From positions 372,001 to 436,000 of the forward strand of contig NZ_CP156989.1 of NCBI RefSeq assembly GCF_039880525.1: a DNA stretch of 64,000 nt, in the 5' to 3' direction. Numbering within the stretch: the first letter of the stretch is position 1; the number at the start of each line of letters is the position of its first letter. The notes under the pieces were generated by a model. That model had not been told where the DNA came from, ran no database searches, and saw nothing but the letters and a program-made list of their open reading frames with translations. The stretch comes from Agrococcus sp. ProA11 (lineage in GTDB: Bacteria > Actinomycetota > Actinomycetes > Actinomycetales > Microbacteriaceae). A program made the translations under genes and the position numbers. This document shows, piece by piece, positions 1 to 64,000 of this stretch.

Positions 1-161
1 AGTCGGTGCCCGCGTACGTCGTGTTCAACGACAAGACGCTCGCGGCGATCGCCGAGCGCAAGCCCGCGACGATGGTCGAGCTCTCGACCATCTCCGGCGT
101 CGGCGAGTCGAAGCTCGAGCGCTACGGCGAGTCGGTGCTGGAGGTGCTGGCGAGCACATGA
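1..161 (+). CDS. recQ: RecQ-like DNA helicase, C-terminal end (partial)
   Basis: Only the last 52 codons are in the window. They read as an HRDC domain, the helical nucleic-acid-binding module at the end of RecQ helicases: PAYVVFND, then a helix, then ISGVGESKLERYG, which is the usual helix-hairpin-helix-like core. RecQ unwinds DNA 3' to 5' in recombination and repair. UvrD-like helicases of actinobacteria can also end in HRDC, so the assignment rests on the match to the RecQ version and cannot be proved without the upstream part. The TGA stop overlaps the next start (ATGA at 158-161), so the two genes are translationally coupled. Confidence 0.7.
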   Translation, partial: SVPAYVVFNDKTLAAIAERKPATMVELSTISGVGESKLERYGESVLEVLAST

Positions 162-532
162 GCGATCGCGTGCGGCTCGACGTCTGGATCTGGGCGGTGC
201 GGCTCGTGAAGACGCGCGCCGGCGCGACCGAGGCATGCCGCGGCGGGCACGTGAAGGTCGGCGGTCAGCCCGCGAAGGCCTCGCAGCAGGTGCGCATCGG
301 CGACGAGGTGCGCGTGCGCATCCACGGCTTCGACCGCGTCGTGATCGTCAAGCAGCTGCTGAAGAAGCGAGTGGGAGCGCCGGCGGCCGCGGAGGCGATC
401 GAGGACCGCTCGCCGCCACGGCCCACGGCGGTCGAAGCGGCGCAGATCCCGTTCCGGCCCAAGGGTGCCGGTCGCCCGACGAGCCGCGAGCGGCGAGAGA
501 TCGATCGACTGCGCGGGCGCGAGGCGGAGTGA
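158..532 (+). CDS. S4-domain RNA-binding protein (Hsp15/HslR-like)
   Basis: This 124-residue protein has an S4 domain over about residues 5-65 (RLDVWIWAVRLVKTR, then GGHVKVGG and VRIGDEVRV), the fold used by Hsp15 and some pseudouridine synthases to bind rRNA. The C-terminal half is basic and low in complexity (RPKGAGRPTSRERREIDRLR), as in Hsp15-like proteins. Hsp15 binds free 50S subunits with stalled nascent chains, and a similar ribosome-linked role is inferred here. The start ATG overlaps the helicase stop by 4 nt, so the pair forms an operon. Confidence 0.85.
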   Translation: MSDRVRLDVWIWAVRLVKTRAGATEACRGGHVKVGGQPAKASQQVRIGDEVRVRIHGFDRVVIVKQLLKKRVGAPAAAEAIEDRSPPRPTAVEAAQIPFRPKGAGRPTSRERREIDRLRGREAE

Positions 533-538
533 TGGTCC

Positions 539-766
539 TCAGCCGTCGCTGAGGGCCATGACGAACCAGATGATGCCCGGCACGAAGAGCACCGTGCCGA
601 GCACGAGCGCGCCCATGCCGAGCATGAGCTGCGGCTGGCCCGACTCCGTGCTGCGTCGCCGCTTCGCGCCGAGGCGCAGCAGCATGATGGCCGCAGCGAT
701 CACGCCAAGGCCCAGTGCCGCGAGCCAGATGCTCGCTCCCTGTCCGTACCCCTCGATGAAGTCCAT
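539..766 (-). CDS. Small two-helix membrane protein
   Basis: This is a 75-residue protein of unknown function with two hydrophobic segments (about residues 12-31 and 48-70) joined by a basic loop (RLGAKRRRSTES). The start is supported by a -10 box TAGTCT on the minus strand at 778-773, six bases before the ATG, giving a leaderless transcript. It converges on the S4 protein gene, with only 6 bp between the stops. Confidence 0.65.
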   Translation of the reverse strand: MDFIEGYGQGASIWLAALGLGVIAAAIMLLRLGAKRRRSTESGQPQLMLGMGALVLGTVLFVPGIIWFVMALSDG

Positions 767-835
767 GCCGGGAGACTAGCCATCGTTGCCGAGCGCACGG
801 TGGGAGCATCCGGCAGCGCCGGTAGGCTGGCAGGC

Positions 836-1687
836 GTGCCTCGTACCGCTGTCTCCCCGCTGATCGCCCGCTCCTGGCTGCTCGTGCCCGCCTCCAAGCC
901 GGAGTTGTTCGAGATCGCGCAGGAGAGCGACGCCGACGCGATCATCATCGACATCGAGGACGCGGTCGCGGCCAAGGACAAGGTGCAGGCGCGGGCGGAC
1001 ACCGTCGCGTGGCTCTCCAGCGGGCATCGGGCCTGGGTGCGCATCAACGACGCCGCGAGCGAGTTCTGGAGCACCGACCTGGCCGACCTGAAGGATGCGC
1101 CCGGCCTCGAGGGCGTGATGCTCGCGAAGACCGAGTCGGCCAGCCACGTGGACGACACCGCCGACCGGCTCCCTGAGGGCATGCCGATCCTGGCGCTGGT
1201 GGAGACCGCTCGCGGCGTGTTGCACGTCGAGCGGATCGCATCCGCGCCCGCCACCTTCCGGCTCGCGTTCGGCACCGGCGACTTCAAGCGCGACACCGCG
1301 ACCGGCGACGACCCGATCGCGCTGGCCTATGCACGCTCGCAGCTCGTGATCGCGTCGCGGGCAGCACGGCTGCCGGCGCCGATCGATGGCCCCACCCTGT
1401 CGGCGGAGGCGCTGGTCGAGGGCACGCGCCTGTCGAAGGAGATGGGCATGTCGGGCAAGCTGTGCCTCACGCACACGCAGGCGGCGACCATCAACGCCGG
1501 GCTGGCGCCGAGTGAGGAAGAGGTCGCGTGGGCACACGCCTTCGTGCGCGCGTTCGAGGAGTCGGGCGGCAAGATCACCGACGGCAGCGACCTCCCGCGC
1601 CTGGCGCGCGCCCAGAAGATCCAGACCCAGGCCCGCGACTTCGGCATCGAGGCCGATGAGGCCACGCTGGAGAGCCTGAACTACTGA
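836..1687 (+). CDS. CoA ester lyase, HpcH/HpaI aldolase/citrate lyase beta family
   Basis: This 283-residue TIM-barrel enzyme has the CitE-type signatures RSWLLVPA near the N terminus, DIEDAV (metal and acyl-CoA site) and LALVETARG. The family cleaves or forms acyl-CoA esters such as citryl-, malyl- or citramalyl-CoA. The exact substrate cannot be read from sequence, and there are no citrate lyase alpha or gamma genes beside it, so a stand-alone citramalyl- or malyl-CoA lyase-like role is more likely than citrate lyase. GTG at 836 is chosen because TAGGCT (823-828) lies 7 nt upstream, the leaderless pattern seen throughout the window. An in-frame ATG at 800 lies upstream of that box. Confidence 0.85.
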   Translation: MPRTAVSPLIARSWLLVPASKPELFEIAQESDADAIIIDIEDAVAAKDKVQARADTVAWLSSGHRAWVRINDAASEFWSTDLADLKDAPGLEGVMLAKTESASHVDDTADRLPEGMPILALVETARGVLHVERIASAPATFRLAFGTGDFKRDTATGDDPIALAYARSQLVIASRAARLPAPIDGPTLSAEALVEGTRLSKEMGMSGKLCLTHTQAATINAGLAPSEEEVAWAHAFVRAFEESGGKITDGSDLPRLARAQKIQTQARDFGIEADEATLESLNY

Positions 1688-1695
1688 CGGACGCG

Positions 1696-1729
1696 ATGAT
1701 GGCGGGGCGCCGGAGCGCCCCGCCATCAT
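1696..1729. terminator. Bidirectional intrinsic terminator
   Basis: Two perfect 15-nt arms (1696-1710 and 1715-1729) enclose a CGGA loop. The hairpin lies between the convergent CoA lyase and CsbD genes, so it can end transcripts from both sides. Confidence 0.75.
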
Positions 1730-1738
1730 TGTGAAGGA

Positions 1739-1933
1739 TCAGTGGTTGAACGTGTCCTTGACGTCGTTGCCGGCGTCCTTGACGTGCTCGCCCGCCTGAT
1801 TCGCATTGGCGACGGCCTGGTCCGTGTGGCCCTGCGCCTCCATGCTCTCGTTGTCGGTCGCGTCGCCGAGGCCTTCCTTGGCCTTGCCGACGCCTTCCTT
1901 GGCTGCGTTCGAGATCTTGTCATCGAGACCCAT
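1739..1933 (-). CDS. CsbD family stress-response protein
   Basis: This 64-residue hydrophilic protein starts MGLDDKISNAAKEGVGKAKEGLG, the usual CsbD-like pattern of repeated K/A/E helices with Gly breaks. CsbD of Bacillus is a sigma-B general stress protein of unknown mechanism. A consensus ribosome site (AAGGAGG) precedes the ATG, unlike the many leaderless genes nearby, which fits a strongly translated stress protein. The gene is monocistronic. Confidence 0.9.
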   Translation of the reverse strand: MGLDDKISNAAKEGVGKAKEGLGDATDNESMEAQGHTDQAVANANQAGEHVKDAGNDVKDTFNH

Positions 1934-2002
1934 ACGAACCTCCTTGATCGTTGGGAGCGATTGCTCCGCGATCCAACCTAGGAGGGCAGCCTGGGAACCG
2001 CC

Positions 2003-3793
2003 TCAATCCTCCGCGTCGCGCGATCGCTGCCGGCCGCCGGCGTCGACGACCGGGATCGGCGAGGTAGTGACGGGCGGTGCGTAGGAGCCCGGCCCGGAGC
2101 CATCGGCCTCGAGCTGCGCCGTGCGAGCGCGCTCGTCGAGCGCCTCCTCCATCGCCGACTTCTGTCGCAGCGGCGGCGCCTTGAAGAAGATCGCGAGCAG
2201 GAACGCGGCGGCCACGACCGCGAGCCCGACCCAGAACGGCCCTGTGGTGGCGTTGCTGAAGCCGTCCAGGAACGGTGCGGCGAGACGCGGGTCGGCGGTG
2301 TTCAGGAATGAGGAGTCGTTGTCGAGCGCGCTGCCGAGCTGCTCAGGCTGCTGCAGCACGTCGAGGATGCGCGCGTTGCCGGGGTCTGCGAGCACGTCGG
2401 GCTCCTGCGCCGCCTGCGCCAGCTGGGCGCGCAGGTCGGGGCGGGCGAACGCCTCTGCGAGCGCGTCCGGCAGCCGTGTGTAGAGCAGCGAGAAGGCGAC
2501 GGCGACGCCGGTGGTGCCACCCAGCTGTCGGAAGAACGTCGAGGCGCTCGTCGCGACTCCCATGTCCTTCGGGCGCACCGCGTTCTGCGACGCGATCGTC
2601 AGCGTCTGCAGCAGCTGGCCGAGCCCGAGCCCGATGAAGAGCTGAGCCAGCAGCAGCATCCACAGCGGGCTGTTGAACTGCAGCGTCACGAGCACGCCGT
2701 ACCCGACGGCCATGACGCCGAGGCCCACGACCGGGAACAGCCGGTAGCGACCGGTGCGCCCGATGATCTGTCCGGAGGCGATGGAGGCGATCATGAGGCC
2801 GAGGATCATCGGCAGGGTCGCGAAGCCGGCCTCGGTGGGATTCATGCCGTGCACGATCTGCAGCACGAACGGGATCATCATCATCGCGGCGAACATCGCG
2901 AAGCCGGTGAAGACGCCCAGCAGCGTGGCCATCGAGAACGTGCTGTTGCGGAACAGGTGGAGCGGGATGAGCGCGGTGTCGCCCATGCGGGTCTCGACCA
3001 CGACGAACAGGACGATGCCGATCGCGCCGATGAGGTAGCAGGCGATCGCGGCCGTGGACGCCCAGCCCCATTCGCGACCCTGCTCTGCCACCAGCAGCAG
3101 CGGCACGACGCCCATCACGAGCAGTGCGGCGCCCCACCAGTCGATCTTGACCCGCTCGTGGTGGGCAGGCAGGTGGAGGTAGCGGAAGACCATCCAGAGT
3201 GCGGCAATGCCGATCGGCAGGTTGAACAGGAAGACCCAGCGCCAGCCCTCCAGGAAGAGGATCTCCTCGGTGCCGGCCAGCACGCCGCCGATGAGCGGGC
3301 CGAGGATGGACGAGACGCCGAAGACGGCGAGGAAGTAGCCCTGGTACTTGGCGCGCTCGCGGGGATTGAGCACGTCGGCCATGATCGTCAGCGGCAGGGA
3401 CATGAGGCCGCCGGCGCCCAGGCCCTGCAGCGCGCGGAAGGCCGCGAGCTGCACCATGTCCTGCGCGAACGACGAGGCGATCGATCCGACCAGGAACAGC
3501 GCGATGGCGACCAGGAAGAGCGGCCGTCGGCCGAAGATGTCGCTCAGCTTGCCGTAGATGGGTGTGACGATGGTCGACACGATGAGGAACGCGGTCACCA
3601 CCCACACCTGCAGCTCGAGCCCCTGGAGGTCGTCTGCGATGGTGCGCATCGACGTGCCGACCACCGTCTGCGAGATCGACGAGAGGAACATCGCGATCAT
3701 GAGGCCGATGAGCACGAGGGTGATCTGGCGCTGGGTCATCAAGGGGGTAGGCGCCGCGGCGGCGTCACCCGAGCGCGTGTCGCGCTGAGGCAT
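2003..3793 (-). CDS. DHA2-family (14-helix) MFS multidrug exporter
   Basis: A 596-residue major facilitator with about 14 predicted helices, of the EmrB/QacA type. Family marks are the loop 2-3 motif GKLSDIFGRRPLF, the motif C-like stretch GVSSILGPLIGG in helix 5, and a long soluble C-terminal tail after the last helix (FKAPPLRQKSAMEEALDERARTA onward). Such proteins export hydrophobic drugs or dyes by proton antiport; the substrate is unknown here. No TetR-type regulator sits next to it. A minus-strand GATACT box at 3853-3848 could be the -10 of its promoter, leaving a leader of about 50 nt. Confidence 0.9.
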   Translation of the reverse strand: MPQRDTRSGDAAAAPTPLMTQRQITLVLIGLMIAMFLSSISQTVVGTSMRTIADDLQGLELQVWVVTAFLIVSTIVTPIYGKLSDIFGRRPLFLVAIALFLVGSIASSFAQDMVQLAAFRALQGLGAGGLMSLPLTIMADVLNPRERAKYQGYFLAVFGVSSILGPLIGGVLAGTEEILFLEGWRWVFLFNLPIGIAALWMVFRYLHLPAHHERVKIDWWGAALLVMGVVPLLLVAEQGREWGWASTAAIACYLIGAIGIVLFVVVETRMGDTALIPLHLFRNSTFSMATLLGVFTGFAMFAAMMMIPFVLQIVHGMNPTEAGFATLPMILGLMIASIASGQIIGRTGRYRLFPVVGLGVMAVGYGVLVTLQFNSPLWMLLLAQLFIGLGLGQLLQTLTIASQNAVRPKDMGVATSASTFFRQLGGTTGVAVAFSLLYTRLPDALAEAFARPDLRAQLAQAAQEPDVLADPGNARILDVLQQPEQLGSALDNDSSFLNTADPRLAAPFLDGFSNATTGPFWVGLAVVAAAFLLAIFFKAPPLRQKSAMEEALDERARTAQLEADGSGPGSYAPPVTTSPIPVVDAGGRQRSRDAED

Positions 3794-3897
3794 GGGAGGT
3801 CCTGTTCTGACGAAGTCGTTAGCCCGACGAACGGTCTAGGGCGCAAACAGTATCCCACGCTCCCGGCCCGGCGCGCGCATCGTGCGACCATGGAGCC

Positions 3898-4686
3898 GTG
3901 CGGAAGGTGCTGACGATGGTGCTCGCGGCGCTCCTGGTGAGCGGCTGCGGCCAGGCCGAGACCCCGGGTGCGACAGTCGACGCGTCCGAGTCCCCGACCG
4001 CGTCCGCTCGGGCGGCCGAGCCGGCGTCGGCGGCACCGAGCCCGACGCCCGCAGCGACCGCCGAGCCCACGCCCGAGCCGACAGCGCGGTGGGACGTCGA
4101 CTCGGCAGCCAGCCTGCAGGTCATCGTGAACAAGCTGCGGCCTATGGACCCGGCCGACTTCGCGCCCCAGCTCGTGCCGGTGTCGACCGAGAACGAGGAC
4201 GGCGCAGAAGTCGTGCGACCCGAGCTCGATGCCGCCCTGACCGAGATGGATGCCGCCATGCGCGCAGCGATCGGCGAGGGCACCTTCGTCACCTCGTCCT
4301 ACCGCTCCTACGGGTTGCAGGCGCAGTACTACCAGAACGCGATCGACCGCTACGGGCAGCAGGCGGCAGACACGACGAGCGCGCGCCCGGGTCACTCCGA
4401 GCACCAGACCGGACTCGCGATCGACCTGCAGTCGACCTCGCGCGAGTGCCGCCTCGACCACTGCTTCGGCGAGACCGAGGCGGGGCGCTGGATCGCGCAG
4501 CACGCGTGGGAGTTCGGGTTCGTGCTGCGGTATCCACCGGGGGCGGATGCGGTGACCGGCTACGCCTGGGAGCCATGGCACCTGCGCTTCGTCGGCACCG
4601 ACGTGACGACCGCGATGCACGAGCACGGCACGGTCACGCTCGAGGAGTTCTTCGGGCTGGCGCCCGCGCCGGAGTACGCCTCGTGA
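3898..4686 (+). CDS. VanY-like M15 D-alanyl-D-alanine carboxypeptidase, lipoprotein
   Basis: This 262-residue protein carries a lipoprotein signal (LLVSG before Cys17) and then a Thr/Pro/Ala-rich linker to about residue 60. The catalytic domain has SSYRSYGLQ, the zinc site H169-x6-D176 in HSEHQTGLAIDL, and the EPWH motif (E225, H228), which is the complete M15B set. The enzyme should trim the terminal D-Ala from peptidoglycan stem peptides outside the membrane. The GTG start at 3898 lies six bases after GACCAT, so the message is probably leaderless. The stop overlaps the GTG of the next gene (GTGA), which makes this the first gene of a cell-surface operon. Confidence 0.9.
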   Translation: MRKVLTMVLAALLVSGCGQAETPGATVDASESPTASARAAEPASAAPSPTPAATAEPTPEPTARWDVDSAASLQVIVNKLRPMDPADFAPQLVPVSTENEDGAEVVRPELDAALTEMDAAMRAAIGEGTFVTSSYRSYGLQAQYYQNAIDRYGQQAADTTSARPGHSEHQTGLAIDLQSTSRECRLDHCFGETEAGRWIAQHAWEFGFVLRYPPGADAVTGYAWEPWHLRFVGTDVTTAMHEHGTVTLEEFFGLAPAPEYAS

Positions 4687-5900
4687 GCCGCGACCGCATC
4701 CCTCGCCTGCGTGCGGCGGCGATCGCGGCGGCGGCTCTCGTCGCGATCGCCGGCTGCACCGGCCCCGCAGCGGAGCCGGTGCCATCGACCGAGCCCGGAG
4801 CATCCGCGCCGGCCGAGCCTTCCGTGCCTGCGTCATCCACGCCCGCGCCGCCCGAGCCGACGCCGTCGAGCGACGAGACGGTCGTTGAGGTGTCCGCACT
4901 CGGCGACATGCTCCCGCACCAGACGATCCTCGACGGCGCGCAGACCGCCGAGGGCTGGGACTTCACGCGCTACTTCGACGACATCACGCCGGTGCTCGCC
5001 TCATCCGGCATGGTGGCGTGCAACCTCGAGGCGCCGGTCGCCGGCGACGAGCTGGGCGTCAGCGCCTACCCGGCGTTCAACGCGCCGGCGGCGTTCGCCG
5101 CCGACCTCGCGGCATCCGGATGCACCGCCTTCAGCACCGCGAACAATCACGCGCTCGACGCCGGCATGCGCGGGCTGGAGATCACCGCCGACGTGCTCGA
5201 CGCGCTGCCGGTGACCTGGCACGGCACCGCGCGCTCGGCTGCGGAGCAGCTGCAGCCGGCGATCACGGAGGTCGACGGCATCCGCATCGCGTTCGTCTCG
5301 GCGACGGCGCTGACGAACGTCGCCGGCCCCGCGACGAGCCTCACGATGCTGTCGGATCGCGCGGTCGTCGAGCAGCTGATGGCGACGGCGACCGCGGAGG
5401 CAGACGTCGTGATCGTCGCTGCGCACTGGGGGGTCGAGTACGCGCCGACGGTGCACGCGTCGCAGCGCTCGACGGCCGAGTGGCTGTCGTCGCTCGGCGC
5501 CGACGTCATCCTGGGCGCGCACCCGCACGTGCTCGAGCCCGTCGAGTGGGTCGAGAGCGCCGCCGGGCGCACGCTGGTCTGGTACTCGCTCGGCAACGGG
5601 CTGTCGTCGCAGATCGACGTGCCGCGGGTGTTCAGCGCGATCGGCCGCTTTGACATCGTGCGGGGCGCCGACGGCATCGAGATCCGCGACCCCCGCGCGA
5701 TCCCGATCTACATGCACTTCGACTGGACCGTGGCCGATCGGCGTGCCGGCAACCTCGCGACCCGCTCGAATCCGCGCCTCTACCTGCTGGAGGACGCTGC
5801 CGAACCGCTCACCCGCTCCGCCTGGGAGACGACGCCGGAGGCGCAGCGCGCCGTAATTGCCGACACGCTCGGCCCGGAGGTCACGCTCGTCGACCGCTGA
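4683..5900 (+). CDS. CapA family lipoprotein, copy 1
   Basis: This 405-residue CapA/PGA-synthesis-like protein has a metallophosphoesterase-like fold. A lipobox ends at Cys25 (VAIAGC), followed by an Ala/Pro/Ser/Glu-rich spacer. The core carries GDMLPHQT, NLEAP, TANNHALDAG, HWGVEY and GAHPHVLEPVEW, all typical CapA metal-site segments. CapA takes part in poly-gamma-glutamate capsule formation in Bacillus, but most homologues are of unknown function and no CapB or CapC lies nearby, so a capsule role is not claimed. The start is GTG at 4683, overlapping the peptidase stop; the longer reading frame upstream only shadows that gene. Confidence 0.88.
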   Translation: MSRDRIPRLRAAAIAAAALVAIAGCTGPAAEPVPSTEPGASAPAEPSVPASSTPAPPEPTPSSDETVVEVSALGDMLPHQTILDGAQTAEGWDFTRYFDDITPVLASSGMVACNLEAPVAGDELGVSAYPAFNAPAAFAADLAASGCTAFSTANNHALDAGMRGLEITADVLDALPVTWHGTARSAAEQLQPAITEVDGIRIAFVSATALTNVAGPATSLTMLSDRAVVEQLMATATAEADVVIVAAHWGVEYAPTVHASQRSTAEWLSSLGADVILGAHPHVLEPVEWVESAAGRTLVWYSLGNGLSSQIDVPRVFSAIGRFDIVRGADGIEIRDPRAIPIYMHFDWTVADRRAGNLATRSNPRLYLLEDAAEPLTRSAWETTPEAQRAVIADTLGPEVTLVDR

Positions 5901-5976
5901 CCGCGCAGGTGCACCGAGCACGTGGACCGCGCAGATGCACCGAGCAGCGGCGGGCAAGAGGTCGTACCCTGCGAGC

Positions 5977-6294
5977 ATGGCAAAGGTCGGTGGCGGAGGG
6001 TCCAAGCGCGGCGGGTTCCGCGGCGGCGGCGGTGGGTTCCGCCGCAGCACGAGCTCCCGCAGCTTCTTCGGCGGCGGCTCGCGCTCCGGCGGCGGTGGCT
6101 CCTTCGGCAGCTCGCGCGGCGGCACCCGCAGCACCGGTTCGCGTCGCTCGAGCGGTTGGAGCTGGTCAGGCACGGGCGCCCGTCACTCCTCGCGCGGCAG
6201 CGGCGCCCCGCGAACCGGCGGGGACTGGACGAGCGCACTGTGGGCGATCGTGATCATCGTCGTCGTCTACGCATTGATCGCGCTGGGGGCATGA
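5977..6294 (+). CDS. Gly/Ser/Arg-rich protein with C-terminal membrane helix
   Basis: This 105-residue protein of unknown function consists of about 75 residues of GGG, SRS and RGG-type low-complexity sequence and a single C-terminal hydrophobic helix (WTSALWAIVIIVVVYALIALGA). It has no recognisable domain. The start ATG lies six bases after TACCCT (5965-5970), so it has its own leaderless promoter, although it sits between two CapA paralogues. The stop overlaps the next start (ATGA region 6291-6294), so the second CapA gene is coupled to it. RGG-like tracts can bind nucleic acid or polyanions, but nothing here proves that. Confidence 0.7.
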   Translation: MAKVGGGGSKRGGFRGGGGGFRRSTSSRSFFGGGSRSGGGGSFGSSRGGTRSTGSRRSSGWSWSGTGARHSSRGSGAPRTGGDWTSALWAIVIIVVVYALIALGA

Positions 6295-7493
6295 TGCGGC
6301 GCCTGCTGACTGCGGCCCTGGCCAGCGCGCTGCTGCTCACCGGCTGCCAGCAGGGCTCGCTCGACCCGTCGCCCTCCGCCACGACCGAGCCCGCCGCATC
6401 GGCAACGCCGACGCCCACGCCGGAGCCGGTCACCGTCTCGGTGAGCGCGATGGGCGACATCCTGCCGCACGACTCTGTCACGGCGGATGCGCTCCAGCCC
6501 GACGGCTCCTACGACTACGGGCAGTTCTTCGATGCGGCGCGGCCGATCTGGGCCGACAGCGATCTCGTCTACTGCAATCAGGAGGCGCCCAGTGCGGGCG
6601 TCGAGCTCGGACTCACCTACTTCCCGGCCTTCAACGCACCGGTCGAGTTCGCCGAGGGCATCGCTGACGCGGGCTGCAACACCATCGGGCTCGGCAACAA
6701 CCACACCTTCGACCGCGGCCAGGAGGGCATCGATCGCACGCTGGCCGTGTGGGACGAGCTCGATCCGCTGCTCATCCACGGCGCGTTCCGCTCTGAGAAC
6801 GAGCAGGCGGCAGTGCCGACGACCGAGGTCGCCGGCGAGGGCGGAGCGTCGCTGACGGTCGCGTTCCTGAACTTCATCGACCTCTCCAACAACCCCACGA
6901 ACGAGTACGCGGTGACGTGGCTGGACGATCCGCTGGTCGAGCAGCAGCTGGGGGAGGCGGCCGAGACCGCCGACGCCACCATCGTCGCCGTGCACTGGGG
7001 CGACGAGTACTCCGGCACCGTCAACGCCAGGCAGCGCGAGCAGGCGCAGCGATTGGCCGAGCTGGGCGCTGACGTGATCCTCGGCACCCACCCGCACGTG
7101 CTGCAGGAGGCCGAGTGGCTCGAGCGCGCCGACGGCTCGCGCGCGTTCGTCTACTACTCGCTCGGCAACGCGGTGTCGACGCAGATGGCGATCCCGCGGG
7201 TGGTGAGCGCGGTCGCGCAGTTCGACCTGGTGGGGGAGCCCGGCGGCGAGGTGGAGGTCGTCGACCCCGCCGCTGTCCCGATCTACATGCACTTCGACCT
7301 GACGCCGTCGCAGTTCGTCAATCGTCAGTGGGTGAACCGTCGCAACCTGCAGCTGCACCCGCTCGTCGACGCCGCCGAGCCGATCACGCGGTCGGCCTGG
7401 CGCAACGAGCTGACCGTCGAGTCGGGCCTCCAGCTGGTCACGGACGCGCTCGGCCCCGACGTGCGCATCATCAGCGACTCCTTCGCCCCCTGA
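6291..7493 (+). CDS. CapA family lipoprotein, copy 2
   Basis: This 400-residue paralogue of the CapA protein at 4683-5900 has a lipobox at Cys19 (LLLTGC), a Thr/Pro-rich spacer and the same motif order: GDILPHDS, NQEAP, GNNHTFDRG, HWGDEY, GTHPHVLQEAEW, YYSLGN. Both copies end with closely matching segments (PIYMHFD, then AEPITRSAW or AEPLTRSAW), so they arose by duplication and then diverged. It is probably anchored to the outer face of the membrane. The start is ATG at 6291 or 6294, overlapping the preceding stop. Confidence 0.87.
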   Translation: MMRRLLTAALASALLLTGCQQGSLDPSPSATTEPAASATPTPTPEPVTVSVSAMGDILPHDSVTADALQPDGSYDYGQFFDAARPIWADSDLVYCNQEAPSAGVELGLTYFPAFNAPVEFAEGIADAGCNTIGLGNNHTFDRGQEGIDRTLAVWDELDPLLIHGAFRSENEQAAVPTTEVAGEGGASLTVAFLNFIDLSNNPTNEYAVTWLDDPLVEQQLGEAAETADATIVAVHWGDEYSGTVNARQREQAQRLAELGADVILGTHPHVLQEAEWLERADGSRAFVYYSLGNAVSTQMAIPRVVSAVAQFDLVGEPGGEVEVVDPAAVPIYMHFDLTPSQFVNRQWVNRRNLQLHPLVDAAEPITRSAWRNELTVESGLQLVTDALGPDVRIISDSFAP

Positions 7494-7501
7494 TCCCGTC
7501 C

Positions 7502-7564
7502 GTCAACCGGTCAGGTGGTCTGGCGGCCGGGTTTCCGGCTCGCCGCGCCAGGGAGCCGGTTGAC
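7502..7564. repeat. Palindromic intergenic element, family 1, copy A
   Basis: The ends are GTCAACCGG (7502-7510) and its exact inverse CCGGTTGAC (7556-7564), with GGTGGTCTGGC inside. It fills the gap between the convergent capA copy 2 and pgm genes. Related elements lie at 21244-21300, 43199-43480 and 44507-44569. It may act as a two-way terminator, but the sequence conservation at the tips goes beyond what a terminator needs. Confidence 0.7.
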
Positions 7565-7572
7565 CGACGCGG

Positions 7573-9207
<1,635 letters not shown>

Positions 9208-9319
9208 GACCCCATCCAAGCACCGAGCCCCTGTGACGGCGAGGTCCGGCTCTCGACAGCCCCAGCGGTGAGGAAGTGCCCCATTGCCGCGCTCCCGTGC
9301 GCGTGCGACCATGCGACAC

Positions 9320-10684
9320 ATGGACGAGCGCAGCAGGGCGCTGGAGGCCGCGCACCGCGGCGCGACGGCATTCCTCGCCACGCTCGAGGATCGACCGGTC
9401 TGGCCACGAGCGACGCTCGACGACATGCTCGCGACCTTCGGAGGACCGGTGCCGGAGGAGGGCCTCGATGCCGCGACGGTCGTCGAGCAGCTCGCGGCCG
9501 ATGCCGGCCCGGGCCTGGTCGGCATCCCCGGCGGCCGCTTCTTCGGCTTCGTGATCGGCGGCACGCTGCCGGCGGCGCTCGCGGCCGACTGGCTGGTCGC
9601 GGCATGGGATCAGAACAGCGGCTCCGCGATGCTCACCCCCACCACCGTGGCACTCGAGCGCATCGCAGGGCGGTGGATGCTGGAGCTGCTCGACCTGCCG
9701 GAGACCGCGAGCGTCGGCTTCGTCACCGGTGGGCAGCTGTCGAACTTCACCTGTCTGGCCGCCGCGCGGCACGCGGTGCTGGCTCGGGCGGGCTGGGATC
9801 TCGCCGATCGCGGCCTGCGCGACTCACCGCCGGTGCGCTTCGTCGTGGGCGCCGACCGGCACGGCACGATCGACCGTGCGGCGCGCTTCCTCGGCATCGG
9901 GCGCGCAGAGATCATCGTGGTCGACGCCGATGACCAGGGGCGGATGGACCCGGTGTCGCTCGAGCGCACCCTGGAGCACGGCGAGGGCCCGCTCATCGTC
10001 TGCCTGCAGGCCGGCGAAGTGCACACAGGAGCCTTCGACGACCTGAGCGCGCTCATCCCGATAGCCCACCGCAACGGCGGATGGGTGCACGTCGACGGCG
10101 CGTTCGGCCTCTGGGCGGCGGCGAGCCCGCGGCTGGCGCACCTGGCCGCCGGCGCCGCGGCCGCCGACTCGTGGGCCACGGATGCGCACAAGACCCTCAA
10201 CGTGCCCTACGACTGCGGCATGGCCATCGTGCGCAACCCCGCCGACTCGATCGCGGCCTTCCGCACCGGCGGCGACTACCTCGTCTACACCGGCCTCGAC
10301 CCCTGGGACGTGACGCCGGAGCTCTCCCGCCGCGCCCGAGGCGTGCCGGCGTGGGCGGCGCTGCGCAGCCTCGGCCGCTCCGGCGTCGCCGCACTCATCG
10401 ATCGGCTGCACGCGAACGCGCGCACGATGGCCGAGGGCCTCGCCGCGATCGACGGTGTGGAAATCGTCAACGACGTGGTCTACACCCAGGTGATGTTCCG
10501 GCTCGCGACCGACGAAGCGACGCGAGCGCTGGGGGCCGCCGTGCTCGCTGAGGGCACCGCGGTGGTCACGGGCGCCGAGTGGCGCGGACGTGCGGTGCTG
10601 CGGTGCGCGATGTCGTCGTGGGTGACGACGCCGGACGACATCGAGCGGACGCTCGCCGCCATCCGATCGCTCGCCGCGGCCTGA
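9320..10684 (+). CDS. PLP-dependent decarboxylase, group II (aromatic amino acid decarboxylase-like)
   Basis: A 454-residue enzyme of fold type I. The PLP lysine is Lys291 in DAHKTLNVPYDCG, and HVDGAFGLW holds the Asp that contacts the pyridine nitrogen. The N-terminal part (TFGGPVPEEG) and GFVTGGQLSNF match the group II family (DOPA, tyrosine, glutamate and related decarboxylases). The substrate is uncertain; many actinobacterial relatives are annotated only as aspartate aminotransferase family or decarboxylase. ATG at 9320 sits 7 nt after GACCAT (9307-9312). In-frame upstream ATGs at 9284 and 9311 start before or within that box. Confidence 0.85.
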   Translation: MDERSRALEAAHRGATAFLATLEDRPVWPRATLDDMLATFGGPVPEEGLDAATVVEQLAADAGPGLVGIPGGRFFGFVIGGTLPAALAADWLVAAWDQNSGSAMLTPTTVALERIAGRWMLELLDLPETASVGFVTGGQLSNFTCLAAARHAVLARAGWDLADRGLRDSPPVRFVVGADRHGTIDRAARFLGIGRAEIIVVDADDQGRMDPVSLERTLEHGEGPLIVCLQAGEVHTGAFDDLSALIPIAHRNGGWVHVDGAFGLWAAASPRLAHLAAGAAAADSWATDAHKTLNVPYDCGMAIVRNPADSIAAFRTGGDYLVYTGLDPWDVTPELSRRARGVPAWAALRSLGRSGVAALIDRLHANARTMAEGLAAIDGVEIVNDVVYTQVMFRLATDEATRALGAAVLAEGTAVVTGAEWRGRAVLRCAMSSWVTTPDDIERTLAAIRSLAAA

Positions 10685-10727
10685 CCGGTAGGCAGCAGCG
10701 ACACGGCCGCGACCCTAGGCTGGGCGC

Positions 10728-11666
10728 ATGAGTCAGCCGCGCGTCGTCACGTTCCTCGGCCCTCGCGGCACCTTCACCGAGGCCGCGCTCGAGCAGGTCG
10801 AAGGCCTCGACGGGGCCGAGCGGATGCCGGTCGCCAATGTGGGAGAGGCGCTCGCGGCGGTGGCCGAGGGCCGATCCGACGCGGCGATGATCGCGATCGA
10901 GAACTCGATCGAGGGCGGCGTGACCGCGGCCCAGGACGCGCTCGCGGCAACGCCGGGGCTCCGCATCATCTCCGAGCACGTCGTGAGCGTGAACTTCTCG
11001 CTGGTCGCGCCCGCGGGCACGCGGCTGGATGACATCCGCGTCATCGCCGCGCACCCGGTCGCCTGGGCGCAGTGCACCGCGTGGCTGCAGCGCGAGCTGC
11101 CGGGCCGAGCGCACCTGCCCGCCGCCTCCAACGTCACGGCCGCGGCCGAGCTCGGCGCCGGGCCCGCCCAGGCGGCGCTCTCGACGCCCACCGTCGGCCA
11201 CTGGGTCGATGGGCTGGAGGTGCTCGCCGACCGCATCGGCGACAACCCCGACGCCGTGACGCGCTTCCTCTTCGTCGGTCGTGCGGCTGCACCGGGGGAG
11301 CCGACCGGGGCCGACAAGACCAGCCTCGTCGTCGAGCTGCCGAGCGATGAGCCCGGCGTGCTGCTCGACATGCTCGAGCAGTTCGCGACCCGCGGCGTCA
11401 ACCTCTCCCTCATCCAGTCGCGCCCGATCGGCGACCGGCTCGGCCGCTATCGCTTCGTCATGGATGCCGACGGTCACATCCGCGACGAGCGCGTGGCGGA
11501 TGCGCTGCTCGGTCTCAAGCGCTTCTCGCCGCACGTGACGTTCCTCGGCTCCTACGCGCGAGCGGACGGCCACCGGGCGGATGTCGAGCGCCGCTTCACG
11601 GACCGGTCGTTCGAGGACGCGCGCGACTGGCTGCGGGGTCTGCTCGCGGGCGAGCCCGAGGCCTGA
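10728..11666 (+). CDS. pheA: Prephenate dehydratase
   Basis: This 312-residue enzyme converts prephenate to phenylpyruvate, the committed step to phenylalanine. The catalytic domain begins FLGPRGTFTEAAL and includes AIENSIEGGV and the TRF motif (DAVTRFLFVG). A C-terminal ACT domain (about residues 205-280, with PGVLLDMLEQFATRGVNLS and RYRFVMD) should bind phenylalanine for feedback inhibition. The -10 box TAGGCT (10716-10721) lies six bases before the ATG, so translation is leaderless. Confidence 0.95.
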   Translation: MSQPRVVTFLGPRGTFTEAALEQVEGLDGAERMPVANVGEALAAVAEGRSDAAMIAIENSIEGGVTAAQDALAATPGLRIISEHVVSVNFSLVAPAGTRLDDIRVIAAHPVAWAQCTAWLQRELPGRAHLPAASNVTAAAELGAGPAQAALSTPTVGHWVDGLEVLADRIGDNPDAVTRFLFVGRAAAPGEPTGADKTSLVVELPSDEPGVLLDMLEQFATRGVNLSLIQSRPIGDRLGRYRFVMDADGHIRDERVADALLGLKRFSPHVTFLGSYARADGHRADVERRFTDRSFEDARDWLRGLLAGEPEA

Positions 11667-11689
11667 CCGGCCGCGCATCGTCGCGGTCC

Positions 11690-11705
11690 GCCGCACCCGT
11701 GCGGC
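11690..11705. terminator. Weak hairpin between pheA and the lipid kinase gene
   Basis: GCCGCAC and GTGCGGC (7-nt arms, CC loop) lie between the two convergent stop codons. There is no clear T tract, so this is only a candidate terminator. Confidence 0.35.
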
Positions 11706-11720
11706 CTCGCTGCGCGCAGG

Positions 11721-12698
11721 CTAGACCGCGACGCCCTGGTGCGCCCGGCGGTGCGGCACGCGCACCACGAGCGCGTCCTCGCGCACGACGGCCCGCAGCG
11801 CGATCGCCTCGCCCACGACATCGCCGTCGACCTGCACGGCCCGCGGCTCCTCGAGGCGAGCGTGCGTCTCCTTCGCCTGGCCGTAGCCGAGCGCGGCGCC
11901 GGTGCGCTGCCGACCGAGGTGCCCCGTGCGGCGCAGCAGCTTCGTGACGATCAGGTTGTTGCGCGCCATGTAGCCGAGCACCTGCATCCAGCCGCGCGCA
12001 CCCTGCGGGCGGATGAGGGCGATATCCAGCTTCTGATCGTCGACGACCGCATCCGGCAGCACGACGATGCCGTTCGTGACCGTGCCGCAGTTGCCGATCA
12101 GCATGGTGTTCACGGTCGAGCGCACGACGCGACCGCCATCCATGCGCACCTGCACGCGCACCTTGTCGAGACCGGAGATCACGCGGCCCGCGGCGTCGGC
12201 GTACGCGAGCCAGCCGACCCGCTTCTTCAGATCCTCATCGGTCTTGTCGATCATCTCGGCGTCGAGCCCGAAGCCGACCATGACCGCGAACGCGTGCTGC
12301 GAGCGGGTGCCATCCGGGGCCTCGATCTCGAGCTCGCCCAGGTCGATCTCGCGCTCATCGCCCTCGAACGCGGTGCGCACCGCGGTGCGCAGGTTCGTGA
12401 CGTCGATGCCGAGGTTGCGCGCGAGCAGGTTGCCGGTGCCGGCGGGGATGATCGCGAGGATCACATCCGTGCTGGTGATGGCATCGGCCGCGACGCGCAC
12501 CGTGCCGTCGCCACCGGCGACCAGCAGCAGATCGATGTCGGCGGCAAGCGCCGCCTCGACCGCGGCCTTGCCCGCGTCATCGGCATCGGTCTCGAACCAC
12601 ACCGGCTCCGACCACTCGATCGGCTGCACCGACTCGACCGCGGAGGCGAGGCGATCGCGGTCCATCTTGACCGGGTTGTAGACGATTCCTGCGCGCAT
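11721..12698 (-). CDS. Diacylglycerol kinase-family lipid kinase
   Basis: A 325-residue protein with the DAGK catalytic core: GIVYNPVK at the N terminus, VAGGDGTVR (nucleotide-binding GGDGT) and IPAGTGNLLARNLGI. Members phosphorylate diacylglycerol or related lipids, recycling lipid head-group by-products into phosphatidic acid; others act on sphingoid or polyprenol substrates. The start is supported by TACGCT on the minus strand (12710-12705), six bases before the ATG. The C-terminal half (from about residue 130) matches the usual beta-rich lipid-binding domain. Confidence 0.88.
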   Translation of the reverse strand: MRAGIVYNPVKMDRDRLASAVESVQPIEWSEPVWFETDADDAGKAAVEAALAADIDLLLVAGGDGTVRVAADAITSTDVILAIIPAGTGNLLARNLGIDVTNLRTAVRTAFEGDEREIDLGELEIEAPDGTRSQHAFAVMVGFGLDAEMIDKTDEDLKKRVGWLAYADAAGRVISGLDKVRVQVRMDGGRVVRSTVNTMLIGNCGTVTNGIVVLPDAVVDDQKLDIALIRPQGARGWMQVLGYMARNNLIVTKLLRRTGHLGRQRTGAALGYGQAKETHARLEEPRAVQVDGDVVGEAIALRAVVREDALVVRVPHRRAHQGVAV

Positions 12699-12777
12699 GG
12701 TCGAAGCGTACCCCGGGCTTCAGCAGACTCCCTGCGACGTGCGGCGGGGTCGATCCGCGCGCTCATAGACTGGAGGG

Positions 12778-14040
12778 GTGATCGATCCCCAGCTGCTGCG
12801 CGACCAGCCCGACCTCGTCAAGGCAAGTCAGGAGCGCCGAGGCGACCCCGTGGCCTACGTCGACGAGGCGCTGCTCGCCGAGAGCGCCCGGCGCGCCGCC
12901 ATCACCGAGTACGAGGGCCTGCGGGCCGAGCAGAACGCGCACTCGAAGCTGGTCGGCAAGGCAGCCAAGGAGGATCGGCCGGCGCTCATCGAGCAGGGCA
13001 AGTCGCTGGCCGCCCGCGTCAAGGATGCGCAGGCGCGCGTGACAGAGGCAGAGGCCGCCTTCGACGCAGCCGTGACGAAGCTCGGCAACATCGTGCACCC
13101 GGACGTGCCCGCGGGCGCGGAGGAGAACTTCGTCACGCTCACCACGCACGGCACCGAGCGCACACTCGACTTCGACGCGCGCGACCACGTGGAGCTGGGC
13201 GAGGGTCTCAGGGCGTTCGACATCGCCCGCGGCGCCAAGGTGGCGGGCACCCGCTTCTACTACCTCACCGGTATCGGGATGCGGCTCGAGCTCGCGATCA
13301 TGCTCATGGGGCTCGACCAGGTGCTGGCCGACGGCTTCACCCCGCTCATGACGCCGACCCTGGTGCGACCCGAGATCATGCAGGGCACCGGCTTCCTGGG
13401 CGAGCACGCCGCGGAGGTCTACCACCTGCCCGCCGACGACCTGTACCTGACGGGCACGTCGGAGGTGGCGCTCGCGGGCTTCCACGCCGACGAGATCGTC
13501 GACCTCGAGCAGCCGCTGCGCTACGCCGGCTGGTCCACCTGCTACCGCCGAGAGGCGGGCTCCGCTGGCCGCGACACCCGCGGCATCCTGCGCGTGCACC
13601 AGTTCAACAAGCTCGAGATGTTCTCCTACGTGAAGCCCGAGGATGCGGAGGCCGAGCACGATCGCATGCGGGCGCTGCAGGAGCGGATGCTGCAGGCGTG
13701 CGAGCTCGACTACCGCGTGATCGACGTCGCCGCCGGCGACCTCGGCTCGTCAGCGGCGCGCAAGTTCGACATCGAGGCGTGGATCCCTTCGCAGCAGACC
13801 TACCGCGAGCTCACCTCCACCTCGAACTGCACCACGTTCCAGGCCCGTCGCCTTGCCACCCGCTACCGCACGGAGAGCGGCAAGACGGCTCCCGCAGCAA
13901 CGCTCAATGGCACCGCGGCCACGACGCGCTGGATCGTCGCGCTGCTCGAGACGCATCAGCAGGCCGACGGCTCGGTGCGCGTGCCCGAAGCGCTGCGGCC
14001 CTACCTGGGCGGCATCGCGACGATCGAGCCGGTGGCCTGA
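12778..14040 (+). CDS. serS: Seryl-tRNA synthetase
   Basis: This 420-residue class II synthetase charges tRNA-Ser. It has the long N-terminal coiled-coil arm (about residues 25-100) that grips the long variable arm, the TGTSEV serine site, motif 2 ([22 protein letters not shown]) and motif 3 near the C terminus ([15 protein letters not shown]). The GTG start lies six bases after TAGACT (12766-12771). Two serine tRNA genes lie within 3 kb downstream. The stop overlaps the following HAD phosphatase start. Confidence 0.96.
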
Positions 14041-14840
14041 TGGAGCGCCTGCTGATCGGGCTCGACATCGACGGCACCATCGTGCTCGAGGACGACTCGC
14101 TCTCCCCACGGGTGGCGGATGCGGTGCGCGCCGTGGTCGACGCGGGCCACGAGGTGGTGCTGGCGACCGGCCGCTCGAAGCCCTCCACGGTGACCACCGC
14201 CGAGCGCCTCGGCATCCAGCCGACCCACCTGGTGGCGGCCAACGGCGCACAGGTGCTCGAGCTGCGCGGCGAGCAGTACGCGACCATCCACGTCGAGACC
14301 TTCGATCCCGCCCCCGCGCTGCGCACGATCGCGCAGGGGCTGCCGACCGGCTCGTTCATGGTCGAGGATGCGGCGGGCCACCGGCGCTTCACCAACGGCA
14401 TGATCGACTGGGATCTGGACAGCGCCGAGCAGGTCGAGTTCGAGGAGCTGCTGCACATCCCCGCCATGCGCGTGGTCGTGATGAGCCCCGACCACCACGT
14501 CGACGACTTCCTCGAGATCGTCGAGTCGATGGGCCTGCACAAGGTCTCCTACGCGATCGGCTACTCGTCCTGGCTCGACATCGCACCCGACGGCGTCAAC
14601 AAGGCGACGGGGCTGGAGCGGGTCGCGCGCCTGCTGGGCTTCACCCGCGATCGCATGCTCGTCGTCGGCGACGGCCGCAACGACATCGACATGTTCCAGT
14701 GGGTGGTCGCCGGCAACGGTCGTGCCGTCGCGATGGGGCAGGCGCCCGACGAGGTGAAGGCGGCTGCGGGCGAGGTGACGACCACGGTGGAGGACGACGG
14801 CCTCGCGGTGCTGCTCGAGGGCCTGCTCGTCCGCAGCTGA
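14040..14840 (+). CDS. HAD-superfamily hydrolase, Cof-type phosphatase
   Basis: This 266-residue phosphatase has HAD motif I in LDIDGTIV (nucleophile Asp9, Asp11), motif II in LATGRS, the conserved Lys in GVNKATGLERV, and motif IV GDGRNDIDMF. The C2-type cap between about residues 85 and 185 places it among Cof/YidA sugar-phosphate phosphatases; the substrate is not predictable. ATG at 14040 shares one base with the serS stop, so the genes are cotranscribed and coupled, an arrangement conserved in some actinobacteria. Confidence 0.88.
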   Translation: MERLLIGLDIDGTIVLEDDSLSPRVADAVRAVVDAGHEVVLATGRSKPSTVTTAERLGIQPTHLVAANGAQVLELRGEQYATIHVETFDPAPALRTIAQGLPTGSFMVEDAAGHRRFTNGMIDWDLDSAEQVEFEELLHIPAMRVVVMSPDHHVDDFLEIVESMGLHKVSYAIGYSSWLDIAPDGVNKATGLERVARLLGFTRDRMLVVGDGRNDIDMFQWVVAGNGRAVAMGQAPDEVKAAAGEVTTTVEDDGLAVLLEGLLVRS

Positions 14841-14955
14841 GGCCGGCGACGTCGCCAGACCTCCGCAGGCTCCTGGCGGAACGGTCGTGGGCGACGCATC
14901 CGCGTGCACCGTAGAATCGTGCGGAGGTCACCTCATGCATGCATGAGCGGCCGAT

Positions 14956-15040
14956 GGAGGGCTGTCCGAGCGGCCGATGGAGCCGGTCTTGAAAACCGGT
15001 GGGCAGCAATGCCTCGTGGGTTCGAATCCCACGCCCTCCG
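14956..15040 (+). tRNA. tRNA-Ser (UGA anticodon)
   Basis: The acceptor arms GGAGGGC (14956-14962) and GCCCTCC (15033-15039) pair fully and the discriminator is G. The anticodon loop CTTGAAA sits in a CCGGT/ACCGG stem with TGA at 14990-14992. The long variable arm and TTCGAAT T-loop confirm a class II tRNA-Ser. The CCA end is not encoded. A TAGAAT -10-like box lies at 14912-14917. Confidence 0.97.
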
Positions 15041-15073
15041 CCGCAGTGCCGAGCCGAGCGGAAGGGGTGCCGG

Positions 15074-16357
15074 ATGAGTGGTGAGCGCGCATCGAGCGTC
15101 GTGGACACCTCGTCGATGGTGCCCCGCCACGGCCGGCTGCACCGCCAATCCGGGGTCGCGCACCTGTTCCGCTGGCTCGCCCTCGGGCTGGCGGTCGTGC
15201 TCGTGGCAGCGGTCGGGGTGGTGGGCGTCTCGGTACTCCGCCTGTCGACCGGCATCGCCACCGTCGACCTCGGCGGCGACGTGCCGCCCGCGCAGGCTGG
15301 CTTCGCCCCCTACGCGGGCGGATTCACGATCCTGCTGGTGGGCTCCGACCAGCGGACGGGCCAGGGCTCCGACTTCGGCGAGGACGCCTACGGCGAAGGC
15401 CGCCTGAACGACGTGACGATGCTCCTGCACGTCAGCGACGATCACCAGCTGGCGCGCGTCGTCTCCTTCCCGCGCGACCTCGTCGTCGACTACCCGGCCT
15501 GCGAGGATCCCGAGACCGGCGAGGTCACGCCGGCCGCCTCGAACGTGCAGTTCAATCAGGGGCTCGAGCGCGGGGGTCTCTCGTGCGTGGCCGAGATGGT
15601 CACCGAGCTGACCGGCATCGACGTGCCGTACGCGGCGATGATCACGTTCCAGGGCGTCATCAGCATGTCGACGGCGGTCGGCGGCGTGCCCGTGTGTTTC
15701 GCGGGCGAGATCGATGACACCTACACCGGCCTGCAGATCCCCGAGGCGGGCACCTATGAGCTCGAGGGGGAGCAGGCGCTGCAGTTCCTCCGCTCGCGCC
15801 ACGGCGTGGGCGACGGGTCCGACCTCGCGCGCATCTCCTCGCAGCAGGTCTTCCTGTCGTCGCTCGTGCGCACCCTGCAGTCGGATGCGGTGCTCACCGA
15901 CTTCACGCGCCTCTACGCGATCTCGCAGGTGGCGCTCGACAACATGACGCTCTCGTCGGGCCTCGCGAACGTCGGCACCATGGTCTCGATGGCTCGCGTG
16001 CTCGCGGACATTCCGCTCGAGACCATGCAGTTCGTCCTCTATCCGAACGTGCTGGAGGGCAACCGCGTCTACCCGGACGAGCAGGCAGCCGACGAGCTGA
16101 TGCGGCGCATCCGTCTCGACCTGCCGATCGAGCTCGGCGAGGATTCGCTGGGCATCGGATCGACCTCTGAGACGCCGAGCCCCACACCGACGCCGGGCGC
16201 GCCGGGGGCGGAGTCGCCCGCGGCGACCGAGACGCCGCTGCCGACCGAGACGCCCGGGGGCGACGCCGATCCGACGCCGACGCCGACCGACGAGCTCGAC
16301 GGCGTGGTCGGTCAGGATGCGTCGCAGGAGTCGTGCGTCGTCCCCTTCGGCGGCTGA
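15074..16357 (+). CDS. LytR-CpsA-Psr (LCP) family glycopolymer ligase
   Basis: A 427-residue protein with an N-terminal transmembrane helix (about residues 32-55) and an extracellular LCP domain: ILLVGSDQR, RLNDVTMLLHV, SFPRDLVVDYP and HGVGDGSDLARISSQQ. LCP enzymes transfer lipid-linked glycopolymers to peptidoglycan. The last 60 residues are a Thr/Pro/Glu-rich linker ending in a short Cys-containing tail. ATG at 15074 is chosen because GAAGGGG (15061-15067) precedes it and the longer frame would run into the tRNA-Ser gene. Confidence 0.92.
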   Translation: MSGERASSVVDTSSMVPRHGRLHRQSGVAHLFRWLALGLAVVLVAAVGVVGVSVLRLSTGIATVDLGGDVPPAQAGFAPYAGGFTILLVGSDQRTGQGSDFGEDAYGEGRLNDVTMLLHVSDDHQLARVVSFPRDLVVDYPACEDPETGEVTPAASNVQFNQGLERGGLSCVAEMVTELTGIDVPYAAMITFQGVISMSTAVGGVPVCFAGEIDDTYTGLQIPEAGTYELEGEQALQFLRSRHGVGDGSDLARISSQQVFLSSLVRTLQSDAVLTDFTRLYAISQVALDNMTLSSGLANVGTMVSMARVLADIPLETMQFVLYPNVLEGNRVYPDEQAADELMRRIRLDLPIELGEDSLGIGSTSETPSPTPTPGAPGAESPAATETPLPTETPGGDADPTPTPTDELDGVVGQDASQESCVVPFGG

Positions 16358-16363
16358 CTCACC

Positions 16364-16413
16364 CCCTCGTAGGTCGAGGAGCACGCGGCGCAGCCGCGCG
16401 CGTCACGAGACCG
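16364..16413. repeat. Dispersed intergenic repeat, family 2
   Basis: The stretch contains AGGTCGAGGAGC and GCGCGTCACGAGACCG, both found again at 60841-60931. GGTC and GACC at the ends and GC-rich inner arms allow an imperfect hairpin. Similar GGTCGAG...GAGACC repeats are common between genes of Microbacteriaceae as I recall them. It lies directly after the LCP gene stop. Confidence 0.6.
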
Positions 16414-16496
16414 AATTCGCCCCCGCCACCCAGCCCGCGCATCCCTCTCTCATCTGTTTGGTAGAGTTGCCGCTGGCCCGTTTCCTGGCGGGCCGA

Positions 16497-16585
16497 GGAG
16501 ACGTCGCATAGTCCGGCCGAGTGCACCACCCTGCTAAGGTGGAGTCCCCAATAGGGGACCGAGGGTTCAAATCCCTCCGTCTCCA
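16497..16585 (+). tRNA. tRNA-Ser (GCU anticodon)
   Basis: Acceptor arms GGAGACG and CGTCTCC pair fully. The anticodon stem CCACC/GGTGG holds loop CTGCTAA (GCT). A long variable arm (AGTCCCCAATAGGGGACC) and T-loop TTCAAAT are present. The discriminator base reads A (16585), whereas serine tRNAs usually carry G. No CCA is encoded. A TAGAGT box at 16462-16467 may be its -10. Confidence 0.96.
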
Positions 16586-16593
16586 CGCACTCG

Positions 16594-16620
16594 AAGGCCC
16601 CACTCATCGAGCGGGGCCTT
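16594..16620 (+). terminator. Terminator after tRNA-Ser(GCU)
   Basis: The arms AAGGCCCC (16594-16601) and GGGGCCTT (16613-16620) pair perfectly across an 11-nt loop and lie 9 nt after the tRNA. Confidence 0.7.
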
Positions 16621-16760
16621 CGTCGTATCCGCTGCGGCGCTGCCGACCTCCAAGGCGAGCCCGGTGCGCACCGCGGCGGCCACCACATACGGCACTGGCT
16701 ACGATGCGTTGGACGCTGCGCCGCTGCAGCCTCCTCGATCGCCCTCACCTTGGATGCCGA

Positions 16761-18578
16761 ATGCTTCGCAGAGTCCTCGCCGCCACCGCTGCCGTCGTGG
16801 TCGCCCTCACGGGCGCGCTCACCGCCCCAGCATCGCGGGCGGACGCCAGCGATGCGGTGCAGCTGCCCAACGGATCCGTCGTCATGGTCGAGCACCTCGA
16901 CATGGTGCGCGACACCTTCGATGCCATCAACGACTACCGCGCCAGCAAGCGACTCGGAGCGCTCCGGTTCGCACCCGACCTGTTCGAGATCGCCCAGAGC
17001 TGGAGCGACCAGCTGGTCACCACCGATCGCTTCGAGCACCGGAAGCTGCACTGGAAGCTCTACCCAGCGGGATGGGATCGCGCCGGCGAGATCATCGCGG
17101 CGCGCAGCAATGCTGACACCGCGGCGCTCGTGCGCCAGTGGATCAACTCCTCTGGCCACGAGGCGATCATGGTGTCCGACGCGACCGTGATGGCCCCCGG
17201 CATCGCGTTGGACACCGACGACGTCGCCAAGTACTTCATGTACGGCACCGTGAACTTCGGCAGGTACGACGCCGGCGAGATCCCGATGTACAACTCGATC
17301 GACGCGTGGATCGCGGCCGGCGGCACCACAGCACGCGACGACGTCGTCGGCGACGTCACGAGCGCCACTGCCGCGTCCGACGGCACCATCACCGTCAGCG
17401 GATGGGCGCTCGACTTCTCGTCTCGCAATCGCTCCTCCACGGTCCGGCTGACGCTCGATGGGCGCAGCAGCGCCACGGTGACAGCCGACCGCACGATCGA
17501 GCCGTGGGGTGCCGGGGAGTGGCGGCTGGGTCATGACTTCCGCTGGACCGTCGCCGCAGACCCGGGCGCGCGGCATGAGGTCTGTGCGGTCGCGCAGAAC
17601 AGCTTCGGGCCGGGTCAGCACCGCAACCTCGGCTGCAAGAGCGTTCTCGTGCCGATGCCGGACCCGGAGATTCCCAGCGAGCGAGTGGCCGGCGCGAATC
17701 GCTACACGACCGCGGTCGCCATCTCGACCCGCTACAACGACCCGGCGGAGGTGAGCACCGTCTACCTCGCCACCGGGGAGAAGTACCCGGATGCGCTGTC
17801 GCTGGCGCCGGCAGCGGCGCAGCCGGGCAACGCCCTGCTGCTGACTCCGCGCGCGGAGCTGGCGGCGTCGGTGGCCGCCGAGCTGCGCCGGCTGGCGCCG
17901 GAGACGGTCGTCATCGTCGGCAGCGAGCACTCGGTCTCTGCCCGCGTCGCCGAGCAGGTCGCGGCCGCGCTGCCGTATGCGGAGATCGCTCGACTCGCCG
18001 GCGCGAACCGCTACGAGACCTCGGTCATGATCGCCGACCACGCCTTCCCCGCGGCAACCCTCGCGTACGTCGCCTCCGGGCAGGTCTTCCCCGACGCGCT
18101 CTCGGCCGCGCCGGTCGCGGCGGGGCGCAACGCGCCGGTCATCCTCACCCCCGCAGCGCAGCTGCCGCAGGTCGTGCAGGACTACGTCGCGAACAGCAGC
18201 CTGCGCGAGCTGATCATCGCGGGCGGCACGCCGAGCGTCTCCGCTGGAGTCGCGAGCCAGCTCGAGGCGCAGCTCGGCTTCGTACCGCAGCGCATCGCCG
18301 GCGCCAACCGCTTCGAGACCAATCTTGAGTTGGCTGCGACGGCGAACAGCGGCGTGCAGGTCGAGGTGCTGCTGGCATCCGGTCTGAACTTCCCCGATGC
18401 GCTCGCGGGCGCCGCGGTCGCCTCGAATGCGGGCCCGTTGCTGCTGGCTCGCACCGACTGCGTCCCGCGCGAGACTGTCGCGGTCATCCACGACGAATAC
18501 CTGCCAGAGACCCTGGTGGTCCTGGGCGGCACGGCCACGCTCCGCGACACGGTGGCCGACCTCGTGCGCTGCGCCTGA
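16761..18578 (+). CDS. Secreted CAP-domain protein with three cell-wall-binding repeats
   Basis: A 605-residue surface protein. A signal peptide covers about residues 1-30 (MLRRVLAATAAVVVALTGAL). A CAP/SCP-like domain follows (about 40-180: FDAINDYRASKRLGALRF, WINSSGHEAIMV), then a beta-rich domain of unknown type (about 195-300). Three type-2 cell-wall-binding repeats end the protein, each opening with a variant of RVAGANRYTTAV, RLAGANRYETSV or RIAGANRFETNL. Such repeats hold proteins on the wall of Gram-positive bacteria non-covalently. The CAP module lacks an obvious catalytic role. The upstream part of the open frame overlaps tRNA-Ser(GCU), so ATG at 16761 with its signal peptide is used. 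Confidence 0.88.
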   Translation: MLRRVLAATAAVVVALTGALTAPASRADASDAVQLPNGSVVMVEHLDMVRDTFDAINDYRASKRLGALRFAPDLFEIAQSWSDQLVTTDRFEHRKLHWKLYPAGWDRAGEIIAARSNADTAALVRQWINSSGHEAIMVSDATVMAPGIALDTDDVAKYFMYGTVNFGRYDAGEIPMYNSIDAWIAAGGTTARDDVVGDVTSATAASDGTITVSGWALDFSSRNRSSTVRLTLDGRSSATVTADRTIEPWGAGEWRLGHDFRWTVAADPGARHEVCAVAQNSFGPGQHRNLGCKSVLVPMPDPEIPSERVAGANRYTTAVAISTRYNDPAEVSTVYLATGEKYPDALSLAPAAAQPGNALLLTPRAELAASVAAELRRLAPETVVIVGSEHSVSARVAEQVAAALPYAEIARLAGANRYETSVMIADHAFPAATLAYVASGQVFPDALSAAPVAAGRNAPVILTPAAQLPQVVQDYVANSSLRELIIAGGTPSVSAGVASQLEAQLGFVPQRIAGANRFETNLELAATANSGVQVEVLLASGLNFPDALAGAAVASNAGPLLLARTDCVPRETVAVIHDEYLPETLVVLGGTATLRDTVADLVRCA

Positions 18579-18606
18579 GCACGCGGCCGAGCGGCACTAG
18601 AAAAGA

Positions 18607-18715
18607 TTGTCAGCGGAGCGCACCCTTCTACCGCTAGTGTTGTTGAGGTGCAGGACGGATCTTGTTCTGCGCTTTTGAACGCAGCTTCGGCTGCATTGCA
18701 TTGATTGAAGGAAAT
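18607..18715 (+). promoter_or_regulatory. Promoter and structured 5' leader of the cold shock gene
   Basis: TTGTCA (18607-18612) and TAGTGT (18635-18640) are possible -35 and -10 elements, though the 22-bp spacing is long. The leader of about 70 nt holds a UUCG-capped hairpin (GCAGC 18681-18685, GCTGC 18690-18694) and ends in a GAAGGAAAT ribosome site. A long structured leader is typical of cold-inducible csp mRNAs. Confidence 0.5.
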
Positions 18716-18919
18716 ATGGCAACCGGCACCGTCAAGTGGTTCGACTCCGGCAAGGGCTTCGGCTTCATCGCTCCGGACGACGGCGGCAAGGATCTGTTCG
18801 CTCACTACAGCCAGATCCAGTCCAACGGCTTCAAGACCCTCGAAGAGGCTCAGGCAGTCGAGTTCGAGATCGTTGAGGGCACCAAGGGCCCGCAGGCAGC
18901 GGACATCCGCCCCCTGTGA
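18716..18919 (+). CDS. Cold shock protein (CspA family)
   Basis: A 67-residue single CSD domain with RNP1 (KGFGFIA) and RNP2-like (DLFAHYSQI) motifs. It binds single-stranded RNA and melts structure at low temperature. The ribosome site GAAGGAAAT and a structured leader precede ATG at 18716. A strong hairpin follows 41 nt after the stop. Confidence 0.96.
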
Positions 18920-18960
18920 GTCTCGTCGCGCCGCATGCGGCGTGACACGATTCGCCTCAC

Positions 18961-18991
18961 GGCCAGTGATCATGTAATCTGATCGCTGGCC
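18961..18991 (+). terminator. Cold shock gene terminator, overlapping the tRNA-Arg promoter
   Basis: The 12-nt arms 18961-18972 and 18980-18991 pair with one G-U across a 7-nt loop and are followed by GTTT. The loop and first arm base contain TAATCT (18975-18980), a good -10 for the tRNA-Arg gene that begins 21 nt later. Confidence 0.65.
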
Positions 18992-19001
18992 GTTTGGCCG
19001 G

Positions 19002-19074
19002 GCGCCCGTAGCTCAACGGATAGAGCATCTGACTACGGATCAGAAGGTTGGGGGTTCGAATCCCTCCGGGCGCG
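19002..19074 (+). tRNA. tRNA-Arg (ACG anticodon)
   Basis: GCGCCCG (19002-19008) pairs with CGGGCGC (19067-19073) and the discriminator is G. The anticodon stem TCTGA/TCAGA holds loop CTACGGA (ACG). The A34 of this tRNA is the substrate of the TadA deaminase encoded at 30206-30667. No CCA is encoded. Confidence 0.97.
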
Positions 19075-19093
19075 CACTGTGTTGAGACAGTCG

Positions 19094-19123
19094 GAAGGCC
19101 ACTTGCGAGAGCAGGTGGCCTTC
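19094..19123 (+). terminator. Intrinsic terminator after tRNA-Arg
   Basis: The 13-nt arms 19094-19106 and 19111-19123 pair with one G-U across a GAGA loop and are followed by TTGGTTT. Confidence 0.8.
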
Positions 19124-19179
19124 TTGGTTTCCGCACCCGACCGTCGTCCCCACCCGTGGCGCTATGCCAGGATTGCGCC

Positions 19180-19452
19180 GTGCTGCAGCGCAGAGACGAG
19201 TGGTTGACGGCCGGCGGCGTCTACGACGGTGACGTCGTGATCCATCCGGTCGCCGGTGACACCGTCACGATCGTGATGATGATGCAGCTGCGCCCGATGG
19301 AGATGTGCTTCGTGTCGGGAGTCGTGGAGTTCGACCCTCTCGACAGCAAGAGCCTCAACGCGATCGATGACGCTGGGCAGGGTGAACTCGTGATCGACCC
19401 CAGCGACGCGATCTACCGGATCTGGCGCTATGTGCCGAATAAGCGCCGCTGA
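19180..19452 (+). CDS. Hypothetical protein, 90 residues
   Basis: I do not recognise this protein. It is soluble, slightly acidic in its second half, and carries MMMQLRPMEMC followed by VEFDPLDSKSLNAIDD. GTG at 19180 is preferred, since the longer frame would start inside tRNA-Arg and cross its terminator; an A/T-containing stretch (TATGCCAGGAT, 19164-19174) just upstream may be its promoter. It ends 33 bp before a convergent gene. Confidence 0.55.
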   Translation: MLQRRDEWLTAGGVYDGDVVIHPVAGDTVTIVMMMQLRPMEMCFVSGVVEFDPLDSKSLNAIDDAGQGELVIDPSDAIYRIWRYVPNKRR

Positions 19453-19485
19453 CCGCAGAGCACCAGCAGGCAAGTCCGAGTGGGC

Positions 19486-19992
19486 TCAGGCGCCTTCGGT
19501 CGACGTGACGCACTCGCAGCCGGGGTGCCCGATGCTCCGGCACTCCTCGGAGTAGGCGCTCAGCACGGCGTGCTCGAAGACGAAGAAGTGTGGGGAGATC
19601 AGTCGCTGCACGGGCCCCGGGAGGCGGGCGGCCGCGCGATGCAGCGGGTTGCCGACGGTGAGCTCTGCGGCATGCACGGCGACGTACAGGATGGTGATGA
19701 GTGAGAAGAGCGTGAAGCCCTGCCCCTCGGGGTTCAGCACGGCGGTGAGCTGCAGCAGGATGACGAGCGCGAGCACCAGGTGGATGAGCGGGGCGCGTCG
19801 CAGTCGCGCTCGCGCCGCCTCGCGACCGAAGTCGGTCGAGGCGAGCACGGCAGTGGCTGCAGCGATGCGGTGTGCTTCCTCGTGCGGGGTGTGCTCGATG
19901 GCGGCGAGACGACCGATGCGCTCGGCTCGCTGCACGTACTGCTCCAGGACCGCGAAAGCGCGCTCGCTGTCCGAGTCGTCGGCCTCACTCAT
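19486..19992 (-). CDS. Two-helix membrane protein of unknown function
   Basis: A 168-residue protein. The N-terminal 75 residues are charged and helical (SDSERAFAVLEQYVQRAERIGRL). Two membrane helices follow (around LIHLVLALVILLQLTAVL and FTLFSLITILYVAVHAAEL), then a C-terminal tail with three cysteines (EECRSIGHPGCEC) that could bind a metal or form disulfides. ATG at 19992 is used because GGGAGGGAG precedes it at the right distance. On its strand it lies just downstream of the 34-residue peptide gene, from which a terminator separates it. Confidence 0.6.
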   Translation of the reverse strand: MSEADDSDSERAFAVLEQYVQRAERIGRLAAIEHTPHEEAHRIAAATAVLASTDFGREAARARLRRAPLIHLVLALVILLQLTAVLNPEGQGFTLFSLITILYVAVHAAELTVGNPLHRAAARLPGPVQRLISPHFFVFEHAVLSAYSEECRSIGHPGCECVTSTEGA

Positions 19993-20068
19993 CGAGATCT
20001 CCCTCCCCGTCAATCCTCTCGCAGTTCGGCGCCGGATTCGACCGCGTGCGCGCCCGAGAAAAGCCGAA

Positions 20069-20102
20069 GCCGCGGTGCCGACTCGGGAGTCGGTACCGCG
20101 GC
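20069..20102 (-). terminator. Terminator of the 34-residue peptide gene
   Basis: The 16-nt arms 20069-20084 and 20087-20102 pair with one G-U. On the minus strand the hairpin starts 19 nt after the peptide stop and is followed by TTCGGCTTTTC, a reasonable U-rich tail. Confidence 0.75.
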
Positions 20103-20121
20103 CGCGGGTTCGTGCAGGTCG

Positions 20122-20226
20122 TTACATAATGATGTCGTCATCGCCGGTGATGATCGACATGATGATGTCGTCATCGCCGCCGAGCGTGACCAGCAGGTGG
20201 GTGGGAAGTTGCTCGTATCGCTTCAT
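20122..20226 (-). CDS. 34-residue acidic peptide with duplicated GDDDIIM motif
   Basis: The protein begins MKRYEQLPTHLLVTLGG and then reads DDDIIM, SIIT, GDDDIIM, stop. The first 17 residues look leader-like. The second half is two copies of GDDDIIM encoded by 21-nt repeats (20158-20178 and 20125-20145) that differ at one position. It has a GGAGAG ribosome site four bases before the ATG, a sigma-type promoter (20294-20266) and a terminator (20102-20069), so it is a free-standing small gene. There is no Cys and too much acid for a membrane peptide. A ribosomally made, modified peptide precursor or a metal-binding peptide are possible; no maturation enzyme is recognised beside it. Function unknown. 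Confidence 0.65.
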   Translation of the reverse strand: MKRYEQLPTHLLVTLGGDDDIIMSIITGDDDIIM

Positions 20227-20265
20227 TGCTCTCCAGTCGCCGTGCAGGGATCCCCGCTACTTCCG

Positions 20266-20294
20266 TTTATAGCCGGTAGCAGCAAGGACGTCTA
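20266..20294 (-). promoter_or_regulatory. Promoter of the 34-residue peptide gene
   Basis: On the minus strand TAGACG (-35, 20294-20289; four of six consensus bases) and TATAAA (-10, 20271-20266) are 17 bp apart. The predicted start leaves a leader of about 30 nt before the ribosome site. Confidence 0.65.
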
Positions 20295-20318
20295 GTGGAA
20301 ACTTTGCCACATCGGCAG

Positions 20319-20741
20319 TCAGTTCTCTAGCGTCGCGGATTCGAGCGAGATCTCCACTCCTGCGAGCGCCTGCGAGACGGGGCATCCCTGCTCGGCCTGA
20401 CCGGCGAACTCGGTGAACTGCTCCTGGTCGATGCCCGGCACGCGCCCGCTCACGCTCAGCACGCTCTTGGTGATGCCGGTGCCCGCGACGAACGTCACCT
20501 TGGCGCTCGTCGAGAGCGACTCGGCGGTGTGGCCTGCCTCCGAGAGGATGTTCGACAGCGCCATCGAGAAGCACGATGCGTGCGCGCCGGCGATGAGCTC
20601 CTCCGGTGTGGTGCCGCCCTGCGACTCCGCGCGGGCCTTCCACGACATGTCGAAGCTGGTGCCGGCGCCGAGGGTGGCGGTTCCGCTGCCAGTGGCGAGG
20701 TCTCCGCTCCAGGTTGCGCTGCCGTTCGACGTGATGGCCAT
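20319..20741 (-). CDS. osmC: OsmC family peroxiredoxin
   Basis: This 140-residue thiol peroxidase reduces organic hydroperoxides. It shows TPEELIAGAHASCFSMALS (first catalytic Cys) and QGCPVSQAL (second Cys), the OsmC/Ohr pair; the TPEEL motif and length favour the OsmC subgroup over Ohr. A consensus AAGGAGG precedes the ATG. There is no OhrR-type regulator next to it. Confidence 0.93.
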   Translation of the reverse strand: MAITSNGSATWSGDLATGSGTATLGAGTSFDMSWKARAESQGGTTPEELIAGAHASCFSMALSNILSEAGHTAESLSTSAKVTFVAGTGITKSVLSVSGRVPGIDQEQFTEFAGQAEQGCPVSQALAGVEISLESATLEN

Positions 20742-20856
20742 GGTTCCTCCTTGAATCGCGTCGACGCCCGGATCGGCTCGACCTCCTCAGGCTAGAGCGG
20801 TCGAATCTGAAAGGACAGGGAGACCGCGATGACGTGCGCCGTGCGAAGATTGACGC

Positions 20857-21228
20857 ATGACTGAGAAGCCTGAGATCGACGCACCCGAGGGTCCCGCACC
20901 CACCGACCTGGAGATCACCGACATCACCGTCGGCGACGGCGAGGAGGCGGTGACCGGCAAGCAGGTCAGCGTCCACTACGTGGGCGTGACGCACTCCGGG
21001 GGCGAGGAGTTCGACGCCTCCTACGGCCGTGGCGCACCCCTGGAGTTCCCGCTCGGGGTGGGCATGGTCATCAAGGGCTGGGAGCAGGGCATCGAGGGCA
21101 TGCGCGTCGGCGGACGCCGCAAGCTCGTCATCCCGCCGCACCTGGCCTACGGCGAGCGCGGCGCGGGCGGCGTGATCGGCCCGAACGAGACGCTGATCTT
21201 CGTCTGCGACCTGGTCGCAGTCAAGTAG
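20857..21228 (+). CDS. FKBP-type peptidyl-prolyl cis-trans isomerase
   Basis: A 123-residue single-domain FKBP lacking a signal peptide, so cytoplasmic. It carries VSVHYVGVTHSGGEEFDASYGRG, VIKGWEQGIEGMRVGGRRKLVIPP, YGERGAGG and IPP-type active-site residues. It catalyses proline isomerisation in protein folding. GAAGAT (20845-20850) lies six bases before the ATG, the leaderless pattern. Confidence 0.95.
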   Translation: MTEKPEIDAPEGPAPTDLEITDITVGDGEEAVTGKQVSVHYVGVTHSGGEEFDASYGRGAPLEFPLGVGMVIKGWEQGIEGMRVGGRRKLVIPPHLAYGERGAGGVIGPNETLIFVCDLVAVK

Positions 21229-21243
21229 CAACAGCCGTTCTTC

Positions 21244-21300
21244 AACCGGCCCTGTGGTCTGGCGGCGCGTGCAGCGCCTCGCCAGACCACAGGGCCGGTT
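21244..21300. repeat. Palindromic intergenic element, family 1, copy B
   Basis: Two perfect 21-nt arms (21244-21264 and 21280-21300) flank a 15-nt loop. The arm holds AACCGGCCCTGTGGTCTGG, shared in part with copies A, C and D. It lies between the convergent FKBP and FAD-oxidase genes and should fold as a very stable two-way terminator. Confidence 0.8.
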
Positions 21301-21321
21301 CGGCGTCGGGGGTGGCGCGGT

Positions 21322-22665
21322 CTAGAGGGCCCTGCCGGGGTTGAGGATGCCGGTGGGATCGAACGCGGCCTTCACGGCGTGCTGCAGCGAGAGCTGCCGC
21401 TCGCCCAGCTCGTCGACGAGCCAGCGACGCTTGAGGATGCCGACGCCGTGCTCGCCGGTGAGCGTGCCGCCGAGTGCGATGCCCGCGGCGAACACGTCGT
21501 TCGCGCAGGCCCAGATCGCCTCGCTCGGCTCGGGGCCGTCGAAGACGAAGGTCGGGTGCAGGTTGCCGTCGCCCGCGTGCGCGGTCGTCGCAAGCCGCAC
21601 CCCATGCCGCTCTGCCGCTTCGTGGCAGGCGCGGAACATGTCCGCCAGCCGCGAGCGGGGCACCGAGACATCCTCCACCAGCACCGAGCCGAACGACTCG
21701 AGCGCGAAGTGCACCTGCCTGCGCACCTGCACCAGGGCATCCGACTCCGTCAGGTCGTCCGTGCGCTCGACCCGACCGCCGTGCGCTGCGAGGATCTGCG
21801 CGACCGTCTCCGAGGTGGCATCGGCACCGAGGTCGTCGGTCTGCACCAGCACGAACGCGCCCGACATCGCGCGGCCGGTGTAGGCGGCGAGCATCATGAC
21901 CGCATCGCGGCCGACGAGCTCCATGATCGCCGGCCGGATGCGCGCGGCGGTCACGGCGGTGCAGGCGGCAGCCGCGGCGGCCTCGTCCTCGAAGAACGCG
22001 CCCACCGTCCAGACCGCGCCCTCCACGAGCGGACGCAGCTTGAGCGTCGCGCCGACGATGATGCCGAGCGTGCCCTCCGAGCCGATCAGCAGCGCGGTGA
22101 GGTCGAGGCCCGTGACGCCCTTCACGGTGCGGTGGCCGGTCGAGATGCGGCTGCCGTCGGCGAGCACCACGTCGAGCGCCAGCACCCATTCGCGGGTGAC
22201 GCCGTACTTCGCGCACAGCAGCCCGCCGGCGTTGGTGGCGATGTTGCCGCCGACGGTGGAGATGGCGCGGCTGGCAGGGTCGGGCGGCCACCAGAGCCCG
22301 TGGGTCGCGAGGAGCTCGTTGAGCTCGGCATTGCGGATGCCCGGCTCGACGACGCAGGACTGGTCGATGACGGAGACGTCGAGCACCCGCCGCATGCGAT
22401 CGACCGAGAGCACCAGCTCGCCCGCGCCGGCGATCGCTCCGCCGGCGAGCCCGGTGCCCGCGGCGCGAGGCACGACCGGCACGCTGTGCTCGTACGCCCA
22501 GCGCATCGCCGCCTGCACGTGCTCGACGCGCTCGGCCTCGACGATCGCGAGCGGCGCAGAGACGGAGCGGTGGCCGGACTTGTCGGCCCGCGCGGCGTCC
22601 AGCGCCGAGGCATCGGTGACGACGACGTGCGCCGGCAGCGCGGCGCGCAGGAAGTCGAGGCTCAT
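21322..22665 (-). CDS. FAD-linked oxidase (GlcD/D-lactate dehydrogenase-like)
   Basis: This 447-residue flavoprotein has a PCMH-type FAD domain (VPRAAGTGLAGGAI and PPDPASRAISTVGGNIATNAGG) and a C-terminal substrate domain ending TGEHGVGILKRRWL. The family oxidises 2-hydroxy acids such as glycolate or D-lactate. It lacks GlcE/GlcF partners nearby, so a single-subunit D-2-hydroxyacid dehydrogenase passing electrons to a quinone or cytochrome is plausible. The start overlaps the stop of the upstream phosphatase (ATGA). Confidence 0.88.
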   Translation of the reverse strand: MSLDFLRAALPAHVVVTDASALDAARADKSGHRSVSAPLAIVEAERVEHVQAAMRWAYEHSVPVVPRAAGTGLAGGAIAGAGELVLSVDRMRRVLDVSVIDQSCVVEPGIRNAELNELLATHGLWWPPDPASRAISTVGGNIATNAGGLLCAKYGVTREWVLALDVVLADGSRISTGHRTVKGVTGLDLTALLIGSEGTLGIIVGATLKLRPLVEGAVWTVGAFFEDEAAAAAACTAVTAARIRPAIMELVGRDAVMMLAAYTGRAMSGAFVLVQTDDLGADATSETVAQILAAHGGRVERTDDLTESDALVQVRRQVHFALESFGSVLVEDVSVPRSRLADMFRACHEAAERHGVRLATTAHAGDGNLHPTFVFDGPEPSEAIWACANDVFAAGIALGGTLTGEHGVGILKRRWLVDELGERQLSLQHAVKAAFDPTGILNPGRAL

Positions 22666-23207
22666 CGCAGCAGCAGCCCGTCCACGACCTTCCAGGCACC
22701 GGGCTCGCCCGAGAGGCGCACCGAGTGCGCGTTGTCTGGGGTGTCGCTCTCGATGCCGGTGACGTGGTCGATGAATGCGCGGATGAGCGTGCCGTGGGCG
22801 ACGATCACGAGCCCCGGCAGGGGATGCTCGGCAGCGATCTCCTCGATCGCGGCAACGCCGCGCCGCTGCAGGTCGGAGAACGACTCCTGGCCAGGCCAGA
22901 CGTTGCCGAACGCGCCGATGGCCTGCTCCTTCGTGAGCCCCTCGGCGGCGCCGTAATCGCGCTCGGCGAGGCCCGGATAGCGACCGAGCACCGTGATCCC
23001 GAGGGCCTCCGCGATGATGTCGGCGGTGACGGCGGCGCGTCGCAGCGGCGACGAGACCACCGCGTCCCAGCTATCGTCGGCGAGCAGCCGGGCGGCGGTG
23101 CGCGCCTGCTCCAGACCCGTCGCGTTGAGGGCGATGTCGCTGCTGCCCTGCAATTGGCCGGCACGGTTGTAGTCGGTCTGGCCGTGCCGAACGAGCGCGA
23201 TCTCCAT
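22662..23207 (-). CDS. Histidine phosphatase family protein
   Basis: A 181-residue protein with the RHG catalytic motif (LVRHGQTDYNRAGQLQG) and a second His in VIVAHGTLIRAF. Members include phosphoglycerate mutases, alpha-ribazole and other phosphatases; the substrate cannot be named. TAGGCT on the minus strand (23219-23214) is six bases before the ATG. It forms an operon with the FAD oxidase by a 4-nt overlap. Confidence 0.88.
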   Translation of the reverse strand: MEIALVRHGQTDYNRAGQLQGSSDIALNATGLEQARTAARLLADDSWDAVVSSPLRRAAVTADIIAEALGITVLGRYPGLAERDYGAAEGLTKEQAIGAFGNVWPGQESFSDLQRRGVAAIEEIAAEHPLPGLVIVAHGTLIRAFIDHVTGIESDTPDNAHSVRLSGEPGAWKVVDGLLLR

Positions 23208-23299
23208 ACCCCGAGCCTACGGCGGGAAACCGACTCGTCATCCACAGGCTCACATTCCGGCTCCGCCGCGCGTTGGCAGAGTATGAGAGGAATACGACC

Positions 23300-23806
23300 A
23301 TGAGTTACACGATCATCGACAGCCCCATCGGCTCGCTCACGTTGGTCCGCGACCAGCAGGGGCTGACGGGCCTCTTCATGCCCGACCACAAGCCGGCGCC
23401 GAAGCCCGCGACCTTCGGCGCACGCGACGACGATGCGTTCGCGGATGCCGTGGAACAGCTCGGCGAGTACTGGGCGGGGGAGCGCAAGAGCTTCGACCTC
23501 ACGCTCGCGCCCGCGGGCACGCCGTTCCAGCTGCGAGTCTGGCAGGCGTTGCGGACGATTCCCTATGGCGAGACCCGCACCTACGGCTGGATCGCCGCGC
23601 AGTTCGGGCAGCCGACGGCGGTGCGCGCGGTCGGGCTCGCGAACGGCCGCAACCCGCTCTCGATCGTCGTGCCGTGCCATCGCGTGGTCGGCTCGACCGG
23701 CGCCCTGACCGGCTATGGCGGCGGCGTGGAGCGGAAGCGATTCCTGCTCGACCACGAGGCCGGCACGGCGCTCGACGGCGCCAGCGGTCTAGATTCGGTC
23801 GCGTGA
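23300..23806 (+). CDS. ogt: Methylated-DNA-protein-cysteine methyltransferase, first copy
   Basis: This 168-residue suicide enzyme takes the methyl group from O6-methylguanine. The acceptor is Cys126 in VPCHRVVG, with the helix-turn-helix segment PYGETRTYGWIAAQFGQPTAVRAVG before it. ATG at 23300 has the ribosome site GAGAGGAA; the frame upstream is not needed. The stop overlaps the GTG of the sigma factor gene (GTGA), so the repair gene is coupled to a regulator. Confidence 0.95.
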   Translation: MSYTIIDSPIGSLTLVRDQQGLTGLFMPDHKPAPKPATFGARDDDAFADAVEQLGEYWAGERKSFDLTLAPAGTPFQLRVWQALRTIPYGETRTYGWIAAQFGQPTAVRAVGLANGRNPLSIVVPCHRVVGSTGALTGYGGGVERKRFLLDHEAGTALDGASGLDSVA

Positions 23807-24267
23807 CCCGTGCCCCGTTCGACTCGATCGTCGCGCAGCACGGTCCGCGCGTGTGGCGGGTGTGCCGGGCGCTCCTCGATCAGCCCGACGCCGACGACGC
23901 GTGGAGCGAGACGTTCCTCGCCGCGCTCGAGGCATACCCGCATCTCGCGCATGACACCCGCATCGAGGGCTGGCTCGTGACCATCGCCCACCGCAAAGCC
24001 ATCGATGTGCTCCGGCGCCGCGCCAAGCTCGTGGTCGGCGACGTGCCCGACCGTCCCGCCCCGCCGCGCGGCCGCGACCTCGATCTCGCACGAGCGCTCG
24101 CGCAGCTGCCGCAGCGGCAGCGCGAGACCGTCGTGCTGCACCACCTCGGCGGACTCCCATTCACCGAGGTCGCCACCGCAGTGGGCAGCTCGGCCGAGGC
24201 CGCGCGTCGCGCGTCCGCCGACGGCATGCGCCGCCTGCGCGAGCTGATGGACAGCGACCGTGGCTGA
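23803..24267 (+). CDS. ECF-type RNA polymerase sigma factor
   Basis: This 154-residue protein has sigma region 2 (FDSIVAQHGPRVWRVCRALL, AWSETFLAALEAYPHL, GWLVTIAHRKAIDVLRRR) and region 4 (LPQRQRETVVLHHLGGLPFTEVATAVGSS). It is short for an ECF sigma and has no C-terminal extension. The GTG start sits in the stop of the first ogt, and its own stop lies 8 nt inside the second ogt, so the three genes are one operon. No anti-sigma factor is recognisable alongside. Confidence 0.88.
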   Translation: MTRAPFDSIVAQHGPRVWRVCRALLDQPDADDAWSETFLAALEAYPHLAHDTRIEGWLVTIAHRKAIDVLRRRAKLVVGDVPDRPAPPRGRDLDLARALAQLPQRQRETVVLHHLGGLPFTEVATAVGSSAEAARRASADGMRRLRELMDSDRG

Positions 24268-24850
24268 GCCGCTGGAGGGGATGCCGGACGCGCCGCTGAC
24301 GGCGCTGCGGGCGACGTTGGCCGAGCGCGCCGCCGCGAACGGCCTGCTCGACGTCGCCTACCGCAGGCTCGACACCGAGCTGGGGTCGCTGCTGCTGGCC
24401 GCAACGCCCGCCGGGCTCGTCTCCGTGACATTCGACGGCGACCACCCCGACGCCACACTCGATCGTCTCGCGGTAGCGATCAGCCCGCGCGTGCTGGAGG
24501 CGCCGAGCCGACTCGACGATGCCGCACGCGACCTCGAGCGGCTCATCGCGGGCCGCAATCGCAGCTTCGAGGGCGCGCTCGACCTGACGCTCGCGCGCGG
24601 CTTCGGCCGACAGGTCGTGGAGCAGCTGCGCCAGATCCCCTACGGCGAGACGCGCAGCTATGCGCAGGTCGCGCACGCGGTGGGTTCCCCACGCGCCGTG
24701 CGCGCGGTCGGCACGGCCTGCCGCAGGAACCCCTTGCCGATCGCGATCCCGTGCCATCGAGTGGTGCGCAGCGACGGCCAGCTCGGCCAGTACGCCGGTG
24801 GCGTCGAGGCGAAGCGCGCGCTGCTCGGCGTCGAGGCGGCAGCGACCTAG
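24260..24850 (+). CDS. ogt: Methylated-DNA-protein-cysteine methyltransferase, second copy
   Basis: This 196-residue protein has the acceptor Cys165 in IPCHRVVR and PYGETRSYAQVAHAVGSPRAVRAVG as the DNA-recognition helix region. It is clearly a diverged paralogue of the ogt at 23300. An extra N-terminal stretch of about 30 residues (PDAPLTALRATLAERAAANGLLDVAYR) is predicted helical and is the position where an anti-sigma-like contact could be, though this is only inference. GTG at 24260 overlaps the sigma gene by 8 nt. Confidence 0.93.
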   Translation: MAEPLEGMPDAPLTALRATLAERAAANGLLDVAYRRLDTELGSLLLAATPAGLVSVTFDGDHPDATLDRLAVAISPRVLEAPSRLDDAARDLERLIAGRNRSFEGALDLTLARGFGRQVVEQLRQIPYGETRSYAQVAHAVGSPRAVRAVGTACRRNPLPIAIPCHRVVRSDGQLGQYAGGVEAKRALLGVEAAAT

Positions 24851-24904
24851 CAGCGACGCCCGGCGCGCGAGCTGTCAGTGGCACTCGCGACTACCGTGGT
24901 GGTC

Positions 24905-25822
24905 ATGCCCTCCACTGCACTGCTGGCTGTCATCGAGCGTGACGGCTTCCTCGAGTCCGAGCACCACGGCGTCGCCGTCGCGATCGATCCCGGCGGCGCC
25001 GTCATCGAGTCGCACGGCGACAGCACCAAGGCGTTCCTCTCGCGCAGCAGCCTCAAGCCGCTCTATGCCGCCGCGCTCATCGACGCCGGCCTGATCGCAC
25101 TCGAGCCCGCCCACGCGGCGCTCGCGAGCGCCAGCCACTTCGCCGAGCAGCAGCATGTCGACACTGCCGCAGGCATGGCGACCGCGCACGGCGTCGACGA
25201 GGCTGCCCTGCGCTGCCTGCCGATGACGGCGCCCGATGGCACGCAGCGTCGCTTCGCCCACATGTGCGTGGGCAAGCACATCGCGCTCGCGGCTGCCGCG
25301 CGCACCATGGGCGCGAGCGCCGACTACTGGGCCGACGACCACCCGCTCGCCAGGGTGCTGCGCGACGGTGTCGCTGCTGCGGCGGACGAGCCGATTCGGC
25401 AGTTCGCGCACGATGGCTGCGGCGCCCTGGTGTTCCCGACCACGGCGGTCGGCCTTGCGCGCGGCTTCCGGCGTCTGGCCCCGGACGGCACAGGAGCGCA
25501 CCGGCTCATCGGCGAGGCCATGCGCGCGCATCCGACACTGGTCGACGGCACCGGCAAGCCCGACGCCGTCGTCATCGCCGAGACGGGATGCACGACCAAG
25601 TTCGGGGCCGAGGGCACGCAGGCGATGGTCGCCCCAGACGGCACGACGGCGGTCGTGAAGACGGCTGACGGCGCCCGGCGCGCCGGTGCGCCCGTCGCCC
25701 TTGCGCTGCTCGAGCGCGCGGGCGCGATCCCCGCTGGCACGCTCGAGCGGCTCGCCGAGCCGCTCGGCCTGCTGCAGATGAGTGCCGACGAGCCGGTTGG
25801 TCGCCTCCGCGTCGCGATCTAG
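24905..25822 (+). CDS. L-asparaginase II family protein
   Basis: This 305-residue protein belongs to the asparaginase II family (thermolabile, Rhizobium AnsA-like), distinct from the E. coli type enzymes. It shows HHGVAVAIDPGG, SSLKPLYAAAL, the conserved CSGKHIAL-like segment as CVGKHIAL, and DGCGALVFP. The expected Ser before GKH is replaced by Val. ATG at 24905 is 7 nt after TACCGT (24892-24897); an in-frame ATG at 24878 lies upstream of that box. Confidence 0.85.
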   Translation: MPSTALLAVIERDGFLESEHHGVAVAIDPGGAVIESHGDSTKAFLSRSSLKPLYAAALIDAGLIALEPAHAALASASHFAEQQHVDTAAGMATAHGVDEAALRCLPMTAPDGTQRRFAHMCVGKHIALAAAARTMGASADYWADDHPLARVLRDGVAAAADEPIRQFAHDGCGALVFPTTAVGLARGFRRLAPDGTGAHRLIGEAMRAHPTLVDGTGKPDAVVIAETGCTTKFGAEGTQAMVAPDGTTAVVKTADGARRAGAPVALALLERAGAIPAGTLERLAEPLGLLQMSADEPVGRLRVAI

Positions 25823-25827
25823 CGCGA

Positions 25828-26517
25828 TCAGGGGCGCGGCAGCAGCTGCCAGCTGCCCTCGGAGACGACCTCGACCTCGCCGTCGACGACCGTGATGGCG
25901 GTCGCGTCGTCGATGGCATAGGTGGGCGCCGGGATTCCGGATGCCCACTGGGTGATGCTCGCCAGCGAGGCGTCCTCCATGTCGTCCTGATCGAGGTGCG
26001 GGTAGAGGGCGAAGTCGACCAGCCCGAGGGTCCTGTCTGCCTCCAGCGCCATGTCGCTGCCGTCGGGCACGAACGCGAGGTTGAACGCCGCGTCCGGGTT
26101 GAACGATGTGACGGCGATGCTGCCAGCGCTGACGCCCACGTAGACGGTGTCGGGCATCGCATCGAGCAGATCGGCGAGGCCCGACTGCCGCATCCAATGG
26201 CACAGGTAGAGCACGTCGCCGCCCCAGACGAGCAGCGCATCGACGCTCCGCACGACGGGCACCCAGTGCTCCTCGCGGATGGTCGGCAGCGCGGTGAGCT
26301 CCAAGACCCCCAGCCACTTCCAGCCGAGCTCGGCCATGGGGCCCGGGGCGTTGCCGGAGATCGCCTCCCACGCCATGCTGGCGCCGACGGGGAACGGATA
26401 GGCGGCCGTGGGGATGATGAGCGCCGTGGACTCGGCGATGGGCTTGCCGAGCAGGCCCACGAGTGCGCCCTCGATGCTCGCGTTGCTGATCCCCATGGAG
26501 GTGAGCAGGAACTTCAC
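25828..26517 (-). CDS. Peptidase S51-like (type 1 glutamine amidotransferase fold)
   Basis: This 229-residue protein resembles dipeptidase E: LLTSMGISN at the start, ALIIPTAAYPFP, VWGGDVLYLCHWM and the nucleophile elbow YVGVSAGSIAV with Ser in place of the amidotransferase Cys. PepE cleaves Asp-X dipeptides; the substrate here is unknown. The GTG start is overlapped by the TGA of a nine-codon leaderless mini-ORF (GTGA), so its expression probably depends on coupling. Confidence 0.8.
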   Translation of the reverse strand: MKFLLTSMGISNASIEGALVGLLGKPIAESTALIIPTAAYPFPVGASMAWEAISGNAPGPMAELGWKWLGVLELTALPTIREEHWVPVVRSVDALLVWGGDVLYLCHWMRQSGLADLLDAMPDTVYVGVSAGSIAVTSFNPDAAFNLAFVPDGSDMALEADRTLGLVDFALYPHLDQDDMEDASLASITQWASGIPAPTYAIDDATAITVVDGEVEVVSEGSWQLLPRP

Positions 26518-26543
26518 GGGGCACGCTGACGGAGACGGGTCAT
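26514..26543 (-). CDS. Leaderless 9-codon mini-ORF coupled to the S51 gene
   Basis: On the minus strand CACGAT (26555-26550) is followed after six bases by ATG (26543) encoding MTRLRQRAP and a TGA that overlaps the S51 GTG start. The S51 gene has no ribosome site of its own, so this mini-ORF would deliver ribosomes to it. Confidence 0.4.
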   Translation of the reverse strand: MTRLRQRAP

Positions 26544-26607
26544 GGCTTGATCGTGCCGCGATACGGCTGCACGGACAAGGCCCGTTCCGCTCGTGGTCGC
26601 AGCGTGG

Positions 26608-27297
26608 CTAGAGTCGCGCCGCGCACGCCTCCGCGAAGGCGCCGAAGCCGCGCTCGGTGACGTCGAGGAGTGCCGGATCGCTCGCGATGTGCTCGCGCCA
26701 GTCGGCCACTGACTGCGCGTCCCGCAGCTCGCTGAGCGTGGGGCTCGTGATCGAGTCCCACAGCCGCATGACGCGGTCGTCGGCCTCGAGGTGGAACTGC
26801 ATCCCGAGCGCCGATCCGTAGCGGAAGGCGTCGTTGTCGACCGTGGCGCTCCGGGCGAGCAGGGTCGCGCCGGGCGGCAGGGAGACGACGTCGCTGTTCC
26901 AGCGCATGGCGCCGATCGTGCCGACGTGGTCGCCGAGCCACGGGTCGGGCTCGATGAGATCGATGTCGAGGATGCCGACGGCGTCGACGGCGCCCTCGCG
27001 ATGCACGCCGCCGAGGGCGCGGCCGATGATCTGGTGACCGAGGCAGATGCCGAGCACCGGGATCTCGGCATCGATGGCACGCAGCGCCAGGTCGGCGGTG
27101 CGTGCGAGCGAGGGGTATTCGGCCACGTCTGCGGCGCTCATCTGACCCCCGAGGATGACGACGCCCGCGAGCTCGTCGAGCGACGGCAGGGAGGTCGGGA
27201 AGACGGCCTCGCGCGTGGGCAGATGCGACAGCAGCGTCGTGGCATGCCCGCCCGTCTCATACTCGATGTGCTTGATGAACAGGACGGAACGCGGCAA
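26608..27297 (-). CDS. Type 1 glutamine amidotransferase
   Basis: This 229-residue class I amidotransferase domain has the nucleophile elbow GICLGHQIIG, VILGGQMSA upstream, and FHLEAD carrying the catalytic His. It resembles stand-alone GuaA-like GATases that hydrolyse glutamine or gamma-glutamyl amides; no partner synthase is next to it. TTG at 27297 is preferred: an AGAGAGAGGG purine run precedes it and the protein alignment starts there (PRSVLFIKH). Upstream codons are only shadow of the divergent promoter region. Confidence 0.8.
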   Translation of the reverse strand: MPRSVLFIKHIEYETGGHATTLLSHLPTREAVFPTSLPSLDELAGVVILGGQMSAADVAEYPSLARTADLALRAIDAEIPVLGICLGHQIIGRALGGVHREGAVDAVGILDIDLIEPDPWLGDHVGTIGAMRWNSDVVSLPPGATLLARSATVDNDAFRYGSALGMQFHLEADDRVMRLWDSITSPTLSELRDAQSVADWREHIASDPALLDVTERGFGAFAEACAARL

Positions 27298-27321
27298 CGG
27301 AGGCCCTCTCTCTTTGCGAGC

Positions 27322-27328
27322 TAGCCTA
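27322..27328. promoter_or_regulatory. Overlapping divergent -10 boxes
   Basis: The heptamer TAGCCTA reads TAGCCT on the plus strand (27322-27327) and TAGGCT on the minus strand (27328-27323). Each is a -10 for one of the divergent genes, so the two promoters compete for the same bases. Confidence 0.55.
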
Positions 27329-27334
27329 TGGCGC

Positions 27335-27376
27335 ATGCGAGCACTTCGAATCCTCCCCGAGGCGGCGGCCGAGTGA
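27335..27376 (+). CDS. Leaderless 13-codon mini-ORF coupled to the hydrolase gene
   Basis: ATG at 27335 lies 7 nt after TAGCCT. It encodes MRALRILPEAAAE, and its TGA (27374-27376) overlaps the GTG start of the hydrolase at 27373 (GTGA). An in-frame ATG of the hydrolase at 27328 lies before the predicted transcription start and should not be used. Confidence 0.4.
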   Translation: MRALRILPEAAAE

Positions 27377-28125
27377 CGGTCTACGCGATGGCGCCCGACG
27401 GCGTGCGGATCGCCCTGCACGAGCTCGGCGACCCCGATGGTCGACCGGTCGTGCTGATCCACGGCTTCTCCTCGAACGCCCGGCGCAACTGGATCGACAG
27501 CGGCTGGGGTGAGTCACTGACTGCTGCCGGGCTGCGCGGGATCGCCATGGATCTGCGCGGGCACGGCGACAGCGATCACCCGAGCACCGGCTACGAGGTG
27601 CAGCGGTTCGTCGATGATCTCGACGCCGTGCTGCGGCAGCTCGCCCTCCCCGAGGCGCCGGGCGCGATCGGCTACTCGATGGGCGCTCGGCTGCTCTGGC
27701 GGCATGCAGGCACGCGGCCCCACGCATTCCGGTCGCTGGTGCTCGGGGGACTGCCCGCCGGTGACCCGTTCCAGCAGTTCGACCTGCAGCTCGCGCTGCG
27801 CGCGCTGGACGGAGACGCGGAGCCGGGCCCGATGGAGTCGTTCATCGTCGAGCTGGCGCAAGTCTTCCCCGAGCACGACCCGGCGACGCTCGTGACGCTC
27901 GCGGGCGAGGTCTCCCGCACACTCTTCGACCCGGAGGAGTCGCCGCCGCAGATGCCGACGCTGCTGATGACCGGGGAGAAGGATCGGCGAGCGCGCGACA
28001 CCGAGTCGCTGCTGCCGCTGCTGCCGAACGGCCGCTTCGAGGTGATCCCGGGGCGCAACCACGTGAACGCGCCGACCTCCGGTCACTTCCGCCGGGCGGC
28101 CTCCGCGTTCCTCTCCGATCGGTAG
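27373..28125 (+). CDS. Alpha/beta hydrolase
   Basis: This 250-residue alpha/beta-hydrolase has the oxyanion HGFSSNARRNW, MDLRGHGDSD, nucleophile elbow GYSMGAR (catalytic Ser), a late Asp in TGEKDRRA and His in PGRNHVNAP, so the triad is complete. It is a cytoplasmic esterase or lactonase-type enzyme of unknown substrate. GTG at 27373 is favoured by the coupling with the mini-ORF upstream; the alternative ATG at 27328 would add 15 residues. Confidence 0.85.
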   Translation: MTVYAMAPDGVRIALHELGDPDGRPVVLIHGFSSNARRNWIDSGWGESLTAAGLRGIAMDLRGHGDSDHPSTGYEVQRFVDDLDAVLRQLALPEAPGAIGYSMGARLLWRHAGTRPHAFRSLVLGGLPAGDPFQQFDLQLALRALDGDAEPGPMESFIVELAQVFPEHDPATLVTLAGEVSRTLFDPEESPPQMPTLLMTGEKDRRARDTESLLPLLPNGRFEVIPGRNHVNAPTSGHFRRAASAFLSDR

Positions 28126-28171
28126 CAGTCGAGCGGGAGGCAGCCAAGCAGGCGGGCGCCGACAAGGTGCA

Positions 28172-28199
28172 GGGCCGACTGAGTTCTCTCAGTCGGCCC
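28172..28199. terminator. Bidirectional hairpin terminator
   Basis: Perfect 12-nt arms (28172-28183 and 28188-28199) with a TTCT loop lie between the convergent hydrolase and regulator genes. The tails on each side are not T-rich. Confidence 0.6.
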
Positions 28200-28331
28200 C
28201 AGTCCCTTGCACCAAGCGAGGCGGTTGGCCATCGCTTCCGCCGATCGCCACAGCACAACGATCAACGTGACTCGAACGTAGTGGGCGCGGTGCACGCGCG
28301 CGCCCAGATCTGGCTGTGATTTCGCTGTGGT

Positions 28332-29063
28332 TCAGAATCGATCCGGGCTGGGGCCGCTCGCGAGCACCGTCACGTCGGCATGCCGGTCGAAGCGGTACCC
28401 CTCGCCGCGCACCGTGCGGATGATCGGCGCGTAGGCGCCCAGCTTCGAGCGCAGCCGCCGCACGTGCACGTCGATGGTGCGCTCGTTCGGCCGGTCGTCG
28501 GCGTCGGCGTGCCACAGCGCGTCGATGATGGCGCAGCGCCCGACCGTCGACCCCTCGCGCAGCACGATGTGCTGCAGCAGCTCGAACTCGCGGTAGGTGA
28601 GCGGTGCGATGTCATCACCGAGCGCGACGCGCTTGCGGGTGAGGTCGATGACGATCCCGTGGTCCGCCACCGGCGCCGGCTGCTGCACGGCCGGATCGCC
28701 GAGCGCTCGCCGCACCACGTCGACATCCCGGCCACCGGATCCGGCCGGCGCGAGCGCCACGGCGGCGTGGGTCTGTGCGCTGGGCGCGAGGCGCGAGGTC
28801 AGTGCGCGCAGCTCGCCGACGAGCCGCGTGAGCTCGGCCTGATCGGCGGATGTCGCGCCATCGCCGAGGCCGACGTAGAGCGCGAAGCCGCGCACCTCGG
28901 CGCCCTCGGGGACGGCGCGGATGGGGCTGGGTGCCGCCGGGCGAGGCGTCGACGACCGCGTGTCGTTCGTGCGCGGCGCGAGTGCGGACGAACCGTGGGC
29001 GGTCGCGAACGGCGACGCCGCGCGGCGGGGGCGAGTGGGCTGAGGAGCGGTGAGGATGGTCAT
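28332..29063 (-). CDS. Orphan winged-helix transcriptional regulator (OmpR/PhoB-type)
   Basis: This 243-residue protein carries a C-terminal OmpR-type DNA-binding domain (about residues 140-230: LTYREFELLQHIVLREGSTVGR, NERTIDVHVRRLRSKLG, IRTVRGEGYRF). There is no phospho-receiver domain; the N-terminal half has a disordered Pro/Ala/Thr region (1-50) and a small alpha/beta part (VRGFALYVGLGDG, LTRLVGELRALTSRL) I cannot name. ATG at 29063 has ribosome site GGAAGG. A long upstream region (to 29504) holds a promoter, a Met-rich mini-ORF and an 8-bp dyad, so regulation at transcript level is likely. Confidence 0.8.
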   Translation of the reverse strand: MTILTAPQPTRPRRAASPFATAHGSSALAPRTNDTRSSTPRPAAPSPIRAVPEGAEVRGFALYVGLGDGATSADQAELTRLVGELRALTSRLAPSAQTHAAVALAPAGSGGRDVDVVRRALGDPAVQQPAPVADHGIVIDLTRKRVALGDDIAPLTYREFELLQHIVLREGSTVGRCAIIDALWHADADDRPNERTIDVHVRRLRSKLGAYAPIIRTVRGEGYRFDRHADVTVLASGPSPDRF

Positions 29064-29156
29064 GGTGGGCCTTCCGGCGTGCGGTCGGCGGCGGCATCCG
29101 TGCCCGCGTCTGGGCGGATGCGCGACCGTCGACGCGAGATGTCGATGTCTGGTGCG

Positions 29157-29174
29157 CGAACCGATGTCGGTTCG
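29157..29174. promoter_or_regulatory. Dyad symmetry upstream of the regulator gene
   Basis: CGAACCGA and TCGGTTCG are perfect 8-nt inverted repeats separated by two bases, about 95 bp before the regulator's start and inside its predicted leader. This could be an operator or an RNA hairpin; nothing else in the 29064-29264 stretch stands out. Confidence 0.4.
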
Positions 29175-29264
29175 GGGACCGCTCGTGGGCTGCTCAGGCC
29201 CGGGAGGCACGACGCGAATGCGTCAGCGACTCCTCATGGAGCGGTCGGACGGTGCGAGCTGTGC

Positions 29265-29360
29265 TCAAGCACACATTCGACGGGTGGCGACCATCGGCAT
29301 CATCATGCCGTTCAGCCCGTTCGTCGCAAGGACGGACAGTGGGCGGATGGTGGTCGTCAT
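29265..29360 (-). CDS. Leaderless Met-rich 31-codon leader ORF
   Basis: The ORF encodes MTTTIRPLSVLATNGLNG, then MMMPM, VATRRMCA. ATG at 29360 is exactly 7 nt after the -10 box of a consensus promoter, so it must be read by leaderless initiation. It ends 201 nt before the regulator start on the same strand. Five Met codons lie close together near the end. Leaderless upstream ORFs with runs of one amino acid act as attenuators in mycobacteria (cysteine runs), so a sensing role for Met or Cys supply is a fair hypothesis. Confidence 0.5.
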   Translation of the reverse strand: MTTTIRPLSVLATNGLNGMMMPMVATRRMCA

Positions 29361-29367
29361 GCTCGCC

Positions 29368-29397
29368 AGTATCGTCGCCACCCGTGCGCGGTGTCAA
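29368..29397 (-). promoter_or_regulatory. Consensus promoter of the leader ORF and regulator
   Basis: On the minus strand a perfect TTGACA (29397-29392) and GATACT (29373-29368) are separated by 18 bp. From here to upp (29505) I see no further feature. Confidence 0.7.
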
Positions 29398-29504
29398 ATA
29401 TCGCAACAATGTGACGAACTATGACGAAGTCTTGCGTTGCCGTCGGTGGACGCGCGACCGCGCGCATCCGGCGCAGCGGCCGCGCGACGCGGCCCGGGGA
29501 GCGG

Positions 29505-30143
29505 TCAGTCGCCGACGGTGCCGTACAGGCGGTCCCCGGCGTCGCCGAGCCCGGGAACGATGAAGCCGCGCTCATCCAGGCCCTCGTCGAGTGCGCCGAG
29601 CACGATCGTCACATCCTGGCCGTCCATGTCGCGCTCGACGCGCTCCAGGCCCTCGGGCGTGCCCAGCAGGCAGATGGCGGTCACGTCGACGGCGCCGCGG
29701 TCGAACAGGAACTGCATCGCGGCCGACAGCGAGCCACCGGTCGCGAGCATCGGATCGAGCACGAAGCACTGGCGGTCGGAGAGGTCGTCCGGCAGCCGCT
29801 CCGCGTACGTGTAGGGCTCGAGCGTCTCCTCGTTGCGCGCCATGCCGAGGAAGCCCACCTCAGCCGTCGGCACGAGCGCGGTCATGCCCTCGAGCATGCC
29901 GAGGCCCGCGCGCAGGATCGGCACGACGAGCGGACGCGGTTCGGCGATCGAGACACCGGTGGTCGTCGTGACCGGAGTCTGGATCTCCTTGGGCGCGACC
30001 CGCACATTGCGGGTGGCCTCGTAGGCGAGCAGCGTCATCAGCTCGCCCACCAGGGCGCGGAACGTGGGGGAGGGGGTGGCCGCATCCCGCAGCACCGTCA
30101 GCTTGTGGGTGACGAGCGGGTGGTCGGCGACGTGGACTCGCAT
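29505..30143 (-). CDS. upp: Uracil phosphoribosyltransferase
   Basis: A 212-residue salvage enzyme making UMP from uracil and PRPP. It contains [12 protein letters not shown] and the PRPP-binding loop [19 protein letters not shown], and ends [16 protein letters not shown], all diagnostic of Upp. TACCCT on the minus strand (30156-30151) lies 7 nt before the ATG. The gene is divergent from tadA with 62 bp between starts. Confidence 0.97.
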
Positions 30144-30205
30144 AGGGTTCAGGGTAGTGGGCGCGGCACCGTGCCCGCGCGAAGACAGCAGCGCGAGGAG
30201 TTCGG

Positions 30206-30667
30206 ATGCGGCCAGGTGCGCGCGACGAGATGCTCATGCGGGCGGCGCTCGCGGAGGCGGCTGCCGCGAAGCGCACCGACGACGTGCCGGTCGGCGCGGT
30301 GGTGGTGGACGCATCCGGCACCGTGATCGGCGCGGGGCGGAACGAGCGCGAGGCGCGGCACGATCCGACGGCGCACGCGGAGGTCGTGGCGCTCCGTCAG
30401 GCGGCCGCGCATCTCGGCTCGTGGCGGCTCGATGGCTGCGCGCTGGTGGTCACGCTCGAGCCCTGCGTGATGTGCGCTGGCGCGATCCTCGCGAGCCGCA
30501 TCGACCGGGTGGTCTTCGGGGCGTGGGACGAGAAGGCCGGGGCTGCCGGCAGCGTCGTCGACGTGCTGCGGGAGCGTCGGCTGCCGCACCGGGTCGAGGT
30601 GGTCTCGGGCGTGCTCGCGGATGAGGCGGAGACGCAGCTGCGCGACTTCTTCGCGCGCAGGCGCTGA
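30206..30667 (+). CDS. tadA: tRNA adenosine(34) deaminase
   Basis: A 153-residue zinc deaminase that converts A34 to inosine in tRNA-Arg(ACG), which is itself encoded at 19002. The zinc ligands are H57 (with catalytic E59 in HAE), C87 and C90 (PCVMC). A GAGGAG ribosome site lies six bases before the ATG at 30206. Confidence 0.95.
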
Positions 30668-30727
30668 CGCCTCGCCGAGGCCGCGGTCGGTGCTCCGGCG
30701 CTCACTGCCTCCGGAGCACCGCACACA

Positions 30728-31141
30728 TCACCAGAAGACGGCGATGAGCAGGTTGATCAGGGCCAGCGCCCCGGTGGTGTGGAAGAACGGCAGCAGCTTG
30801 CGCTCGAGCTCCAGGTTGCCGACCGAGACGGCGCCGCCGGTGGTGAGGCCCGCCTTCTCCTTGCGGATCGCCTTCTGGCGCAGGAAGCCGATCAGGGCAG
30901 TGGCGAAGACGATCAGCGCGATGAGCCCCTTGATGCCGAGCTTCATGTGGTTGACGTCGCCATCGCCCGCCATCGCGAGGCCGTAGAGCGCAACGCCCGA
31001 GAGCAGCTGGAGCGAGGCACCCACGAGCAGGATCGTGAAGTTGAAGCCGGCCTTCGCGCGCATCTGCACGAAGAAGGTACCGATCAGCAGCGACGCACCG
31101 ATGAGGTGCGTTGCGACGAGAAGCGAGTGCAGGAAGTCCAT
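30728..31141 (-). CDS. Four-helix integral membrane protein
   Basis: This 137-residue protein has four hydrophobic helices (around residues 3-25, 32-55, 68-87 and 115-137). The first contains a His in VATHLIGASLLIGTFF. Small four-helix membrane proteins of this look are common in actinobacteria and have no known function. TAGGCT on the minus strand (31153-31148) is six bases from the ATG. Confidence 0.65.
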   Translation of the reverse strand: MDFLHSLLVATHLIGASLLIGTFFVQMRAKAGFNFTILLVGASLQLLSGVALYGLAMAGDGDVNHMKLGIKGLIALIVFATALIGFLRQKAIRKEKAGLTTGGAVSVGNLELERKLLPFFHTTGALALINLLIAVFW

Positions 31142-31172
31142 GTAGCCAGCCTACACAACCAGGCTCGGGAAG

Positions 31173-32135
31173 TCAGTTCCCCGACTGGATGACGATGTGG
31201 TCGGTCGACGGAGCGATGTCGGGCCGCTCGATGTAGAGGTCGGGCTCGATGTAGATGACGCGGGCGTGCGGCACCTCGGCGCGCAGCGTCTTCTCGAGAT
31301 CGTCGATCGTCGTGGCGATGTGCTCGATGTCGGTCTGCGGCGGGAACGCGATCTTCGCGGCGACCATGAGCTCATCCGGGCCGAGGTAGAGCGTCTTCAT
31401 GTGGATGACCGACTCGACGCCAGGGTTGCCGTTCAGCACCCGCGCGATCTTCGCGTGATCCTCCCTCGTCGCGCCCTCGCCGATCAGGAGCGACTTCATC
31501 TCCACCGCGAGGATCGCGGCGACCGCGATGAGCAGCACGCCGATGGCGAGCGTGCCGATCGCGTCGAAGAGCGGGTTGCCGGTGAGCGCCGTGAGGCCGA
31601 CCGCACCGAACGCGAGCACGAGGCCGGTGAGCGCCGCGAGATCCTCGAGCAGGATCACCGGCAGTTCCGGGCTCTTCGCCTTGCGGACGAACTCCCACCA
31701 TCCTGACGCGCCGCGCACCTTGTTCGCCTCGATGATCGCGGTGCGGAACGAGAGGCTCTCCAGCACGATCGCGATCGCCAGCACCAGCAGCGGCAGCCAC
31801 CACATCGTGAGCTCGTGCGGCTCCTGGATCTTGCTGATGCCCTCGGAGATCGAGAACAGTCCGCCGACCGAGAAGAGCACCAGCGCCACCACGAATGCCC
31901 ACACGTAGCGCTCCCGGCCGTAGCCGAAGGGGTGCTCGCGGCTCGCGTTCTTCCTCGCCAGCCGGCCGCCGAGCAGCAGCAGCAGCTGGTTGCCCGCGTC
32001 GGCGACGGAGTGGATGGCCTCCGCCAGCATCGACGCGGAGCCCGAGAAGAACCATGCGACGAACTTCGTGACGGCGATGCCGGAGTTGGCCAAGAATGCC
32101 GCGACGACCGCCTTTGTACCGTGGGATGCGCTCAC
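31173..32135 (-). CDS. Cation diffusion facilitator (CDF) metal transporter
   Basis: This 320-residue CDF exporter has about six membrane helices. The first metal site carries HSVAD in helix 2; the second is EDLAA in helix 5 in place of the usual HxxxD, as in the EDSAAL-type subgroup. A C-terminal cytoplasmic domain (MKTLYLGPDELMVAAKIAF) is typical for dimeric CDFs. It probably exports Zn, Mn or Fe against protons. GTG at 32135 follows TAGACT (32148-32143) by 7 nt. Confidence 0.88.
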   Translation of the reverse strand: MSASHGTKAVVAAFLANSGIAVTKFVAWFFSGSASMLAEAIHSVADAGNQLLLLLGGRLARKNASREHPFGYGRERYVWAFVVALVLFSVGGLFSISEGISKIQEPHELTMWWLPLLVLAIAIVLESLSFRTAIIEANKVRGASGWWEFVRKAKSPELPVILLEDLAALTGLVLAFGAVGLTALTGNPLFDAIGTLAIGVLLIAVAAILAVEMKSLLIGEGATREDHAKIARVLNGNPGVESVIHMKTLYLGPDELMVAAKIAFPPQTDIEHIATTIDDLEKTLRAEVPHARVIYIEPDLYIERPDIAPSTDHIVIQSGN

Positions 32136-32195
32136 CCCCGGGAGTCTACGCGAGCGATGACCCTCCGCTCTGAGCACGCCGGTAGCCTTGCCGCC

Positions 32196-33035
32196 ATGAC
32201 TGACCTCCTCCCTCCCATTGCCATGCTCGGTGTCGGATCGATGGGCGGCGCGATCCTGCAGGGGCTCGTGCGGCACGGCGCCGAGCGCATCATCGTGACG
32301 AACCGGACGCCCGAGAAGGCGGCCGCGATCGAGCTTCCGGGCGTCGAGTCGATCGCCCTCGCCGAGGAGCCGGACGGCAACGCGCGCGCCGTCGACGGCG
32401 CGAAGCTCGTGGTGCTGGGCGTCAAGCCGGTCGGGATCGTCGACCTGGCGGGCGAGATCGCGCCGCACCTGGCACCCGGCGCCGTGGTCGTCTCGATCGC
32501 GGCGGGCACGACGACCGCAGCCATCGAGGCCGCGCTGCCGGCATCCGTCGCTGTCGTGCGCGCGATGCCGAACACGCCCTCGACGGTTGGCCTGGGCGTC
32601 ACCGGCGTCGCTGGCGGCAGCCGGGCGAGCGACGACGACGTGGCGCTCGTGGCTCGCATGTTCGAGGCGGTCGGCGAGGTGATCGTGCTCGACGAATCGC
32701 AGATCGACGCGCTCTCGACGATCTCGGGCTCCGGCCCCGCCTACGTGTTCCTGCTCATCGAGGAGCTGACGAAGGCGGCAGAGCGGATGGGGTTCACGCC
32801 CGAGCAGGCGGCCACGATGGCGCAGGGCACGTTCCGCGGTGCCAGCGAGCTGCTCGCGGCGGACGACGCCGCGGGCACTGCTGCCGCGCCGGCGGAGCTG
32901 CGCCGCCGCGTGACGAGCCCGAAGGGCACGACCGAGCAGGCGATCGGCGTGCTCCAGGAGGCCGACCTGGGCAGCATCTTCGATCGTGCGACCGCTGCGG
33001 CGCTCGCGCGCGCGCAGGAGCTCGCCGCAGGCTGA
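32196..33035 (+). CDS. proC: Pyrroline-5-carboxylate reductase
   Basis: This 279-residue enzyme makes proline from pyrroline-5-carboxylate with NAD(P)H. It has the Rossmann start IAMLGVGSMGGAI, VKP loop (VLGVKPVGI), RAMPNTPSTVGLGVTG and the signature SGSGPAYVFLLIEELTKAAERMG with TSPKGTTEQAI. ATG at 32196 follows TAGCCT (32183-32188) by 7 nt; the longer open frame upstream is a shadow of the CDF gene. Confidence 0.97.
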   Translation: MTDLLPPIAMLGVGSMGGAILQGLVRHGAERIIVTNRTPEKAAAIELPGVESIALAEEPDGNARAVDGAKLVVLGVKPVGIVDLAGEIAPHLAPGAVVVSIAAGTTTAAIEAALPASVAVVRAMPNTPSTVGLGVTGVAGGSRASDDDVALVARMFEAVGEVIVLDESQIDALSTISGSGPAYVFLLIEELTKAAERMGFTPEQAATMAQGTFRGASELLAADDAAGTAAAPAELRRRVTSPKGTTEQAIGVLQEADLGSIFDRATAAALARAQELAAG

Positions 33036-33052
33036 CGCGCCAGCGTGGCGTC
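33030..33052. terminator. Compact hairpin between proC and the YchJ-like gene
   Basis: CTGACG...CGTCAG with an inner CCA/TGG pair overlaps both convergent stop codons and may end both transcripts. Confidence 0.45.
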
Positions 33053-33437
33053 AGAGGCTGTCGCCGTCGACGTACTGCCAGCCGCGGTCGCGGCGGAACC
33101 GGCTGAGCTCGCGCATCGAGCCGCGGGTGCCGTCGGCGACCCAGTGCGACTCGAACGACACGGTCCCTTCACGGTCGAACGGGCCGCCGCCGGTCGTGCC
33201 GAGCACGTCGAGGCGCAGCCAGCGGATCTCGGCGTCGAGTTCGAGCGAGCGCGGTCGGGTGGAGGTGTGCCAGGAGCTGAGCAGCCAGTCCACATCCCCG
33301 ACCGCGAATGCGGTGAAGCGCGAGCGCATGAGCGCCTCGGCGGTCGCCGCCTGGCGATCCCCGCGAAGGATCGGCCCGCAGCACTCGCCGAACGGGAGCC
33401 CGGTGCCGCAGGGGCAGCGGCGGGCGTCGTCGATCAC
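33051..33437 (-). CDS. YchJ family protein with SEC-C zinc motif
   Basis: A 128-residue protein. The N terminus has CPCGTGLPFGECCGP, the SEC-C-like zinc cluster; the rest (AEALMRSRFTAFAVGDVDWLLSSWH) is the YchJ/UPF0225 NTF2-like domain. Function is unknown. The GTG start overlaps the trkA stop (GTGA), so it belongs to the potassium-uptake operon. Confidence 0.85.
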   Translation of the reverse strand: MIDDARRCPCGTGLPFGECCGPILRGDRQAATAEALMRSRFTAFAVGDVDWLLSSWHTSTRPRSLELDAEIRWLRLDVLGTTGGGPFDREGTVSFESHWVADGTRGSMRELSRFRRDRGWQYVDGDSL

Positions 33438-34105
33438 GAGCCGAGGCCGGCGAAGCGCTCGATGTCCCGCTGGTTGCCCGAGATGATGATGAGGTCGTGG
33501 TTCGAGACGATGGTCTCGGGCGTGGCATAGGTGAACTCGCCACCGGGGCTCTTCACGCCCACCACAGTCAGGTGATACTTCGAGCGGATCTTCGACTCGG
33601 CGAGCGTGACGCCGCGGATGTGCTTCGGCGGGTACATCTTCACGATCGCGAAGTGGTCGTCGAACTGGATGTAGTCGAGCATGCGGCCCGAGACCAGGTG
33701 CGCGACGCGTTCGCCCGCTTCGGCCTCTGGGTAGATGACGTGGTTCGCGCCGATGCGGCTGAGGATCTTGCCGTGCGACTGGCTGATCGCCTTCGCCCAG
33801 ATCTGCGGGATGCCGAGGTCGACGAGGTTCGCGACGATCAGCACCGACGCCTCGATCGAGGAGCCGACGGCGCAGACCGCGATCGAGAAGTCGCGCGCAC
33901 CGAGCTGCTTGAGCGCATCGATCGAGCGCGCATCCGCCTGCACCGTGTGCGTCAGGCGCTCCGACCACTTCTGCACCAGATTGATGTCGTCGTCGATCGC
34001 GAGCACCTCGCGGTCGAGGCGCGCCAGCTGGCCGGCGGTGGCGGCGCCGAAGCGCCCCAGCCCGATCACGAGCACGGGGGCGTCGTGCGGAATCCTGTCA
34101 ACCAA
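33434..34105 (-). CDS. trkA: TrkA-type potassium uptake regulator (KtrA/CeoB-like)
   Basis: A 223-residue cytoplasmic gating subunit. An N-terminal RCK (TrkA-N) domain has VIGLGRFGAATAGQLARL and a terminal Asp for nucleotide (LAIDDD); a TrkA-C domain follows from about residue 140 (RGVTLAESKIRSKYHLTVVGVK). It controls the TrkH/KtrB channel encoded upstream, with which it overlaps by 8 nt. Confidence 0.92.
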   Translation of the reverse strand: MVDRIPHDAPVLVIGLGRFGAATAGQLARLDREVLAIDDDINLVQKWSERLTHTVQADARSIDALKQLGARDFSIAVCAVGSSIEASVLIVANLVDLGIPQIWAKAISQSHGKILSRIGANHVIYPEAEAGERVAHLVSGRMLDYIQFDDHFAIVKMYPPKHIRGVTLAESKIRSKYHLTVVGVKSPGGEFTYATPETIVSNHDLIIISGNQRDIERFAGLGS

Positions 34106-35528
34106 CGATCGGCCTCTCCTCGGGGCGCGTGAACAGCCGCGTGCTCTGGCTCGCTGCCAGGGCGGCGGCGAGCGTCACACTACCAATGCGCCCGGCGAAC
34201 ATCGCCAGTGCCAAGATGACCTTCGCGCTGTCCTCCAGACCCGCATGGGTGAAGCCCGTCGACAGTCCGACGGTGCCGAACGCGCTGATCACGTCGAACA
34301 GCACGAACGACAGCGGGGCGCCGGTGATCTCCAGCAGCACCACCGTCACCGTCGCGATGATCGTCGCACTCCAGAGCGTGACCGACACCGCCAGGCGCAG
34401 CACGTCGGAGGGGATGCGGCGGTCGAACGCCTCCATCGACTTGCGCCCCCGCGCCTCCGCGACCGCGGCGAGGAACAGGATCGCGAGCGTCGTGACCTTG
34501 ATGCCGCCCGCCGTGGATGCGGAGCCGCCGCCGACGAACATCAGCATGTCGGTCACGAGCAGGCTCGAGTTGTGGAGCAGGCCGAGATCGTCGATGGCGA
34601 AGCCGCCCGAGCGCGCCATCGACGAGAGGAAGAACGCGTGCAGAATCTGCTGCCCGAACTCCGCCGTGCCCCACGAGTCGGCGTTGCCCCACTCCAGCAC
34701 CAGGTAGACCAATCCACCCGCCAGGAACAGCATGATCGACACCGAGATCGTCATCTTCACGTGCAGCGACCAGTGGCGCGGCGTGCCGAGGTGCCGCAGC
34801 AGCACGAAGTAGACGGGGAAGCCGAGCGAGCCGATGAAGACGCCGAGCATCAGCACGATCAGGAACCACGGGTCGGTGGAGAAGGGCTCCAGTCCCTCGA
34901 CCGTGGGGATGAAGCCGGAGTTCGTGAACGCCATGAACGACCAGTAGGTCGCCTCGTACAGCGCCGCGAGCGGCTCCTTGCCCGCCAGCAGCAGGCGAGG
35001 GAACAGCAGCACGATCAGCATCGCCTCGAACACCAGCACCGAGAGCGCGACGGTGCGCAGCAGCCCGCCGACCTCTCCCAGGCGGATTGCCTGGCCCTCC
35101 TTGACGACGCCCTTGCGCACGCGGGAGGGGTTCGAGTCACTCGCGGCCATGAGGCGCTGGCGCAGGCCCAGCCGCCTGGCGACCGTCATGCCGAGCAGCG
35201 ACGCGAGCGTCAGGACGCCGATGCCGCCGACCTCGACGCCGACCAGCACGAGCGCGTTGCCGAACGGGCTCCAGTGCGTCGCCATGTCGACCACCGTCAG
35301 ACCGGTCACACAGACGACGCTGACTGCCTGGAAGAACGCGTCGACCGCGGGTGTCGCCTGCCCGTCGGCGGCCGCGAGCGGCGTCATGAACAGCAGCATG
35401 AAGAGCAGGTTGAGCGACGCGAAGACGAAGATCGCGAAGCGCGCCGGGTACGAGGTGGTGAACGACTCGAGACGCTCGCGGAGGCGCGTGAGGATCGATC
35501 CCGCTTCGACGATCCCTCGCTCTGCCAC
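34098..35528 (-). CDS. TrkH/KtrB-type potassium transporter
   Basis: A 476-residue membrane protein with four pore-loop repeats, each with a selectivity Gly: VVCVTGLTVVD, FMAFTNSGFIP, MARSGGFAI and GTVGLSTGF. It imports K with the TrkA subunit. GTG at 35528 is preferred because GGAAGG lies 8 nt upstream; an in-frame ATG at 35561 would add 11 residues. TACGCT on the minus strand (35586-35581) is the likely -10. Confidence 0.92.
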   Translation of the reverse strand: MAERGIVEAGSILTRLRERLESFTTSYPARFAIFVFASLNLLFMLLFMTPLAAADGQATPAVDAFFQAVSVVCVTGLTVVDMATHWSPFGNALVLVGVEVGGIGVLTLASLLGMTVARRLGLRQRLMAASDSNPSRVRKGVVKEGQAIRLGEVGGLLRTVALSVLVFEAMLIVLLFPRLLLAGKEPLAALYEATYWSFMAFTNSGFIPTVEGLEPFSTDPWFLIVLMLGVFIGSLGFPVYFVLLRHLGTPRHWSLHVKMTISVSIMLFLAGGLVYLVLEWGNADSWGTAEFGQQILHAFFLSSMARSGGFAIDDLGLLHNSSLLVTDMLMFVGGGSASTAGGIKVTTLAILFLAAVAEARGRKSMEAFDRRIPSDVLRLAVSVTLWSATIIATVTVVLLEITGAPLSFVLFDVISAFGTVGLSTGFTHAGLEDSAKVILALAMFAGRIGSVTLAAALAASQSTRLFTRPEERPIVG

Positions 35529-35655
35529 GTGCCGCGCCTTCCGCAGATCTGAGCGCCGCATCTCGGCGCAGAACGCGCCCAGCGTAGTCCTTCCGCGAGG
35601 CTGTCTCTGGCCAGGGCGGTTTGTCGCACCCGCGCGGCGCTGGCATGCTTTCCGC

Positions 35656-36345
35656 ATGGCCGACATCTTCAGCGTGATCGCGGACAGCACGCGACGCGAC
35701 ATCCTCAGCGTGCTCCTGGATCGTCGCGGCACCACGGGCGAGGCCAGCGTGAGCCAGATCGTCGACACCCTGGGCGTGCCGCAGCCGACGGTCTCGAAGC
35801 ATCTGCGCACGCTCCGCGATGCCGGCCTCGTCACCGTGCGCGAGGACGGCCAGCACCGCTTCTACGCCATCGTGCTGGCGCCGTTCGACGCGCTCGACGA
35901 CTGGCTGATGCCGTTCATCTTCGCCGACAGCGACCATGAGGAGGCGAACCTCGGCGCTGCCGCCTTCGCCGCCTGGGCCGGCGTCAACGTGCAGGCTCCG
36001 CTGCGAGCTGCCGCCGACCAGGCGCGCCAGGCGGCCGAGCAGGCGCGGATCGCCACCGAGGCGGCACTCGCCCGCGTCACCGATCGCGTCGAGCACCCAG
36101 CGCCGGTGGGCAATTCGCTTGGCCGCAGAGCCGCGGAGAGCGTGCACGACCTGCAGGATCGAGTGCAGGAGGCACGCGACCGCATCTACGAGGTGCAGGA
36201 TCGTCTGCACGAGATGCAGTCGCGGGCGGCGCAGCGGATCGACGGCGTGCGGGGCAGGATCCGCAGCCAGGACGAGGTCGACGGCGACGACCCCGGCGAC
36301 GACGATGCGCCCGCGCGCACGGGCGACGACGCCAAGCTCGATTGA
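35656..36345 (+). CDS. ArsR-like winged-helix regulator with long helical tail
   Basis: A 229-residue protein. Residues 1-85 form an ArsR-type wHTH (FSVIADSTRRDILSVLLD, VPQPTVSKHLRTLRDAGLVTV, REDGQHRFYAI). No metal-binding Cys motif is present. The rest is Ala/Gln/Arg/Glu-rich predicted coiled coil (QARQAAEQARIATEAALARV, VHDLQDRVQEARDRI) ending in an acidic tail. The tail is unusual for ArsR proteins and suggests oligomerisation or membrane or DNA coating. CATGCT (35644-35649) is six bases before the ATG. Confidence 0.82.
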   Translation: MADIFSVIADSTRRDILSVLLDRRGTTGEASVSQIVDTLGVPQPTVSKHLRTLRDAGLVTVREDGQHRFYAIVLAPFDALDDWLMPFIFADSDHEEANLGAAAFAAWAGVNVQAPLRAAADQARQAAEQARIATEAALARVTDRVEHPAPVGNSLGRRAAESVHDLQDRVQEARDRIYEVQDRLHEMQSRAAQRIDGVRGRIRSQDEVDGDDPGDDDAPARTGDDAKLD

Positions 36346-36489
36346 GGCGCCGCGCACCGATATGCGGCGGCAAGCCGGATTCCGGTACGCTGTCGGGAGC
36401 GTTTTCCCTGCGCTGATGTCGATTCGCCTTCTGGCGTTGGCGATCGTGCAGCGTCGACGAGCAATCTCTAACGGAAGTGAGGAACCTCA

Positions 36490-36588
36490 ATGGGTTCTGT
36501 GGTCAAGAAGCGCCGCAAGCGCATGTCGAAGAAGAAGCACCGCAAGCTGCTTCGCAAGACGCGCCACCAGCGTCGCAACCGCAAGTAG
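36490..36588 (+). CDS. Small ribosomal protein bS22 (AURKAIP1/COX24 domain)
   Basis: A 32-residue basic protein, [20 protein letters not shown] then [12 protein letters not shown], almost identical to the mycobacterial 30S protein bS22 from the decoding-centre side of the subunit. The gene is easily missed because of its length. A GAAGTGAGG purine run precedes the ATG and a hairpin follows at 36632-36662. Confidence 0.93.
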
Positions 36589-36631
36589 CGCAGCGTAGGG
36601 GCCCGTCTCGGGCCGCTTGCTTCGCATCGTG

Positions 36632-36662
36632 AGCCGGGACCTGCATCTGCAGGCTCCCGGCT
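36632..36662 (+). terminator. Terminator after the bS22 gene
   Basis: AGCCGGGA-CCTGCA and TGCAGG-CTCCCGGCT pair along 14 bp with one bulge across a TC turn, followed by TT. It lies just before the -10 of the glutaredoxin gene. Confidence 0.65.
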
Positions 36663-36684
36663 TTCGCATGTCTAGGCTGATGGG

Positions 36685-36945
36685 ATGGTCGAGATCACGC
36701 TCATCTCCAAGCCCGGGTGTCACCTCTGCGACGAGGCGCGCCCCATCGTCGAGCGCGTCGTCGCCGGGTTCGACGACGTCTCGCTGACCGAGCTGTCGAT
36801 CCTCGACGACCCGGCGCTCGAGGAGCGCTGGAGCGACGACATCCCGGTCGTGCTCATCGACGGACGGCCCCACTCGGCCTGGCGCGTCGACGCAGCGAAG
36901 CTGACCGAGCGCATCCGCGCGCGCCTGGACGCGACCGCCGGCTGA
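36685..36945 (+). CDS. Glutaredoxin family protein
   Basis: An 86-residue thioredoxin-fold protein (DUF836-like) with redox motif Cys12-His-Leu-Cys15 and the cis-Pro in IPVVLIDG. It should reduce disulfides in the cytoplasm. TAGGCT (36673-36678) sits six bases before the ATG. Confidence 0.88.
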   Translation: MVEITLISKPGCHLCDEARPIVERVVAGFDDVSLTELSILDDPALEERWSDDIPVVLIDGRPHSAWRVDAAKLTERIRARLDATAG

Positions 36946-36974
36946 GCCGGCAGTGCGTCAGGCGGCGGAGGCCG

Positions 36975-38282
36975 TCAGGGCGTGAGGCGCGTCGGGCCGC
37001 GGAAGAGGAACGTCGTCTCGCGAATCGAGCCGAGCCCCAGCATGAGCATCACGACGCGAGCCAGGCCCATGCCGAAGCCGCCGTGCGGGGGAACGCCGTA
37101 GCGGAAGAAGTCGAGGTACTCCTCGAGCTCCGACGGGTCCATCCCCTTCTCGACGATCTGCGCCTCGAGCACATCGACGCGGTGCTCGCGCTGCGCGCCG
37201 GTGGAGATCTCGACGCCGTTGTAGATGAGGTCGTAGGAGTTCGTGACCGAGCCGTCGCCCTCCGGGCGCAGGTGGTAGAACGGGCGCACGCTCGAGGGGT
37301 ACTCCGTCACGAACACGAAGTCGTGACCCATCTCCTCCTTCACGCGCTGCGAGATCTGCCGCTCGGCCTCGGGATCGAGGTCACCGTCGGTGCGCTCGAT
37401 CGTGTGGCCGCGGGCCTCGACGATCGCCTTGACCTCGGCGTGCGTGATGCGCGGGAACGGCACGGTCGGCACCTGCAGATCGACGTCGAAGTGCTGCCTG
37501 ATCTCGGCGCCGTGCTTCTCGACGACCGCCGTCACCGCCTTGGTCAGCAGCGTCTCGTGCAGCTGCATGACGTCCTCGTGCGAGTCGATCCAGGAGATCT
37601 CGCTGTCGACCGAGGTGAACTCGGTCGCGTGGCGGCTGGTGAAGGAGGGGTCGGCGCGGAAGGCGGGAGCGATCTCGAAGATCTTGCCGAAGCCCGCCGA
37701 CTGCGCCATCTGCTTGAACAGCTGAGGCGACTGCGCCAGGTAGGCGGTGGTCTCGAAGTAGGGCACCTCGAAGAGCTCGGCGCGCGACTCCGACGCGGTC
37801 GCCATGAGCTTCGGCGTGTGCAGCTCGATGAAGCCCTCATCGACCCAGTGCTGGCGCAGCGCGTGCTCGATCGTGGTCTGCACGCGGAAGATGAGCTGCG
37901 CCTCCGGGCGGCGCAGGTCGAGGAAGCGCCAGTCGAGGCGCTTGTCGATCGAGGAGTCGTCGGCGATGGGCGAATCCTTCGCGACCGACTCGACCGTGAG
38001 CGATCGCACCTTCACCTCCAGTCCGCCGAGCTTGACGCGCTCATCGGCCTTGAGGTCTCCCTCGACGGTGATGAACGAGCCGTGCATGAGGGCGGAGATC
38101 TGCTCCGCCGTCTCCGCCGTCTCGTCGTTCACGGGGTTCACGAGCTGGGCTGAGCCCGACTCGTCGCGCAGGATCACGAACTGCACGCGCTTCTGGTCGC
38201 GCACCGTCTCTACCCATCCCGCCACCTTCACGGGGCCGTCGGGGAGCGATGCGAGGTCCTTGATGAGAGTCCGGTGAGTCAC
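36975..38282 (-). CDS. aspS: Aspartyl-tRNA synthetase, archaeal-type (Asp/Asn)
   Basis: A 435-residue class II synthetase with an N-terminal OB-fold (VKVAGWVETVRDQKRVQFVILRD) and catalytic motifs 2 (FEIAPAFRADPSFTSRHATEF) and 3 (PPHGGFGMGLARVVMLMLGL). It lacks the GAD insertion that makes bacterial AspRS about 590 residues, so it is the short archaeal-type form, often non-discriminating and called aspartate-tRNA(Asn) ligase. That would require a GatCAB amidotransferase elsewhere. GTG at 38282 follows TAGGAT (38294-38289) by six bases. Confidence 0.93.
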   Translation of the reverse strand: MTHRTLIKDLASLPDGPVKVAGWVETVRDQKRVQFVILRDESGSAQLVNPVNDETAETAEQISALMHGSFITVEGDLKADERVKLGGLEVKVRSLTVESVAKDSPIADDSSIDKRLDWRFLDLRRPEAQLIFRVQTTIEHALRQHWVDEGFIELHTPKLMATASESRAELFEVPYFETTAYLAQSPQLFKQMAQSAGFGKIFEIAPAFRADPSFTSRHATEFTSVDSEISWIDSHEDVMQLHETLLTKAVTAVVEKHGAEIRQHFDVDLQVPTVPFPRITHAEVKAIVEARGHTIERTDGDLDPEAERQISQRVKEEMGHDFVFVTEYPSSVRPFYHLRPEGDGSVTNSYDLIYNGVEISTGAQREHRVDVLEAQIVEKGMDPSELEEYLDFFRYGVPPHGGFGMGLARVVMLMLGLGSIRETTFLFRGPTRLTP

Positions 38283-38291
38283 GCGACGATC

Positions 38292-38558
38292 CTACCGACG
38301 CGCGGGCCTGCCCCAGCGCGCCAGCCCGATCCAGCCGGTCACGAGCGCCACGACCGAGAGTGCCAGCAGGCTCCAGCCCGCCCACTCGAGCGACGGGTCG
38401 GTCACCAGCAGCACCATGCCGACGGCCGCCAGCAGCGCGATCGCGAGCGCGACCAGCCCGCCGTCGCGCAAGTGGGCGATCGAGCCCGCCCACACCCACA
38501 GCATCGTGGCGGCGAGCACGACGAGCAGCGCGAGGATCAGCGGCAGGAGCAGAGGCAC
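38292..38558 (-). CDS. Small three-helix membrane protein
   Basis: An 88-residue protein of unknown function with three hydrophobic helices (about 3-24, 33-54 and 60-80). The GTG start lies six bases after CAGAAT on the minus strand (38570-38565). It ends 9 bp before the aspS start, so the two may be cotranscribed although aspS has its own promoter box. Confidence 0.6.
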   Translation of the reverse strand: MPLLLPLILALLVVLAATMLWVWAGSIAHLRDGGLVALAIALLAAVGMVLLVTDPSLEWAGWSLLALSVVALVTGWIGLARWGRPARR

Positions 38559-38611
38559 GAGGCCATTCTGTCGGCCCCGTGTTCATAGATTGCGCCGGTA
38601 CGATGGTCCCC

Positions 38612-39265
38612 ATGCCTGCTCGTCGCCTCCATCTCGTGCGCCACGGCGAGGTGCACAACCCGGATGGCGTGCTCTACGGGCGCATTCCCGGCTTTCTGCT
38701 CTCCGAGCGCGGTCACCGCATGGCGGCGCTCGCGGCCGAGCACCTGTCGACCGGCGCGACCGCCCGTCCCGTCGTGCGGCTCGCGGCGAGCCCGCTCGAG
38801 CGCGCGCAGCAGTCGGCGCAGCCGTGGGCGGACGCCTTCGACCTCGACATCCGCACAGAGCACCGCATCATCGAGCCGACGAACTGGTTCGAGGGGAAGA
38901 CCTTCGAGGCCAGCGGTGCGCTGCGCCACCCCTCGTCGTGGCCGATGCTGCGCAACCCCTACCGCCCCTCGTGGGGCGAGCCCTACAAGGCGATCGCGCA
39001 GCGTGTGCGCGCCGCGATGGAGGATGCGTGGGGCGAGCTCGACGAGTCCGAGGACGACGGCGACATCGTCATGGTCAGCCACCAGTCGCCCATCTGGATG
39101 GCGCACCTCGACATCGCCGGGCGCCGCCTCTGGCACGACCCCCGCAAGCGCCGCTGCCAGCTGTCCTCCATCACGAGCTTCGCGGTCGTCGACGGCCGCT
39201 TCACCGAGATCGACTACGTCGAGCCGGCCGCCTCGGTCGCGGCCATCGACACGGGGGCGGTGTGA
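38612..39265 (+). CDS. Histidine phosphatase family protein
   Basis: A 217-residue phosphatase with LHLVRHGEVHNPDGVLYGRIPG (catalytic His in RHG) and IVMVSHQSPIW (second His). It opens the cytochrome c biogenesis operon and is coupled to resA by a GTGA overlap; this phosphatase-ccs order recurs in actinobacteria, though its role there is unknown. ATG at 38612 is 7 nt after TACGAT (38599-38604). Confidence 0.87.
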   Translation: MPARRLHLVRHGEVHNPDGVLYGRIPGFLLSERGHRMAALAAEHLSTGATARPVVRLAASPLERAQQSAQPWADAFDLDIRTEHRIIEPTNWFEGKTFEASGALRHPSSWPMLRNPYRPSWGEPYKAIAQRVRAAMEDAWGELDESEDDGDIVMVSHQSPIWMAHLDIAGRRLWHDPRKRRCQLSSITSFAVVDGRFTEIDYVEPAASVAAIDTGAV

Positions 39266-39852
39266 CGCGCCGTCGGATGCGGCGGGTCACCGGCTCGCTC
39301 GCCGCGACCGCCACCGCTGTGCTCCTGCTCGCGAGCTGCGCCTCCTCCGATGGCGTCGCCGGCCAGGTCGGCGACGCGGGCTATATCGCCGGCGACGGCT
39401 TCGTGACGGAGTTCGCGCCCGAGGAGCGTGCCGCGCCGAACGCCTTCGGCGGCCCGCTCGCCGACGGGGGCACGTTCGACTCCGCCGAGCTCGACGGCGT
39501 CGCGCTCGTCAACTTCTGGTACGCCGCCTGCCCGCCGTGCCGCGTCGAGGCGCCGGTGCTCGCGGACCTGCATGCCGAGTTCGGCGATCGCGTCGACTTC
39601 ATCGGCGTCAACGTGCGCGACGGGGCAGCGCAGGCGGCATCGTTCGAGCAGCAGTTCGCCATCGACTACCCGTCGATCCTCGACGACGAGTCGGCGCAGG
39701 CGCAGCTCGCCTTCACCGGAATCGTCGCGCCGAACGCGGTGCCGTCGACGATCATCCTGGACGCGGACGGCCGGGTCGCCGCGCGGGTCTCCGGCGCCGT
39801 CACCGACACCAGCATCCTCTCGACGCTGCTGCAGGAGGAGCTCGAGCGATGA
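39262..39852 (+). CDS. resA: TlpA/ResA-type thioredoxin lipoprotein
   Basis: A 196-residue protein. A lipobox (LLLASC, Cys26) anchors it outside the membrane; the thioredoxin domain carries Cys90-Pro-Pro-Cys93 in FWYAACPPCRVEAP and cis-Pro in AVPSTIIL. ResA reduces the haem-binding CXXCH of apocytochrome c using electrons from CcdA, encoded next. GTG at 39262 lies in the phosphatase stop, and its TGA overlaps the ccdA ATG. Confidence 0.93.
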   Translation: MTRRRMRRVTGSLAATATAVLLLASCASSDGVAGQVGDAGYIAGDGFVTEFAPEERAAPNAFGGPLADGGTFDSAELDGVALVNFWYAACPPCRVEAPVLADLHAEFGDRVDFIGVNVRDGAAQAASFEQQFAIDYPSILDDESAQAQLAFTGIVAPNAVPSTIILDADGRVAARVSGAVTDTSILSTLLQEELER

Positions 39853-40610
39853 GCGTGCTGCTCGTACAGAGCGTCGCCCTGGATCCAGGCAGTGCGGTGC
39901 TCAGCGGTCAACTGCTGATCTCCATGCCCATCGCGCTGCTCGCGGGCATCGTGTCGTTCGCGAGCCCGTGCATCCTCCCGCTCGTGCCGGGCTACCTCGG
40001 GCTCATGGGGTCCCTGGTCGGAGAAGAGGGCGGCCGAGCGAGGCTCATCACCGGCGTGGCGCTCTTCGTCCTCGGCTTCACCGCCGTGTTCGTGCTCGGC
40101 ACGGCTCTCGTGGGTGCGGTGAGCTCGTTCCTGCTCGCGTGGTCGGGTCTGCTCGTGCGCATCCTCGGGGTGCTGCTGATCCTGCTCGGCCTAGTGTTCG
40201 TCGGGCAGGTGCGCGTGCTGCAGCGCGTCTGGAAGCCGAGGCAGATCAAGGCCGGAGGCATGTGGGCGGCTCCGGTCGTGGGCATCATCTTCGCGCTCGG
40301 CTGGACCCCGTGCTCGGGGCCGACGCTCGCGGCGATCAGTGCGCTCACCGTCACGACGGGCAGCGCCTGGCAAGGTGCGCTCCTCGGCTTCGCGTACGCG
40401 CTTGGGCTCGGGATCCCGTTCCTGCTGCTTGCAGTGGGTCTCGGTTGGATGGGCTCGACGATGGCATGGATGCGTCGCCACGTGCGCGCGATCAACATCG
40501 GCGGGGGCGTGACCCTGATGGTCATCGGGGTGCTGATGCTCACGGGCGTCTGGGACGCCGTCATGAACGAGATGCAGGGATGGATCGCCTCCTATGTCAC
40601 GATCCTCTAG
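39849..40610 (+). CDS. ccdA: Cytochrome c biogenesis protein CcdA
   Basis: A 253-residue six-helix membrane protein with the paired redox Cys in FASPCILPLVPGYLG and LGWTPCSGPTLAA. It carries reducing power from cytoplasmic thioredoxin to ResA. The ATG overlaps the resA stop; the next gene starts 17 nt inside its end. Confidence 0.95.
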   Translation: MSVLLVQSVALDPGSAVLSGQLLISMPIALLAGIVSFASPCILPLVPGYLGLMGSLVGEEGGRARLITGVALFVLGFTAVFVLGTALVGAVSSFLLAWSGLLVRILGVLLILLGLVFVGQVRVLQRVWKPRQIKAGGMWAAPVVGIIFALGWTPCSGPTLAAISALTVTTGSAWQGALLGFAYALGLGIPFLLLAVGLGWMGSTMAWMRRHVRAINIGGGVTLMVIGVLMLTGVWDAVMNEMQGWIASYVTIL

Positions 40611-42219
40611 CAGCGCGAATACGAGCGCCGACCCGCTGCGCCCGGGCGACCACATCGACGCGGCGGAGCCCGAGCCGTCGTCGGCGGGGCCGCGCTTGGA
40701 TGCGGCCGGCTGGCTGCGCTTCCTGTGGCGGCAGCTCACCTCGATGCGCACCGCGATCGTGCTGCTGCTGCTGCTCGCGGTCGCCGCGATCCCCGGCAGC
40801 CTGGTGCCGCAGCGCTCCAGCGACCCGAACGGCGTCATCCAGGTTCGCGACCAGAACCCCGACCTCGTCTGGCTGTACGACGCGCTGTCGCTCCACGACG
40901 TCTACGCCAGCCCGTGGTTCTCGGCGATCTACATCCTGCTGTTCGTCTCCCTCATCGGCTGCGTGATCCCGCGCCTCATCCACCACTGGCGAGCCATGCG
41001 ATCGCTGCCGCCGCGCACCCCCGCGCGGCTGTCGCGGCTGGTGGGCTTTCAGGTCGTGCCCGGCGGCGCGGGCGACCTGGATCGGGCGGAGGGCGTGCTC
41101 AAGCGGCTCGGCTACCGCACGACGCGTTACGGCGACTCGATCTCCGCCGAGCGCGGCTACCTGCGCGAGACGGGCAACCTGCTGTTCCACATCGCGCTGC
41201 TGGCGATGATCCTGGTGGTGGGCATCGGTTCCGGCTTCGGCTACAACGGTCAGCGGCTCGTGGTCGAGGGGCGCGGGTTCGCGAACACGCTGTCGAGCTA
41301 CGACTCCTTCACCGAGGGGCAGTGGTTCGACGACGCGGCGCTGGAGCCGTTCGCGCTGCAGCTCGACGATCTGGACGTCGTCTACGAGACCGAGAACCCG
41401 AATGCGATCGGTGCGCCGCTCGACTTCACGGCGTTCGTGACGGTGACCGAGGACGGCACCCAGCGCGACGCGCAGATCAAGGTGAACGAGCCGCTGGACG
41501 TCGCAGGTGCCGATCTCTACCTGATCTCGAACGGGTATGCGCCCAGGATCTCGGTGCGCGATGCCGAGGGGAACCTCGTCTACGACGAGTACACGCCCTT
41601 CCTCGCGCAGGACGACCTGATGACGAGCCTCGGCGTCATCAAGGTTGCCGACGGGCTCGAGGAGCAGTTGGGGCTGCGCGGCTTCTTCTATCCGACCGCG
41701 GTCGCGCTGGACACCGGCGCACTCGCCTCCGCCTACCCCGATCTGGCGAACCCGGTGCTGTCGCTGCAGGCCTTCACGGGCGACCTGGGGCTGGATGGGG
41801 GCATCCCGCGCTCCGTGTACGCGCTCGACACCGATGCGATGCAGCAGGTCGCCGGCGGCGACTCCGGCACCGACGCGCTCACGCTGGCGCCGGGTGAGAC
41901 CGCCGAGATCCCCGGCGGGCTCGGCACCATCACATTCGAGGATGTGCGCCGCTACGGCGTCATCGAGGTGCATGTCGACCACACGCAGACGCCGGTCTTC
42001 TGGATCGCCATGACGATCCTCATCTCGCTGCTCGGCTCGCTGCTCATCCCGCGCCGCCGCATGTGGGTGAAGGCGACCGCCGAGGGACTCGAGATCGCCG
42101 GGCTCGCGCGCGGCGAGGATCCGACGCTCGAGCGCGCCGTGGACGACCTCGCGAAGCGCGTCGCCGACAACGCGACGCCGGAGTTCGACCGTGACCGCGA
42201 GAGTACAATCGATTCGTGA
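40594..42219 (+). CDS. resB: Cytochrome c biogenesis protein ResB
   Basis: A 541-residue component of the System II haem lyase. After a charged N-terminal tail come three early membrane helices (around 52-72, 108-130 and 193-215), a large extracellular domain (about 220-470) and a last helix near 480-500. Motifs RTAIVLLLLLAVAAIPGSL and NLLFHIALLAMILVV match ResB/Ccs1. It works with ResC to attach haem to apocytochrome c. Confidence 0.93.
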   Translation: MSRSSSSANTSADPLRPGDHIDAAEPEPSSAGPRLDAAGWLRFLWRQLTSMRTAIVLLLLLAVAAIPGSLVPQRSSDPNGVIQVRDQNPDLVWLYDALSLHDVYASPWFSAIYILLFVSLIGCVIPRLIHHWRAMRSLPPRTPARLSRLVGFQVVPGGAGDLDRAEGVLKRLGYRTTRYGDSISAERGYLRETGNLLFHIALLAMILVVGIGSGFGYNGQRLVVEGRGFANTLSSYDSFTEGQWFDDAALEPFALQLDDLDVVYETENPNAIGAPLDFTAFVTVTEDGTQRDAQIKVNEPLDVAGADLYLISNGYAPRISVRDAEGNLVYDEYTPFLAQDDLMTSLGVIKVADGLEEQLGLRGFFYPTAVALDTGALASAYPDLANPVLSLQAFTGDLGLDGGIPRSVYALDTDAMQQVAGGDSGTDALTLAPGETAEIPGGLGTITFEDVRRYGVIEVHVDHTQTPVFWIAMTILISLLGSLLIPRRRMWVKATAEGLEIAGLARGEDPTLERAVDDLAKRVADNATPEFDRDRESTIDS

Positions 42220-43175
42220 CCTCGCCAGAACTCGACTCCGTCTCGCTGCTGCTCGTCTACTCAGCGATGGCGGTCTACACGCTGGCGTTCATCGCCTACG
42301 CGTGGGATGTCGCACGTCGCTCCGCCGCGAAGCCCGCGGCCGCCGAGGTGCGCGAGCTGGTCGGCGCCGGTGTTCCGGCCGCCGGCGCCTCGGCCGCCGG
42401 CGTTACCGCGGGCGACGCGGGGCGTGGCGACATCGTCACGGCAATGCCGGGCCGCGCGGCCCGCATCGGCTTCACGCTGACCATGCTCGCCTGGGCGCTG
42501 CACCTGGGCGGCACCGTGCTGCGCGGGCTGGCGGCCGGCCGGGTGCCCTGGTCGAACATGTATGAGTTCGCGCTCACCGCCGTCGCCGTCATCGTGGGCG
42601 TGTTCGTGCTCTCGCGACTGTGGAAGGACCTCAACTTCCTCGGCGTCTTCTTCTCCGGCCTTGCCGTCGTCTTCCTCGGTGTCGCGACCCTCAACTACTA
42701 CGTCGCGCCGACGCCTCTGCCGCCGGCGCTGCAGTCGTACTGGCTCGTCATCCACGTCTTCGTGGCGTCGCTCGCGACGGGCTTCCTGGGGCTCGGCACC
42801 GCGCTGAGCGTGCTGCAGCTCGTGAAGGAGAAGCGCGACAACGGCTTCCTGCGCTCGCTGCCGTCGGCGGTGACGCTCGAGGACACCGCCTACCGCGTGG
42901 GCGTCATCGGCTTCATCATGTGGACGTTCACGCTCATGGCGGGCGCGATCTGGGCAGAGCACGCCTGGGGTCGCTACTGGGGCTGGGACACCAAGGAGGT
43001 CTGGACCTTCGTGATCTGGGTGATCTACGCCGGGTACGTGCACGCGCGCGCCACCCGCGGCTGGCGCGGCTCCCGCTCGGCGTGGCTGCAGATCATCGGC
43101 TTCACGGCCATCGTGTTCAACTTCACGATCGTCAACCAGTTCTTCGCCGGCCTCCACGCCTACTCCGGCCTCTAA
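42216..43175 (+). CDS. ccsB: Cytochrome c biogenesis protein ResC/CcsB (haem handling)
   Basis: A 319-residue protein with about eight helices and the tryptophan-rich haem-binding WWD-type motif WAEHAWGRYWGWDTKEVW, flanked by conserved His (VIHVFVASLATG and the late HARATRG region). It exports or presents haem to ResB. The GTG start overlaps the resB stop by 4 nt, closing the operon. Confidence 0.95.
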   Translation: MTSPELDSVSLLLVYSAMAVYTLAFIAYAWDVARRSAAKPAAAEVRELVGAGVPAAGASAAGVTAGDAGRGDIVTAMPGRAARIGFTLTMLAWALHLGGTVLRGLAAGRVPWSNMYEFALTAVAVIVGVFVLSRLWKDLNFLGVFFSGLAVVFLGVATLNYYVAPTPLPPALQSYWLVIHVFVASLATGFLGLGTALSVLQLVKEKRDNGFLRSLPSAVTLEDTAYRVGVIGFIMWTFTLMAGAIWAEHAWGRYWGWDTKEVWTFVIWVIYAGYVHARATRGWRGSRSAWLQIIGFTAIVFNFTIVNQFFAGLHAYSGL

Positions 43176-43198
43176 CCGCCGCCGCCCCGGCCGCCCAG

Positions 43199-43480
43199 CT
43201 GCACGTCAACCGGCCCTGTGGCGCGGCAGCCGAGTAATCCGCCCGCCGCACCACCAGCTCGGTTGACCGACGGCGGCCGCGTGGCCCCCACAACCTGCGC
43301 CGCTGCACGTCAACCGGCCCTGTGGCGCGGCAGCCGAGTAATCCGCCCGCCGCACCACCAGCTCGGTTGACCGACGGCGGCCGCGTGGCCCCCACAACCT
43401 GCGCCGCTGCACGTCAACCGGCTCTGTGGCGCGGCAGCCGAGTAATCTGCCCGCCGCACCACCAGGTCGGTTGACCGACG
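43199..43480. repeat. Tandem 104-bp repeat of palindromic element, family 1, copy C
   Basis: Two full 104-bp units (43199-43302, 43303-43406) and a partial third (43407-43480) fill the gene-free 43176-43520 gap between the convergent ccsB and DUF559 genes. Each unit holds a 63-bp palindrome from GTCAACCG to CGGTTGAC whose inner arms (CTGTGGCGCGGC with GCCGCACCACCAG) also pair imperfectly. The third unit has a few changes (CCGGCTCTG, AATCTGCC, AGGTCGG). It contains no coding sequence. Confidence 0.85.
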
Positions 43481-43520
43481 CGCGGTGCGCGCGGGTCGAG
43501 CGCGGGCCGAGCGGCGGCCG

Positions 43521-44399
43521 TCACGGGCGCGGACGCAGCAGCGCGCGCTGATGCACGTCGCGGCGGACGAGGTCGAGCACCGTGCGCATCACGCCATCGG
43601 CGTCGAACAGCACCTGCTCGTAGGTGAACCGCAGTATGCGATAGCCGAGCGCCGTCAGGCGTGCGTCGCGACTGCGGTCTTTCGCCATCTGTGCTCGCGA
43701 GCCGTGCCACTCGAGCGAGTCGATCTCGATCACCAGAGACCTGCCGACGAGGAAGTCGAAGAACTCACCCGGCAACAGCTCGGGCTGCTGCACGAAGGCG
43801 ATCCGTGCTCGACGCAGCATCGCCACGAACATCGCCTCGGTTCCCGATCCAGAGCGCTCGGTCGCTCGTTCGAGCAGCTCGCGCCGTCGTCGCGGCAACT
43901 GCAGACCGAGCGCGGTCAGGTCTTCCCGCTGCAGGACCCCGTTCGCGAGTGCGCTCGCGGCCGCGGCGGTCACGTCGTCCTTCGGGGCGCAAGCGGCCGC
44001 GGTCGCGAGCGCTGTCAGCGCGCCGTCCACGCCGTTCCAGGGCCGCAGATCGGCCAGCCGTCGGTGCTGCCGGTGCAGCTTGACGCCGCGCGTCTGCTCC
44101 GCGCGGCTGACACGGTCACTGTGAGTCTCGCGGTTCGGGCGCACGTGCAAGTCGGTGTCGCCGTGCGGCACCCACAGTCCGCGCAAGCGCAGCGCAGAGA
44201 CGCAGGTCACGACTCCGCCGAGCTCAAGAGCGCGGGTGGCATCGTTGCGCAGATCGCCGAGGGCGACCCAGCCGCGGAGCGGTACCCAGAGCGCACCGCT
44301 GTCACGGAGCCTGCGCAGCGTTGGCCTAGAGACTTGTTCGTGAGCGGCGGCAGTGGTGCAGACGCCGCCCATGGCACCGAGCCATTCGAGGAATTCCAT
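43521..44399 (-). CDS. DUF559 nuclease-fold protein with N-terminal wHTH-like domain
   Basis: A 292-residue protein. The C-terminal third matches DUF559, a Vsr/restriction-endonuclease-like fold: FDFLVGRSLVIEIDSLEWHGS, KDRSRDARLTALGYRILRFTYEQV. The N-terminal 60 residues (FLEWLGAMGGVCTTAAAHEQVSRPTLRRLRDSGAL) look like the winged-helix domain shared with AbiEi-type antitoxins. Function is unknown; no AbiEii toxin lies nearby. ATG at 44399 is 7 nt after CACTAT; an ATG at 44408 is in frame but overlaps that box. Confidence 0.82.
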   Translation of the reverse strand: MEFLEWLGAMGGVCTTAAAHEQVSRPTLRRLRDSGALWVPLRGWVALGDLRNDATRALELGGVVTCVSALRLRGLWVPHGDTDLHVRPNRETHSDRVSRAEQTRGVKLHRQHRRLADLRPWNGVDGALTALATAAACAPKDDVTAAAASALANGVLQREDLTALGLQLPRRRRELLERATERSGSGTEAMFVAMLRRARIAFVQQPELLPGEFFDFLVGRSLVIEIDSLEWHGSRAQMAKDRSRDARLTALGYRILRFTYEQVLFDADGVMRTVLDLVRRDVHQRALLRPRP

Positions 44400-44506
44400 G
44401 CCGCGCATAGTGCGCCCCCGAGCCGTCGCGGCGGGGAGGCGACAGCGGCGGCTGTGGATGGCCGCGCTCGGGTAGTCGCCCAACAATCGCTTGCGGGGTC
44501 GCGTTC

Positions 44507-44569
44507 GTCGACCGGGCCGGTGGTCTGGCACCCGATATTTCCGCGCGCGAAACCAAGCAACCGGTTGAC
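44507..44569. repeat. Palindromic intergenic element, family 1, copy D (diverged)
   Basis: GTCGACCGG at 44507-44515 and CCGGTTGAC at 44561-44569 are near-inverse ends, with GGTGGTCTGGC inside as in copies A and B. It lies between menC and the DUF559 gene, both on the minus strand. Confidence 0.55.
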
Positions 44570-44602
44570 GGGCCTGGTGCGGCGGACGACTGAGGCGGGG
44601 CG

Positions 44603-45574
44603 TCAGAGGTGGGGGAGCGTCGCGGCGAGCCGGGCGCGCCAGTGTGCCGTGCGCTCGGCGGATGCCGCATGCTCGGCGAGCAGCGCGGGGTCGGGCGCGA
44701 CGCGAGCAGCGGAGATCGAGCCGTCGGTGGGCACGAGCGGCTCGGTCGTGACGTCGGCGGCCAGCAGCGCGCCGGTGCCGAGGCCGCAGTCGTAGGGGAG
44801 CGTCGGCATCGCCCCGGCCAGCGCGGCACCGAGCGAGAGCCCGACCGACGAGTCGAGCGCACTCGAGACCACCGCGGGCAGTCCTGCCTCCGCCACGATC
44901 GCCAGCGCGGCGCGGATCCCGCCGAGCGGCTGCGCCTTGATGACCAGCACATCGGCGGCGCCCGCTCGGGCAACCAGCAGCGGGTCCTCGGCCTTGCGCA
45001 CCGACTCGTCCGCCGCGATCGGGATCGCGAGCCGGTGCAGCCGGTCCCGCAGTTCGGCGAGCTCGGGCACGCTCGCGCACGGCTGCTCGACGTACTCGAG
45101 GTCGAAGCGCTCGAGCGCGCGCACGGCGGTCTCCGCCTCATCGAGGTTCCAGCCGCCGTTCGCATCGACGCGGATGCGGACATCGGGCAGCAGCGCGCGC
45201 ACTTCGGCGACGCGGGCGACGTCATCCGCGAGCGTCTGACCCCGCTCGGCCACCTTCACCTTCACAGTGCGGCAGCCGTCGTAGCGCGCCAGCACGCCCG
45301 CGACCGCTTCGGGATCGACCGCGGGCAGCGTGGCATTCACAGGGATCCGGTCACGCACCAGCGGTGGCCGCTCCAGGTCGGCGTCCTCGAGCGCCGCACG
45401 CAGCCAGCGCGCGGCCTCCTCGGGCCCGTACTCCAGGAACGGGCTCCACTCGCCCCAGCCGGCGACGCCGGAGAAGAGCGCGACCTCGCGGTGCTCGACG
45501 CCGCGGAACCGCGTGGCGAGCGGCAGCGAGACAATCTGCATGCGGTCAGCGAGCCGTTCGAAGTCGAGGTCCAC
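44603..45574 (-). CDS. menC: o-Succinylbenzoate synthase
   Basis: A 323-residue enolase-superfamily enzyme of menaquinone synthesis that dehydrates SHCHC to o-succinylbenzoate. It has the catalytic KxK (CRTVKVKVAE), metal ligands in RVDANGGW, YVEQP and ADESVRK, and the second catalytic Lys in VLVIKAQPLGG. GTG at 45574 lies six bases after GAGCAT; an internal ATG 14 codons later would lose the conserved start. Confidence 0.9.
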   Translation of the reverse strand: MDLDFERLADRMQIVSLPLATRFRGVEHREVALFSGVAGWGEWSPFLEYGPEEAARWLRAALEDADLERPPLVRDRIPVNATLPAVDPEAVAGVLARYDGCRTVKVKVAERGQTLADDVARVAEVRALLPDVRIRVDANGGWNLDEAETAVRALERFDLEYVEQPCASVPELAELRDRLHRLAIPIAADESVRKAEDPLLVARAGAADVLVIKAQPLGGIRAALAIVAEAGLPAVVSSALDSSVGLSLGAALAGAMPTLPYDCGLGTGALLAADVTTEPLVPTDGSISAARVAPDPALLAEHAASAERTAHWRARLAATLPHL

Positions 45575-45608
45575 GCGCTCATGCTCGCACGACTGGCAGA
45601 ATCGACGG

Positions 45609-45941
45609 GTGACTGAGCTGCCATGGGTGATCGAGACGCGCGCGGTGACCCGGCGTCGCAACCCCGTCTGGGGCGTGCTCGCACTCGTCGGCGCCGGCCT
45701 CTGCGCGGCGAGCTTCCTCATCGCGATGGGCGTCGCGTGGGCCGAATTCGACGGGCTCGTGGTCTGGGGGCTGCCGATCTGGGGTGTCATCACGCTGCTC
45801 GCGCTGGCGTTCGCGATCACCGCACTCGTCAAGCGCGGCACCGCGAACGTCACGATGGCAGCCATCGCCGGCGGCGTGCTCGTGATCTCCAACCCTGTGG
45901 TGTTCCTCATCCTCACGCTCGCGCTCGGCATCCTGCAGTAG
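45609..45941 (+). CDS. Small membrane protein, three helices
   Basis: A 110-residue protein of unknown function with helices around WGVLALVGAGLCAASFLIAM, WGVITLLALAFAITALV and VVFLILTLALGIL. GTG at 45609 follows CAGAAT (45597-45602) by six bases. It is divergent from menC and its start lies 35 bp from that of menC. Confidence 0.6.
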   Translation: MTELPWVIETRAVTRRRNPVWGVLALVGAGLCAASFLIAMGVAWAEFDGLVVWGLPIWGVITLLALAFAITALVKRGTANVTMAAIAGGVLVISNPVVFLILTLALGILQ

Positions 45942-45997
45942 CGGATGCGGTGGCGCGCCTCCGCGCGCGCGGCCGGTGCGGTCCATACGATCGCCCG

Positions 45998-46387
45998 ATG
46001 ATCGAAGACCTGCAGCTCGTCGGCGAGGCGCCGGCCCGGCCCGCACCGAGGCGCTCCGCCGCCTCCCGCCGCCGCGCTCGCTTCGGCCCGATCTCGCTGG
46101 CGCTGCTGGCGCTCGCGGTGGTGCTACAGGTGGTCTCGCTCGCGCAGCAGTTCAGCTATCTCTTCGCGCCGAAGCCGGGCGAGCTCGCTTGGCTGATCGC
46201 CGTCATTGGCATCACCGTGCTCGTGGGCCTCGCCGGCGTCGCCAGCGGCATCGTCGGCGCCACCACGCCGGATGGGCGCCGCACGGGCGCATTCGGTGCG
46301 GCCCTCGGCATCGCCTTCCTCGTGCTGTTCGCCGCCGCGACCTCGTTCGGCTGGGGCTTCCTCGAGGCGCTCTCGACCCCGGTCTGA
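45998..46387 (+). CDS. Small membrane protein, three helices
   Basis: A 129-residue protein of unknown function. An Arg/Ala-rich N-terminal cytoplasmic tail (APRRSAASRRRARFG) is followed by hydrophobic segments around residues 35-52, 65-85 and 100-118. ATG at 45998 lies six bases after TACGAT (45986-45991). It resembles the protein at 45609 in layout but not clearly in sequence. Confidence 0.6.
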   Translation: MIEDLQLVGEAPARPAPRRSAASRRRARFGPISLALLALAVVLQVVSLAQQFSYLFAPKPGELAWLIAVIGITVLVGLAGVASGIVGATTPDGRRTGAFGAALGIAFLVLFAAATSFGWGFLEALSTPV

Positions 46388-46474
46388 GCCCTTTCCTCGC
46401 CGGTCCCTGCCCGACCGGCGCCGACGACGAAGTCGTCTCTTCCGCCGATCCCGGCGCCGCGGGAGAATGGCGCC

Positions 46475-47539
46475 GTGTCGACGGCGATGCCGGAGTTCGA
46501 GATGCCGCCCCGGGCGGAGAGTGCTCCTCGGCCAGAAGCCGCTGACGCCACCGCACCTGAAGCCGGTGCGACGAGCGCGGAGCATCCCGACGATCCTCCT
46601 CTCCATCCGAACCCCGCGGTTGGGCTGCGGCGCCGCTTCGGCTGGCGACAGCTGCTGATCGCGGGGCTGGTCGGTGTGGTCGTCGGCGGTGGCATCCCGG
46701 CGACACTGCGATCGCTCGACGGCGCGGCGGCGTCGGTGGAGGTCGAGAGCCTGCGCTCGGTGGCGCTCGAGTACCTCACGGCGATCGCGACCGGCCGCGC
46801 CGGCGTGGCGACCGAGATGGTGCCGGTCGACGGCGGCGGTCGCGTGGCGCCGGATGCGGTGCTGCAGTCGGCAGAGCCGATCACCGACTACTCGGTGCAG
46901 CTGGTGCAGGTCGACGGCACCGCCGGGTCGGCGGACGTGCGCTACCGCGTCGGCGGCACCGAGGTGTTCCGCGCGCTCACGGCGGAGCGGGTCGAGGGCG
47001 AGTGGCGGTTGCGGACGACGCTCGCCGAGGTCGCCGACGTGCGCTTCAGCGATCCGATCGTGCGCGTGCAGGTCGCCGATGTCCCGTTGGACGGCCCCAC
47101 GCCCGTGCTGCTCTACCCGGGCAGCTACACGATCGACGCCGTCTCAGGGCCGTTCTTCCTCTCGGGCGGCGATCGCTTCGTCGTCGACGGCGATCTCGGC
47201 ACGCCGACCGTGCCGTACGTGACCGCCGGTGTCGCCCCCCGCATCCGCGACTATGCCACCGAGCTCGCACTCGACACCGTCGCCGACTGCCAGATGCGCG
47301 CTCGCTGCCCGGTCGCGTTCGGGCTGCGGCTGCTGCCGCTCGGTGAGCCCTACCCGGTGGATGTCGACATGGAGCGCGGCGTCATCGACCTGTCGGTGCC
47401 GATCATGGCGATGGATGGCGCCGATAGTCAGTGGTTCGACGTGCGGCTGCGCGCGATCCTCGACGACGATGGCGTGCCGAGCGAGTGGCGCTGCGGCGAG
47501 CCGGGGGAGAGCGAGACGCTCTCGAGTTGCGCGCTCTGA
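46475..47539 (+). CDS. Membrane-anchored protein of unknown function, paralogue 1
   Basis: A 354-residue protein. It opens MSTAMPEFEMP, then an Ala/Pro/Glu-rich cytoplasmic tail, one membrane helix (about 55-78, RQLLIAGLVGVVVGGGIPA) and a long extracellular part. The first outer module (SVALEYLTAIATGRA, VLQSAEPITDYSVQLVQVDG, ALTAERVEGEWRLRTTL) has the look of an NTF2-like/DUF4878-type fold; two Cys near CQMRARCPVAFGL and two near the end could form disulfides. GTG at 46475 follows GAGAAT (46463-46468) by six bases. The next gene is a paralogue of identical length. Confidence 0.65.
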   Translation: MSTAMPEFEMPPRAESAPRPEAADATAPEAGATSAEHPDDPPLHPNPAVGLRRRFGWRQLLIAGLVGVVVGGGIPATLRSLDGAAASVEVESLRSVALEYLTAIATGRAGVATEMVPVDGGGRVAPDAVLQSAEPITDYSVQLVQVDGTAGSADVRYRVGGTEVFRALTAERVEGEWRLRTTLAEVADVRFSDPIVRVQVADVPLDGPTPVLLYPGSYTIDAVSGPFFLSGGDRFVVDGDLGTPTVPYVTAGVAPRIRDYATELALDTVADCQMRARCPVAFGLRLLPLGEPYPVDVDMERGVIDLSVPIMAMDGADSQWFDVRLRAILDDDGVPSEWRCGEPGESETLSSCAL

Positions 47540-47615
47540 GCGGTCGACGGGGCCCGCGGCGCGACGGCCTGTGGCGGTGCGGCCGGATCGCCGGCATTCG
47601 CGCCATGATGGATCC

Positions 47616-48680
47616 GTGTCGCCGTCGATGCCAGAGTTCGAGATGCCGGCGGGCGTGCCAGAGCCCGCCCGCCCCACTGCGGATTCGGCGATCGCGCACA
47701 GCGAGCCGCCGCCGGCCCATACGGCAGAGCCTGCGTCCTTCGGTCGGGCCATGCGAGATGGGCGACGCGGCATCAACTGGCGGCACGTCCTGGTCGCGGG
47801 CGTGGTCGGCGTGCTCGCGGGCGCGGTGATCCCTGGCGGCATCCAGGTCGCCGAGCGCGCAGCCGTCAGCGGCGACCAGTCCAACCTGCGCGATGTGGCC
47901 ATGGAGTACCTGACCGCGATCGCAGAGGGGCGGGCGAGCGATGCCACGGCGATGCTCCCGGTCCAGCCCGCGGCGATGGTGCCGGATGCGGTGCTGCAGT
48001 CGGCCAGGCGCATCACGGACGCAGGGGTGCGCCTCGTGCACATCGACGGCGACGCCGCCGCGGTTGAAGTGGAGTACACGCTCGATGGGGCGAGCATCTC
48101 GCGGACGCTCGAGGCCGAACGGGTCGACGGCTCGTGGCAGCTCACCCGTCCCTTGACGGAGGCGGTGCCGTTCCACCAGTACAGCGGCACCGCGGGCGCC
48201 CGGATCGCGAACTTCGAGATCAGCCTGGATCGACCGATGGTCATGTATCCCGGCATCTACAGGTTCGACCCGGTGCTCGACGATCCGATCATCATCGCGC
48301 GGTCCGACGCGTTCTCCGTCGACGGCGATCCGGCGACCGCCTCGGAGCCATTCATCGAGACGACGCTGCGGCCAGAAGTCGCGGCGCATGCGGAGGCGCT
48401 CGCGGTCGCGGCCGGCGAGCGCTGCAGGCAGGCAGACACCTGTTACCTCCCGCAGGAGGGCGCACTGCGCGTCGACCACGACGCGTGGGTGGTGGCGAGC
48501 TCGCCGCAGGCGGTGGACGTGATCGTGCACCTGACGAACTCCACGTCCACGATGGGGCAGACGCACCAGGTGATGGTGCAGATCGAGCGGGATGCCGCCG
48601 GTGGCGCGGCCGCGTGGCGCTGCAGCGAGCCGGACGCCTACGGCCTTGAGGATGCGGAGCCGTGCCCGGCCATCGAGTGA
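47616..48680 (+). CDS. Membrane-anchored protein of unknown function, paralogue 2
   Basis: A 354-residue protein, same length and plan as the preceding gene product: MSPSMPEFEMP, a Pro/Ala-rich tail, a membrane helix (about 55-77, RHVLVAGVVGVLAGAVIPGG), then an outer part with AMEYLTAIAEGRA, VLQSARRITDAGVRLVHIDG and TLEAERVDGSWQLTRPL. Paired Cys (CRQADTC, and two at the end) recur. CATGAT (47604-47609) lies six bases before GTG 47616, so each copy has its own promoter. The function is unknown. Confidence 0.65.
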   Translation: MSPSMPEFEMPAGVPEPARPTADSAIAHSEPPPAHTAEPASFGRAMRDGRRGINWRHVLVAGVVGVLAGAVIPGGIQVAERAAVSGDQSNLRDVAMEYLTAIAEGRASDATAMLPVQPAAMVPDAVLQSARRITDAGVRLVHIDGDAAAVEVEYTLDGASISRTLEAERVDGSWQLTRPLTEAVPFHQYSGTAGARIANFEISLDRPMVMYPGIYRFDPVLDDPIIIARSDAFSVDGDPATASEPFIETTLRPEVAAHAEALAVAAGERCRQADTCYLPQEGALRVDHDAWVVASSPQAVDVIVHLTNSTSTMGQTHQVMVQIERDAAGGAAAWRCSEPDAYGLEDAEPCPAIE

Positions 48681-48727
48681 CCGGTCGCGACCCCGCGCAT
48701 GCACCGCCCGATCGCTAGGCTGGCCGG

Positions 48728-49627
48728 GTGACCATCTCGCCCCTCTTCGACCCCGCCGAGTGGGCGGACGCCGAGCCCGGCTACGACGACATCACGGTGC
48801 ACCGCTCGCGCGATGGACGCATCGCGAGGATCGCGTTCGACCGGCCGGAGGTGCGCAACGCGTTCCGCCCGCACACCGTCGATGAGCTCTACCGAGCGCT
48901 CGACGACGCGCGGCAGGACAGTCGCGTCGGCGTCGTGCTGCTGACCGGCAACGGTCCCAGCGAGAAGGATGGCGGCTGGGCCTTCTGCTCCGGCGGCGAC
49001 CAGCGCATCCGCGGCCGCGACGGCTACCGCTACGCCGACGGCGCGACGGCCAGCAGCATCGACCCCGCCCGCAGCGGCCGCCTGCACATCCTCGAGGTGC
49101 AGCGCCTCATCCGCTTCATGCCCAAGGTCGTGATCGCCGTCGTGCCCGGCTGGGCGGCCGGCGGCGGACACTCGCTGCACGTCGTCTGCGACCTGACGAT
49201 CGCCAGCCGCGAGCACGCGAAGTTCAAGCAGACCGACGCGGATGTCGGCTCCTTCGACGCCGGCTACGGCTCGGCGTACATGGCGCGGCAGACCGGGCAG
49301 AAGTTCGCGCGCGAGGTCTTCTTCCTGGCCCGCGAGTACAGCGCGGACCGGGCGCTGCAGTCGGGCGCGATCAACGCATCCGTGCCGCACGCCGAGCTCG
49401 AGTCGACCGCCGTCGAGTGGGCGCGCGAGATCCTCGGGAAGAGCCCGACCGCGATCCGTATGCTGAAGTTCGCGTTCAACGCGGTCGACGACGGACTGGT
49501 GGGGCAGCAGATCTTCGCGGGCGAGGCGACGCGGCTCGCCTACGGCACGGATGAGGCCGTGGAGGGGCGCGACTCGTTCCTGGAGAAGCGCGATCCCGAC
49601 TGGTCGGCCTTCCCGTACCACTACTGA
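48728..49627 (+). CDS. menB: 1,4-Dihydroxy-2-naphthoyl-CoA synthase
   Basis: A 299-residue crotonase-family enzyme that closes the naphthoquinone ring from o-succinylbenzoyl-CoA. It has RPEVRNAFRPHTVDEL, the loop SGGDQRIRGRDGY, PGWAAGGGHSLHVVCDLTIAS and a C-terminal FLEKRDPDWSAFPYHY, all MenB features. GTG at 48728 is six bases after TAGGCT (48716-48721). Confidence 0.96.
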   Translation: MTISPLFDPAEWADAEPGYDDITVHRSRDGRIARIAFDRPEVRNAFRPHTVDELYRALDDARQDSRVGVVLLTGNGPSEKDGGWAFCSGGDQRIRGRDGYRYADGATASSIDPARSGRLHILEVQRLIRFMPKVVIAVVPGWAAGGGHSLHVVCDLTIASREHAKFKQTDADVGSFDAGYGSAYMARQTGQKFAREVFFLAREYSADRALQSGAINASVPHAELESTAVEWAREILGKSPTAIRMLKFAFNAVDDGLVGQQIFAGEATRLAYGTDEAVEGRDSFLEKRDPDWSAFPYHY

Positions 49628-49668
49628 CCGGGACCGGATCGAGAGCAGCAAGCGCAAGGAGGTGCACC

Positions 49669-50670
49669 GTGGGAGTCGTCGTCGAGACGAGCGGATCCAG
49701 CGGCGTGCCCAAGCGCGTCATCATCTCGGATGAGGCGATCGCAGCCTCGACCGATGCCGCGATTGAGCGGCTCGGCGCCCCCGGGCAGTGGGTGCTCGCC
49801 CTGCCCGACCACTACATCGCCGGCCGCAACGTGATCTGGCGCAACGAGGTCAGCGGCGCACCGCTGGTGCGGACCGCCGGTGCCTTCACCGCTGAGGCCT
49901 TCGTCGAGGCCGTGCAGAGCCTCGAGCACGAGCGCAAGTACACGTCGCTCGTGCCGACGCAGCTCGCCAGGCTGGTCGATGCGGCGGCGCTCGACCGCTC
50001 GTTCATCGGCCCCATCGCGCGACTCGACCGCATCCTGCTGGGCGGCCAGCGCGCGCCGTTCGGCCTGATCGAGCGTGCGGCGCGCCTCGGCTGGCGCATC
50101 ACGCGCACGTACGGCGCGACCGAGACGGTCGGCGGATGCGTCTGGGACGGTATCCCGCTGCGTGACGTGAAGGTGCGACTCACCGACCAGATCGAGATCT
50201 CCGGGCCGCAGCTCGCCGACGGCTACGAGGATGCTGCGCTCACCGAGCAGCGCTTCCACACCGACGGCACCGGCAATCGCTGGTACAAGACCGGCGATGC
50301 CGGCTCGCTGCAGGCAGGCACGCTCCAGGTCTCCGGCCGCATCGACGACGTCATCAACTCCGGCGGCATCAAGATCTCGCTCGCCGCCATCGAGCACGTC
50401 GTGCAGGTCTTCGCGCCGGATGCCGTGGTGGTCGCGGCGCCGCACCCCGAGTGGGGTGAGGTGCCGGCGGTGGTGACGACGCTCAAGCCGTCGCTGGCAG
50501 AGATCCGCGCGGCGGTCGCGAACGCGCTCGGGAAGCCCGCCCGGCCCAATCACCTGGTGACGGTGTCGGTGATGCCGACCACGGCATCCGGCAAGCCCGA
50601 CCGCAAGCGGCTCGGGCGGCTGGTCGCCAGCCGCACGCAGGAGCGTCGGCGCCGCGGCTTCTTCGGCTGA
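49669..50670 (+). CDS. menE: o-Succinylbenzoate-CoA ligase, short form
   Basis: A 333-residue adenylate-forming enzyme. It begins almost directly at the AMP-binding P-loop (TSGSSGVPKRVI, residues 7-18), followed by RTYGATETVGG, YKTGDAG and TASGKPDRKRL with the adenylation Lys. The N-terminal 100 or more residues of full-size ANL enzymes are missing and there is no room for them (41 bp to menB). Short MenE forms are known in actinobacteria. AAGGAGG precedes the GTG. Confidence 0.9.
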   Translation: MGVVVETSGSSGVPKRVIISDEAIAASTDAAIERLGAPGQWVLALPDHYIAGRNVIWRNEVSGAPLVRTAGAFTAEAFVEAVQSLEHERKYTSLVPTQLARLVDAAALDRSFIGPIARLDRILLGGQRAPFGLIERAARLGWRITRTYGATETVGGCVWDGIPLRDVKVRLTDQIEISGPQLADGYEDAALTEQRFHTDGTGNRWYKTGDAGSLQAGTLQVSGRIDDVINSGGIKISLAAIEHVVQVFAPDAVVVAAPHPEWGEVPAVVTTLKPSLAEIRAAVANALGKPARPNHLVTVSVMPTTASGKPDRKRLGRLVASRTQERRRRGFFG

Positions 50671-50720
50671 CGCCGCAGGCACGGCGCACGGCGCGGCGCG
50701 GCGCGGCTAGCATCGAGGGG

Positions 50721-51680
50721 ATGGCTTCCCCTCGCTCCGGCAACCCCGCGAAACGCGCACAGATCGCCGGCACCGCACCCAGCCCCGCGACCACCCGCGA
50801 CTGGATCGCCGCGTCCCGGCCCCGCACGCTCGGCATGGCGATCGCCCCCGTCGCGCTCGGCACCGCCGCGGCCTTCAATGCCGAGGGCTACCACCTGGGC
50901 ATCGCGCTCGCGTGCCTGGCGCTCGCGGTGTTCCTGCAGATCGGCGTGAACTTCGCCAACGACTACTCCGACGGGGTCAAGGGCACGGATGCCGTGCGCG
51001 TCGGCCCCGGCCGCCTCGTCGGCGCGGGCAAGGCCGAGCCGCGCACGGTGCGGAACGTCGCGATCGGCTTCCTCGCCGCGAGCGCCGTGGCTGGCCTGCT
51101 GGTCGTGCTGCTGTCGGGTCGCTGGTGGCTGCTGCTCGTCGGCGTCGTCTGCATCGTCGCCGCGTGGGGCTACACCGGAGGCAAGCGGCCGTACGGCTAC
51201 TACGCCCTCGGCGAGCTCATGGCGTTCCTGTTCTTCGGCCCGGTCGCGGTCGTCGGCACGACCTACGCCATCATTGGCCGCATCACCGAGGACTCGGTCG
51301 CGCTCGGCATCGCCATCGGCGCCATCTCCGCGGCATTGATGCTGTGCAACAACCTGCGCGACATCGAGACCGACCGCGCTGCCGGCAAGCGGAGCCTTGC
51401 GACGCTCATCGGCCGGCGCGCAGCCAAGCTGCTCTACGTGACGCTGATGCTCGTGCCGTTCGGCATCCTCTGGGTCTTCTCCTTCGCGCTCGCCTACGGC
51501 ATCGCGGTGTTCACCGTGCTGCTCCTGGCGGTGCCCGCGATGGTCATCGTGCTGATGGCGCGCACGCCGCGCGACCTCATCACGGCGCTCGGTCTCACCG
51601 GCCTGACCGCGCTGCTGTACGGCGTCGGCCTCGCGATCGCGATCTGGGGCGGCCCGGCCGGCTTCGTCACCGTCGGCTGA
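50721..51680 (+). CDS. menA: 1,4-Dihydroxy-2-naphthoate polyprenyltransferase
   Basis: A 319-residue UbiA-family membrane enzyme that joins the prenyl tail to the naphthoquinone head. The first Asp motif is NFANDYSDGVKGTD and the second NNLRDIETDRAAGKRSLAT; eight to nine helices are visible. An Ala/Arg-rich cytoplasmic tail of about 25 residues comes first. TAGCAT (50708-50713) is 7 nt before the ATG. Confidence 0.96.
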   Translation: MASPRSGNPAKRAQIAGTAPSPATTRDWIAASRPRTLGMAIAPVALGTAAAFNAEGYHLGIALACLALAVFLQIGVNFANDYSDGVKGTDAVRVGPGRLVGAGKAEPRTVRNVAIGFLAASAVAGLLVVLLSGRWWLLLVGVVCIVAAWGYTGGKRPYGYYALGELMAFLFFGPVAVVGTTYAIIGRITEDSVALGIAIGAISAALMLCNNLRDIETDRAAGKRSLATLIGRRAAKLLYVTLMLVPFGILWVFSFALAYGIAVFTVLLLAVPAMVIVLMARTPRDLITALGLTGLTALLYGVGLAIAIWGGPAGFVTVG

Positions 51681-51847
51681 CGCGACGGCACGCAGCGGCT
51701 CGCCCAGCGCGACCCGCGCATCCGAGCGGGCTCGCCCCGCTGCGTCCGCTGCGACTGCGCAGATGTGTCGCTAACGGCTCCCAACCGGGGCGGATGAGCG
51801 CCGCATGCGACAACTCTGCGCTCCGGGCGGTTGCGATGCGGGCAGCG

Positions 51848-52231
51848 TCAGGGGCGAGCGGATGCGTCGGGGTCGGTGGGATGTGCGGGGTCCGTGGGGT
51901 GCGCAGGGTCGACGGGATGCGCGGGATCGGCGGGGTCCGCGGGATCGGCGGAGTCCGCGGCGTCGTCGGCGCGCGGCTGCTCGACCAGCGAGTCCTCGAT
52001 CTCTGCGTCGTCGGGCTCCGCGCCGTCGCGCTTGCGGCCCTCGCGCATCCGCTGCAGATCGGATGCCGCCTCGTTCCGCAGCTTCGGGAAGAACACGATC
52101 GACGCCGCGAAGGCGAACGCCACCGAGACGAGCGCCGACAGCAGCCACGGGACCTTGGCGACCATGAGCAGGGTGAACGGTGCGATGAACAGCAGCGCGC
52201 GCACGATCAGGTAGCGCATCGAGGGGGACAT
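51848..52231 (-). CDS. DUF4229 family membrane protein
   Basis: A 127-residue protein with two membrane helices (YLIVRALLFIAPFTLLMV and LSALVSVAFAFAASIVFF), then a charged region (RNEAASDLQRMREGRKRDG) typical of DUF4229, which is often found in actinobacterial men loci. The C terminus is a low-complexity run of DPA and DPAHPTDP units. TAGACT on the minus strand (52244-52239) lies 7 nt before the ATG. Confidence 0.8.
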   Translation of the reverse strand: MSPSMRYLIVRALLFIAPFTLLMVAKVPWLLSALVSVAFAFAASIVFFPKLRNEAASDLQRMREGRKRDGAEPDDAEIEDSLVEQPRADDAADSADPADPADPAHPVDPAHPTDPAHPTDPDASARP

Positions 52232-52280
52232 GAGAACAAGTCTATGAGCGACCCATAGCGATGGGGCCTACCCTGGGGGG

Positions 52281-52841
52281 ATGCGCTGGCTCATCATCGG
52301 AGGGATCCTGGCCCTGGTGGTCACGGTCTATGCGCTCGTCGACCTCACGGTGACCGACGATCGCCGCATCCGCCGCCTCAACCGCGTGCTGTGGGTCGTG
52401 CTCATCGTGGTGCTGCCGCTCGTCGGCGCGATCGGCTGGCTGACCTGGGGCAAGGGCCCGCGTGCCACGGCCCCGCCCATGGCGCCCGACGACGACCCGT
52501 CGTTCTCGCGCCCCTCCGCAGTGAGCATCAGCGAGACCGACCGCCGCATCGCCGAGATCGAGGCGCAGCTGGCCGCGCTGGACGAGGAAGACCCCCGCGC
52601 GGACGCGAAGCCGGAGCCCTCGGATGCCGCGGACACGCCGCAGCCGAAGCCGGAGGAGACCTCCACGCAGGCGCCCGCCGCTCCGCCTGCTGCCGAGGCG
52701 GAGCCGAAGCCTGCGCCGTCGAAGCCTGCGCCGTCGCAGCCTGCGCCGCCGAAGTCGAAGTCGCCGAAGCAGAAGCCCGCAGACGACGCCGACGGTCAGG
52801 AGCATCGCGCCCCTGACGACGGCGACGCCGCGCGTGCCTGA
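52281..52841 (+). CDS. PLDc_N-type membrane protein with Pro/Lys-rich tail
   Basis: A 186-residue protein. Two membrane helices with a PLD-nuclease N-terminal-like pattern (ALVDLTVTDDRRIRRLNRVLWVVLIVVLPLVGAIGWLTWG) are followed by a helix (TDRRIAEIEAQLAALDEED) and a long Pro/Ala/Lys tail (PAPSKPAPSQPAPPKSKSPKQKP). Function unknown. TACCCT (52269-52274) is six bases before the ATG. The menD start lies within its last 8 nt. Confidence 0.75.
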   Translation: MRWLIIGGILALVVTVYALVDLTVTDDRRIRRLNRVLWVVLIVVLPLVGAIGWLTWGKGPRATAPPMAPDDDPSFSRPSAVSISETDRRIAEIEAQLAALDEEDPRADAKPEPSDAADTPQPKPEETSTQAPAAPPAAEAEPKPAPSKPAPSQPAPPKSKSPKQKPADDADGQEHRAPDDGDAARA

Positions 52842-54519
52842 CGCCTCCCCGGCCGCCGCCTACGCCGATCGCCTGGTCGTCGCGCTCGCCGCCGCCGGAG
52901 TCACTGACCTCGTCGTCTGCCCCGGCTCGCGGTCGCAGGCGATCGCGCTCGCCGCGGCCCGCGCCGACCGCGAGGGGCTGCTCGACCTGCACGTGCGCAT
53001 CGACGAGCGCTCCGCGGCATTCCTCGCGCTCGGGATCGCGCGCGAGACGGGCGGCCCCGTCGCGATCGTGGTCACGAGCGGCACCGCGCTCGCGAACCTG
53101 CATCCTGCGATGCTCGAGGCGCACCACAGCGACGTGCCGCTGATCGCGATCACCGCCGACCGGCCGGCCGAGCTGCAGGGCATCCGGGCCAACCAGACGA
53201 CCGTCCAGCCGGGGCTGTTCGGAGCCGCAGCGCGGGTCGTGCTCGATGTCGGTGCGGATGCGCTGGACGACCCAGAGGGCGACGCGGTGCGCGCGGTGCA
53301 GGCATCGCTCGGCTGGCGGCACCCCGGTGCCGACGACGCCGGCCACACCGAGCCGGGCCCGGTGCAGCTGAACGTCGCCTTCCGCGAGCCGCTCTCTGGC
53401 GGCGCGCCAGCGTCAGGGCCAGCGGTCGACGCCGTCGGGCGGCCGCCGACCCCCACCTCGGTGCTGCGGGCAGCCGCGTCGACGGTCGTGATCGCCGGCG
53501 CCGACGCCGGCCCGGTCGCGGTCGATGTCGCCGAGGCGATCGGTGCGCCGCTGATCGCCGAGCCCACCTCCGGCGCGCGGTTCGGGCCCGCGCTCGTGCC
53601 GCACGCTCGCGACGTGCTCGCGCAGCTCGGCGACCTGGTGCGCCGCGTCGTCGTCATCGGCCACCCGACGCTGTCCCGTGCGGTGACCGGGCTCATCCGC
53701 CGGCCGGATGTCGAGGTCGTCGTGCTCGGACGGGTCGCGCAGGACAACGTGCGTGGCACCGGCAGCACGACGGTGCTCGCCGGACGCATCCAGGTCGAGG
53801 AGCTGGAGGCGGAGACCGAGAGCATGGGGCAGGCGTGGATCGAGCGATGGGTGCGCGCGGGACGAGCGCTCGCCGCCGAGCGCGATGCCGATGCCGCGCC
53901 CGATTCCGATCTCACGCGTGCGGACTACGCGCGGTCCGAGCTGACCGACGCTCGCGCGCCGATCACGCGCCGCGACCTCGTCACGCAGGTGTGGGATCGC
54001 ACCTGGCCGCACGACCGGCTGGTGGTCGCGGCATCCCGCCTGATCCGCGAGCTCGACACCTGGGCCGGGCCCAAGGCGGTGACCGCGCGCGCCAATCGTG
54101 GGCTTGCCGGCATCGACGGCACCGTCGGCACCGCGTCCGGCGTCGCGATCGCCCATGCGCGATCGGGCGAGCCCGGCCTGACCCGGCTGCTGATCGGCGA
54201 TCTCGCCCTGCTGCACGATGCCGGTGGGCTGCACGTGCCGCCCGGCGAGACGCGCCCGCACCTGCAGATCGTGGTCGGCAACGACCGCGGCGGCAGCCTC
54301 TTCGAGCTGCTCGAGGTCGCCGGCAGCGCCGATGCGGGCGACTTCGCGCGGGTGCAGCGCACACCGCACGACGTCGACCTCGAGCACCTCGCGGCCGCCT
54401 ACGGCTGGCCGTACGAGCGCGTCACCGATCGCGCGGGCCTGCGGAGAGCGCTCTCGCAGTCCCGGCCGGGCATCATCGAGGCAGTGCTAGGAGGAGCGTC
54501 GGATGCGCAGCAGCTCTGA
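52834..54519 (+). CDS. menD: SEPHCHC synthase (MenD)
   Basis: A 561-residue thiamine diphosphate enzyme that joins isochorismate and 2-oxoglutarate, the first committed step to menaquinone. It has LVVCPGSRSQAIALAAARAD, HVRIDERSAAFLALGIAR, TSGTALANLHPAMLEA and LIGDLALLHDAGGL. GTG at 52834 overlaps the previous stop and gives the normal length; the longer frame is a shadow of the Pro-rich tail. Confidence 0.95.
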   Translation: MPDASPAAAYADRLVVALAAAGVTDLVVCPGSRSQAIALAAARADREGLLDLHVRIDERSAAFLALGIARETGGPVAIVVTSGTALANLHPAMLEAHHSDVPLIAITADRPAELQGIRANQTTVQPGLFGAAARVVLDVGADALDDPEGDAVRAVQASLGWRHPGADDAGHTEPGPVQLNVAFREPLSGGAPASGPAVDAVGRPPTPTSVLRAAASTVVIAGADAGPVAVDVAEAIGAPLIAEPTSGARFGPALVPHARDVLAQLGDLVRRVVVIGHPTLSRAVTGLIRRPDVEVVVLGRVAQDNVRGTGSTTVLAGRIQVEELEAETESMGQAWIERWVRAGRALAAERDADAAPDSDLTRADYARSELTDARAPITRRDLVTQVWDRTWPHDRLVVAASRLIRELDTWAGPKAVTARANRGLAGIDGTVGTASGVAIAHARSGEPGLTRLLIGDLALLHDAGGLHVPPGETRPHLQIVVGNDRGGSLFELLEVAGSADAGDFARVQRTPHDVDLEHLAAAYGWPYERVTDRAGLRRALSQSRPGIIEAVLGGASDAQQL

Positions 54520-55375
54520 CCGGAGCGCGATGCGGATCGGCCCGCAGACCACGCTCGTCATCACCGGAGGCGGCAGCGGCATCGGCCGACTCGTCGCGCT
54601 CGCCGCCGCACGCAAGGGCGCGCACGTCGTGCTCTGGGATCGCGACGAGCCGAGCGCGCGGCGGGTCGCGGCAGAGGCGGACGCGGCGGGCGGAAGCGGC
54701 TCGGTCGTCGTCGTCGACCTGGCGGACGCCGATGCGATCGAGCTGGCCGCGGCCGAGACGCTCATGCTGGGCCCGGTCGACGTGCTCGTCAACAACGCGG
54801 GTGTCGTCTCTGGCAAGCCGTTGACCGAGCTGACGGCAGCGCAGATCGATCGCACCATACGGGTCAACGCGATCGCACCGCTGCTGGTCACCCGCGCGTT
54901 CCTGCCCGCGATGCGCGACGCGGGACGCGGGCGCATCGTGACCGTCGCCAGTGCCGCGGGCTTCATCGGGGTCGCCGGGCAGACCGACTACGCCGCCAGC
55001 AAGTTCGCCGCAGTCGGCTTCATGGAGTCGCTCCGCGCGGAGCTGCGCAAGACCGGCTCGCCGATCACCGCACTCACGGTCGCGCCCTTCTACATCGACA
55101 CCGGCATGTTCGAGGGCGTCACGACCAAGGTGCCGGCGCTGCTGCCGATCCTGTCGCAGGCCTCCGTCGCCACCCAGATCATGGGCGCGATCGAGTCGCG
55201 CGCATCGCTGCTCGCGCTGCCGCCGCTGGTGCGATTCGTGCCCGCCATCAAGGTGCTGCCGACCGCGATCGGCGACTGGCTGGCGGATGCGCTGGGCGTC
55301 AACGAGGGCATGGACGGCTTCACGGGTCGCGCGAGCGATTCCGCCGTCCAGGGCGGCGGCCGGTCGTCCCAGTAG
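54503..55375 (+). CDS. Short-chain dehydrogenase/reductase
   Basis: A 290-residue classical SDR: cofactor motif TGGGSGIGR, NNAGVVSGKPL, the catalytic Ser in VASAAG and YAASK (Tyr, Lys). It resembles the retinol-dehydrogenase-10-like group. The ATG at 54503 has ribosome site AGGAGG and lies 17 nt inside menD, so the gene is cotranscribed with menaquinone genes, but no menaquinone step is assigned to it. Confidence 0.88.
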   Translation: MRSSSDRSAMRIGPQTTLVITGGGSGIGRLVALAAARKGAHVVLWDRDEPSARRVAAEADAAGGSGSVVVVDLADADAIELAAAETLMLGPVDVLVNNAGVVSGKPLTELTAAQIDRTIRVNAIAPLLVTRAFLPAMRDAGRGRIVTVASAAGFIGVAGQTDYAASKFAAVGFMESLRAELRKTGSPITALTVAPFYIDTGMFEGVTTKVPALLPILSQASVATQIMGAIESRASLLALPPLVRFVPAIKVLPTAIGDWLADALGVNEGMDGFTGRASDSAVQGGGRSSQ

Positions 55376-55384
55376 TCTCAGCGC

Positions 55385-56377
55385 ATGACCGAGATCACTG
55401 ACGCTCTCCGCATCACCCGCTCCGTCCAGCTCGCAGAGGTCGACCCCCGGTCCACGCCCGGGTTCGACGGCAAGAAGGCCGACGGTCGCGAGGCGCTGGA
55501 GGCGGGAGCCGACCGGCTCGCCGATCTGCAGGAGCGCCTGTTCGCCGCCAGCAAGGAGGGCGGCGAGCGCTCGGTGCTGCTGATGGTGCAGGGCATGGAC
55601 ACCTCGGGCAAGGGCGGCATCATGCGCCACGTCGTCGGCCTGATCGATCCGCAGGGAGTCGACATCACGGCGTTCAAGGCACCGACGGCTGCCGAGCGGA
55701 AGCACGACTTCCTCTGGCGGATCGAGCGAGCGCTGCCGAAGCCGGGCAGCATCGGCGTCTTCGACCGATCGCACTACGAGGACGTGCTGATCCACCGCGT
55801 GCACGAGCTCTCGCCCGCGGAGGAGATCCAGGAGCGCTACGGCAAGATCGTCGAGTTCGAGCGCGAGATCGCCGCGCGGGGCATCCGGCTCGTCAAGGTG
55901 ATGCTGCACATCTCCTTCGAGGAGCAGGGCGCACGCCTCCTGGAGCGGCTGGACCGCCCCGACAAGCACTGGAAGTACAACCCCGGCGACGTCGACGAGC
56001 GGGAGCACTGGGACGCCTACATGGAGGCGTACCAGGTCGCCATCAACCGCACCGCTCGAGCGGATGCGCCATGGCACGTCGTGCCGGCCGACCGCAAGTG
56101 GTACGCGCGGCTCGCGGTGCGCGAGCTGCTGCTCGAGGCGCTCGAGGATGTCGATCCGCAGTGGCCGCTCGCTGACTATGACGTGGCGGCGGAGCGCGAG
56201 CGCCTGCTCGCGTTGGGCGGCGTGCCCACGCCGGAGGAGGAGTCCTCCGAGCGCGCCGAGAAGCCGAAGAAGAAGTCGAAGAAGGCCAAGAAGAAGGCCA
56301 AGCAGGCGATGGAGAAGGCGGAGAAGGCGGAGAAGGCCGAGAAGAAGGCCGACACGCAGGCTGCACGGGACGAGTGA
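55385..56377 (+). CDS. PPK2-family polyphosphate kinase
   Basis: A 330-residue PPK2 enzyme that phosphorylates nucleotides from polyphosphate. Walker A is MVQGMDTSGKGG (residues 67-78), Walker B/lid FDRSHYEDVLI and YGKIVEFEREI. After about residue 285 comes a tail of Lys, Glu and Ala (KPKKKSKKAKKKAKQAMEKA, then EKAEKAEKKAD), which could bind the polyphosphate chain. TAGTCT (55373-55378) is six bases before the ATG. Confidence 0.92.
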   Translation: MTEITDALRITRSVQLAEVDPRSTPGFDGKKADGREALEAGADRLADLQERLFAASKEGGERSVLLMVQGMDTSGKGGIMRHVVGLIDPQGVDITAFKAPTAAERKHDFLWRIERALPKPGSIGVFDRSHYEDVLIHRVHELSPAEEIQERYGKIVEFEREIAARGIRLVKVMLHISFEEQGARLLERLDRPDKHWKYNPGDVDEREHWDAYMEAYQVAINRTARADAPWHVVPADRKWYARLAVRELLLEALEDVDPQWPLADYDVAAERERLLALGGVPTPEEESSERAEKPKKKSKKAKKKAKQAMEKAEKAEKAEKKADTQAARDE

Positions 56378-56395
56378 GTCGTCGCGCAGCCCACG

Positions 56396-57604
56396 CTAGG
56401 GGAGCGGGTCGGCGAGCGCGTCGGTGATCGGTCGCAGCTTCACTGCGGTCTCCGCGAGCTCCTCGTCGGCGACCGAGCCAGCCACGATGCCGGCTCCGGC
56501 GAACGCCCGGATCGAGCCGTCGCCGGCGATGTCTGCACCGCGCAGCGCGATCACCCATTCGCCTCCGCCCTCGCCATCGATCCAGCCGACCGGGCCGGCG
56601 TAGCGGCCGCGGTCGACGCCCTCGAGCTCGCGGATGATGGCGAGCGATGCGGCGCGCGGCGTACCGGCGACCGCGGCGGTCGGATGGAGCAGCGCGAGCA
56701 CGTCGAGTGTGGAGCCGCCGCTGAGCGTGCCCGTGATGTCGGTCGCCAGATGCCACAGGTTCGGCAGCCGCAGCGGGAACGGCTCCGATGCGCGCGCGTC
56801 CGGCGCGAGCGTGCGCAGCACCTCCATGGCGGATTCGGCGGCGAAGCGGTGCTCTCGGAGATCCTTGTCGCCGGAGGCGAGCATCTCGGCGATCTCGGCG
56901 TCGAGGCCAGGGGTCGCGCCCCGCGCGGCGGTGCCGGCGAGCACGCGCGAGAAGAAGTGGCCCCGATCGGCGGCGATGAGCGTCTCCGGACTCGCGCCGA
57001 TCAAGCCGTCGACGGCGTAGGTGACGGCGTCCGGATAGCGCTGCACGAGACCGACCGCGACCGAGCGCACGTCACCGCCCTCGGGCAGCTGCCCGACGCG
57101 ATCGCGCGCGACCACGACCTTCTCCGCGTCGCCCGACCTGATCCGCTCGGTCGCCTCGGCGACGATCGCTCGGTATCGCGGCGGGTCGATCGCGCCGTCG
57201 ACGAGCTCGACGCGCACCTCATCGACCGCGGTCGGATGCAGTCGGCCCTCGTCGCCGATCCAGGTCACCCACTCGTCGTCGCCCCGGCGCCCCACCACGA
57301 CCTGCGGCACGATCAGCACGCTCGTCGCCGCGGAGGCATCGTCGAAGGCGAACGCGCCGAAGGCGATGAGCCCCGTGCCCGGCACGCCGACCGCGTCGTC
57401 GACGACGGCCTCGCGGGCGATCGCACGCCACGCATCCGCCGCATCGGTGAAGCGCGCCGCGCCGCGGAATTCGAGGCGCAGCGCCTCGCCGCGGCCGACG
57501 ATGCCGTCGGCTCCGCGCCGGACGGCCAGCGGGAACCGCGGGTCCGCATGCTCCAGTAGGCGCCCGAGCTCCGCGCGCTCGGTGCGCACCCGCAGGCCTG
57601 GCAT
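56396..57604 (-). CDS. menF: Isochorismate synthase
   Basis: A 402-residue chorismate-binding enzyme that converts chorismate to isochorismate for MenD. It has KVVVARDR, SPETLIA, GTAARG, LHPTAAVAGTPR, GRYAGPVGW and the late FAGAGIVAGS. TAGGCT on the minus strand (57616-57611) is six bases before the ATG. It is divergent from menG. Confidence 0.93.
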   Translation of the reverse strand: MPGLRVRTERAELGRLLEHADPRFPLAVRRGADGIVGRGEALRLEFRGAARFTDAADAWRAIAREAVVDDAVGVPGTGLIAFGAFAFDDASAATSVLIVPQVVVGRRGDDEWVTWIGDEGRLHPTAVDEVRVELVDGAIDPPRYRAIVAEATERIRSGDAEKVVVARDRVGQLPEGGDVRSVAVGLVQRYPDAVTYAVDGLIGASPETLIAADRGHFFSRVLAGTAARGATPGLDAEIAEMLASGDKDLREHRFAAESAMEVLRTLAPDARASEPFPLRLPNLWHLATDITGTLSGGSTLDVLALLHPTAAVAGTPRAASLAIIRELEGVDRGRYAGPVGWIDGEGGGEWVIALRGADIAGDGSIRAFAGAGIVAGSVADEELAETAVKLRPITDALADPLP

Positions 57605-57684
57605 GCAGCCAGCCTACGCGCGCTGCCCGCGGAGCCTGGACGCTCGTCGGGGAACGCGCGCGCGAGGGAGCCTAGGATGGAGGC

Positions 57685-58437
57685 GTGAGCCGAGCCGACA
57701 TGCAGAAGGACCCGAACGAGGTTGCGGGCATGTTCGACGCGACGGCAAAGCGCTACGACCTGCTCAACTCGCTGCTCTCCGGCGGCAACGACAAGCTCTG
57801 GCGCATCCACATGCAGCGCGCCGTGCGGCCGAAGCCGGGCGAGCGGATCCTCGACGTCGCAGCGGGCACCGGCGCATCCGCGGCGCCGATGGCGAAGGCG
57901 GGCGCCCTCGTCACGGCGCTGGACCTGAGCCAGGGGATGATCGAGGAGGGCCGCAAGCGCCACCCCGACATCGAGTTCGTGCACGGCACCGCCGAGGAGC
58001 TGCCGTTCGAGGACGACACCTTCGACGCCGTCACGATCTCGTTCGGCCTGCGCAACGTGCAGAATCCCCGGGCCGCGCTGAGCGAGTTCCTGCGCGTGCT
58101 CAAGCCCGGCGGGCGCGTGGTCATCTGCGAGTTCTCGCAGCCTCCCGTGAACGTGGTGCGCCGCAGCTACGAGCTGTACCTGCGCACGCTGCTGCCCGGC
58201 ATGGCACGCGCGGCCAGCAGCAACCCCGAGTCGTACCGCTACCTGGTCGAGTCGATCAGGGCGTGGCCCGAGCAGGAGGTGCTCTCGCAGTGGATCCGCA
58301 CGGCCGGCTTCACGCGCGTCGCCCACCGCAACCTCACCATGGGCGTCGTGGCGCTGCACCGCGGTCGGAAGCCGACGGAGATCACGAGCGCGATGCGCCT
58401 CGCACGCCACGCCCAGCCGGAGGAGCAGGACGTCTGA
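57685..58437 (+). CDS. menG: Demethylmenaquinone methyltransferase
   Basis: A 250-residue SAM-dependent methyltransferase of the UbiE/MenG type, final step to menaquinone. It has FDATAKRYDLLNSLLSGG, DVAAGTG for SAM, NVQNPRAALSEFLRVLKPGG and ICEFSQP. GTG at 57685 is six bases after TAGGAT (57673-57678). The stop overlaps the next start by one base. Confidence 0.96.
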   Translation: MSRADMQKDPNEVAGMFDATAKRYDLLNSLLSGGNDKLWRIHMQRAVRPKPGERILDVAAGTGASAAPMAKAGALVTALDLSQGMIEEGRKRHPDIEFVHGTAEELPFEDDTFDAVTISFGLRNVQNPRAALSEFLRVLKPGGRVVICEFSQPPVNVVRRSYELYLRTLLPGMARAASSNPESYRYLVESIRAWPEQEVLSQWIRTAGFTRVAHRNLTMGVVALHRGRKPTEITSAMRLARHAQPEEQDV

Positions 58438-59444
58438 TGGCGGTCACCTCGGCCTTCGGGCTGCGCGGGCCGCGCTTCGCGACGCCCGCCGACAGACGGG
58501 TCATCGACGCGGTCGAGACCGGGCTCGCGCGGCTGGAGCTGCTGCTCGACGAGCACCTGCGAATCGCCGACCCGGTCGCGGATGCCGTGGCCCGCTACCT
58601 CAACGAGGCCGGCGGCAAGCGCGCGCGGCCGCTGCTGCTGCTGCTCGCCGCCCATCTGGGGCGAGGCATCGACGACGAGGTGCTCGCGGCCGCCCAGGTG
58701 GTGGAGATCACCCACCTCGCGAGCCTCTACCACGACGACGTCATGGACGAGGCGGACACCCGACGGGGCGTGCCCGCCGCGCACGTCGTCTGGAGCAACT
58801 CGGTCGCGATCCTCGCCGGCGATCTGCTGTTCGCCCGCGCGGGCGCCGTCTCTGCGCCGCTCGGCAGCGAGGTCGCCAAGCTGCAGGCGCGCACCTTCGA
58901 GCGCCTCTGCCTCGGGCAGCTGCACGAGACGCTCGGACCCGGCGACGCCGACCCGGTCGAGCACTACCTGCAGGTGCTGAGCGACAAGACCGGCTCGCTC
59001 ATCGCCGCCGCCGCCGAGCTCGGCATCATCATGAGCGATGCCGACCAGGCCTACCGCGCACCGCTGCGCGAGTTCGGCGAGCGCATCGGTGTTGCGTTCC
59101 AGCTGATCGACGACGTCATCGACCTCTCGTCGAACCCGGCCACCGGCAAGGATCAGGGCAACGACGTGCGCGCGGGTGTCGACACCCTGCCGGTGCTGCT
59201 GCTCGCCAGGCGCGACGACGCCGCCTCGGTCGCGCTCCGCGCGCGGCTCGCGTCGCCGGCCGATGACACCGACCTCGCCGCCGCGATCGCCGAGCTCGCC
59301 GGGCACCCGGTCGTGCAGGAGTCGATCGCGGAGGCCGAGCGCTTCCAACGACAGGCGCTCGACGCGCTGCAGGCGCTGCCCTCCGGCACCGTCCGACGCG
59401 GCCTCGAGGCTTTTGCTCGACACGTCGTCTCGCGCGACCGTTGA
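58437..59444 (+). CDS. Long-chain polyprenyl diphosphate synthase
   Basis: A 335-residue trans-prenyltransferase making the isoprenoid tail used by MenA. The first Asp motif is YHDDVMDEAD (Asp100, Asp101, Asp104), with GGKRARP before it; the second is QLIDDVIDLS. It is coupled to menG (TGATG). The chain length cannot be set by inspection. It ends shortly before the ferredoxin reductase gene. Confidence 0.93.
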   Translation: MAVTSAFGLRGPRFATPADRRVIDAVETGLARLELLLDEHLRIADPVADAVARYLNEAGGKRARPLLLLLAAHLGRGIDDEVLAAAQVVEITHLASLYHDDVMDEADTRRGVPAAHVVWSNSVAILAGDLLFARAGAVSAPLGSEVAKLQARTFERLCLGQLHETLGPGDADPVEHYLQVLSDKTGSLIAAAAELGIIMSDADQAYRAPLREFGERIGVAFQLIDDVIDLSSNPATGKDQGNDVRAGVDTLPVLLLARRDDAASVALRARLASPADDTDLAAAIAELAGHPVVQESIAEAERFQRQALDALQALPSGTVRRGLEAFARHVVSRDR

Positions 59445-59484
59445 ACCCCGGCGGCGCAGCCGCCCCGCACGCTGAAGGAGAACC

Positions 59485-60834
59485 GTGAGCGAACCGCTCC
59501 GCATCGCCGTGGTCGGCGCAGGCCCGGCCGGCATCTACGCCGCCGACATCCTGAAGAAGTCGGCTGCCGAGCACGGCCGCGACGTCTTCATCGACCTGTT
59601 CGAGCAGCTGCCCGCGCCCTACGGGCTGGTCCGCTACGGCGTCGCCCCCGATCATCCGCGCATCAAGGGCATCATCGCGGCGCTCCGCGAAGTGCTCGAA
59701 TCGGGCGTCGTGCGCCTGTTCGGCAACGTGCGCTTCGGCGAGGATGTGACCCTCGACGACCTCGAGCAGCACTACCACGGGGTGATCTTCGCCACGGGCG
59801 CGACGAAGGACGCACCGCTCGAGATCCCCGGCATCGACCTGGAGGGCTCCTACGGCGCCGCCGACTTCGTCTCCTGGTACGACGGCCACCCCGATGTGCC
59901 GCGCGAGTGGCCGCTGGAGGCCAAGGAGATCGCGGTCATCGGCAACGGCAACGTCGCACTCGACGTGGCTCGCATGCTCGTCAAGCACCCCGAGGATCTG
60001 CTGCCGACCGAGGTGCCCGACAACGTCGTCGAGGGACTCCGCGCGTCCCCGGTCACGGATGTGCACGTCTTCGGTCGCCGCGGCCCGCTGCACGTGAAGT
60101 TCACGCCGCTCGAGCTGCGCGAGCTGGGCGAGCTGCGCGACGTCGACATGATCCTCCACGACGAGGACTTCGGCGTCGATCCCGATGAGGAGACGCTGAA
60201 GCAGAACAAGCAGATCCTGGTGATCTCGCGCGTGCTCGACCAGTGGCGGCAGCGAGCGACCGGCACGGCGAGCCGCCGGCTGCACCTGCACTTCTGGTCG
60301 AAGCCGGATGCGGTGCTCGGCGACGAGCACGTCGAGGCGCTGCGCGTCGAGCGCACCCGGCCCGCCGAGCACGGGCTCGAGGCCACGGGTGAGTTCCGCG
60401 ACATCCCGGTGCAGGCGGTCTACCGGGCGGTGGGCTACTTCTCGTCGCCGCTGCCGGACGTGCCCTTCGACGATCTGCGCGGCGTGATCCCGAACATCGC
60501 CGGCCGCGTGCACGACGGCTCGCGCCCGATGCCGGGCATGTACGCCACCGGCTGGATCAAGCGCGGCCCGGTCGGCCTCATCGGCCACACGAAGTCGGAT
60601 GCGAAGGAGACCATCGAGCAGCTGCTCTCGGATGAGCACTCCTGGTGGAAGCCGCAGGCCTACGATGCGGATGCCGTGCCGGCGCTGCTGGCCGAGCGCG
60701 AGGTCGCGTGGACGGACATCGCGGGCTGGATCCGTCTCGACGAGCACGAGCAGGCGCTCGGTGAGCCGCACGGCCGCGCGCGCATCAAGGTCGTGCCGCG
60801 CGACGAGATGATCGCCGTCTCCCGCCCCGAGTAG
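59485..60834 (+). CDS. FprA-like ferredoxin/NADP oxidoreductase
   Basis: A 449-residue flavoprotein of the adrenodoxin reductase type. FAD binds at VVGAGPAGIYAADIL, NADP at VIGNGNVALDVARML, with YGLVRYGVAPDHP and YATGWIKRGPVGLIGHTKSDA as family signatures. It moves electrons between NADPH and ferredoxin. AAGGAGA precedes the GTG. It is the last gene of the menG run. Confidence 0.95.
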   Translation: MSEPLRIAVVGAGPAGIYAADILKKSAAEHGRDVFIDLFEQLPAPYGLVRYGVAPDHPRIKGIIAALREVLESGVVRLFGNVRFGEDVTLDDLEQHYHGVIFATGATKDAPLEIPGIDLEGSYGAADFVSWYDGHPDVPREWPLEAKEIAVIGNGNVALDVARMLVKHPEDLLPTEVPDNVVEGLRASPVTDVHVFGRRGPLHVKFTPLELRELGELRDVDMILHDEDFGVDPDEETLKQNKQILVISRVLDQWRQRATGTASRRLHLHFWSKPDAVLGDEHVEALRVERTRPAEHGLEATGEFRDIPVQAVYRAVGYFSSPLPDVPFDDLRGVIPNIAGRVHDGSRPMPGMYATGWIKRGPVGLIGHTKSDAKETIEQLLSDEHSWWKPQAYDADAVPALLAEREVAWTDIAGWIRLDEHEQALGEPHGRARIKVVPRDEMIAVSRPE

Positions 60835-60840
60835 CCCCCA

Positions 60841-60931
60841 CCCCCGCAGGGCGCGTCACGAGACCGACGCGCCCGCCCCCCGCAGGTCGAGGAGCGCCCG
60901 CAGGGCGCGTCACGAGACCGGACGTGCCCCC
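60841..60931. repeat. Dispersed intergenic repeat, family 2, tandem copies
   Basis: CGCAGGGCGCGTCACGAGACCG occurs twice (from about 60846 and 60899), the second preceded by GCAGGTCGAGGAGCGCC. The same words are found at 16364-16413. The element fills the gap between the convergent reductase and cardiolipin synthase genes. Confidence 0.65.
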
Positions 60932-60934
60932 CCG

Positions 60935-62386
60935 CTACTGCAACGCCGAGCTCAGCCGCGCAATGCTGTCGAAGGCCTGCGCGACCCGCGGCCTGGCCAT
61001 CCACGCCGGCAGCGTGAGCTCCGTCGACTGCTGCCGGTAGGCATCCGCGATGCCCTGCAGCTGCGCGACCATCGAGGTGCCCTCCAGCAGCATCGACACC
61101 TCGAAGTTCAACCCGAACGAGCGCATGTCGATGTTTGAGGAGCCGATCACCGAGACCCGGTCGTCGAAGGTCATGAACTTCGAGTGCAGCACCGTCGGCT
61201 TGGCGAACAGGATGATCTTGACGCCCGCGCGCAGCAGCTCCTCGTAGTAGGAGCGCTGCGCGTGATAGGTCCAGAACTGGTCCCCGACCTCGCTCGCAAA
61301 CAGCTCGACCTCGATGCCGCGCATGGCCGCCGAGGTGATCGCGTACCGCATCGCCTCGTCGGGCACGAAGTAGGGGCTCACGATCGTGATCCGCTGCTCG
61401 GCGGCATGCACGAGCTCGAGGAAGATGCGCAGGTTCACTTCACCCTCGAAACCGGGGCCCGACGGGATCACGGATGCGTTCAGATCACCACTGGGCGTCT
61501 CGGTCTCGCTCGCGAGCTCGACGAGCTCGTTCGTCTCGGCCCACCAGTCCGACCAGAACAGCGCATCGAGGGCGACCACCGTGGGGCCGGCGAGCTCGAT
61601 CCAGGCATCTCGCCACTGCAGCCCGCGGCGGATGTTCCTGCGCAGCAGGTAGGAGGGATCGATGAGGTTGAGCGAGCCCGTGAAGCCGACCGTGCCGTCG
61701 ATGACGACGAGCTTGCGGTGGTTGCGCAGGTCGGGTCGCTGCCACTGCTTGCGCCACGGCCGCAGCGGCAGCATGTCGCGCACTTCCGCACCCATGCCCC
61801 GGAGTCGGGCGAGCGTCTCCTTGCGGCGCGGATACCGCACACTCGTGAGGTGGTCGACGAGCACGCGGACGATGACGCCGCGTGCCCTGGCCCGCTCGAG
61901 CGCGGCGAAGAAGACCTCGGTGCGCTCGGACGCGACCAGCAGGTAGAACTCGATGTGCACGAACTGCTCGGCCTCATCGATGTGCCGTGCCATGGCCTCG
62001 AGCTGCGCGTCGAACTCTCCCCAGACGACCCCCGTGACGGGGCCGACATGCGGCATCGAGGAGAGCTCGCGGTTGAGCTCCACGACGCCGGCGAGCCAGC
62101 TGGGGCGGCCGGGGAAGGCCTCCGCGTCAGCGACCTCGAGCGTCGTCTCGCCGATGAGCTTCTGGATCGCCGCCATCTTGTTGCGGCGGCTCTTGGGCAG
62201 GCGGTTGTTGCCGAGCAGGGCGAAGATGATCCAGCCCGCGATCGGCTGGATCATGATGATGAGCAGCCACGCGATCGCCGAGGCGGGCTTGCGGTTGTAC
62301 GGCACCGTGACGATGGCCAGCAGCCGCAGGCCGACGTCGACCACCACGTACAGCCACGTGAGGGCCTGGGTGAGCGTCAGCTCCAC
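60935..62386 (-). CDS. cls: Cardiolipin synthase
   Basis: A 483-residue phospholipase-D-family enzyme. Two N-terminal helices (about 9-28 and 36-58) anchor it; the two HKD motifs are His223-Lys225-Asp230 and His401-Lys403-Asp408. It joins phosphatidylglycerol molecules into cardiolipin. Length and motif spacing fit bacterial ClsA. It lies 37 bp downstream of yajQ on the same strand. Confidence 0.95.
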   Translation of the reverse strand: MELTLTQALTWLYVVVDVGLRLLAIVTVPYNRKPASAIAWLLIIMIQPIAGWIIFALLGNNRLPKSRRNKMAAIQKLIGETTLEVADAEAFPGRPSWLAGVVELNRELSSMPHVGPVTGVVWGEFDAQLEAMARHIDEAEQFVHIEFYLLVASERTEVFFAALERARARGVIVRVLVDHLTSVRYPRRKETLARLRGMGAEVRDMLPLRPWRKQWQRPDLRNHRKLVVIDGTVGFTGSLNLIDPSYLLRRNIRRGLQWRDAWIELAGPTVVALDALFWSDWWAETNELVELASETETPSGDLNASVIPSGPGFEGEVNLRIFLELVHAAEQRITIVSPYFVPDEAMRYAITSAAMRGIEVELFASEVGDQFWTYHAQRSYYEELLRAGVKIILFAKPTVLHSKFMTFDDRVSVIGSSNIDMRSFGLNFEVSMLLEGTSMVAQLQGIADAYRQQSTELTLPAWMARPRVAQAFDSIARLSSALQ

Positions 62387-62423
62387 TGCATCTGCTTCAC
62401 GCAGGTCACCGGCACTGCTCGGG

Positions 62424-62912
62424 CTAGCGGAAGTTGAGGAACTGGAGGTCGATCTCGAAGTCGCCGCCCTTGAGCAGCTTGATCGCCGCCTGCAGGTCGT
62501 CGCGGCTCTTGGAGCTCACGCGCACCTCGTCGCCCTGGATCTGCGCCTTGACCGACTTCGGCCCTTCCTCGCGGAGGAGCTTCGTGACCTTCTTCGCGTT
62601 CTCGGTCGAGATGCCGTCCTTCAGGGCGATCTCGATGCGGAACTCCTTGCCGGAGGGGTACGGGTCGCCCTGTTCGAGCATCTTGAGCTCGATGCCGCGC
62701 TTGATGAACTTCGACTGCACGACGTCGAGCACGGCCTTCACGCGCTCCTCGGAGGTCGCCTTCAGGAGCACCTTGTCGCCGCTCCAGGCGACGTCGGCGC
62801 CGACGCCCTTGAAGTCGTAGCGCTGCTCGACCTCCTTGCGCGCCTGGTTGACGGCGTTCTCCGCCTCCATCTTGTCGACCTTGCTGACCACATCGAACGA
62901 GGAATCTGCCAT
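62424..62912 (-). CDS. yajQ: YajQ family nucleotide-binding protein
   Basis: A 162-residue protein of the YajQ family (ADSSFDVVSKVDKMEAENAVNQARKEV...), with two RRM-like folds. Some members bind cyclic di-GMP and act as transcription co-regulators; others bind tRNA or nucleotides. TAGGAT on the minus strand (62924-62919) is six bases before the ATG. Confidence 0.93.
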   Translation of the reverse strand: MADSSFDVVSKVDKMEAENAVNQARKEVEQRYDFKGVGADVAWSGDKVLLKATSEERVKAVLDVVQSKFIKRGIELKMLEQGDPYPSGKEFRIEIALKDGISTENAKKVTKLLREEGPKSVKAQIQGDEVRVSSKSRDDLQAAIKLLKGGDFEIDLQFLNFR

Positions 62913-63035
62913 GCCCCGATCCTACGCATCGTTCCGCTCCGCGCAGCCGCACAACGCAAGCCCGAGGGTCGCCTTCCGCGAGGCAAAACGGCGATCCGGC
63001 CCGGGCAGCAACTCTCATGACTGAGGCCAACGACG

Positions 63036-63060
63036 AAGCCCCGTCGCAAGGACGGGGCTT
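63036..63060 (-). terminator. Terminator after tRNA-Tyr
   Basis: AAGCCCCGTC and GACGGGGCTT (10-nt arms) form a hairpin just downstream of the tRNA on the minus strand. Confidence 0.75.
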
Positions 63061-63066
63061 CTGGAG

Positions 63067-63148
63067 TGGCGAGTGAGGGATTCGAACCCCCGAATGCTGA
63101 GCAGTCTGATTTACAGTCAGATCCCTTTGGCCGCTTGGGTAACTCGCC
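63067..63148 (-). tRNA. tRNA-Tyr (GUA anticodon)
   Basis: On the minus strand GGCGAGT pairs with ACTCGCC and the discriminator is A. The anticodon stem TCTGA/TCAGA holds CTGTAAA (GTA), with a long variable arm (CTGCTCAGCATTC) as in bacterial tRNA-Tyr. No CCA is encoded. Confidence 0.97.
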
Positions 63149-63239
63149 GTGGCCGATCACGGCCGCCGTCCAGCATACATGGCGACACCGCCGGGCGACG
63201 ACCTCGGCAGGCGCTCGCTGTGCCGGATAGATTCGACGG

Positions 63240-64000
63240 ATGCACGAGCTCCATGACCTGCTGGTCGGCATCGCCGTCGAGGCCGCGACCCTGGCGCGGC
63301 AGCGCCGAGCCGAAGGCGTCACGATCGCCGCGAGCAAGTCGAGCCTCGAGGACATCGTGACGGACGCCGACCGCGAGGTGGAGCGGCTGATCGTCGATCG
63401 CATCCGCGCCGCCAGGCCCGAAGACGGGATCCTCGGCGAGGAGGGCACGAGCATCGTCGGCGCCTCCGGCCTCACGTGGGTCATCGACCCGATCGACGGC
63501 ACGGTCAACTACCTCTACGACATCCCCGCCTACGCGGTCTCGATCGCGCTCGTGGAGGGCGCGCCCGACCCGACGACCTGGCGTGCGCTCTCCGCCGCGG
63601 TCGTCAACGCGGCAACCGGCACCGTCTTCGAGGCGCAACGCGGCGGCGGAGCGCGGCGGGATGGCCGCCCGATCACGGTGGCGGATGCGGTGCCCGCCGA
63701 GATCGCGCTCGTCGGCACCGGCTTCGGGTACGACGGCGAGCGTCGGGTTCGGCAGGCCGCCGTGGTGCAGGGCCTGATCGGATCCGTACGCGACATCCGC
63801 CGCATCGGTGCGGCTTCCCTAGACCTCGCGTCGGTGGCGAGCGGCAGCCTCAACGCCTACTTCGAGCGCGGTCTGCAGCCCTGGGACATGGCCGCAGGCG
63901 CGCTGATCGTGGAGGAAGCAGGCGGCGTGGTGCGGGGGTGGGATGGTGCACCGGCGAGCAGCGACTTCCTGCTCGCCGCGTCACCGGCGCTGGCCGACGA
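63240..64000 (+). CDS. Inositol monophosphatase family protein (partial)
   Basis: The gene runs off the window; 253 residues are seen. It has LGEEG, the metal-binding DPIDGTVNYLYD and PWDMAAGALIVEEAGG, the three Li-sensitive phosphatase signatures. It hydrolyses inositol or related sugar phosphates. TAGATT (63228-63233) lies six bases before the ATG. Confidence 0.9.
   Translation, partial: MHELHDLLVGIAVEAATLARQRRAEGVTIAASKSSLEDIVTDADREVERLIVDRIRAARPEDGILGEEGTSIVGASGLTWVIDPIDGTVNYLYDIPAYAVSIALVEGAPDPTTWRALSAAVVNAATGTVFEAQRGGGARRDGRPITVADAVPAEIALVGTGFGYDGERRVRQAAVVQGLIGSVRDIRRIGAASLDLASVASGSLNAYFERGLQPWDMAAGALIVEEAGGVVRGWDGAPASSDFLLAASPALAD

Follow-up and report, generated by a model that had tools for sequence, protein, structure and literature searches.

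Behind osmC in the genome of Agrococcus sp. ProA11, a minus-strand reading frame of 34 codons carries the same heptapeptide twice. Is such a short frame a gene, and what could a peptide built in this way do? We approach both questions from the window, by which we mean the whole analysed stretch of 64,000 nucleotides, and from comparison with related genomes.

A peptide gene behind osmC

A sequence-only reading had proposed a 34-codon peptide gene on the minus strand behind osmC, with two 21-nt repeats that differ at one base and each encode GDDDIIM. Direct reading of the letters bears out both statements. The frame translates as MKRYEQLPTHLLVTLGGDDDIIMSIITGDDDIIM followed by a stop codon, and the single difference between the two units is ATC against ATT. 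A direct-repeat search at the gene returned a 23-nt repeat of 96% identity at a spacing of 33, and the genome of the window holds one match to the peptide. The features of the locus are collected in Table 1.

Table 1. Features of the peptide locus (positions in the window)
Feature	Position	Strand	Basis
G+C-rich hairpin of 18 pairs, then CTTTTCT; putative terminator	20064..20107	-	terminator scan and RNA fold
Peptide CDS, 34 residues, stop codon included	20122..20226	-	direct reading; intact relatives in 17 of 20 neighbourhoods, window genome included
Second unit, GDDDIIM, silently different at one base from the first	20125..20145	-	repeat search, DNA pattern, copy comparison
First unit, GDDDIIM	20158..20178	-	repeat search, DNA pattern, copy comparison
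N-terminal part MKRYEQLPTHLLVTLG, lineage-dependent	20179..20226	-	comparison of relatives
GGAGAG, putative ribosome-binding site	20229..20234	-	letters and RBS-like sequence in relatives; function inferred
TATAAA, putative -10 element	20266..20271	-	read by eye across loci; word count in window
TAGACG, putative -35 element	20289..20294	-	inferred from letters
osmC (OsmC family peroxiredoxin), constant upstream neighbour	20319..20741	-	annotation and neighbourhood comparison

Neighbourhoods of osmC (some 8 kb to either side, except in G020 with about 5.5 and 10.5 kb) were compared in 20 Agrococcus genomes. In 17 of them an intact frame of 32-38 codons containing IIM lies on the same strand, 89-166 nt behind the osmC stop; the script required IIM in the frame, and the unit is thus a condition of this count. 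An RBS-like sequence and a hairpin accompany the frame in the 17 loci. Because frame, RBS-like sequence and hairpin recur together in 17 of 20 neighbourhoods, more than chance must be at work, and the comparative evidence indicates that the peptide gene is real, with putative transcription, translation and product. Frame-destroying changes beside preserved hairpins, named beforehand as the observation that would speak against a peptide, were not seen in any of the 17 ORF-bearing loci.

Within the genus, a profile search with the peptide found 13 of 24 genomes at E <=0.1, and reading behind osmC added four more divergent peptides. Sixteen of the 24 genomes carry matches to a DNA pattern for D-[D/G]-x-I-I-M, all listed matches lying at the peptide locus, with 0 matches for the reversed-pattern control. 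osmC itself was matched in 22 of 24; the assemblies of the other two, G009 and G015, are incomplete (65% and 86%). A midpoint-rooted tree of the 20 genomes was built from four linked proteins (osmC, FKBP, FAD oxidase and His phosphatase, FKBP missing in three basal genomes). The 17 carriers form its crown clade, and G023, G021 and G008, without the frame, are a separate basal branch. These three and two further genomes with osmC that stand outside the 20 neighbourhoods (G002 and G012) contain no D..II in any osmC-strand frame within 600 nt behind osmC. The best explanation is vertical inheritance of the gene in the crown Agrococcus clade.

Outside the genus, profiles gave no convincing match in 398 genomes of the family (profile A1) or 396 of the order (profile A2). 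The stronger hits (L037-L040, L264, L265; E 0.003-0.08) were dismissed as parts of open frames of 248-1491 residues, and weaker ones (E 0.07-1.7) were dismissed along with them, not each being read. A single-unit DNA pattern matched 46 of 398 family genomes, eight of them Agrococcus; the 22 loci read from the other 38 (L103-L124) lie in long frames, the remaining 18 rows carrying no locus. A double-unit pattern, which is exact and misses even the window's own genome, matched seven of 398: six Agrococcus and G157, where the match lies inside a 394-residue frame. Among 103 motif matches (L103-L204), 17 had an open frame of <110 residues or lay <=15 residues from the frame end; two of these belong to Agrococcus baldri and the other 15 were judged unrelated by eye. 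The matches listed in the named-genome pattern scan are a lower bound and do not prove absence elsewhere. Plasmids and phages gave no peptide match in a protein search, nor did viral contigs with one double-unit pattern. Among the genomes searched, the distribution therefore appears narrow, confined to the genus Agrococcus with no convincing match beyond it.

The heptapeptide unit and its copies

Compared across species, the repeated element is a heptapeptide G-D-x-[D/F/W]-I-I-M, with E or D as first residue in some. It occurs once in one genome, twice in 15 and three times in one. The multi-copy peptides use five unit sequences (GDDDIIM, GDDFIIM, EDDFIIM, DDDFIIM and GDGWIIM), and a sixth, GDPWIIM, belongs to the single-copy form. 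Four classes can be told apart. Class A (seven genomes) has an MK....LPTHLLVTLG-like part, GDDDIIM, a four-residue spacer and a C-terminal GDDDIIM. Class B (two) begins with MK..KP.RR, followed by two or three GDDFIIM, and class C (six) with M.FKQLPTHL..., followed by two [E/D]DDFIIM and then GGGS. Class D (two) begins with MRPNKNDL... and continues with two GDGWIIM or one GDPWIIM. Glycine stands at many unit borders, and in class C as well as in G006 the last unit is followed by a G-rich tail (GGGSL, GGGSSK, GGGDD). The 17-residue leader ending in LGG, as originally described, holds in the window's clade and fails outside it.

In the tree, class D splits first among the 17 and classes C and A group by class; support is weak (0.133-0.891) on the branches that separate B, C and A. 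G006 (L250, L047) stands inside clade A with support 1.000 yet has a B-type peptide, its N-terminal part and unit having changed together; this looks like a type switch or a local exchange.

Selection acts at the protein level and is strictest on the heptapeptide unit. For class A pooled, pS is 0.334 and pN 0.102; the units have pN 0.000 against pS 0.286, and the remainder of the peptide pN 0.188 against pS 0.355. These values come from 21 pairs, not independent of one another, among seven class A sequences from the seven nearest genomes. Neighbouring copies within a peptide are protein-identical over seven residues in all 17 pairs, with 19 silent base differences in total. In G011 the equality covers seven residues and not eight, since its two copies are preceded by different residues. 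Since the copies change together, either one reader selects all of them or gene conversion keeps them alike; the silent differences left between copies would speak against recent conversion of whole units.

Judged from these alignments, the most constrained part is the unit and not the leader, and the invariant residues are D and I-I-M, not the acid run. This bears on the reading of the peptide as a metal binder or metal sensor with the aspartates as ligands. DDD is present in every class A unit and the net charge is -3 to -5 in 15 of 17 peptides, as one would expect of such a function. G007 and G017, however, carry GDGWIIM or GDPWIIM, which lack DDD and have one acidic residue per unit in a peptide of net charge +1; the unchanging part is I-I-M, and no metal gene occurs among the neighbours named. 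The metal-binding reading fares poorly against these peptides, and we consider it very improbable.

Putative signals and the hairpin

The upstream words TAGACG and TATAAA, their 17-bp spacer and GGAGAG are present in the sequence and order first reported, with putative functions. GGAGAG ends only 2 nt before the start codon. The TATAAA is the sole TATAAA/TTTATA on either strand of the 64-kb window (70.7% G+C), and a generic sigma-70 promoter scan of the window did not list the putative promoter of the peptide. When the loci were read by eye, TATAAA was found at the aligned place in eight of 17 (six class A and both class B). Similar words occur in G004 (TATGAA), G007 (TATAAC), and G017 and G013 (both TACAAC). 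In the remaining five loci, all of class C, TACATT stands in an upstream block of another kind, and the TATAAA-like words are missing. The peptide gene of classes A, B and D has a -10-like element of its own.

The same reading by eye (loci L041-L048, L053, L056 and L057) revealed a possible operator: a block like GCAAAGTTNCC or GGAAACTTTGC precedes the -10 in classes A, B and D. In class C, ACATTCAGCAGTAG or a near-identical block takes its place.

On the other side of the frame, the terminator hairpin proposed from the letters is present, and its 16-bp arm gives way to 18 pairs (3+9+6) in the fold. A 213-nt stretch with this hairpin has a folding z of -3.57, and the one site listed by the terminator scan lies within the hairpin, with 0.7 expected by chance. 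In each of the 17 loci the 75 nt 3' of the stop fold around a strong hairpin, with -40 to -60 kcal/mol for the stretch; a T run follows it in only some of them by reading. An Rfam search with 501 bases gave three matches, all far under gathering scores (best E 0.091). The stem words GCGGCCGCGG/CCGCGGCCGC (20096-20107) recur at seven other sites of the window (383, 10155, 42334, 43957, 43993, 49009 and 56603) and are perhaps a common terminator stem of this genome.

Might the DNA or RNA be what is kept, as a small RNA or as hairpins, with the frame incidental? The GAT/GAC and ATC codons can pair, and the hairpin behind the stop is universal among the loci. In six of 17 species few synonymous recodings (<=10 of 200) equal the natural coding RNA in stability, with codon weights taken from osmC genes alone, a rough reference. 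The other 11 species fail this mark, however, and the class A units carry only silent changes. An incidental frame is highly improbable in our view.

The neighbourhood

In all 17 neighbourhoods the shared genes lie on the osmC side (query ORFs from G000, G001, G007 and G011). In the window they are asparaginase II, two O6-methylguanine methyltransferase-type genes, His phosphatase, FAD-linked oxidase, FKBP and osmC. On the other side no query was found in all 17, the best reaching 13, at the position of a cold-shock gene. The idea that repeat number would vary between fixed flanks holds for the copy number, which runs from 1 to 3, and for the osmC flank, and breaks down at the flank called a membrane protein. 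This neighbour, of 175 residues or of 168 when read from its ATG, is matched in no more than 8 of 24 genomes, with identity under 40% in three of those, and it was rejected as partner of the peptide. A profile search with it, proposed as a way to recognise a maturase or transporter fold, gave no Pfam or NCBIfam match.

The order of a short frame and a strong hairpin, with a same-strand gene beginning 108 nt behind the peptide in the window, invites comparison with an attenuator, where translation of the peptide would control the hairpin and a downstream gene. A same-strand ORF directly behind the peptide is found in only three of 17 loci (G000, G013 and G020), with G004 a doubtful fourth on which two runs of a crude ORF caller disagree, and what follows at 149 nt in G019 and 146 nt in G003 is a convergent tRNA gene. 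As a general role attenuation is contradicted by these followers, and we regard it as extremely improbable. Because 13 of 17 loci have no same-strand ORF directly behind the peptide, the peptide itself is likely to be the product.

A convergent tRNA-Arg lies 0.15-4.7 kb beyond the peptide in 13 of 17 neighbourhoods; in the other four it is outside the stretch, if present. The zone between peptide and tRNA-Arg (19002-20122 in the window) varies in length in the 13 species, a pattern reminiscent of insertion hot spots at tRNA genes. Farther out, 16665-18578 encodes a protein that combines three stretches of cell-wall-binding repeats (CWB2) with a CAP domain, adjoining a LytR-CpsA-Psr gene. On the osmC side, asparaginase II and peptidase S51 genes stand side by side at 24878-26517, some 5-5.6 kb from the aspartate-rich peptide; the asparaginase is present in 17 of 17 neighbourhoods and the peptidase in five, and the pairing is probably coincidence.

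Comparison with known peptides

Thirteen peptide variants (alignment A2) gave nothing convincing against Pfam, NCBIfam, PHROGs or PADLOC. The best values, each from one member, were 0.05 for an NCBIfam glycosyltransferase, 0.32 in Pfam and 0.23 in PHROGs; PADLOC had none. A profile search of solved structures returned no match to E 10, and AlphaFold2 on the single sequence proposed short strands at a confidence too low to build on (mean pLDDT 66, pTM 0.27). Literature searches for four unit forms as text strings, for an Agrococcus peptide with osmC and for multi-core repeat RiPP precursors in Microbacteriaceae found no match.

Several known systems resemble the peptide in part. Lineage-restricted bacterial microproteins are likewise short, intergenic, narrowly distributed and selected at the protein level; the Agrococcus peptide differs from them by tandem identical heptapeptides that change together between species and by its fixed place behind osmC. 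Streptococcal SHP-like pheromones are short, with an acidic start and then a branched hydrophobic run, of about seven residues; in the Agrococcus peptide, by contrast, classes B and D lack a hydrophobic leader, the unit comes in several copies, and no regulator was recognised in the vicinity. The C-terminal tail of SSB has an acidic run followed by hydrophobic residues and a proline-phenylalanine end. Class A alone shares the acidic run and hydrophobic C-terminus; in the other three classes the peptide runs on past the unit, and the proline-phenylalanine end is missing. Mimicry of an SSB tail was set aside, as the unit is not C-terminal in B, C and D; a sigma finger was a further candidate. 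A paper on leaderless bacteriocins names Agrococcus sp. SL85, with a peptide class that differs by its description (PMC11580447).

Possible models of peptide action

We suggest, at a probability of roughly 0.4, that the gene encodes an unmodified, lineage-restricted microprotein with repeated docking motifs for one partner. The peptide gene would be transcribed on its own behind osmC, which might connect it to stress, and the peptide would remain intracellular and unmodified. The unit, an aspartate with a short strand-forming I-I-M run, would serve to dock the peptide onto a single partner. Having the same unit two or three times would increase avidity or allow two partner molecules to be bridged, and the N-terminal part, specific to each lineage, would tune the site or strength of action. 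Copies that are equal within a peptide and different between species are what one expects if one partner reads every copy. Yet equal copies are also expected from gene conversion or a multi-core precursor, G-rich tails and border glycines would suit a precursor that is cut, and a conserved partner alone would not explain unit sequences that change between species.

The alternative suggested by these last points is that heptapeptides are released from a precursor with one to three cores. Unlinked enzymes would modify it (a RiPP), or it would be cut to give an unmodified signal. The N-terminal part would then be a leader, the unit a core and the glycines cut sites. The copy number of one to three fits this arrangement, and so do units that agree inside each precursor yet vary from species to species, the leader-like N-terminal part, the glycine borders and the G-rich tails. 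Multi-core RiPP precursors are known to share the order of N-terminal part and repeated cores: microviridin AMdnA has three cores in one precursor (PMC5934393). The Agrococcus peptide departs from them in several ways. No known RiPP enzyme, maturation or transporter gene was recognised among the conserved neighbours given to Pfam, which have household annotations, and the S51 gene, about 5.6 kb off, is present in 5 of 17 only. The PqqD and MNIO families are each absent from all 24 genus genomes (positive in 3 and 2, respectively, of 14 control genomes). The unit contains neither Cys nor Ser, Thr or Lys, and lacks the residues that are usually modified; the leader varies and the core is constant, opposite to what is usual; and by eye classes B and D have no signal-peptide-like or hydrophobic export stretch.

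The modified-peptide system first envisaged for this locus is weakened by the missing linked maturation gene, the PqqD and MNIO results and the varying leader. We hold the precursor reading as a whole to be doubtful, though a serious competitor. In a narrower form, the product would be a heptapeptide of GDxxIIM type, from a one-to-three-core precursor without a linked enzyme. Its core type would be species-specific, switched as in G006, and either an unlinked receptor would read it or an enzyme of unrecognised kind, also unlinked, would mature it; this version seems to us unlikely. The docking microprotein and the precursor both predict equal copies, and differ in the final form, which is the whole peptide in the former and the heptamer in the latter. 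The rest of the probability is shared by metal binding, a role of the RNA, attenuation and functions not foreseen here.

The locus clearly exemplifies the very short genes of bacteria: none of the family libraries searched contains it, and what is conserved in it is a unit of seven residues. Its natural one-, two- and three-copy variants, with five multi-copy unit types, make a ready experiment on how repeated motifs act and how copies are kept equal. If the unit is indeed released, Agrococcus would possess a family of small peptides without a gene cluster, of the kind that cluster-based mining misses.
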